Below, piece by piece: positions 1 to 32,972 of a DNA stretch of 32,972 nucleotides. The stretch's first letter is position 1; every line of letters begins with the position of its first letter. Under the pieces are notes generated by a model. It ran no database searches, was not told the origin of the DNA, and was given only the letters and a program-made list of their open reading frames with translations. The position numbers and the translations under genes are program-made. Source of the DNA: Ruminiclostridium sp. (lineage in GTDB: Bacteria > Bacillota > Clostridia > Oscillospirales > Ruminococcaceae); contig JAGBMA010000168.1 in NCBI GenBank assembly GCA_017635095.1, forward strand, positions 1-32,972, given 5' to 3'.

Positions 1-2
1 CT

Positions 3-1640
3 CTCGCCGAGCCCGAGCCCGCGCCAACCGGCGGCAAACTGACACTGGAGCAGATCGAGGCTATGCTTGCGGGCAACTCGGCTCCCGCAGAGCCGGAAGC
101 GCCTGCTGAACCCGAGCCCGAACCGGAGCCTGCTCCCGCGTCCACCGGCGGAAAGCTGACACAGGAACAGATCGAAGCTATGCTTGCGGGAAATTTGGCT
201 CCCGCAGAGCCGGAAAAACCGGCTGAACCCGAACCGGAGCCTGCAACTCCCGCGCCAACCGGCGGCAAGCTGACACAGGAACAGATCGAGGCTATGCTTG
301 CGGGCACCTCGGCTCCCGCAGAGCCGGAAGCGCCTGCTGAACCCGAGACGGCGCCGGAGCCCACCGGCAGCAAGCTTACGCAAGAACAGATAGAAGCTAT
401 GCTTGCAGGAAATTCAGCTCCCGCAGAGTCGGAAGCGCCTGCCGAACCCGAGCCTGAGCCCGAAGCTCCCGCACCTACAGGCGGAATGCTGACACAGGAA
501 CAGATCGAAGCTATGCTTGCAGGAAATTCAGCTCCCGCAGAACCGGAAAAACCTGCTGAACCCGAACCCGAGCCGGAGCCCGAAGCTCCCGCACCTACAG
601 GCGAATCACTATCTCAGGCGCAGATCGAGGCCATGCTTGCAGACGAGGAAGATTCAGTAACAGATACTTCATCATCTTCCGGCGGAATGCTGACGCAGGA
701 ACAGATAGAAGCTATGCTTGCAGGCAATTCGGCTCCCGCAGAGCCGGAAGCACCTGCTGAACCCGAGCCCCCTGCTCCCGCAGCTAACGGCAGCTCACTC
801 TCACAGGCGCAGATCGAGGCCATGCTTGCAGACGACATAGACACAGCAGCGGAACCCGAGCCATCTCCGGCAGAACCTGAGTACACCGCTGCAAACGACA
901 AGGGTCTTTCACAGTCCGACATAGAAAGAATGCTTTCGGACGAACCGGAAGCGACTTCAGAAGATACGTCCGGAAACGAAGAGAACGATGCAGCAGAAAC
1001 AGATGCCGCAGCCGAAGAAGGCGCGGGGCAGACAGATGCAGCGGAGAAAACGGACGGGTCGGAAAACACAGAGGCGAATTCCGGCAAAAAACCGGGGATC
1101 AAGGCTGTACTCGGCAAGCTCATAAACTTTGCGAAACTTGCAGCTCCCGTGGCCGCGGTCATTGCCGCCGGAGCGATAGGTTTCGGAGCGTGCCTGTTCA
1201 TGAATACGGATATTATGAAATCCGAGGGTGAAAAATTCGCTATAAGATCCGCGAATGCATATAATTCAAGTCTTCCGCTCAACAGCGAACTTTACGTTTA
1301 TAATGCATACTACCGCAAGAACACTTCTTTTGACGAGTGTATGCTTTATACCTTCACGGAGTATATGGGCGTAAAGAGCACAAAGATCTGCAGAGTGGTG
1401 ATCGAACACAGCGAACCCGACACCATAAATCTCTACTACATAATCGACCCCGAAAGCAGCACATATCTTGAAATGAAGTCGAGCGACGATCCTAAGGAAC
1501 GTATCCGTGCAAGCCTTCTCAAAAACTATTCCGACCAGATCGAAGCCGCAGACGCGGATATCCGCTCGGGATCCGAGGCATGGGAACGTATAGACTGCAG
1601 CAAGATAAACTCAAATATCACTTCCGAACAGGTCAAGTGA
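3..1640 (+). CDS. Membrane protein with nine cytoplasmic FliM-like short motifs (5' partial)
   Basis: The reading frame is open from the window edge, so the true start lies upstream; the first ATG inside (63) is in the middle of a repeat. Roughly the first 850 bases encode nine copies of a 12-residue motif (LTQEQIEAMLAG, LSQAQIEAMLAD, LSQSDIERMLSD) separated by Pro/Glu/Ala-rich linkers. An acidic stretch follows, then a basic segment and one hydrophobic helix (bases about 1126-1200), then about 140 residues with no family I recognise. The positive charge before the helix suggests repeats inside the cell and the C-terminal domain outside. The motif resembles the LSQ(D/E)EIDALL peptide at the N-terminus of FliM, which binds phosphorylated CheY; that similarity is by eye and the role is inference. 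A strong terminator follows directly, so this gene is not in the operon after it. Confidence 0.8.
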   Translation, partial: LAEPEPAPTGGKLTLEQIEAMLAGNSAPAEPEAPAEPEPEPEPAPASTGGKLTQEQIEAMLAGNLAPAEPEKPAEPEPEPATPAPTGGKLTQEQIEAMLAGTSAPAEPEAPAEPETAPEPTGSKLTQEQIEAMLAGNSAPAESEAPAEPEPEPEAPAPTGGMLTQEQIEAMLAGNSAPAEPEKPAEPEPEPEPEAPAPTGESLSQAQIEAMLADEEDSVTDTSSSSGGMLTQEQIEAMLAGNSAPAEPEAPAEPEPPAPAANGSSLSQAQIEAMLADDIDTAAEPEPSPAEPEYTAANDKGLSQSDIERMLSDEPEATSEDTSGNEENDAAETDAAAEEGAGQTDAAEKTDGSENTEANSGKKPGIKAVLGKLINFAKLAAPVAAVIAAGAIGFGACLFMNTDIMKSEGEKFAIRSANAYNSSLPLNSELYVYNAYYRKNTSFDECMLYTFTEYMGVKSTKICRVVIEHSEPDTINLYYIIDPESSTYLEMKSSDDPKERIRASLLKNYSDQIEAADADIRSGSEAWERIDCSKINSNITSEQVK

Positions 1641-1651
1641 TCTATAATCTT

Positions 1652-1689
1652 AAAAACAGTGCGGTAACAGCTATTGCCGCGCTGTTTTT
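1652..1689 (+). terminator. Rho-independent terminator of the repeat protein gene
   Basis: A 16-bp stem with two G-U pairs and a six-base loop lies 11 bases after the stop codon. It is A-rich on its 5' side and ends in a run of five T, so it may act in both directions. It separates the first gene from the amino acid transporter operon. Confidence 0.9.
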
Positions 1690-1728
1690 GCGGTATTAGT
1701 GATAATTGCATAAAAAAACGATTTTAAG

Positions 1729-1743
1729 ACACAATTATTGTGT
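1729..1743. promoter_or_regulatory. Perfect inverted repeat upstream of the transporter promoter
   Basis: ACACAA-TTA-TTGTGT is a perfect 6-bp inverted repeat ending 20 bases before the -35 box. Its position fits a regulator binding site, but no regulator gene is adjacent and a 6-bp arm can occur by chance in AT-rich DNA. Confidence 0.3.
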
Positions 1744-1763
1744 AATAATGTTTTGCGCTAATC

Positions 1764-1792
1764 TTGCATTTTACCGACATTTGCGCTATAAT
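1764..1792 (+). promoter_or_regulatory. Sigma-A type promoter of the amino acid transporter operon
   Basis: TTGCAT, a 17-base spacer, then TATAAT; a second overlapping TATAAT follows at 1792-1797. The leader to the TTG start at 1884 is about 80 bases. No other good promoter is seen before the next three genes. Confidence 0.75.
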
Positions 1793-1883
1793 ATAATAGT
1801 TGTGGGCCGGCGGCGCTTTTTGTGTGCCGTTCACGTCCACCGGAGCAAGTAAATCAGGCTCGGAAAAGGAAAGGAAAATAGAT

Positions 1884-2663
1884 TTGAAAAAGACAACTTT
1901 ATGTGCAGGCATACTTACGGCAGTACTCTGCTTCTCGGCCTGCGGCAACAGCGTTCCCGCAAACACAGTAAATTCAAAGAGTGACCTTGAAGGCAAGTCA
2001 ATAGGTACTCAGCTCGGTACCACCGGCTACATCTTCGCAGGCGATGTCAAGGACGCCACGGTTGAAGCATACAACAAGGGCGCAGATGCTATCCAGGCTC
2101 TCAAACAGGCTAAGATAGACGCTGTGCTGATAGATATGGAGACTGCAAAGGAGTTCGTGAATAAAAATCCCGATCTCCGCATTCTTGATGAACCTTTCGA
2201 CGAGGAGGAATACTCCATTGCATACGCCAAGGGCAACGACGAGCTCGGTCAGAAGCTTGAGAACGCTCTCACGGAACTCAAGTCCGAGGGGGTTCTGGAC
2301 GATATCGTATCTCACTGGATCGGCGACGGAGCGGATCACGTTCCCTACGCTTCCACAGCCGCAGACAAGCCGAACGGCACACTCACAATGGCTACAAACG
2401 CGGAATTTCCGCCTTACGAGAGCATGGAGGGCGGCAACATCGTCGGTATCGACGTTGACATGATGACCGCCGTATGCGACAAGCTCGGCATGGAACTCAA
2501 AGTAGAGAACATGGAATTCGACTCGATCATTACCGCCGTTACTTCCGGAAAAGCCGATGTCGGCGTTGCCGGAATGTCGGTCACGGAAGACAGACTCAAG
2601 AACGTAAACTTCACTCAGGGCTATGCGACATCTACACAGGCTATTGTGGTAAGAGCGTCATAA
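1884..2663 (+). CDS. Circularly permuted polar amino acid-binding lipoprotein (ABC transporter)
   Basis: Extracellular substrate-binding protein of a polar amino acid ABC importer. I chose the TTG at 1884 because an AGGAAAGG site lies just before it and it opens a lipoprotein signal peptide with lipobox FSAC (Cys20); the upstream ATG at 1800 would add a non-signal extension and lies at the promoter. Residues about 33-147 match the second half of the SBP_bac_3 family (GKSIGTQLGTTG, then ILDEPFDEEEY and a terminal helix region). Residues about 164-257 match the family's first half (LTMATNAEFPPYE, VGIDVDMMTAV, FDSIITAVTSGKADV, ending QAIVVR). The usual order is the reverse. The total of 259 residues is normal for one complete protein, and the frame has no break. 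The permease and ATPase follow directly. Confidence 0.9.
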   Translation: MKKTTLCAGILTAVLCFSACGNSVPANTVNSKSDLEGKSIGTQLGTTGYIFAGDVKDATVEAYNKGADAIQALKQAKIDAVLIDMETAKEFVNKNPDLRILDEPFDEEEYSIAYAKGNDELGQKLENALTELKSEGVLDDIVSHWIGDGADHVPYASTAADKPNGTLTMATNAEFPPYESMEGGNIVGIDVDMMTAVCDKLGMELKVENMEFDSIITAVTSGKADVGVAGMSVTEDRLKNVNFTQGYATSTQAIVVRAS

Positions 2664-2708
2664 GACTGCACAGAATACCGGCGATCTGCCGGACCGGAGG
2701 TAAATTAA

Positions 2709-3401
2709 TTGGACGCATTCATTCAGAAGCTGTATGATACATTCATATACGACGACAGGTGGAAGTACCTTACAAACGGACTCTGCACGACACTCATAAT
2801 CACGGTATTTGCAGTCATTATAGGTATGCTGCTCGGGTTCCTTGTGGCTATCGTGCGCGCAACACACGATAGAACCGGCAAGCTCAGAGTCCTCAACTTC
2901 TTCGCAAAGATCTACCTTACCGTTATAAGAGGAACGCCGGTAATGGTACAGCTCCTCATAATCTACTACATAATCTTCGCTTCGGTGCGTGTGGACAAGA
3001 CCTTCGTCGGTATCCTCGCGTTCGGCATAAACTCGGGCGCCTACGTTGCAGAGATCGTGCGCTCGGGTATAATGTCCATAGATCCCGGTCAGTTTGAGGC
3101 GGGTGCAAGTCTCGGTCTCAACTATCCCAAGACTATGCTTTATATCATCATGCCACAGGCGTTCAAGAACATACTCCCCGCTCTCGCAAACGAATGTATC
3201 GTGCTCCTGAAAGAGACTTCGGTAGCAGGTTACATCGCTCTCGAAGACCTCACCAAAGGCGGAGATATCATACGAAGCGTTACCTACGAGGCTTTCCTGC
3301 CGCTTATCGCAGTCGCCCTCATCTACCTTGTGATAGTTGTAGGACTGAGTTCGCTGGTCGGTAAACTTGAGAGGAGGCTGAAAAAGAGTGATAGAGGTTA
3401 A
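2709..3401 (+). CDS. Polar amino acid ABC transporter permease
   Basis: Membrane subunit of a His/Glu/Gln-type ABC importer, 230 residues, usual for the family. The start is a TTG with GGAGG about 8 bases before it. Several hydrophobic segments are visible, and the EAA loop that contacts the ATPase is present ([20 protein letters not shown] followed by [15 protein letters not shown], residues about 117-165). An RGTPVMVQL segment near residue 80 is typical of this subfamily. It sits 45 bases after the binding protein and overlaps the ATPase gene by 14 bases, so translation is probably coupled. Since only one permease is present, it likely forms a homodimer; this is inference. Confidence 0.93.
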
Positions 3402-4113
3402 GGATCTCAGAAAGTCATTCGGCGACCTTGAAATACTCAAAGGCGTGAATACTACAATAGAACGCAACGAGAAGGTCGTTATCATAGGTCAGTCCGGCTC
3501 TGGAAAAAGTACGTTCCTGCGCTGTCTCAACCGTCTCGAAAAGCCTACCGGCGGCTCCATAGTATTCGAGGGCACAGACCTTACCACCGCGTCGGAAAAA
3601 CAGCTCTACAAGGTGCGCGAAAAAATGGGAATGGTGTTCCAGCACTTCAACCTCTTCCCTCACCTTACTATCCGCGGGAACCTTACCCTCGCCCCGGTAA
3701 AACTCAGGCTCCTTTCAAAGGACGAGGCCAACGAGCGCGCGGAGAATATGCTCCGCAAGGTAGGGCTCTATGATAAGGCGGACAGCTACCCGAATATGCT
3801 CTCCGGCGGTCAGAAACAGCGTATAGCCATTGCCCGTGCTCTCGTTATGAACCCGGACGTTATGCTTTTCGACGAGCCTACTTCGGCGCTTGATCCGGAA
3901 ATGGTCGGAGAGGTGCTCGAACTTATGAAGCAGCTCGCCGCGGAAGGCATGACCATGATCGTGGTCACACACGAAATGGGGTTTGCAAGAGAAGTCGCGT
4001 CACGGGTGCTGTTCATGGACGGCGGCGTTATCGCCGAGGAAAACGAACCGAATGAGTTTTTCAATGCCCCGAAAAACCCGCGTCTTCAGTCGTTCCTCTC
4101 AAAAGTGCTGTAA
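3388..4113 (+). CDS. Polar amino acid ABC transporter ATP-binding protein (GlnQ type)
   Basis: Cytoplasmic ATPase that drives the importer formed with the two preceding gene products; 241 residues, normal length. Visible motifs are Walker [10 protein letters not shown] (34-42), Q-loop Gln85, signature LSGGQKQR (138-145), Walker B VMLFDE (158-163) and the switch His195 (VTHEMG). The start is a GTG inside the end of the permease gene, with GAGGAGG 10 bases before it. All residues needed for ATP hydrolysis are present. The exact amino acid cannot be read from the sequence. Confidence 0.96.
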
Positions 4114-4128
4114 CGGAGATATACATAT

Positions 4129-5025
4129 ATGTCACCTAAACTTCGCGGCAGCATAATGCTGCTCATAACGGCGATGATATGGGGACTCGCGTTTGTCGCA
4201 CAGACGGACGGGATGAACTATGTCGGGCCGTTCACTTACAACGCGTGCAGGACCCTGCTTGGCGGAACAGTGCTTATCCCGGTGATCGCACTGCTCCGGC
4301 TTACGCAGAAAAAAAGCAATGACTCCGCACCGAAAGCGCCGGTAAAGACAACTGTCATCGGCGGTATCGTATGCGGGGTCGTATTTTTTATCGCAAGTTC
4401 GCTCCAGCAGTCCGGTCTCACCATGACCACCGCAGGCAAAGCCGGATTTATCACCGCTCTTTACATTGTCATAGTGCCTGTGTTTGGCTTCATTATCTAC
4501 CACAAGACCTCGCTTAAAGTCTGGATATGCTGCATGATCGCGGTGGCGGGATTCTACCTTCTCTGCATCAACGAAGGTTTCAGCATTTCCTCCGGCGACC
4601 TTCTCGTTCTTGCCTGCGCATTCTTCTTCGCCCTGCATATAATAGTCATAGACAGGTTCAACGCGAAAAACACCGACGGACCGCTGATGTCCTGTGTCCA
4701 GTTCTTCACCGCAGGTATAATGATGCTGGTGTGTATGTTCATTTTCGAGAAGCCCGATATCGGCGCGATACTCGCCGCATGGCTCCCGATACTATACGGC
4801 GGCGTGATATCCTGCGGAGTCGCTTATACCCTCCAGATCCTCGGTCAGCGCCATACCGACCCGACTGTCGCTACCCTTCTCATGAGCCTCGAATCCGTGT
4901 TCGCAGCGTTGTCGGGCTGGCTTATACTCAACGAGAGCCTCAGTTTAAAGGAGCTTTCAGGCTGCGTTCTCGTATTCATAGCGGTTATCCTCGCACGGAT
5001 AGATACACGGAAAAAGAAGTCATAA
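4129..5025 (+). CDS. EamA/DMT-family transporter
   Basis: Inner-membrane protein of 298 residues with about ten hydrophobic segments in two similar halves, as in the EamA (drug/metabolite transporter) family. The N-terminus (LLITAMIWGLAFVAQ) and the AGKAGFITALYIVIVPVFG and LLMSLESVFAALSGW segments are characteristic. It begins 15 bases after the ATPase gene with a GGAG site and an ATG, so it probably belongs to the same transcript, which ends at the terminator at 5037-5073. Related proteins export amino acids or metabolites, so it could balance the importer; the substrate is not determined. Confidence 0.92.
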   Translation: MSPKLRGSIMLLITAMIWGLAFVAQTDGMNYVGPFTYNACRTLLGGTVLIPVIALLRLTQKKSNDSAPKAPVKTTVIGGIVCGVVFFIASSLQQSGLTMTTAGKAGFITALYIVIVPVFGFIIYHKTSLKVWICCMIAVAGFYLLCINEGFSISSGDLLVLACAFFFALHIIVIDRFNAKNTDGPLMSCVQFFTAGIMMLVCMFIFEKPDIGAILAAWLPILYGGVISCGVAYTLQILGQRHTDPTVATLLMSLESVFAALSGWLILNESLSLKELSGCVLVFIAVILARIDTRKKKS

Positions 5026-5036
5026 AAACGTATATG

Positions 5037-5073
5037 AAAAACTCCCCTCACATTAATGTGAGGGGAGTTTTTT
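5037..5073. terminator. Bidirectional terminator between convergent genes
   Basis: A perfect 14-bp palindrome (ACTCCCCTCACATT and its complement, 5041-5068) is flanked by A-tracts and T-tracts, so it has a T-run in both directions. It closes the transporter operon on the + strand and the giant surface-protein gene on the - strand, whose stop is 21 bases away. Confidence 0.93.
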
Positions 5074-5093
5074 GTTTTACGCCGATCAGTCAA

Positions 5094-8000
5094 TCATGCC
5101 CTGACTACCGATACATTTACATTCTCAAAGTTCACAGGATAGTTCTTCGGGCTTATCGTCACGCCCTTGAGAACAAGGTCGTAATTTTTACCGTCAGCGC
5201 TCTTTACAGTGAACTTAGCGCCGTATGTCGGGAGCGTGAATGTCTTTGTTTCAAGATTGGAATAGATCGTGACAACATATTCATTCTGGTTTGTACGGTC
5301 AGTTCTGGAAACTGTATTGATGTACTCAAAGAGCTTCTCGAAACTTGTGTACTTTGTGGTCTCGCCGCCGAGTACAAGCCATACTGCATCGGGAACTTCC
5401 GCGCGTATCTCCCTGCCGTACGTTACTGCAGTAAGATCACCGTTGTTGGAATCCTTGTTCAATATGGATATCTTTGCGGAAATATCTGCAGCGGAGCCTG
5501 TATTCAAAATCTTTGTTCCGCTTGGGAGAGGTATTTCATTGCCGCCTGCGTCCTTCACTGTGATCTTTGCAGTATTAGCTGCGTTTGTCACAGTAAATGT
5601 CGGGAGCTTTATTCCGTCAGCTTCATCGTCAATAAGCACGATATTCGCGCCGTTCGCTTCGCTTCCGAGAGTCGTTACGGTCGCAGCGGACTTTTCGGGA
5701 AGAATGAGCTGTGCGTCTTCCCCGCTCGTCTCAAGCACATTTACTCCTGTCATGGTCACATTTACTTCAAGAGGAGCTTTAAGCGAAACTTTACCGAATG
5801 TGGTCACTCTGTCTGCCGTCACGGTTCCGTCAGCTGTTTCAAGGGTCGATGTTGCAGTTCCGGTAAGACTGCCTATCTTCATATCGTTGTTCCAAAGCAC
5901 AAGCTTTCCGCCGGCATTTATTGAAGCGTTCACAGTTACGGACTCTGAAACTTTAACATTATTGAGCATCAGCGTCTTTGTCCCGTTGAAGGCGAAGGCT
6001 GTTACCTGCGCAGTTCCGTTTCTGTCGAGAGGAACAAGAACAACATTAGTGAGTGTGAACTCGTATCTCGGTGCAAGAGCAGTCAGGTTGTGAAGCGTGA
6101 GGGTATGTCCGCCGCCAACGATATTGAGAATAGCGTTGTTACCGAGATTTGTCGGAAGAACGAATGTCTGTGCGTCGATATCCTCGTTCATGGTTATCAT
6201 ATTTGAAGCACCCTGCTTTGCTGCCTTGAACGCAAGCTCGAAGTTAGGGAAGTTATCCGTGAAATTGTCATAAGAGAGAGTAAGTGCGTCTGAATACTCC
6301 GCCTTGAGGGTTGTGCCGTAGAGGTATGCTGTGAGCGGTTTGCCGTCTGTAAGCGAAGTTTCGTTTACGATCGTGATCTGAGAGCTGTTGAACTTAGCCT
6401 CGCCGCATCTCAGAGTGAAGAGTTGTGTTCCGCTCGGTAAAGCTATCGCACCACCGTCGGGTGTGCTCTTTACTGTGATCTCCGCGACAGCGCTGTCAGC
6501 TATGTTTGTCACATTGAGTGTCGGGAGCTTCATTCCTGCCGCCGCGTCGTCGATAAGTACGATCTTCGCGCCGTTTTCCGCAGTTCCGAGAGTCGTTATG
6601 GTCGCGGCTGACTTTTCGGGAAGAACGAGCTGTGCGTCTTCGCCGATCGTTTCAAGCACATTCACTCCGGACATATTTCCGGTAACTGTGAGGCGATGTT
6701 TGAGCTCGGCTTTTCCGAACGTTGTAACATTCTTCGCTTCTTCCGGTGCACCGTCAACAGTGAGTGTCGATGTCGCTGTTCCGGAAATATTACCGAAATT
6801 GATGTTATTGCCGTTAAGCTCGATCGTACCGCCTGCATTGATAGATGTATTTACTGTCGTAGCTGCATCTATAGTAGTAGATTCGATATAAAGGTACCTC
6901 GAAGCATTTATCGTAAGCGCAGGAACCTGTGCAGTTCCGTTTCTGTCGAGAGGAACAAGGTTGACATCCTGAATAATGAATCCGTACCTCGGTGCAAGAG
7001 TCGTGATGTTATGAAGTGTGAGCGTATGACCGCCATTTATCTCAAGAGAACCTGTCGCTCCGAGGTTTGTCGGGAGAACAAATGTCGGTGCGTCGATATC
7101 CTCGTTGAGAGTGATCTTGTTATCTACATTCTGCTTTACCGCTCTGAACGCAAGCTCGAAGTTCGGGTAATTATGTGTTGTGCTAACATTTTCATCAACC
7201 ACTGTCTTTAGCGTGAGCATATCCGCGTACTCTGCACGGACGTCTGTGCCATATACGAACGGCGTGAGCGGCTTTGCAGTATCATCATTGTTCGTTGTCT
7301 TATTCCTGATACTGAACAGATCCGCGATGTCCGCATTGCTTACATTATATCTGAATATCGAAGTGCCGCTTGCGATCTCGCTTAATTCAATGCCCTCATA
7401 GATCGCTATTGTCACGCGCTCTGTGCCGATATCGCCGGTCGCATGAGCCGCCTTGCCTATCGTGAGAGCGGAGATCTTGGAATTGCCCCTTGCGTCAACG
7501 CCCTTTTCGAGGTGGATCTCGGAGCCGGTAAGAACAGTCGTGAAGTTCGCTGTAGCAGCAATATCTTTCAGAACTACGTTTCCTGCAAGTTCGGCAGCGG
7601 TGATGTTCTTGTTTATAACAAGTTCTGCATCTATTCCCGTGTTCACGTTCTTGAACGAAGTCACGGAATCCGCTTCCGAAGTTCCGGTCACATAAAGCGT
7701 ATTTCTGCCTGTAACAGTACCGAATCCGATAAGTCCGGAGATCTCGGTATCTGTGCCGTTTGCTGTGACATTGGGCTTTACGTTCTCAGCTTTAATATTC
7801 CTGAACATCATATTCTTGCTGCCGGTAATGTTGAGGCTCCTGCCCTTTATATCAAGCGTTATGTCCTTGATAGTGAACGGGCTTGCCGCACTTATGGAAG
7901 TAACGCCTGTGCCGAGGGTAAGGGTCTTATTGTTACCGTCAAGTATGAACTCAGTTGTATAGCTTGTCGGTAATGCAAACGCGTCTGCCGTGCAGTTTTC

Positions 8001-11000
8001 ATTGAGCGTTACGGTATAGCTGTGCTCCGTTCTGCTTCTTACTTCGCCGGAAATGTAGCTGAACATCTTCACAAAGCTCGGGTAATATTCAGCATTTCCG
8101 TCTGTGGTAAGTTTTATAGCGTCCGAGTACTCCGCCTTGACGTTTGAACCGTAGCAGTACGCAGTGAGAGGCTTTGCATTCAATTCGTCGAGCGTCGTCT
8201 TGTTCACTATCGTGATTTTTGTGCCGTCAAACTTCGCTTCGCCGCCGTTGAACGTGAATATCGGTGTGCCGGACTTGAGAGCAATCTCATTATGACCCGT
8301 ACTGTCTCTTACAGCGATCTTCGCGTTCGTGACGATGTTCGTTACCGTGAGCTTCGCGATCTTTATGCCTTCCGCCGCATCGTCTATAAACATGATATTT
8401 GCAGACCGGTAATTATCGTATTGCGCGTCCGGTATGGTATTTACCGCATTGTCTGCAATACCGAGGTTGGTTATTGTAGCGGCAGCCGTATCTTTTAATA
8501 CCAACTCTCCGCTTTCCTTAGTTCCGAGGTAGGTAACGCCCGCCATGCTCGTTGAAACAACTAAATTGCTATCGATCTGCACCACGCCGAATGTCGTTAT
8601 TCTTTCGGTGGTATGCGCGCCTGATACAATAAGAGTAGATGTTGCTGTACCTGACAGATTAACGAAATTCACACTATTGTCTTCAAGCAAAAGTTCAGAT
8701 TTCGCACCTACAGACACGCTTATATCCGCACTGCAGTTTACTCTGGTAAGTTGAACGCTGCTGCTTCCGCTTATCGTGAACGCCGTAACATTCGGTTTGC
8801 CGTTTCTGTCGTTAATGACAAGATTCAAGTCAACGAACATGAGAGTGTATCTTGGACTGAGGCTCGTTATGCCGTTGAGCATGAGCTTATTACCCTTTCC
8901 GTTGATCTCAAGAGATCCGCCTGTTCCAAGGTTCGTCGGAAGTGTGAACTTACCGTAAGGAACATCTATGTCCTCATTGATATAAATAGTGTTATGCGTA
9001 CCGGACTGTACCGCTGCAAAGGCTTTCTCAAAGTTCGGATAATTCTGATTGAAGCCGTCATCTGTTGTGAGAGTAAGTGCCGTTGAATACTCCGCCTTGA
9101 GGGCTGTACCATAGAGGTACGCTGTAAGCGGCTTGCCATCTGTGAGAGAAGTCTGGTTCACGATGTTGATGAGTGAGCTTACGTTTTCATCTGTGAACTT
9201 CTTCTCGCCGCAGCTCAGAGTAAAGATCTGAGTGCCGCTCGGTAAAGCTATCGCATCACCGTCAGGTGTGCTCTTTACTGTGATCTTTGCGGTACTATCT
9301 GCTGCTATGTTCGTAACGTTTAACGTCGGAAGCTTTATTCCGGTCGCCGCGTCGTCGATAAGCACGATATCTGCACCATAAGGCGCATCACCGAGCGTCG
9401 TGACAGTCGCAGAGGACTTTTCGGGAAGAATGAAGGAACCGCTGTCGGAAGTGAAAAGCTCGTTTACTCTGGACATCGTTCCGGTGACTGTGAAAGGGAA
9501 TTTCAACCAAACCATATTGAATGTTGAAACATTCTTAGCTTCTTCCGAAACTCCATCAATCGAAAGCAATGATGTTGCGGTTCCGGTAAGATTACCGAAC
9601 TCACAGCTGTTATTAAGGAGCCAGAGAACTCCGCCCGCGCCGACGGTAACATTTACCACCGTGGGAGAGCTGCAAACAACACGAATAAGATTAACACTCT
9701 TTGTGCCGTTTACTGCAAACGTCGTTACCTGTGCATTTCCGCTCCTGTCGAGTGGAACGATAGTCATATCGTTGAAGGAAAAATCGTATCTCGGAGCAAG
9801 GGCTGTAATGTTGTGGAGCGTCAGCTTATTACCGCCGCCGTTGATATCAAGAGAACCTGTCGCTCCGAGGTTTGTCGGGAGAACAAATGTCGGTGCGTCG
9901 ATATCCTCGTTGAGAGTGATCTTGTTATCTACATTCTGCTTTACCGCTTTGAAAGCAAGCTCAAAGTTCGGGTAATTCTGTTCTGTAATGACATTATTAT
10001 CAACTGATGTTTTTAGTGTAAGCGCATTTGCACTCTGAAGCTTGACGTCTCTGCTGTAGAGATAAGCATAAAGCTCGTCGTTTCCGGCTACCTTTATAAG
10101 ACCGCTGTAGTTGTTGGGATAGAATACCGTGTCGCTGCAGGTCATCGTGAAGATCTTTGTGCCTGCGGGCAATACAAGCGGTGAATCATCGGATAATTTC
10201 CATACGGCGATATTGACCTGATTATCAATATAGGTAGCTGTGAGGGTCGGGAGCTTTGTGATATTGCCGTTATCGTCTGTCTCGGCGATAAGGTCGATGT
10301 ACGCGTTCTCCGAGGCACTGCCGAGGGTGGTTATGGTCGCGGACGATGTTGTCTCAAGAATGAGCTTGTTATCGGATATATCCGACGAGAGCCTTACAAC
10401 ACCGCTTATTGTTCCGGTGACAGTGAGAGGAGCTCTGAGCAGGATTGCGCTGAATGTTCTTACACTCGCCGCTGTCACCTCTGCACTCTCGACTTTAAGT
10501 ACCGATGTTGCAGTTCCGGTAAGTGTACCGAACCTACAGGTGTTGTCGGAGAGACAAAGTTCTCCGCCCGCGCCGACGGTAACATTTACCACCGTGGGAT
10601 TGCTGCATACAACCTTGTCAAGTGTAACACCCTTCGTGCCGTTTATTGCAAAAGCCGTTACCTGTGCGCTTCCGGTTCTGTCGAGCGGAACAAGAGTTAT
10701 GTTGCTGAATGAGAGATGGTATTTCGGGACAAGGTTGGTGATGTTGTGGAGTGTAAGGGTGTGGTCACCGCCATTGATCTCAAGCGAACCTGTCGTTCCG
10801 AGATTTGTCGGGAGAACGAATGTCTGAGCGTCGATATCATCGTTGAGGGTTATTGTGTTCTGAGCATTCTGCTTTACAGCCTTGAATGCAAGATCAAGGT
10901 TCGGGTAGTTCTGCTCCGAACCGCCGTCAGCGGAGAATGAAATAGTACCTGCATATTCTACGCGTACTTCTCTGCCGCTGCTGTAATAATAGAATGCGTT

Positions 11001-14000
11001 GAGGACATTACCGTCTGTGTTCTTGTTGGTGATCTTGATATGACTGCTGTAACCTTCGCCGTAGAAAGTCGTCTCCGGGCAGGTCATATTGAAGATCTTT
11101 GTGCTGTCCGGTAATGCAATAACAGTACCGTTACTGTCTTTGATAGTTATTGTTGTATCGGGCTTTTCTTCGGAATAGAAGTTCACATAATTTGAAGTGA
11201 GCTTCGGGAGCTTTATGCCGTCTGTCGTGTCTGCAAGAATAGTGATATCTGCGCCCGCAAGAGCGTTTACCGAGACATCGGCGCTGTTTTCGATCACAAT
11301 TTTATCGCAAAGCTGATCGACTGAGGAAACTTTGCCCTTTATTACAACAACGCCTTCCGTTTCTGTGCTGACTCCGCCGATATTGGTGATGTTGTTGACA
11401 GTGAGAGGCGAATGAGCCTGGAACCAGCCGTTCCTGTTGTAGCCGGTGATGCTGTCAATAACGAAGCCGATACTGCCGAGACCGAGGTAGGAATCAACGC
11501 TTCCTACCGAGAAGCCGACCTTTGTGTTTGCATTTTCATCGGCGAGCTGGAGATCAAACGCGGTGAGTTTCTTCGTAGATGAGATCGAGATGCTTGCAAC
11601 AGGATTGTTGTACCTGCCGAGACTTCTGAGCTTAACGTTGGCGAGCTGGAAGTTCACGACGGCGTTTATAGTATTGCCGCCGTTGAGGTCTAAAACGAAA
11701 GTCTCTTCAGGACCGCTGTCACCATACGGGCTCAATATCTCAAGCGAGCCGCTTCCAAGATTTCTCGGTAAGTTAGCCGTATTGAGAACAGTGTCTGCTT
11801 TCAGTATGATGCTGTTATTGCAGTCCTTCTGTACGTCCTTGAGAGCAAGGTCAATATTCGGATAAGAACGCCAGAACTTCAGTTCACTTTCGCCGGGCTC
11901 CGATACGCAAAGCTCGATCTTACCGGAGATCTCCGCGCGGATATCTGTACCGTAGAGGAATGCGTCAAGATCCTTCGTATCAGGTGTTTTGTTGTAGATC
12001 TGGACCTTATCTGTGAAGTTGACTGATGCATTTGATGCCTTGAACAGGTTTGTTCCGGACGGGAGCGCTATGGGCTCATAATCGTCATCTGCATCTACGA
12101 CAGCTACCGCAAGTTTCTTGCCGTCAGCTATGTCCTTTACGGTAAGGCTTGAAATGGTATAAACTCCGTTGTTTTCAGATGCACGGAGATATGCAACAGA
12201 GTCACCTGTGATATTTTCGACAGTTGCCTTTGAGGTCGTCTTATCGAGGTTTACATTACCGGAGAAATTTTTGATGCCGGACATATTTCCGACAACTCTG
12301 AGGTTTCCGGAACCTTCGACTGTGACATTGCGGAACGTCGTAAGATTATTGAGGGTCGCGCCGGTCGTGAAAAAGTCTATTGTGTTTTTACCGGTCACGT
12401 TGTTTATATTGGTATAGATATTACCGAGTCTGACAAACGCGCCCGCGATCGAACAGTTATTGGTGATATTGAATGCGGTATTGCCTTCGATCTTGACATT
12501 TTCAAGACCGATATTGCCGGTTCCCGTAAGGGTCACAGCAGAGATCTCTGTGCCGGCTGCATTTTCAAATGCAAGTCGTATGTTCTTGAAATAGATGTTG
12601 CAGGGAGCAGAGAGGCTTGTAAAGCTGCCCTTGAATGTAACGGTGTAGTTATTCTCAACATCATCGTTGCACTGGAGCATTACGATTCCGCCCAGCGACG
12701 ACATCTTCGAGATATCGAACTTCTTCGTTACAAGGTCAGTGCCAATAGTGAGGTAGTTGTCGCATCCGGGAACGATATTGTCAAGAGCAGCTTCCAGATT
12801 CGGATAGGGAGCGTTGGATACATCCTCACCGTTCTTTCTGACTGTGAGCCATATCGCGTCCGCATATTCCGCGCGTATCTCCGTTCCGTACTTGAACGCT
12901 GTGAGATCATTGCCAGAGTCATCTGCCGTTGTTTTGTTCTTTATGTCGATCTTATCGGATCTGAAGCTTCCGGCCGCCGTTGTGCTTAAGAGCTTCGTTC
13001 CGGAAGGTACAGCTATTCTTTCGTCTTCCGCATCTATAACTTCAATTTCAAACCAGCTGTCATCACCGGTGGGCAGATTATCGACGGTAAGCGAAGCAAT
13101 GCTGAGTACACCATTGTTCTCGGCTGCACGGAGCTTTATGCTTGCATAAACGTCTATACTCCTTGCAGAAACGGAAGTTGTGATCCTGTCAAGAATTATA
13201 CTTCCATTGAGGTTAGTTATCTGGGAGATCGAACCTATGACACTGAGATTTCCTTTCCAGGTACCTACATACGTTACGTTGGAAATGGTATTAACACTAA
13301 CGGTTTCTGTTTCTTCTGCCACTTCAACGATAAACTTTGTATTTGCCGCACCGCTTATTGCATTATAATTATTGGGATAGCCGGCTGTAACAGTCTTGCC
13401 CGCGGCGATCCTGATATCAGGGCCGCTCTGGGACGCAGAGACTGCAAGAACACTTCCTTTGATATTAAAGTCCGCATTTGCATTTATCGTGTTGACATAA
13501 AGTATAACGCCTTCCTTTGTCTCAAAAGAAACGGAGTTTGCTTTTGCGGGTATCGTCAGAGTTGAGTACGATGAATCTTGATTTAAGGTGATATAGTAAT
13601 CCCCGGATTCTGTTATATCATTAAGGGCATCCTGAATACTGAGGTAGTTCTCACCGTCCATCACTACGGGCGGATTTTCGGGATCAACAATAACCTTAAC
13701 GTCGAGCGTTGCAGTCTTTCCGCCGTATGAGAGCGTCAATGTCTGATCTCCGAGCTTTACGGAATTATATCCGGAGACTGTGAGAGCGCCATTGGAAAGC
13801 TCCTCAGCCATATCAAACTCTTCCGACTCGCCGTTATCATGATAAGCAACAAACTTACCTCCGCTGAGGTCGAAGTCATTTCCATACACGAATTGTGTAT
13901 TTGTGGGGGATACACTTATTTCAATTCTCACCACATCATTAGTTGGATTAACTGTGTCGAGTGTACATGAAGGAAGTGTTGTATAGCTCCAATGATCCTT

Positions 14001-15410
14001 GTAAGCGTGTGCTTTAGGGTTATAATTGTCGTTCGCAAGGAAAGTAGCATAGCTCTTGTTGACCCATCTGTCATCATAATAAGTCGAACCGCGGTCATCA
14101 TCATACCATGTAAGATCAAGCTCGTAATAATTATTATACAGATTAACTATATTCCATGCATGACCGTCGCTATTGACATAGAAAGCGTCAATTCCTGCTG
14201 CGTTGCAGAAGTACGCGGTCATCATAGCATATCCGGCACATACGGTAAGGTGGTCAGTGTTAAGAACACTGCTTATAAGGCTTTGATCGAATGTAAGACG
14301 AGCCTTCGCAGCAGAATCGGTCTGGGAATCATTATTCGCCCAATCATCGTATGTAATATAGTCAGCAACAAGATCTATGATCTTTAATTCTCTCTGAAGC
14401 TGACCGCCCGCCGCATTTATCTGCGGCATCCATGAATTTGTAAGACTGTCAAGAGCGGATTGAGCCGACTGTCTCTGCGCAGCCTTGCTGAAATCATGTC
14501 CGTCAACGGTATAGAAATAAATAGAAACCTGTCTGTTGCCGCTTCCATCAGTTCCCGTACCAATAGTATTTGAAAGGAAATAATACTGCGGATTCGAGAA
14601 CCTGAAAAATTCGACTATAGCTCTTGCTCGTGTAAAGTCCATAGAACCTATCGGAGCATATCCAATAAGCATTGCGCTGCCGCCGCTGGTGAAATTAACT
14701 TGAGTGTCATAATCATCATTGCAAACAAGAACAGCCTCACAGTCTTGCCTAAGCTGATCATAGATTGCTTTATCCGCAGCTGTCATCTTGCTGTAAAGAT
14801 AGTTCGACGAAAAAGTATAAGAACTACCCCTGTCAACATTTGAATAAGTACGCTGACTGAGTTCCTCTTTTGCTTTCTCAAATTCTTCGGTCGGTACTTC
14901 GACTATGATACTGTCTAGCACGTCATTGAACGGATAGAGCTTATTGACTTTATCAAGATAATCCGGGCTTGAAGTCAATTCAACAATATCGAAAATAGAA
15001 ACAGGCTCCTGTTCTTTATCTTCGCCCTCTTCGTCTTTGCCCTCTTCGTCCTCCTCCGATTCTTCCGCCGGCTCTGTGGTATCGTCATCGGCATCATCAT
15101 TGTCCGTTTCGGGCGTTTCCGTATTCTCAGACAGTGTCCCGGACGTGTCATCGTCATCAGGCGTGTCTGATGTATCGCCGGTGTCCGAAGTACCGGACGC
15201 GGTGTCACTGTCCGGAGCCGTGCTTTCAGTGTCAGAGGTCTCTTCACCCTCAGGCGAAGTTTCCATAACGGTGGTCTCCTCCGTCAGATCCGAAGCAGCC
15301 GATGTGACTGCCGCATCGGGAAGGTCTGCCGAATAAGCGGCAGTTGCAGGCTGTGTCATTACCATAACAGCAGCTAGGAATCCCGATATTACTCTCCTGA
15401 ATTGTTTCAT
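5094..15410 (-). CDS. Giant secreted repeat protein with transglutaminase-like domain
   Basis: A protein of about 3438 residues. The ATG at 15410 is preferred over in-frame codons ten residues upstream because AAAGGAG lies just before it and it opens a Sec signal peptide (residues 1 to about 29). An Asp/Glu/Thr/Ser-rich linker follows (to about 130), then a region of unknown family, then a transglutaminase-like domain with the expected triad: Cys391 (VCAGYA), His417 (GHAWN) and Asp432 (ELDLTWYDD). A bacterial Ig-like domain occupies about 500-590. The remainder is about ten diverged repeats of roughly 310 residues, rich in beta strands and Asn/Thr, marked by NYPNFELAFKAVKQ, FVLPTNLG, TLTLHNIT and LIDDAAGIKLP-like segments. 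Such domains in secreted proteins can be peptidases or cross-linking enzymes; adhesion or surface remodelling is inference. No LPXTG, SLH or dockerin signal is seen, and the last repeat is incomplete. Confidence 0.9.
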   Translation of the reverse strand: MKQFRRVISGFLAAVMVMTQPATAAYSADLPDAAVTSAASDLTEETTVMETSPEGEETSDTESTAPDSDTASGTSDTGDTSDTPDDDDTSGTLSENTETPETDNDDADDDTTEPAEESEEDEEGKDEEGEDKEQEPVSIFDIVELTSSPDYLDKVNKLYPFNDVLDSIIVEVPTEEFEKAKEELSQRTYSNVDRGSSYTFSSNYLYSKMTAADKAIYDQLRQDCEAVLVCNDDYDTQVNFTSGGSAMLIGYAPIGSMDFTRARAIVEFFRFSNPQYYFLSNTIGTGTDGSGNRQVSIYFYTVDGHDFSKAAQRQSAQSALDSLTNSWMPQINAAGGQLQRELKIIDLVADYITYDDWANNDSQTDSAAKARLTFDQSLISSVLNTDHLTVCAGYAMMTAYFCNAAGIDAFYVNSDGHAWNIVNLYNNYYELDLTWYDDDRGSTYYDDRWVNKSYATFLANDNYNPKAHAYKDHWSYTTLPSCTLDTVNPTNDVVRIEISVSPTNTQFVYGNDFDLSGGKFVAYHDNGESEEFDMAEELSNGALTVSGYNSVKLGDQTLTLSYGGKTATLDVKVIVDPENPPVVMDGENYLSIQDALNDITESGDYYITLNQDSSYSTLTIPAKANSVSFETKEGVILYVNTINANADFNIKGSVLAVSASQSGPDIRIAAGKTVTAGYPNNYNAISGAANTKFIVEVAEETETVSVNTISNVTYVGTWKGNLSVIGSISQITNLNGSIILDRITTSVSARSIDVYASIKLRAAENNGVLSIASLTVDNLPTGDDSWFEIEVIDAEDERIAVPSGTKLLSTTAAGSFRSDKIDIKNKTTADDSGNDLTAFKYGTEIRAEYADAIWLTVRKNGEDVSNAPYPNLEAALDNIVPGCDNYLTIGTDLVTKKFDISKMSSLGGIVMLQCNDDVENNYTVTFKGSFTSLSAPCNIYFKNIRLAFENAAGTEISAVTLTGTGNIGLENVKIEGNTAFNITNNCSIAGAFVRLGNIYTNINNVTGKNTIDFFTTGATLNNLTTFRNVTVEGSGNLRVVGNMSGIKNFSGNVNLDKTTSKATVENITGDSVAYLRASENNGVYTISSLTVKDIADGKKLAVAVVDADDDYEPIALPSGTNLFKASNASVNFTDKVQIYNKTPDTKDLDAFLYGTDIRAEISGKIELCVSEPGESELKFWRSYPNIDLALKDVQKDCNNSIILKADTVLNTANLPRNLGSGSLEILSPYGDSGPEETFVLDLNGGNTINAVVNFQLANVKLRSLGRYNNPVASISISSTKKLTAFDLQLADENANTKVGFSVGSVDSYLGLGSIGFVIDSITGYNRNGWFQAHSPLTVNNITNIGGVSTETEGVVVIKGKVSSVDQLCDKIVIENSADVSVNALAGADITILADTTDGIKLPKLTSNYVNFYSEEKPDTTITIKDSNGTVIALPDSTKIFNMTCPETTFYGEGYSSHIKITNKNTDGNVLNAFYYYSSGREVRVEYAGTISFSADGGSEQNYPNLDLAFKAVKQNAQNTITLNDDIDAQTFVLPTNLGTTGSLEINGGDHTLTLHNITNLVPKYHLSFSNITLVPLDRTGSAQVTAFAINGTKGVTLDKVVCSNPTVVNVTVGAGGELCLSDNTCRFGTLTGTATSVLKVESAEVTAASVRTFSAILLRAPLTVTGTISGVVRLSSDISDNKLILETTSSATITTLGSASENAYIDLIAETDDNGNITKLPTLTATYIDNQVNIAVWKLSDDSPLVLPAGTKIFTMTCSDTVFYPNNYSGLIKVAGNDELYAYLYSRDVKLQSANALTLKTSVDNNVITEQNYPNFELAFKAVKQNVDNKITLNEDIDAPTFVLPTNLGATGSLDINGGGNKLTLHNITALAPRYDFSFNDMTIVPLDRSGNAQVTTFAVNGTKSVNLIRVVCSSPTVVNVTVGAGGVLWLLNNSCEFGNLTGTATSLLSIDGVSEEAKNVSTFNMVWLKFPFTVTGTMSRVNELFTSDSGSFILPEKSSATVTTLGDAPYGADIVLIDDAATGIKLPTLNVTNIAADSTAKITVKSTPDGDAIALPSGTQIFTLSCGEKKFTDENVSSLINIVNQTSLTDGKPLTAYLYGTALKAEYSTALTLTTDDGFNQNYPNFEKAFAAVQSGTHNTIYINEDIDVPYGKFTLPTNLGTGGSLEINGKGNKLMLNGITSLSPRYTLMFVDLNLVINDRNGKPNVTAFTISGSSSVQLTRVNCSADISVSVGAKSELLLEDNSVNFVNLSGTATSTLIVSGAHTTERITTFGVVQIDSNLVVSTSMAGVTYLGTKESGELVLKDTAAATITNLGIADNAVNTIPDAQYDNYRSANIMFIDDAAEGIKIAKLTVTNIVTNAKIAVRDSTGHNEIALKSGTPIFTFNGGEAKFDGTKITIVNKTTLDELNAKPLTAYCYGSNVKAEYSDAIKLTTDGNAEYYPSFVKMFSYISGEVRSRTEHSYTVTLNENCTADAFALPTSYTTEFILDGNNKTLTLGTGVTSISAASPFTIKDITLDIKGRSLNITGSKNMMFRNIKAENVKPNVTANGTDTEISGLIGFGTVTGRNTLYVTGTSEADSVTSFKNVNTGIDAELVINKNITAAELAGNVVLKDIAATANFTTVLTGSEIHLEKGVDARGNSKISALTIGKAAHATGDIGTERVTIAIYEGIELSEIASGTSIFRYNVSNADIADLFSIRNKTTNNDDTAKPLTPFVYGTDVRAEYADMLTLKTVVDENVSTTHNYPNFELAFRAVKQNVDNKITLNEDIDAPTFVLPTNLGATGSLEINGGHTLTLHNITTLAPRYGFIIQDVNLVPLDRNGTAQVPALTINASRYLYIESTTIDAATTVNTSINAGGTIELNGNNINFGNISGTATSTLTVDGAPEEAKNVTTFGKAELKHRLTVTGNMSGVNVLETIGEDAQLVLPEKSAATITTLGTAENGAKIVLIDDAAAGMKLPTLNVTNIADSAVAEITVKSTPDGGAIALPSGTQLFTLRCGEAKFNSSQITIVNETSLTDGKPLTAYLYGTTLKAEYSDALTLSYDNFTDNFPNFELAFKAAKQGASNMITMNEDIDAQTFVLPTNLGNNAILNIVGGGHTLTLHNLTALAPRYEFTLTNVVLVPLDRNGTAQVTAFAFNGTKTLMLNNVKVSESVTVNASINAGGKLVLWNNDMKIGSLTGTATSTLETADGTVTADRVTTFGKVSLKAPLEVNVTMTGVNVLETSGEDAQLILPEKSAATVTTLGSEANGANIVLIDDEADGIKLPTFTVTNAANTAKITVKDAGGNEIPLPSGTKILNTGSAADISAKISILNKDSNNGDLTAVTYGREIRAEVPDAVWLVLGGETTKYTSFEKLFEYINTVSRTDRTNQNEYVVTIYSNLETKTFTLPTYGAKFTVKSADGKNYDLVLKGVTISPKNYPVNFENVNVSVVRA
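7042..7143 (-). repeat. 102-bp block identical to 9847-9948
   Basis: This block and the one at 9847-9948 match base for base, including third codon positions, while the flanking parts of the same two repeat units differ. It encodes the AVKQNVDNKITLNEDIDAP-type segment. Recent gene conversion or unequal crossing-over between units is the likely cause. Confidence 0.85.
9847..9948 (-). repeat. 102-bp block identical to 7042-7143
   Basis: Partner of the block at 7042-7143, about 2.8 kb away (three repeat units). A shorter 38-bp identity also links 9629-9666 with 10562-10599, so exchange between units seems to have happened more than once. Confidence 0.85.
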
Positions 15411-15454
15411 ATTAGTACTCCTTTCGGTCATGATGTACATAAATATACAAGTTA

Positions 15455-15483
15455 ATTATACCATATACAGAGCCGAATTGCAA
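15455..15483 (-). promoter_or_regulatory. Promoter of the giant surface-protein gene
   Basis: On the - strand: TTGCAA, a 17-base spacer, TATAAT. The leader is about 40 bases and ends with AAAGGAG before the ATG at 15410. Together with the terminator at 15538-15574 this makes the gene a single-gene unit, separate from the galactan operon. Confidence 0.8.
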
Positions 15484-15537
15484 CAATTTTTCTTGAAAAA
15501 GTCGGATAAATTTTGTTCACATTTAACAATCCGTATG

Positions 15538-15574
15538 AAAAACTCCGGCAAGTCCTTACCTGCCGGAGTTTTTT
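15538..15574 (-). terminator. Terminator after galK, end of the galactan operon
   Basis: An ACTCCGGCA / TGCCGGAGT stem with a ten-base loop is flanked by A and T runs, 16 bases after the galK stop on the - strand. It insulates the giant gene from the sugar operon. Confidence 0.92.
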
Positions 15575-15589
15575 ACCTGTTCTTTTTTA

Positions 15590-16867
15590 TCATACAAGCT
15601 GTATGCCGCCCGCGTTCCTTATGCGGAGTTTATGACAGCTTCCCTCGCCGAACAGCGCGTCCATGCTGCTCCGGTACTTATCCGCAAGCTCGTTGGGCAC
15701 GAATGCCTGTATCGTTCCTGCAAAACCGCCGCCATGAACGCGGTATGCACCTGCGCCGTGAAGCGTTCTTTCGCTTACTGCAAGAGCAAGGGTTATGCCC
15801 TGAGAGAAAGGATCCTTTGTGGAATAGAGGTTCTGGAGCCACATAGCCGAGGATCTTCCGGACTTCCTGACGATATCGAGGAAATGGGCTATCGCGCCGC
15901 TTTCTATGGCTTTTGCAGCTATCGCAGCCCGCTTGTTCTCGGCGAAGAAGTGGTCGGCTCTGAGAAGAGCACGGTCGCTGCAGGTCTTGCGGAGTTCGGG
16001 AAGCTTATCAAAGAACTCGTTCTCATCGCAGGCGCGCAGATACTCTTTGCCGAGCTGTTTCGCAACGCTGAACATCTCGGAGGGGACTGCGGAATAGTCG
16101 TCCGAGAGATCGGCGTGGCTGCCCTTCGTATCGGTGATGAACAGGGTATAGCCATATCTGTCGAGGTCGCATTCCGCTGCAGTTACCTTCGGCGCGGAAG
16201 TATCCTCGAAATCCATGAACACCGCGCTTCCCACGGAGCATACAGTCTGATCCATAAGCCCGCTCTTCTTGCCGAAATACTCGTTCTCGGCATACTGTCC
16301 CATTTTCGCTATCTCTATCGCTCCTGCCTTACCGCCGTTGTAATAGCAGTCTGTCATAGTTCCGATAAGCACCTCGAAAGCTGCGGAAGAAGAAAGACCG
16401 CTGCCGCTCAGAACGTTTGAAGTGGTGTATGCGTCAAATCCGCCTGTTTTCAGTCCGCGTTTTACAAAACCTGCAGCAACACCGCGTATGAGTGCAGCGG
16501 AACTGCCGCTTTCTTCCGGTACCGGCGCAGTGTCGGCAATATCCACAGTGTCCTGATCGTGACCCTCGGATTTTATCCGGATAACGGTGCTGTCATTGAA
16601 CGAGACTATGCCGATGACATCAAGATCCACTGCCGCGGCAAGCACGCAGCCATGCTGATGATCGGTATGGTTGCCGCATATCTCGGTGCGTCCGGGCGCG
16701 GAGAAAAGATGCACTTCCCCGCTTTCCGGGAATGAAGCTGCAAACCCGTCACAGGCTGCGGAATAACGCGCACGCTGGATATCGAGGGCATCTTCTCCGT
16801 AGAGTCCGGTAAGCTTGCCGTCAAGTTCTCCGGCATTGATCTTTGCCTTTAATTCACTGATATTCAT
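15590..16867 (-). CDS. galK: Galactokinase
   Basis: Phosphorylates galactose to galactose 1-phosphate with ATP, the first Leloir step, in the cytoplasm. The protein has 425 residues and the GHMP-kinase layout: GRTEICGNHTDH (59-70, sugar-binding signature with the conserved Arg60), the ATP loop GSGLSSSAA (155-163), the catalytic Asp206 in GLMDQ, and the third motif GAGAYRVHGGGFAGT (371-385). The signature differs from the common GRVNLIGEHTDY form, which fits a diverged galactokinase. AAAGGAG lies before the ATG. It is the last gene of the operon, 12 bases after the beta-galactosidase gene, and would use the galactose that enzyme releases. galT and galE are not in the window. Confidence 0.92.
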   Translation of the reverse strand: MNISELKAKINAGELDGKLTGLYGEDALDIQRARYSAACDGFAASFPESGEVHLFSAPGRTEICGNHTDHQHGCVLAAAVDLDVIGIVSFNDSTVIRIKSEGHDQDTVDIADTAPVPEESGSSAALIRGVAAGFVKRGLKTGGFDAYTTSNVLSGSGLSSSAAFEVLIGTMTDCYYNGGKAGAIEIAKMGQYAENEYFGKKSGLMDQTVCSVGSAVFMDFEDTSAPKVTAAECDLDRYGYTLFITDTKGSHADLSDDYSAVPSEMFSVAKQLGKEYLRACDENEFFDKLPELRKTCSDRALLRADHFFAENKRAAIAAKAIESGAIAHFLDIVRKSGRSSAMWLQNLYSTKDPFSQGITLALAVSERTLHGAGAYRVHGGGFAGTIQAFVPNELADKYRSSMDALFGEGSCHKLRIRNAGGIQLV

Positions 16868-16879
16868 AATGTTCTCCTT

Positions 16880-19800
16880 TCAAACGAACATGAACGATCT
16901 GAAATCGAAGTCGCACCCCGGCAGGAACACGAACGACACCTTTACCCTGCCGGAAATGCCGGTTATCGGGAACTCACGCGGGACATATCCCTCCGAGCCC
17001 GCAAATTCACACACAAAGCGCCCGCCGTGCTCTCCGTCAAGGATCACCTGTATGCTGTTCACGGCAAGCCTTGTCCTGCCGGTGATTATGATCTTATCCG
17101 GTTTATGGGCAGTAAAATCGAACTCGCCGAAACCGAGTATAACATTGTTGCCTATGCCGGTGACCGCGTCCTGCTCAACGGTGTATTTGTCCCCGTAGAT
17201 GCTCTCACGGCTCACGGCAGATATCTCGGACGTTTCTTTATACCGCTTCTCAAACAGAAATCCTTTTATATCCGCCTTGACATCTGCCGCAGCGCTTATT
17301 GTATGCACGCCGCGAAGGGTTTTCGTGAGTCTGTAGGTTTCCGCCTGATATTCGAGCCACTTTGAGGGTCTGCAGTATCCGAAGTCTCCGATAAGCTCAC
17401 CCTTTTCCGGCGTTCCGTCGTAAAGCCGAATCCTTATCTCATCTTCGTGCTCCGTGAATACCGGTATCGTCACAGTATCCGTGCCGACATCACCGAAGTC
17501 GATGTTCTCGATACCGAACCAGCCTCCACCGATGCCTGTTCTCATACCGTGGTCTATGCCGTTTTTGACATCTCCGCCGGTCAGACTGCACAATCCGCTT
17601 TCTATGAGGCTGTAAGGGTCGTGGAAAGCGCTCCCGAGCCCCTCGCCCGTAAGCTTCACCGCCGACATAAGCTTCACACGGTCTGTGCCGTTCCTGCACA
17701 GAGCACGCAGGTAGAATTCGCCGTCGCTTATGCATTCCACAGTCACTCCGCTGCTGTCGGCATCGGTTATCTTCGCAAGTTTCGTGTCTATACCGTTAGC
17801 GCTCGTAAGGCGGTAGGTAATGTCGCGGTAAGAAGCGTTTGACGGGTGAAGCTCTAAGCTGAACCGCATAGTTCTCCGCTCCGGAGTGAATGTCCGGCTC
17901 TCGCTTATAAGCTCGATCTTTCGCACGGGGATGTCGTCTGTGATAAACGAGCCGCTGTTCTCCTCGATGCAGCTCACGCCCTCCGGCACCTCGGCGGGAA
18001 CTGCTTTAAGCGTTAATTCCTCGCCTTTCGCGGACGGTGATGATATGCTCACATTAATATCTCCCGGCTTGTCCTTTGCTGCAATTATCGCCAGCAGCTT
18101 TCCGGAGAAAAGTCTGCGGGATATGCCCTTGTACTGCTCGAAGTCCTGCGAGTCACCGTTGTCGAGACCTATCAGCCTGCCCGCGCCGGTAACTTCCACA
18201 TTCACGCGGTCGGAGGCGTTCGCCACAAACTCGTTGTCCTCGTCATACGCGGAGATCTCCACGAATATCAGGTCGCGCCCGTCGGCTCTCAGCTCCTCCT
18301 TGTCCGGAATACCTATTATATGGTGAGTGTCACTGAAACTGTGCCGGTAGTCACGGGCGCGTTCGGTGCCGCTCTCATTGTAGCCTCTCGCAAGAAGCCA
18401 CCCCTTCTCATAAGGCAGTTTTACGTCCATAAGCAGCTCTTTGCCGTTTCTTCGGTCAAATTCCTGCTCCTTTATAAGCTTTTCGTTAAGGTACAGCTCG
18501 ATTTTCGGGAGATTGGAGGCAACGCGCACATCTACCACTTCGCCCTCGCTGAAATCCCAGTGCGGGAAGATATGCACAAACGGCTCTGTGCAGCTATCCG
18601 TCCACGCGCCCCGGAACACATACGCGCCGTCCTTCTCGAAACCGGCAGTGTCGAACTGGCCGAAGAAGCTGTTTTTGCTGTCGTAGGGGGTAGGCTCGCC
18701 GATGTAATCAAAGCCTGTCCAGATAAACTGACCGGCGCAGTATTCCGCGTCACGGTCGGGTATTATGCAGGCTTCCCAGCTTTTCGCCGCCCATATGGGC
18801 GACCCGTTTCCGAGCGCCGAGCACTGGCCGTCGTCGTTGCCGAGGTCGGACTGTTCAAGCGGGAAATGATAGATGCCGCGGCTTGTGACTACCGAGGAAG
18901 TCTCGCTTCCGTAAATGCAGCGGTCGGGGTATTTTTCGTGGTCTTTTTTGTAAAGCTCTTCGGCATAGTTGTAGCCTGCGATCTTCAGTATATCCGCGCA
19001 TTTCTGACCGTTCTCCGTGCGCATCTGGTTTGAGCCGATCGTCACATAGCCGTTGCGGCGCGGATCGTGGAGACGCACGAGCCTCTTCATAAGTGTTGTA
19101 AGCTCCTGACCATGTTCATCGGCTCCGGTATCGGGGATCTCGTTGCCGATGCTCCATGCGAAAACACAGGGGTGAGAACGGTCACGGCGTACCCATGACG
19201 CTATATCACGCTCCCGCCATTCTTTCGCGAAACGGACATAATCGTACTCTGTCTTAGGTATCTCCCACACGTCCGTAAATTCCGAGAGGACAAGGAATCC
19301 CATTTCGTCCGCAAGCTCGAACAGCTCGACGGCAGCGGGGTTGTGGGAGGTGCGTATCGCGTTCACTCCCATTGTGCGCAGCTTTTTGAGCTTTCGGCGC
19401 AAAGCGTTTTTGTTCATTGCAGCTCCGAGCGCTCCGAGGTCGTGATGCTCGCAGACGCCGTGTATCTTCACCTGTCTGCCGTTGAGGAAGAATCCGCTGT
19501 TCTCGGTAAAAAGTATGTCACGGAATCCGAATTTCGTGATCTGCGAATCTATCACCTCGCCGTCCTTTTTCAGCTCGGTAAGGCATTCATACAGCTTCGG
19601 ACAGTCAATGTCCCACCTCAGCGCCCCGTCAACGGTCAGCGTCTGCGTATTGACCGCATATTTACAGCCTTCCCTTGCAAGCGGTGCAAGAAGGCTGCTG
19701 TCGGCTGCTGTGAGCGGGCTTTCGGTCTCCGCAAGCACTTTCCCGTCTTCAAGAACGGCAGTGCGTACAGCAAGCCCATCAACCGTGACATCTCCGGGAC

Positions 19801-20290
19801 GCTCCGTTTCGATGGTCACTGTCACGTTCCTGTCGGCGGAAATGTAAACTCCGTCCGGCATAATGTGGATATCCGGATACCGGCAGAGCAATACATTGCG
19901 GTAAATACCGGCGCCGGAATACCAGCGGGAATTGGGAGCGCGGTGATCTACGCGCACAGCGATAACATTCTCTCCCTCATGCAGACAGTCCGTGATGTCC
20001 GCGTCAAAGGTGGTGTAGCCGTTCTTCCACTCGAAAGCCTGCACGCCGTTCACATACACGCGGCTGTCCATATAAACGCCCTCAAAGCGGAGCGCTGTGC
20101 GCAGCCCGTCGTTCTTATGCACATATGTTCTTCTGTACCAGCCCGTAGATGTCTTATACAGATCCTTCGTGTCATATATGAGCCAGTCGTGCGGGAGATC
20201 GACCCGTTTCCAGCCGGAAGCTCTGTCGTACTCCGTATCTATCGGACAAAGGGAGAACTCCCATTTATCGCAGAACAGTTTTCTTGTCAT
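16880..20290 (-). CDS. GH2 beta-galactosidase, intracellular, with C-terminal CBM6-like modules
   Basis: Removes galactose from imported oligosaccharides; no signal peptide, so cytoplasmic. Of its 1136 residues, about 1-170 form the GH2 sugar-binding domain, then an Ig-like domain, then the TIM barrel (about 275-590) with KIHGVCEHHDLGALG, acid/base Glu384 in SIGNEIPD and nucleophile Glu463 in YGSETSS. Further Ig-like domains follow. Residues about 913-1016 look like a CBM6-type module (YDGTPEKGELIGDFGY, SKWLEYQAETYRL), and about 1043-1136 may be a second related one (VSFVFLPGCDFDF near the end). GGAG precedes the ATG. GH2 also includes glucuronidases and mannosidases; the barrel motifs and the operon context favour beta-galactosidase. 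Bacillus subtilis uses a GH42 enzyme at this step. Confidence 0.9.
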   Translation of the reverse strand: MTRKLFCDKWEFSLCPIDTEYDRASGWKRVDLPHDWLIYDTKDLYKTSTGWYRRTYVHKNDGLRTALRFEGVYMDSRVYVNGVQAFEWKNGYTTFDADITDCLHEGENVIAVRVDHRAPNSRWYSGAGIYRNVLLCRYPDIHIMPDGVYISADRNVTVTIETERPGDVTVDGLAVRTAVLEDGKVLAETESPLTAADSSLLAPLAREGCKYAVNTQTLTVDGALRWDIDCPKLYECLTELKKDGEVIDSQITKFGFRDILFTENSGFFLNGRQVKIHGVCEHHDLGALGAAMNKNALRRKLKKLRTMGVNAIRTSHNPAAVELFELADEMGFLVLSEFTDVWEIPKTEYDYVRFAKEWRERDIASWVRRDRSHPCVFAWSIGNEIPDTGADEHGQELTTLMKRLVRLHDPRRNGYVTIGSNQMRTENGQKCADILKIAGYNYAEELYKKDHEKYPDRCIYGSETSSVVTSRGIYHFPLEQSDLGNDDGQCSALGNGSPIWAAKSWEACIIPDRDAEYCAGQFIWTGFDYIGEPTPYDSKNSFFGQFDTAGFEKDGAYVFRGAWTDSCTEPFVHIFPHWDFSEGEVVDVRVASNLPKIELYLNEKLIKEQEFDRRNGKELLMDVKLPYEKGWLLARGYNESGTERARDYRHSFSDTHHIIGIPDKEELRADGRDLIFVEISAYDEDNEFVANASDRVNVEVTGAGRLIGLDNGDSQDFEQYKGISRRLFSGKLLAIIAAKDKPGDINVSISSPSAKGEELTLKAVPAEVPEGVSCIEENSGSFITDDIPVRKIELISESRTFTPERRTMRFSLELHPSNASYRDITYRLTSANGIDTKLAKITDADSSGVTVECISDGEFYLRALCRNGTDRVKLMSAVKLTGEGLGSAFHDPYSLIESGLCSLTGGDVKNGIDHGMRTGIGGGWFGIENIDFGDVGTDTVTIPVFTEHEDEIRIRLYDGTPEKGELIGDFGYCRPSKWLEYQAETYRLTKTLRGVHTISAAADVKADIKGFLFEKRYKETSEISAVSRESIYGDKYTVEQDAVTGIGNNVILGFGEFDFTAHKPDKIIITGRTRLAVNSIQVILDGEHGGRFVCEFAGSEGYVPREFPITGISGRVKVSFVFLPGCDFDFRSFMFV

Positions 20291-20319
20291 CTTATCTCCG
20301 TTTCAGCCTTAAACAGACC

Positions 20320-20360
20320 GACGGCTGCCGGTACGGTCAATGCCGTGTTCAGCAGCCGTC
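20320..20360 (-). other. Stem-loop between the regulator and beta-galactosidase genes
   Basis: GACGGCTGC (20320-20328) pairs with GCAGCCGTC (20352-20360) across a 23-base loop that has an extra internal pairing. No T-run follows on the - strand, so it is a poor terminator; it could protect or separate parts of the transcript. Confidence 0.45.
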
Positions 20361-20366
20361 AGATCA

Positions 20367-21383
20367 TCACATCGTTGATTTTCTTATGAGCATTTCAAAT
20401 CCGAGCATGGTCTCCCGGGAAGTATCCTTTCCCTCAAGCATATCCAGCAGCAGGTTCGCGGCTGTCGCGCCAAGGTCGCCCGCACGGAAGCTGAGGGCTG
20501 TTATCGGGGGCGAATACATATCGAGGTACATACTGTTATATAGCGAAGCTACCCTTATGTCACGCGGTATCACTTTACCTATCGACGAAAGCATATTCAC
20601 CGCATACATACAGATCATATCGTCGCCGCATATTATGCAGCTGCACTCACGCTGGAGAAGGTCGTCTATGACCCTGCGGAGCTGCATTTCGCCGTTCACG
20701 CCGAGGAAAACGGTCTTGTTGGGCACAAGGGCACCCGAGCTTTCCACCGCTCTTACAAAGCCTTCGTAGCGGCTCCGGTTCACGGTCTGTTCCATACTGC
20801 CCAGAATAAGCCCGAGCTTCTGGGGTTTGTTGTTCATGAGCAGGTATGAAGTGAGCTCGTAGCTGCCTTCCTTGTGGGCGCTGTCTATGGTGACCGCGTC
20901 AAGGTCGGAACTCTGCCCGACGGTCACATAGGGCACGCCCATGCTGACGAGGAGCTGCTCCATACTTCCGCTCTGAAGGGGGCGGGTTATGATGATACCG
21001 TCAGTCTTGCGGCTCTCAAGCACGCGTCTGAGCTGTGAAACATCGTCCCGCTCGGTGCTTATCACGAGGGTATCGTAGTTTCTGAGCGCACAGCACTTGG
21101 TTATCCCCATAAGACAGGTCTGGAAGAACGGGGCTTCGGTCTCCATATTGTCCATAGGTATCACTACGCCGATATTGTAAGTCTTCTTCTCCGAAAAGCT
21201 CTTCGCGATCATATTCGGAGAATAGTTCATGACCCTGATGCAGTCAAGCACACGTTCCCGTGTCTTTTCGCTCACTCTGCCCTTACCCGAGATCGCGCGG
21301 GATACGGTGGTCTTGGATATTCCGAGTTCACGCGCGATATCGTCGAGCTGCACAGTACGGGTCTCTGAAGTAGTATTGTTCAT
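20367..21383 (-). CDS. LacI-family transcriptional regulator of the galactan locus
   Basis: A 338-residue DNA-binding protein with the standard LacI layout: a helix-turn-helix at about 11-60 (LDDIARELGISKTTVSRAIS, then a hinge NYSPNMIAKSF) and a periplasmic-binding-like sensor domain from about 70 (YNIGVVIPMDN) to the end. AGGA lies before the ATG. It is encoded inside the operon, between the transporter ATPase and the beta-galactosidase, so it is probably autoregulated. The best candidate operator is the LacI-type palindrome at 28792-28809. By analogy with Bacillus subtilis GanR it would repress until a galactan fragment or galactose binds; this is inference. Confidence 0.93.
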   Translation of the reverse strand: MNNTTSETRTVQLDDIARELGISKTTVSRAISGKGRVSEKTRERVLDCIRVMNYSPNMIAKSFSEKKTYNIGVVIPMDNMETEAPFFQTCLMGITKCCALRNYDTLVISTERDDVSQLRRVLESRKTDGIIITRPLQSGSMEQLLVSMGVPYVTVGQSSDLDAVTIDSAHKEGSYELTSYLLMNNKPQKLGLILGSMEQTVNRSRYEGFVRAVESSGALVPNKTVFLGVNGEMQLRRVIDDLLQRECSCIICGDDMICMYAVNMLSSIGKVIPRDIRVASLYNSMYLDMYSPPITALSFRAGDLGATAANLLLDMLEGKDTSRETMLGFEMLIRKSTM

Positions 21384-21407
21384 TTTATCCTATCCATGCA
21401 GTACAGA

Positions 21408-22622
21408 TCACTTCTTGGTCTTCTTATCCTTCTTCTTTTTTCCGCTATCCTCCGCGACCGGTGCGTTTTCCGCTTTCTTCGGGACTGCAACGGCGTTCTC
21501 AACTGCAAGATTTCTTCCGTCCTCGGGATCGAAGAGATTAATGGTACGCTGACGGATACCGAACTCAAATTCGCTGCGCGCCATGAGCTCGACCTGTGCT
21601 TCCTCGTCCATATCGGCGGTCTGGACACGGAGGATAACGTCCTTATCTCCGCCGTAATCTGCGTGGATATGCATTTCGCTTCCCATCATCTCGGTAACTT
21701 TCATACGCGCCTTTATGGTGTTCTGACTGCCCTTGGGACGAATGAGCAGGTTCTCAGGACGCGCCCCGAGAATGACCTTTTCCGGAACGGACGAACGTGC
21801 AGCAAGCTTCTCGCATATATAATCGGGGACTTCTATCTTTGCGCCGCAGACTTCGGCAATGTATCCGTTCCCCTCTTTGGTGAGCTTCGCATCGAAGAAG
21901 TTCATCTGGGGCGTTCCGATAAATCCCGCTACAAAGAGGTTCGCGGGGTGATTGAAGAGCTCCTGGGGCGTTCCGACCTGCATCACAAAACCGTCCTTCA
22001 TTATGACGATACGGTCGCCGAGGGTCATGGCCTCGGTCTGATCGTGGGTGACATAGACGAATGTGGTCTGGATCTTCTTACGGAGCAGGATTATCTCAGC
22101 GCGCATCTGGTTGCGCAGTTTCGCGTCCAGGTTCGAGAGCGGCTCGTCCATGAGGAAGACCTTGGGCACACGAACGATGGCACGGCCTATCGCGACACGC
22201 TGGCGCTGACCGCCGGAGAGCTGCTTGGGCTTGCGTCCGAGGAGCTCGGTTATGCCGAGTATCTCCGCCGCCTCGCAGACCTTCTTATGTATCTCGTCGT
22301 TGGGAAGTCTGCGGAGCCTGAGTCCGAAAGCTATATTCTCATACACGCTCATATGCGGATAAAGAGCGTAGTTCTGGAATACCATTGCGATATCCCTGTC
22401 CTTCGGCTCCATGTCGTTCACCACGTTCTCGCCTATGGAGATCTCGCCGCCGCTTATGTCCTCAAGACCCGCGATCATACGCAGAGTCGTGGATTTGCCG
22501 CAGCCGGAGGGTCCTACGAGAACTATGAACTCCTTGTCCTTTATCTCAAGATTGAAATCATGAACGGCAACGAAACCGTTCTCATACTGTTTCTTAACGT
22601 TTTTAAGCTTGACTTCTGCCAT
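21408..22622 (-). CDS. Sugar ABC transporter ATPase (MsmX/UgpC type)
   Basis: Powers the MalF/MalG-type permeases encoded just upstream. The protein has 404 residues with Walker A GPSGCGKST (37-45), signature LSGGQ (135-139), Walker B VFLMDE (155-160) and switch His193, followed by the C-terminal TOBE-type regulatory domain typical of carbohydrate-importer ATPases. The last residues are an unusual Lys-rich tail (GKKKKDKKTKK). AAGGAGAA precedes the ATG; it starts 12 bases after the MalG-type gene. In many Firmicutes this ATPase is encoded elsewhere and shared by several importers, so a copy in the operon is notable; it may still serve others. Confidence 0.95.
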   Translation of the reverse strand: MAEVKLKNVKKQYENGFVAVHDFNLEIKDKEFIVLVGPSGCGKSTTLRMIAGLEDISGGEISIGENVVNDMEPKDRDIAMVFQNYALYPHMSVYENIAFGLRLRRLPNDEIHKKVCEAAEILGITELLGRKPKQLSGGQRQRVAIGRAIVRVPKVFLMDEPLSNLDAKLRNQMRAEIILLRKKIQTTFVYVTHDQTEAMTLGDRIVIMKDGFVMQVGTPQELFNHPANLFVAGFIGTPQMNFFDAKLTKEGNGYIAEVCGAKIEVPDYICEKLAARSSVPEKVILGARPENLLIRPKGSQNTIKARMKVTEMMGSEMHIHADYGGDKDVILRVQTADMDEEAQVELMARSEFEFGIRQRTINLFDPEDGRNLAVENAVAVPKKAENAPVAEDSGKKKKDKKTKK

Positions 22623-22634
22623 GATCTGTTCTCC

Positions 22635-23501
22635 TTATCCCTTTACGGCTCCGCCGGTAACGCCCTCAACATAATACTTCTGAAGTGCCATGAACAGCGC
22701 GGTTATCGGCACCGATACGAGCAGTCCGCCCGCGCAGAATATGGTGAAGTAGTTGCTTATATGCTCCTTGTCGAGCCACTTGTAAAGTCCGACTGCGACG
22801 TTATACGCTTCCTCGTGACCGAATGTGATGAGGGACGCATACATGAAGTCGCCCCAGGGTGCTATGAACGCCATCATTATCGTGTAAATTATTATCGGTT
22901 TCGCCATCGGCATTATGATGCGGAAGAATACCCTCGCACGGGAAGCGCCGTCTATTCTTGCAGCTTCGTCCAGCGATTTCGGGATCGTGTCGAAAAATCC
23001 CTTGGCTATATAGTAGCCCATGCCCGAGCTTGCAGCATAGATAAGTATAAGTCCCGGAACGGAGTTCTCGCTCGTAAGACCGAAGAGCTTGAGTATGAAG
23101 TACGTCGCGATCATCGAGAGGAATCCCGGGAACATTCCCAGTACCAGCATGAGGTTCATGAGGAATTTTCTGCCCTTGAATCTCATTCTCGAAAGCGCAT
23201 ATGCCACGCAAAGCACTATCACACTCTGCAGCACCGCGTTGAACAGCGCTATTATAAGCGTGTTCAGATACCAGTGCCAGAAATCCGTCTTGGTGGAGAG
23301 GAAGATGAAGTTATCGAAAGACCACTCTTTCGGGATTATGTAAGTTACCATTGATCTCGACTCTCCGCGGAAAGCCTGGAACACAAGGTAGATGAAAGGT
23401 ATAAGCCATATTATGCAGAGCACGGAAAGGAAGATGTAGATAAGTATCCGCGTGAAGCGCTCCTTCCCTGATTTGCTCCTGAATTTTTTATTTTCGCTCA
23501 C
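22635..23501 (-). CDS. Sugar ABC transporter permease, MalG type
   Basis: Second membrane subunit of the galacto-oligosaccharide importer, 288 residues with about six hydrophobic helices. The EAA loop is clear (IPKSLDEAARIDGASRARVF, then MPMAKPI). The start is a GTG that overlaps the stop of the MalF-type gene by four bases (GTGA), with GGAGG inside the end of that gene, so the two are translationally coupled, as expected for subunits made in equal amount. Corresponds in role to GanQ of Bacillus subtilis. Confidence 0.95.
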   Translation of the reverse strand: MSENKKFRSKSGKERFTRILIYIFLSVLCIIWLIPFIYLVFQAFRGESRSMVTYIIPKEWSFDNFIFLSTKTDFWHWYLNTLIIALFNAVLQSVIVLCVAYALSRMRFKGRKFLMNLMLVLGMFPGFLSMIATYFILKLFGLTSENSVPGLILIYAASSGMGYYIAKGFFDTIPKSLDEAARIDGASRARVFFRIIMPMAKPIIIYTIMMAFIAPWGDFMYASLITFGHEEAYNVAVGLYKWLDKEHISNYFTIFCAGGLLVSVPITALFMALQKYYVEGVTGGAVKG

Positions 23502-25012
23502 TGGAAATCCTCCTCATTCTTCATCGCGGGCGATACGTTGTAAACAATAAGCGAGATGACCGCGACGACTATGAACACAAGAATACCGATAACTGCAGCG
23601 ATCTTGTAGTTGTTGTTTGTGATCGTCAGGGAGTAGAGCCATGTTATGAGCAGGTCGGTGCCTCCCGCGCCTCCCTCATACGCCATAGTCTTCGGCGCTC
23701 CGCCGGTAAGCAGATAAATGACGTTGAAGTTGTTGATATTCGCCGTAAAACTTGTGAGCAGGTACGGTCCCGTTACGAACAGCATATACGGGAGCGTGAT
23801 CTTCGTGAACTGCTTTATCCCGGAAGCGCCGTCTATCTTCGCGCTCTCGTAGAGATCCGCCGGTATGTTCATGAGTACGCCGGTGGCTATGAGCATAAGG
23901 TACGGTATGCCGACCCAGAGGTTCACCACGAGCACCATTATCCTCGCCATGTCCTGAGTCGTCCAGAAGCCGATCTTCTCCGTTATCCACCCGAGGTTCA
24001 GCAGTATGTTGTTCACTATTCCCTCGTCCGAGAACATCTTTGATACCAGCAGCAGCGATACGAACTGCGGCACCGCGATAGTCATTACAAGGATCGTTCT
24101 GAAGAACTTCTTGAACTTGATACCCTTGCGGTTTATGCATATCGCAACGAACATTCCGAGGAAGTAGTTGGAGAATGTCGCAACAAGAGCCCAGATCATC
24201 GTCCAGATAAGTATCTCACGGAAAGTGTACGCGAACTTGTCGTTTCCGGAAGCGTCCGTGGCAAGCATGGTCCGGAAGTTGTCAAGTCCCACCCAGTCAA
24301 AGAGCTTGTCGGGCGGAAGATGAGAATAGTCGTAGTTCGTGAATGCAATAAGTATCATGAAGAATATCGGTATTATCGTGAATACCGTTATTCCGAGCAG
24401 CGGGACTGCAAGCAGGGTCTTGTAGTACTGCTCATCGGCAAGGGACTTGACATCGTTCTTGAAAGAACGGGGACGTATCCCCTTTTCAATAAGCTTCTGT
24501 GCAGTATAGTTCTGCTTTACGTTCATGACCCATGTACATATGAAACCGAGGATTATGAATATGGTAAGGACGCCGTAAAGCAGTATCTTCAGGCTGTTGT
24601 CCTTGTACTGGACTACTTCAAGGCCGTAATCGTTGAGCGTCTTGATCGTAGCCTGTTCACCGAGATCGCCCATTCCGGCAAGATACCCGCCGCCGAACAT
24701 GACCATGAACCATATGAACAGAGCTTCCATTCCGAGGAAGATGATGCCGCGTCCGATCTGATAACGGAAAAACTGGCCGAATCCCATTACAAAGAACGAG
24801 ATGCGCGTTTTCCAGTCGCCGTCGGCGAAGATATGCCCTATGCCGGCAAAAAATCTCCCGACCGCGCACAGCCCTTTCCATATCCCGAGGGGGATCTTTT
24901 TCAGGAAGTTAAGAATGTTCCCGGGGAGCCGGACAAAAAACTGACCGATATCGTACAGTTTCTTCTTCGCCGGCGGCAGTCCCAGATACTCAAGCTCCGT
25001 TAATTTGCTCAT
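23498..25012 (-). CDS. Sugar ABC transporter permease, MalF type
   Basis: First membrane subunit of the importer, 504 residues. I place the start at 25012 because AAGGAAGG lies at a good distance before that ATG; another in-frame ATG six codons upstream overlaps this site. It has a long N-terminal part with additional hydrophobic segments and then the MalF core with its EAA loop (IPADLYESAKIDGASGIKQF, then ITLPYML). The length fits the long MalF form rather than the roughly 300-residue short form. Corresponds in role to GanP. The gap to the binding-protein gene upstream holds several stem-loops. Confidence 0.93.
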   Translation of the reverse strand: MSKLTELEYLGLPPAKKKLYDIGQFFVRLPGNILNFLKKIPLGIWKGLCAVGRFFAGIGHIFADGDWKTRISFFVMGFGQFFRYQIGRGIIFLGMEALFIWFMVMFGGGYLAGMGDLGEQATIKTLNDYGLEVVQYKDNSLKILLYGVLTIFIILGFICTWVMNVKQNYTAQKLIEKGIRPRSFKNDVKSLADEQYYKTLLAVPLLGITVFTIIPIFFMILIAFTNYDYSHLPPDKLFDWVGLDNFRTMLATDASGNDKFAYTFREILIWTMIWALVATFSNYFLGMFVAICINRKGIKFKKFFRTILVMTIAVPQFVSLLLVSKMFSDEGIVNNILLNLGWITEKIGFWTTQDMARIMVLVVNLWVGIPYLMLIATGVLMNIPADLYESAKIDGASGIKQFTKITLPYMLFVTGPYLLTSFTANINNFNVIYLLTGGAPKTMAYEGGAGGTDLLITWLYSLTITNNNYKIAAVIGILVFIVVAVISLIVYNVSPAMKNEEDFQ

Positions 25013-25082
25013 TTTCAGCCTTCCTTTCATTTTTGAGTTGTCGTTGAACAGTCTGCCGTTTTCGCAGCGCTTATACCGATTT

Positions 25083-25245
25083 TAATACCGAACTCGTGAT
25101 CGTGACCGATTTATTCCCAGACCTGATCCGGTATTATGCCGCACTGCCTTCGTGACCGCTTTGGAGGGCGCGGTCACGCAAGGTAATGATGTGCAGCGAA
25201 GCGTTCCGAAAACGGCGGACCGGCCGGAGCGGAGACCGCCCCGGA
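25083..25245 (-). other. Group of intergenic stem-loops between binding protein and permease genes
   Basis: Three inverted repeats are seen in the 250-base gap: TAATACCG (25083-25090) with CGGTATTA (25129-25136); CGTGACCGC (25151-25159) with GCGGTCACG (25170-25178); and a GC-rich structure at about 25204-25245 built from TTCCG/CGGAA and GGCGG/CCGCC. None has a T-run on the - strand. Such structures after binding-protein genes often block 3' decay and keep binding-protein mRNA higher than permease mRNA; that function here is inference. Confidence 0.6.
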
Positions 25246-25262
25246 AGTCCTGCCGCAAAAGC

Positions 25263-26618
25263 TTACTTTGCAGCCTTTATAGAGTCCTCAAGATCCTTGA
25301 GTGCAGCCGTAAGTGCAGCATCATCGGCATCAGCGTACATACCGCCGTTGATATCTGTACCGAAAGCCTTTGTGAGATCCCAGTAAGCGTTAGGATACTG
25401 ACCCTGGCCGGGGCAGAATGCGAGCTGCTCGGCAAGAGCTGCGAGAGCTTCGTTAGCCTGTACCGCATCGGACTTCTGAGCGTTCAGGTTGGAGGGACCC
25501 CAGCCCTTAGCCTCAAATCTTGCCATCTGCATCTCCTCGGAGGTGATATAGTCGGCTACGATATGGCAGAATGTGAGCTTCTCGGAATCTGTCTGGGGCT
25601 TTACGCCTACGAGCTTGAAGCCGCCGAAACCGCTCATCTGGTAAGTCTGACCGTCAACCGTGAAGGTAGGCATCTTTGCTGCGCCGAAGTTGTCGCCGAG
25701 GAAATCCTTGACTGTTGCATAATCCCATGTTCCGGAAACGAGAGCGCCTGCTGTGCCGCCTTCGGGATTGAAGAGAGAAGCTGCGCCGTCGGGAGACTGC
25801 TCATAGCCCTTGCCCTTGCTCTTTGCCATGTTTACCATAGCCTTCATTGCAGCAAGGCCCTTTTCGCCGCTGTAATCGCAGACTGCACCGGTAACGTTTC
25901 CCTCCGTGTCATACTCATAGTAGCACTCTGCGCCTGTACCGAAGAAGAACGCAACATCATACCAGCCGGACTGGATATCCATATAGAAGTTCTTGCCTGC
26001 CGCGCCGCACTGTTCGATAATGCCCTCAAGAGTGGAGGGGTCTGTAACGACGGACTTGTCGTAGTAGAGGAAGTAACCGTTATCGGAAGTCTCGGGGTAA
26101 GCGTAAACGTCGCCGTTAAGTGTTACAGCGCCTACGGAACCCGCATCGTTGTTGTTCTTTACGTTGTCGAGGAATGTTCCGCCGGGCTTGGAGAGAGCGC
26201 CTGCGGCAACAAGTCTTGCAAGCTGATCCTGTGCGAAGCCGAATACGTCCGCGCCGGCTTCAACGTCTGTGAGCATCTGTGTTGCAGCATCACCTTCGCC
26301 CATTGCGGAAACTGTGATAGCGTACTTGCCGTTCCAGTCCGCCTGACCTGCGAGCCAGTCGTTGAGCTTGGTCTGTGTGAGCTCTACGACTTCCTCGGGA
26401 GCCCATACTGTGATGTTCTTCTTGTCGCCGGAAGCGTTGTCGGAAGCAGAGGGTGCGGGTGCCGCGGTATCAGCGGGAGCTGCAGCGTCGTCAGCCTTTG
26501 CTTCTGTCGCAGCCGCTGTCGTGGTGCTTGCGGAGCTGTTGTTTCCACAGCCTGCGCCGGCTGTAACGAGCATTGATAATGCGAGCATTATCGGAAGTGC
26601 TTTTCTCTTTGTGGTCAT
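25263..26618 (-). CDS. Galacto-oligosaccharide-binding lipoprotein (ABC transporter, MalE type)
   Basis: Extracellular binding protein of the importer, 451 residues. It starts with a lipoprotein signal peptide ending at Cys24 (TAGAGC, a lipobox with a weaker -3 residue), then an Ala/Ser/Thr/Asp-rich linker to about residue 65, then a family 1 solute-binding domain (NITVWAPEEVVEL, ADVFGFAQDQLARLVAAGAL, YAYPETSDNGYFLYYDKS). A strong AGGAGG precedes the ATG. It follows the GH53 gene by about 110 bases and precedes the two permease genes. The neighbouring galactanase points to beta-1,4-galacto-oligosaccharides as ligand; Bacillus subtilis GanS is the functional counterpart. The exact ligand is not provable from sequence. 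Confidence 0.93.
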   Translation of the reverse strand: MTTKRKALPIMLALSMLVTAGAGCGNNSSASTTTAAATEAKADDAAAPADTAAPAPSASDNASGDKKNITVWAPEEVVELTQTKLNDWLAGQADWNGKYAITVSAMGEGDAATQMLTDVEAGADVFGFAQDQLARLVAAGALSKPGGTFLDNVKNNNDAGSVGAVTLNGDVYAYPETSDNGYFLYYDKSVVTDPSTLEGIIEQCGAAGKNFYMDIQSGWYDVAFFFGTGAECYYEYDTEGNVTGAVCDYSGEKGLAAMKAMVNMAKSKGKGYEQSPDGAASLFNPEGGTAGALVSGTWDYATVKDFLGDNFGAAKMPTFTVDGQTYQMSGFGGFKLVGVKPQTDSEKLTFCHIVADYITSEEMQMARFEAKGWGPSNLNAQKSDAVQANEALAALAEQLAFCPGQGQYPNAYWDLTKAFGTDINGGMYADADDAALTAALKDLEDSIKAAK

Positions 26619-26713
26619 TTGTTTGTCCTCCTGTTTTGTTGTGCAGTATAAACTGCGTGTGTTTATCTCAGGGCTTATCTGCGCCCTTTATATCAAACGG
26701 AATTTTACCGCTT

Positions 26714-26726
26714 AATAACCGTTATT
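26714..26726. other. Palindrome at the end of the GH53 gene
   Basis: AATAAC-C-GTTATT is a perfect 6-bp inverted repeat just after the GH53 stop codon on the - strand. A weak AGGGC/GCCCT stem follows near 26670-26686. Neither forms a convincing terminator, so read-through into the binding-protein gene is expected. Confidence 0.3.
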
Positions 26727-26728
26727 GC

Positions 26729-28822
<2,094 letters not shown>

Positions 28823-28825
28823 TCA

Positions 28826-28854
28826 ATGATACCACAAATAGCCAAGTGTGTCAA
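28826..28854 (-). promoter_or_regulatory. Promoter of the galactan operon
   Basis: On the - strand: TTGACA, a 17-base spacer, TATCAT. It is the only strong promoter I see for the eight to nine genes that run to the terminator at 15538-15574. Confidence 0.82.
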
Positions 28855-28935
28855 TCGACATTTTTTATAAATAAAGTGAATAATTTTTGTGCATTCAGAC
28901 AATACATTGCATTACGCGCGCATCTGAAAGCTGAT

Positions 28936-28965
28936 TTGCGCAACAAAGATCCGGAATTTGCGCAA
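28936..28965. promoter_or_regulatory. Two TTGCGCAA palindromes, 22 bp apart, upstream of the galactan promoter
   Basis: Perfect 8-bp palindromes at 28936-28943 and 28958-28965, each within ATTTGCGCAA. They share the TTGCGCA half-site with the operator at 28792-28809 and lie about 139 and 161 bp from its centre. They may be auxiliary operators or an activator site. The second overlaps the T-run of the terminator after the PPK2 gene. Confidence 0.4.
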
Positions 28966-28999
28966 AAAAAGATCTCCGCCCTTATCCGGAACGGAGATC
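28964..28999 (-). terminator. Terminator after the PPK2 gene
   Basis: GATCTCCG pairs with CGGAGATC across a 13-base loop and is followed on the - strand by seven T. It lies 9 bases after the PPK2 stop and separates that gene from the galactan operon. Confidence 0.88.
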
Positions 29000-29008
29000 C
29001 TGCAAATA

Positions 29009-30511
29009 TTACAGCCCGAGTCGCTCCTCGATCCTTTCACAGATCGTTTTCAGGGCCTTTATTCTCGCGTATTTCTTGTCATTTCCCTCAATTACAGTCC
29101 ACGGCGCGATATCCGTAGATGTGAGCTTTATCATTCGATCGACCGCCTTTTCGTACTCGTCCCACTTTTCGCGGTTGCGCCAGTCCTCATCGGTTATCTT
29201 CCACTGCTTGGACGGTGTGTTCTCGCGCTCCTTGAATCGGCGGTACTGTTCGTCCTTGTCTATGTTTATCCAGAACTTTATGACCACCGCGCCCCAGTCC
29301 GTGAGCCAGCGCTCGAACTCGTTGATCTCCCGGTAAGCCATATTCGCCCGCTCCTGTGGGGTTATCTTCTCTATGGGCTCTACCATTACCCTGCCGTACC
29401 ATGTACGGTCGAATATCGTGAAGTGACCGTCATTTTCAAGACGCGTCCAGAAGCGCCAGAGGTAATGGCGCGCAAGTTCCGAAGGTTCGGGTGCAGCTAT
29501 CGGCTTGACTTCATATCCGCGCGGGTCGAGTGCTGAAGCGACGCGTTTGATATTGCCGCCCTTTCCGCCTGCGTCCCAGCCTTCATATGCAACGATCACG
29601 GGTATTTTGCGCTGGTAGCATATGTTCTGCAGCTCGAAAAGCCTGTCCTGATACTTTTTCAGCCGCCGGCGGTACTGCTCCTCGGTAAGCGACTTGTTCA
29701 TGTCGATCTCGGCAAGCTTCTTCCTTTTTACGAGTACGGTGTCATCGCTTTCAGGCTGAGCAGCCGGGAACTCCTGCGGCATTTTATACAGCGTTCCCTT
29801 TTCCTTTGCAGCGCACGCTCCCTCGATAGACTCCGTTACTATGCGCATTATCTCGAATTGCGCAGTAAACTTATCGTTTGCAGGAATGATATGCCACGGC
29901 GCCGCTTCGGTGTTGGTCGGAGCAAGCGTCTTCTCGTATCTGCGGAAGATCTTGTCGTAATGCTTGTTATTCTCGAAGTCGTGAGCATCGACTCTCCAGC
30001 GGGTAAACTCATCGGACGCAAGACCGTCAAGGCGTTTTTTCTGCTCCTTCTGTGTGATATGCAGGAAAAGCTTGATGATAAGATACCCGTCATCACGGAG
30101 CTGACGCTCGAATGTGTTTATATCCCTGATACGGCGTTTGTAGCCGTCCTTGTCTATACTGCCGTGCATATAGGACTTGACTGTGTCGCTGAACCAGCTT
30201 CCGTCGAGGATCAGGAACTCGCCCTGCTTCGGAAGCTTCATCCAGTACCTGTGCATCCACGGCTTGCGTTTTTCCTGCTCGTTCGGTATGCGTATCGGCT
30301 CGACGTTGTAGAAACGGGGATCCATATACTTTATGAGCTTTGCGATCTGTGATCCTTTGCCGGCTGCAGCCCAGCCGTCTATCGTTATTATCACCGGAAT
30401 TTTTGCGGCTTTTACTGCATTTGCGAGATCTATGAGCTTTGTCTGCATCGTGGTCAGTTCTTCCCCTGCCTCCGACTTTTTCAGTTTTTTCTGTTCGACC
30501 ATATCAAGCAT
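29009..30511 (-). CDS. ppk2: Two-domain PPK2 polyphosphate:nucleotide phosphotransferase
   Basis: A cytoplasmic enzyme that moves phosphate between polyphosphate and nucleotides. Its 500 residues carry two fused PPK2 domains, the layout of class II PPK2 (polyphosphate:AMP phosphotransferase, AMP to ADP). The N-terminal half has Walker A GWAAAGKGS (46-54, Lys52) and an LDGSWFSD lid/Walker B-like segment; the C-terminal half has GWDAGGKGG (311-319, Lys317) and FDRTWYGRVMVEPIE. The canonical D-R-x-W-Y appears only in the second half, so that half is probably the active one. The start has GGGGG about 8 bases before it; an ATG three codons in is possible. It is monocistronic, between its own promoter and terminator, and not obviously linked to galactan use. 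Confidence 0.92.
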   Translation of the reverse strand: MLDMVEQKKLKKSEAGEELTTMQTKLIDLANAVKAAKIPVIITIDGWAAAGKGSQIAKLIKYMDPRFYNVEPIRIPNEQEKRKPWMHRYWMKLPKQGEFLILDGSWFSDTVKSYMHGSIDKDGYKRRIRDINTFERQLRDDGYLIIKLFLHITQKEQKKRLDGLASDEFTRWRVDAHDFENNKHYDKIFRRYEKTLAPTNTEAAPWHIIPANDKFTAQFEIMRIVTESIEGACAAKEKGTLYKMPQEFPAAQPESDDTVLVKRKKLAEIDMNKSLTEEQYRRRLKKYQDRLFELQNICYQRKIPVIVAYEGWDAGGKGGNIKRVASALDPRGYEVKPIAAPEPSELARHYLWRFWTRLENDGHFTIFDRTWYGRVMVEPIEKITPQERANMAYREINEFERWLTDWGAVVIKFWINIDKDEQYRRFKERENTPSKQWKITDEDWRNREKWDEYEKAVDRMIKLTSTDIAPWTVIEGNDKKYARIKALKTICERIEERLGL

Positions 30512-30535
30512 ATAAATGCCCCCTTTGCTCTATGC

Positions 30536-30553
30536 GGCAATGGTAACATTGCC
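30536..30553. promoter_or_regulatory. Inverted repeat in the PPK2 leader
   Basis: GGCAATGGTAACATTGCC has perfect 7-bp arms (GGCAATG / CATTGCC) about 14 bases downstream of the -10 box. It could be a repressor operator or a small leader hairpin. No regulator gene is adjacent. Confidence 0.5.
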
Positions 30554-30566
30554 TTTATTTATTAAC

Positions 30567-30595
30567 ATTATATACTATTTTTTATGCATTGTCAA
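30567..30595 (-). promoter_or_regulatory. Promoter of the PPK2 gene
   Basis: On the - strand: consensus TTGACA, a 17-base spacer, consensus TATAAT. The expected leader is about 50 bases and contains the inverted repeat at 30536-30553. Confidence 0.88.
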
Positions 30596-30693
30596 CAGTA
30601 TTTGACTAAATTTCGACTGTAATATATCTCCTACGCGCCGTGAGTCAGCCCTTGACAGCGCTCCGCAAACGATTCTGCACGCGTTTTTTACTA

Positions 30694-30718
30694 CTTATGC
30701 AATAAATTTTGGCATAAG
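30694..30718. other. Inverted repeat before the tRNA promoter
   Basis: CTTATGC (30694-30700) and GCATAAG (30712-30718) form a 7-bp stem with an 11-base AT-rich loop, ending 3 bases before the -35 box of the tRNA gene. The role is unknown and it could be chance. Confidence 0.3.
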
Positions 30719-30721
30719 CTA

Positions 30722-30750
30722 TTGACAAATCATTGTTTCTGTGATATAAT
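30722..30750 (+). promoter_or_regulatory. Promoter of the tRNA-Thr gene
   Basis: Consensus TTGACA and TATAAT with a 17-base spacer, ending 15 bases before the mature 5' end of the tRNA. This is as expected for a strong stable-RNA promoter. Confidence 0.9.
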
Positions 30751-30765
30751 ACTGACTTGTGATAA

Positions 30766-30841
30766 GCTGATATGGCTCAGTCGGCAGAGCACATCCTTGG
30801 TAAGGATGAGGTCGTCGGTTCGATTCCGACTATCAGCTCCA
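30766..30841 (+). tRNA. tRNA-Thr (anticodon GGT), CCA encoded
   Basis: The cloverleaf is complete: acceptor GCTGATA / TATCAGC, D-arm GCTC...GAGC type, anticodon stem CATCC / GGATG around loop TTGGTAA (anticodon GGT), T-arm GTCGG-TTCGATT-CCGAC, discriminator T and encoded CCA. It reads the Thr codons ACC and ACT. The integrase gene begins 179 bases after it, which makes its 3' part the likely integration site of the element. Confidence 0.97.
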
Positions 30842-30847
30842 TAAATG

Positions 30848-30891
30848 AAATCCTTGCAAGTGGCTTATTTAAAGGCATTTGACAAGGATTT
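30848..30891. other. Inverted repeat just 3' of the tRNA, possible integrase core-type sites
   Basis: AAATCCTTG (30848-30856) and CAAGGATTT (30883-30891) are perfect inverted copies. Their ATCCTTG / AAGGAT core also forms the anticodon stem of the tRNA (CATCCTTGG ... AAGGATG). Tyrosine recombinases often act at such tRNA stem symmetry, so these may be core-type binding sites. The crossover point cannot be fixed without the other end of the element. Confidence 0.4.
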
Positions 30892-30907
30892 TCTTTTATG
30901 TTATAAT
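30879..30907 (+). promoter_or_regulatory. Promoter of the integrase gene
   Basis: TTGACA, a 17-base spacer, TATAAT, about 110 bases before the integrase start. The -35 box overlaps the right arm of the inverted repeat at 30883-30891, so a recombinase bound there could shut off its own gene. Confidence 0.78.
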
Positions 30908-30966
30908 AGTTTTGGGATAGACGGTTGTACCATTTTGTACCCCTTTTTACCACTCAATATCGTTTC

Positions 30967-30990
30967 GGTTGTAGTCCAGGTTGTAGTCCA
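30967..30990 (+). repeat. Two tandem copies of GGTTGTAGTCCA
   Basis: Two exact, adjacent 12-bp copies lie in the integrase leader, 30 bases before the ATG. Slightly upstream (about 30925-30945) TTGTACCA and TTGTACCC form another pair. Their spacing and place are typical of integrase or excisionase arm-type sites; the function is inferred. Confidence 0.6.
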
Positions 30991-31020
30991 AATAAGACAG
31001 ACGAAATAGGAGGTTTTATT

Positions 31021-32244
31021 ATGGCAGACAAGAAGAGTAAACGAGGTCAAGGTGAATGGTCTTTTGTCGAAAGAACAGGCCGCAAGGGTCAGTGGGTTGC
31101 CCGTAAGCAATTCGGAAAGAAGGAGAATGGCAAGCCAAACATAGTGTGTCTGTACGGTCACTCCAAAACAGAAGTAAAGAACAAGGCTGCTGATTACGAC
31201 GCCAAACTTCTTACTAACCAGCAGCTCAATGTCTCAAAGGAAACTGTATATGGCTATGTCAAAAAGTGGCTCGAAACTATCAAGCGCCATTCTGTAAAGG
31301 CTACTACTTATGACGGCATGGAAGATTCGTTGGAGATAAGACTCAAGCCTTACAGTATTGCTGACATTCAGATGTGCAATCTCTCTGTACATCTTTGTCA
31401 GAGTTATATCAACGAGCTTGTGGAAAGTGATAAGAATTACAGCCTTGCAACTATCCGAAAATCGTATAATCTACTCAACGCTTCGTTCAAGTATGCTGTC
31501 GGAACAGGTGATATTACCCGTAATCCTATGGACTTTGTAGAAATGCCAAAGGAGAGTGTGCTTGAAACCAAGACAAAAGAGGTACAGTTCTTTACAGATG
31601 AGCAGATGACAAAGATCTATGAAGAGGCTACAAGTAAGTTGAGCAACGGTAAGCCTCACTATTACTACGGCTTACTCATAGAGATCCTTGCTCGTACCGG
31701 CATTCGCATAGGAGAATGCCTCGGTCTTAAATGGCACGATGTAGACTTTGAAAACCGTACTCTTACTGTAGACAATACTATCTCCACGGTTAAGAACCGT
31801 AAGAAGAAAGATGATAGTGACAAGAAACGGCTGATAGTGGACTCTGATCCCAAAACCGAGAAATCAGTCCGCAAGGTAAGACTTTCTAATAAGGCAATCG
31901 CAGCGTTTGAAAATATCAAGAAGCAGAACATCTTGTATGGTTTGAGTATCAAGCCCGATGATTATGTGATACAGTCCCAGAAAGGCTCGTTAGGTTCTTC
32001 ACGTAATGTTCGTCGCTCATTCAACTATATTCTGGAAAAGATAGGTATTCCGGACTACGATGAGCAGTACGGTCTTCACACCTTACGTCACACCTACGCT
32101 TCCACTCTTCTTCGTAAAGGTATTGATATTAAGGTGGTATCTGCTTTGCTCGGACATAAAAAGGTAAGTACGACTTACAACACCTATATCCATATCATAG
32201 AGGAGCAGCAGAACTCGGCGCTTGACGCTATCGATGATCTATAA
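31021..32244 (+). CDS. int: Tyrosine recombinase integrase of an integrated element
   Basis: Integrates and excises the element by site-specific recombination. The ATG at 31021 follows AGGAGG; an in-frame ATG at 30925 lies close to the promoter and would add a leader-like extension. The 407 residues have a basic N-terminal arm-binding domain (SFVERTGRKGQWVARKQFG), a SAM-like core-binding domain (about 70-175) and the catalytic domain with Arg229 (TGIRIGE), His353 and Arg356 (HTLRH), His379 (LLGHKK) and nucleophile Tyr389 (TTYNTYIH). All catalytic residues are present, so it should be active. The gene lies next to tRNA-Thr and reads away from it. By eye its codon use is more AT-rich than that of the sugar operon, consistent with transfer. 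Confidence 0.95.
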   Translation: MADKKSKRGQGEWSFVERTGRKGQWVARKQFGKKENGKPNIVCLYGHSKTEVKNKAADYDAKLLTNQQLNVSKETVYGYVKKWLETIKRHSVKATTYDGMEDSLEIRLKPYSIADIQMCNLSVHLCQSYINELVESDKNYSLATIRKSYNLLNASFKYAVGTGDITRNPMDFVEMPKESVLETKTKEVQFFTDEQMTKIYEEATSKLSNGKPHYYYGLLIEILARTGIRIGECLGLKWHDVDFENRTLTVDNTISTVKNRKKKDDSDKKRLIVDSDPKTEKSVRKVRLSNKAIAAFENIKKQNILYGLSIKPDDYVIQSQKGSLGSSRNVRRSFNYILEKIGIPDYDEQYGLHTLRHTYASTLLRKGIDIKVVSALLGHKKVSTTYNTYIHIIEEQQNSALDAIDDL

Positions 32245-32284
32245 AAACAAAGGGAACGGATTTTTCACCGTTCCCCTTGTTTTT
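32243..32284. terminator. Shared terminator between convergent int and xis genes
   Basis: A long stem of AAAAACAAAGGGAACGG with CCGTTCCCCTTGTTTTT encloses an 8-base loop and has A and T runs on both sides. It begins at the integrase stop codon and overlaps the xis stop codon, so it ends both transcripts. Confidence 0.88.
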
Positions 32285-32312
32285 ATAATCTTATGTCGTT
32301 CCCCTTGTTTTT
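32269..32312. repeat. Direct repeat shared by the terminator arm and the xis 3' end
   Basis: CGTTCCCCTTGTTTTT occurs at 32269-32284 (terminator arm) and again at 32297-32312 (inside the last codons of xis). The copies are 28 bases apart and identical over 16 bases. Confidence 0.75.
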
Positions 32313-32465
32313 TTCTACCCACTTTTCAAGGTCATTTTCAGGTATGTAATACTGTTTGCCTACCTTTATTCTCGGAAAACCCTTTGTTTCTATGATCTGA
32401 TAAGTCTTGTTGCGACTGCAACCAAAAATTTTCTGTACTTCTTTAGGAGATAACATTCTCTGCAT
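32283..32465 (-). CDS. xis: Small helix-turn-helix protein, probable excisionase
   Basis: A 60-residue protein with a MerR-like winged helix of the excisionase/HTH_17 family: RMLSPKEVQKIFGCSRNKTY, then a FPRIKVGKQYYIPENDLEKWV wing and helix. Such proteins bend DNA at attachment sites and direct excision. I prefer the ATG at 32465 with an AAGGTGG site before it; a GTG six codons upstream is possible. The gene converges on int and shares its terminator, which is unusual, since xis and int are often co-transcribed. It could instead regulate other element genes. Confidence 0.8.
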   Translation of the reverse strand: MQRMLSPKEVQKIFGCSRNKTYQIIETKGFPRIKVGKQYYIPENDLEKWVEKNKGNDIRL

Positions 32466-32528
32466 TATACCACCACCTTCCACTTATCGCCTCAGATTTG
32501 TTTTTAAACATATTTAACACCTCCTGCT

Positions 32529-32674
32529 TATATTATGATTACGCAAGACAACAAACAAGAAAAGCGAATGCAGTCATCTAAAACCTGCCTATCCACAAGA
32601 TTATCCCTCCTGTCATCAAATCAGTTCTATATATATTATGATTACACAAGATGACGAACGAGTAAGAAAACGAA
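32529..32674. repeat. Imperfect direct repeat pair, 103 bp apart
   Basis: Both copies begin TATATTATGATTAC and continue through a CAAGA...AACAAG/GAACGAG-type stretch to GAA near the end, about 41-43 bases each. The first 14 bases are identical and the remainder partly so. They flank the region upstream of xis and could be binding sites for an element protein. Confidence 0.6.
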
Positions 32675-32681
32675 CATAAAA

Positions 32682-32727
32682 CGGCTAAATCCACCCTTTC
32701 AGGATATACCTGTGTCGAATTTAGTCG
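32682..32727. other. Interrupted stem-loop with an inner hairpin
   Basis: CGGCTAAAT (32682-32690) pairs with ATTTAGTCG (32719-32727) with one G-T pair, and CAGG/CCTG form a small inner hairpin at 32700-32712. No T-run follows, so it is not a standard terminator. Confidence 0.4.
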
Positions 32728-32813
32728 TAAAATCGTTATTTATGGTATATTTCAGGTCTTTCTTTAATAGTTCTTTCCCGTAATCATAATAAATACAGAA
32801 GGAGGCTGATGCT

Positions 32814-32972
32814 ATGAAGAAACTAATACTCATCTTTGCCATGTCCGTAGTCATACTCGGCACGGTATGGTACTTCAAATCCACAACACCCGCCGAGCGA
32901 AACGATACTGTACAATATAATAAAGGTGCAGGTGTCTGGTGGGATACTACTATGTGGGCCAATGTCAAGACC
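32814..32972 (+). CDS. Small membrane-anchored or exported protein of the element (3' partial)
   Basis: The frame is open from an ATG at 32814 to the window edge (53 codons seen). AGAAGGAGG lies 8 bases before the ATG. The first 20 residues (MKKLILIFAMSVVILGTVWY) form an uncleaved anchor or signal peptide, followed by a polar segment with several Trp (VWWDTTMWANV). I do not recognise a family and the rest lies outside the window. Its strand and place suggest the start of another element operon. Confidence 0.7.
   Translation, partial: MKKLILIFAMSVVILGTVWYFKSTTPAERNDTVQYNKGAGVWWDTTMWANVKT

Follow-up and report, generated by a model that had tools for sequence, protein, structure and literature searches.

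Natural permutation is already known in binding proteins. In the available sections of PMC2395249, glycine betaine-binding proteins, including OpuAC (2b4l), are reported as circular permutants by CPSARST; the accessible text on OpuA (PMC2861598) contains no words for permutation or swapping. For TpMglB-2 (Tp0684), assigned to 'Type Ic / Cluster Bc', and its relatives, a natural permutation is described in the accessible part of PMC4990184, whose authors propose there that tethering might favour permutation and consider a fusion of two converged parents possible. For a type I protein, permuted halves have also been made by engineering, according to the available text of PMC9815098.

The protein described here is encoded in a stretch of 32,972 nucleotides from Ruminiclostridium sp. 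(contig JAGBMA010000168.1), called the window throughout. It shares with the canonical proteins GlnH, ArtJ, TmArgBP and AncQR the Pfam family, corresponding secondary-structure elements, conserved Arg and Asp positions, the lipoprotein anchor and the type of operon, but differs from canonical SBP_bac_3 proteins in its reversed halves, its termini at the hinge and in having a single covalent crossing between the lobes where those have two. OpuAC, as far as the available descriptions go, belongs to another Pfam family and another ligand class, and a shared cut site is uncertain because of the high rmsd and the pseudo-symmetry of the lobes. TpMglB-2, in the accessible account, is likewise a tethered binding lipoprotein of the ABC-importer type with a naturally permuted chain; unlike the window protein, it has a type I sugar-binding fold with reordered N-lobe strands, binds glucose and has gained a fourth hinge crossing, whereas the window protein loses one. 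GlnPQ of Lactococcus, in which tandem binding domains are joined to a permease, is similar in build to the permease fusions and arrays that occur among relatives of the window protein; its domains are in canonical order, whereas most of those fusions carry the reversed one.

Among the accessible full texts, whose scope leaves out most subscription journals, no report of natural permutation in SBP_bac_3 was recognised. Permutation in this family appears to be new, and it has recurred in this lineage. The initial annotation of the window had not foreseen that the permuted family is large, that a second cut site exists, or that permuted modules occur in permease fusions and arrays.

The window protein and its operon

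Halves are named by ancestral position, A being the C-terminal and B the N-terminal one. The window protein (open reading frame 1884-2663, 259 aa, TTG start, frame intact) scores 113.2 bits against PF00497 (SBP_bac_3, cut-off 26.4). The profile is matched in two stretches, the better of which aligns residues 167-258 to profile positions 1-92 of 132. The score is above the cut-off and the whole domain is present once, in an order other than the usual N-to-C one; since A precedes B, the protein is filed as a permuted SBP_bac_3 variant and not as an ordinary member. Only PF00497 and PF10613 were found at E up to 1, the OpuAC family and the type I sugar-binding profile being absent. The match to PF10613 (Lig_chan-Glu_bd) reaches 27.8 bits, under the curated cut-off of 30, and the end of the protein (residue 257) falls on position 112 of 115 of this profile, which provides an analogy only, the protein not being a member. 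In ionotropic glutamate receptors the channel is inserted near the end of this profile. Because profile searches show such a protein as an ordinary binding protein with two split matches, permutation is easily missed.

Comparison with solved proteins gives the same picture. The best solved relative is AncQR (4zv1, 233 aa), whose chain positions 9-103 and 108-233 are each covered once, in reversed order, by residues 164-257 (i-Evalue 1.3e-20) and 28-148 (i-Evalue 6.1e-19), respectively. The alignment to TmArgBP (6svf, 4prs) has the same half-swapped pattern. In GlnPQ (6h30), chain positions 102-326 are matched by residues 29-254 in a single run, since the A half of one GlnPQ domain is followed there by the B half of the next.

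AlphaFold2 modelled the window protein as a single confident fold (pLDDT 89.5, pTM 0.83), in which the elements of A (from helix 32-35 to helix 137-145) precede those of B (from strand 166-171 to strand 248-257); in the model of a canonical relative (L031), corresponding elements are found with B ahead of A. Foldseek superposed the canonical model on 4zv1 over 225 columns (TMt 0.88) and the window model over 79 (TMt 0.33): good agreement of the latter with solved amino-acid-binding proteins is limited to one half at a time, whereas the canonical relative fits them from end to end. A two-lobe type II fold would fit the confident single-chain model and the half-wise matches to solved domains.

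The window protein is a complete natural circular permutant of an SBP_bac_3 protein. This agrees with the initial annotation, which had placed A at residues 33-147 and B at 164-257, limits that fit the AncQR alignments, and had described the length and reading frame as intact, the new termini as lying at the inter-lobe hinge and the gene as heading a normal operon. The two checks that it proposed, separate alignment of the halves to a standard binding protein and structure prediction, returned one match per half in swapped order and one single-chain model with canonical elements in rotated order. The features of the gene, and the permease and ATPase genes that follow it, are reported in Table 1.

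Table 1. Features of the permuted gene and of its operon, in window coordinates.
Feature	Position	Strand	Basis or remark
Purine-rich stretch resembling a ribosome-binding site, ahead of the TTG start	1866..1874	+	Putative, from reading of the sequence
Circularly permuted SBP_bac_3 lipoprotein, 259 aa	1884..2663	+	Sequence, PF00497 match, alignment, structure prediction
Signal peptide, residues 1-19, last residues FSA	1884..1940	+	Sequence
Lipid-attachment Cys20 (FSAC lipobox)	1941..1943	+	Predicted from the lipobox; 12 more residues, then half A
Half A, residues 33-147: lobe 2, second hinge crossing and C-terminal part of lobe 1 (ancestrally last)	1980..2324	+	
New linker, residues 148-163, from ancestral C-terminus to ancestral N-terminus	2325..2372	+	16 residues; faster evolution than the halves
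Half B, residues 164-257 (ancestrally first): lobe 1 from its N-terminal side as far as the first crossing at the hinge	2373..2654	+	
Permease, BPD_transp_1, amino-acid type	2709..3401	+	Profile match
ABC ATPase	3388..4113	+	NCBIfam top model GlnQ, 307.8 bits, under the equivalog cut-off of 379

Sequence conservation was evaluated by comparing the window gene with 18 loci, two of which (L023 and L046) are copies of one gene. Leaving aside saturated comparisons, the dN/dS ratio was about 0.06-0.15 in half A, about 0.02-0.09 in half B and about 0.4-1.0 in the linker of 16 codons; saturation affected 6, 3 and 7 of the 18 comparisons, respectively. Both halves of the permuted protein are under purifying selection. 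R237 and D84, which we take from GlnBP-type structures to be the positions contacting the carboxylate and amino groups of the ligand, are kept in all 126 permuted sequences aligned; among 29 array modules, the Arg is found in all and the Asp in 55%. With a simple regular expression, 118 of the 126 were recognised as carrying a lipobox. Where more than 1600 bases were available downstream, permease and ATPase genes both came next in 41 of 44 permuted and 24 of 27 canonical loci; none of the eight loci of the second permuted type described below extends so far.

It is highly probable that the window gene encodes a permuted SBP_bac_3 lipoprotein of an amino-acid ABC importer, with its termini at the hinge; tandem duplication is its most likely origin. 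What the protein binds, that it takes part in transport, how its hinge moves and how this particular gene came about we infer, whereas gene order, completeness, fold prediction, conservation and operon come from the data themselves. In the proposed arrangement the 16-residue linker would join the ancestral C-terminus to the ancestral N-terminus, the new ends lying at the first lobe crossing. From the lipid anchor the chain would enter lobe 2, cross the hinge once into the C-terminal part of lobe 1, and pass through the linker to the remainder of lobe 1; both halves would supply conserved pocket positions, as in canonical relatives. Family knowledge and conservation suggest Venus flytrap closure around an amino acid that is polar or basic, followed by delivery to the adjoining permease and ATPase; this kind of ligand is a guess, made because the solved proteins that match best have Arg or Gln as ligand. 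One covalent lobe crossing would replace two, with the tether on lobe 2, at its hinge edge. The lipid would be attached 12 residues ahead of half A, and a looser hinge or an altered reach may result.

Occurrence among relatives

Genomes were counted as carrying a permuted gene when a one-binding-domain frame gave a collinear match that began no later than about residue 40 and reached at least residue 253. The counts, tallied by hand from overlapping samples, each including the window genome, are all lower bounds: at least 20 of 71 genomes in the genus group, 91 of 396 in the family sample, 30 of 394 in the order sample, 24 of 391 in the class sample and 3 of 348 in the phylum sample, where one genome (G1261) lies outside the class, taken from named records to be Clostridia. 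In five of the 91 the frames, of 501-536 aa, are permease fusions, one of them (G249) with an internal stop. A search for homologues with the same order, as the initial annotation had advised, finds that they are common, and the recurrence in at least 20 of the 71 genus-group genomes excludes chance as the source of the reversed order. A search of 915 plasmid records listed eight, each matching the window protein in two pieces.

A survey of 217 fetched loci and the window, in which duplicate copies of one gene were kept, revealed 139 reading frames of order A-B, 40 of canonical order B-A, nine A-B frames fused to a permease and eight of order A2-B-A1. Since the loci were picked by similarity to the window protein, these numbers do not reflect how often each order occurs among binding proteins in general. 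The permuted set comprises 126 distinct sequences including that of the window, one of them from Ruminococcus callidus ATCC 27760 (L027). In nine loci (L024, L025, L027, L043, L044, L045, L047, L048, L074), some of them from the same genome, a canonical binding-protein gene adjoins the permuted one on the opposite strand; the window has no such neighbour. The window genome also encodes a second, divergent permuted solo lipoprotein (L072, 1272-2366, minus strand), the B half of which aligns only at B-profile positions 2-64.

The A2-B-A1 proteins (type 2: L188, L207, L208, L209, L211, L212, L214, L215) are cut inside lobe 2, between the helix corresponding to residues 85-94 of the window protein and the following strand (98-100). 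In eight loci (L102, L103, L105, L106, L168, L170, L198, L199) the permuted protein is fused directly to the permease via its hinge-side C-terminus; a similar gene (L104) is broken by a stop. The clade also holds relatives of canonical order and arrays in which two to four permuted modules are fused to a permease. Five arrays belong to the window genome (L064, L065, L066, L067, L071); they measure 1011-1259 aa from stop to stop and consist of a hydrophobic N-terminus, three or four A-B repeats and the permease. One further gene (L068, 756-3800, minus strand) combines a permuted binding domain, a permease and an ATPase in a single polypeptide, 1015 aa long between stops.

The modules of nine arrays, including these five, were compared, near-ties within 10 identity points being accepted. 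The A and B halves of a module picked one and the same counterpart in another array for 27 of 27 modules, and a B half and the following A half picked adjacent modules in 8 of 18, a contrast somewhat inflated by the second test being harder to pass at array ends. When only the single best match was considered, A and B agreed in 16 of the 27 modules. The comparison suggests that the unit exchanged among arrays is A-B, not B-A.

Origin of the reversed order

The proposed route starts from an in-frame tandem duplication, B-A-B-A, from which the outer B and the outer A would have been lost. The initial annotation had suggested this origin, and it receives indirect support from other members of the clade. 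Canonical copies in tandem and in frame are found in L180 (three) and L189 (two). A permuted gene in L178 (1393-2220), sister of canonical L156 with support 98, carries past its B half the residues SSKIQSIDDL, corresponding to the start of A (EDSDIASIDDL in L156), followed by DPYYLPAE and a stop, an end resembling those of canonical proteins, such as KYIPAE or KYITAE. This tail looks like the remnant expected from a duplicated copy whose A half was deleted internally. It records a separate event: L178 was permuted independently of the window lineage. None of the other rows among the 126 permuted ones has a comparable tail; 124 of them end 1-7 residues after B, and L131 has 16 unrelated residues there. 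Duplication followed by trimming is the best-supported route to permutation, the window gene itself being without a scar. The clade appears to hold stages of permutation by duplication: canonical copies still in tandem, a permuted gene bearing the scar of a deletion, and completed permutants.

For the tree, rows covering about 90 or more A-profile and 80 or more B-profile positions were aligned and identical ones removed, which reduced the A-B set from 139 to 126 and the B-A set from 40 to 33; filtering out near-identical rows then brought the total over all kinds to 167. From these, 81 representatives were used, excluding all 28 array rows and the long-branch canonical L027 and L158. On the quick tree the three orders need eight changes; the two constrained trees that were not rejected in the tests below were 4-6 log units better than this free tree, so that it is not the best and eight changes may be too many. 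A single origin of all type-1 rows including L178 was rejected (AU p 1.6e-5). Type 1 as a single group without L178 was weakly rejected (AU p 0.027), the group having been named after inspection of the tree. Neither the type-2 permutants as one clade (p 0.573) nor the in-group canonical proteins, type 2 and L178 as one clade (p 0.592) were rejected. The position of canonical L152 inside a permuted group, given by FastTree, was not reproduced by IQ-TREE and was discarded. At least three switches of order are likely, giving rise to the main type 1, to type 2 and to L178.

These alternatives to a permuted solo gene with one parent were considered. That the halves stem from two different binding proteins, fused after converging on the fold, would be consistent with the better conservation of half B, but is very improbable: A and B find their highest scores among one set of canonical proteins (L031-L036, with 73-97 bits for A and 115-120 bits for B, as compared to 28-42 bits for the canonical paralogues L001 and L002 of the window genome), and such high scores in both halves argue for one parent. 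Splitting of the solo protein from a permuted multi-domain permease fusion is suggested by the A-B arrays fused to permease in the window genome and by the interleaving of solo and single-fusion forms in the tree; array modules, however, are far less similar to the window protein (about 10-59 bits per half) than canonical solo proteins, and they group apart from the solo proteins, weakly supported (one change, support 74), which makes this origin unlikely.

An assembly error or chimeric contig, with the missing half upstream, would be favoured by the fragmentation of the window genome into 236 contigs, and the initial annotation had named it as what would overturn its reading. Yet the same order is found in separately assembled genomes, such as Ruminococcus callidus ATCC 27760 (L027) and the single-contig G186, and the recurrent loci carry a similar linker and similar downstream genes; this recurrence refutes the explanation, the probability of which is negligible. 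It is improbable that the protein is active only as a domain-swapped dimer or serves as a non-transporting sensor. In a type I binding protein, half-lobes made by engineering can exchange segments, as the available text of PMC9815098 indicates, and L072 is divergent, with B aligned to only part of the profile; against this, the monomer is predicted with confidence, permease and ATPase genes stay adjacent, and R237 and D84 are invariant in permuted rows.

For this clade of clostridial amino-acid-binding proteins, a somewhat favoured reading is that it was repeatedly re-cut: the joined ring would have been opened at no fewer than two sites and no fewer than three times, probably with reversion to canonical order, and the module shuffled among solo, permease-fused and arrayed forms. 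If so, the clade would constitute a natural experiment on why evolution relocates the ends of a two-lobe receptor. Close pairs, about 50-60% identical per half, differ in having one or two crossings and in their tethers, so that the effect of hinge and tether on capture and transport is directly testable. Natural permutants ending at the hinge may also serve as scaffolds for biosensors.

Other features of the window

An EamA-family transporter gene (4129-5025) begins 15 bases past the ATPase and possibly belongs to the same operon. An Rfam scan of the window provided no RNA regulator hinting at the ligand, its single match being a tRNA at 30766-30838. The open reading frame upstream of the permuted gene (63-1640) has no Pfam match; it contains seven exact copies of QIEAMLA within LTQEQIEAMLAGN-like repeats, which in our view recall the N-terminal motif of FliM. 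On the minus strand, positions 5094-15440 encode a repetitive, surface-like protein of 3448 aa with a Big_3 domain.
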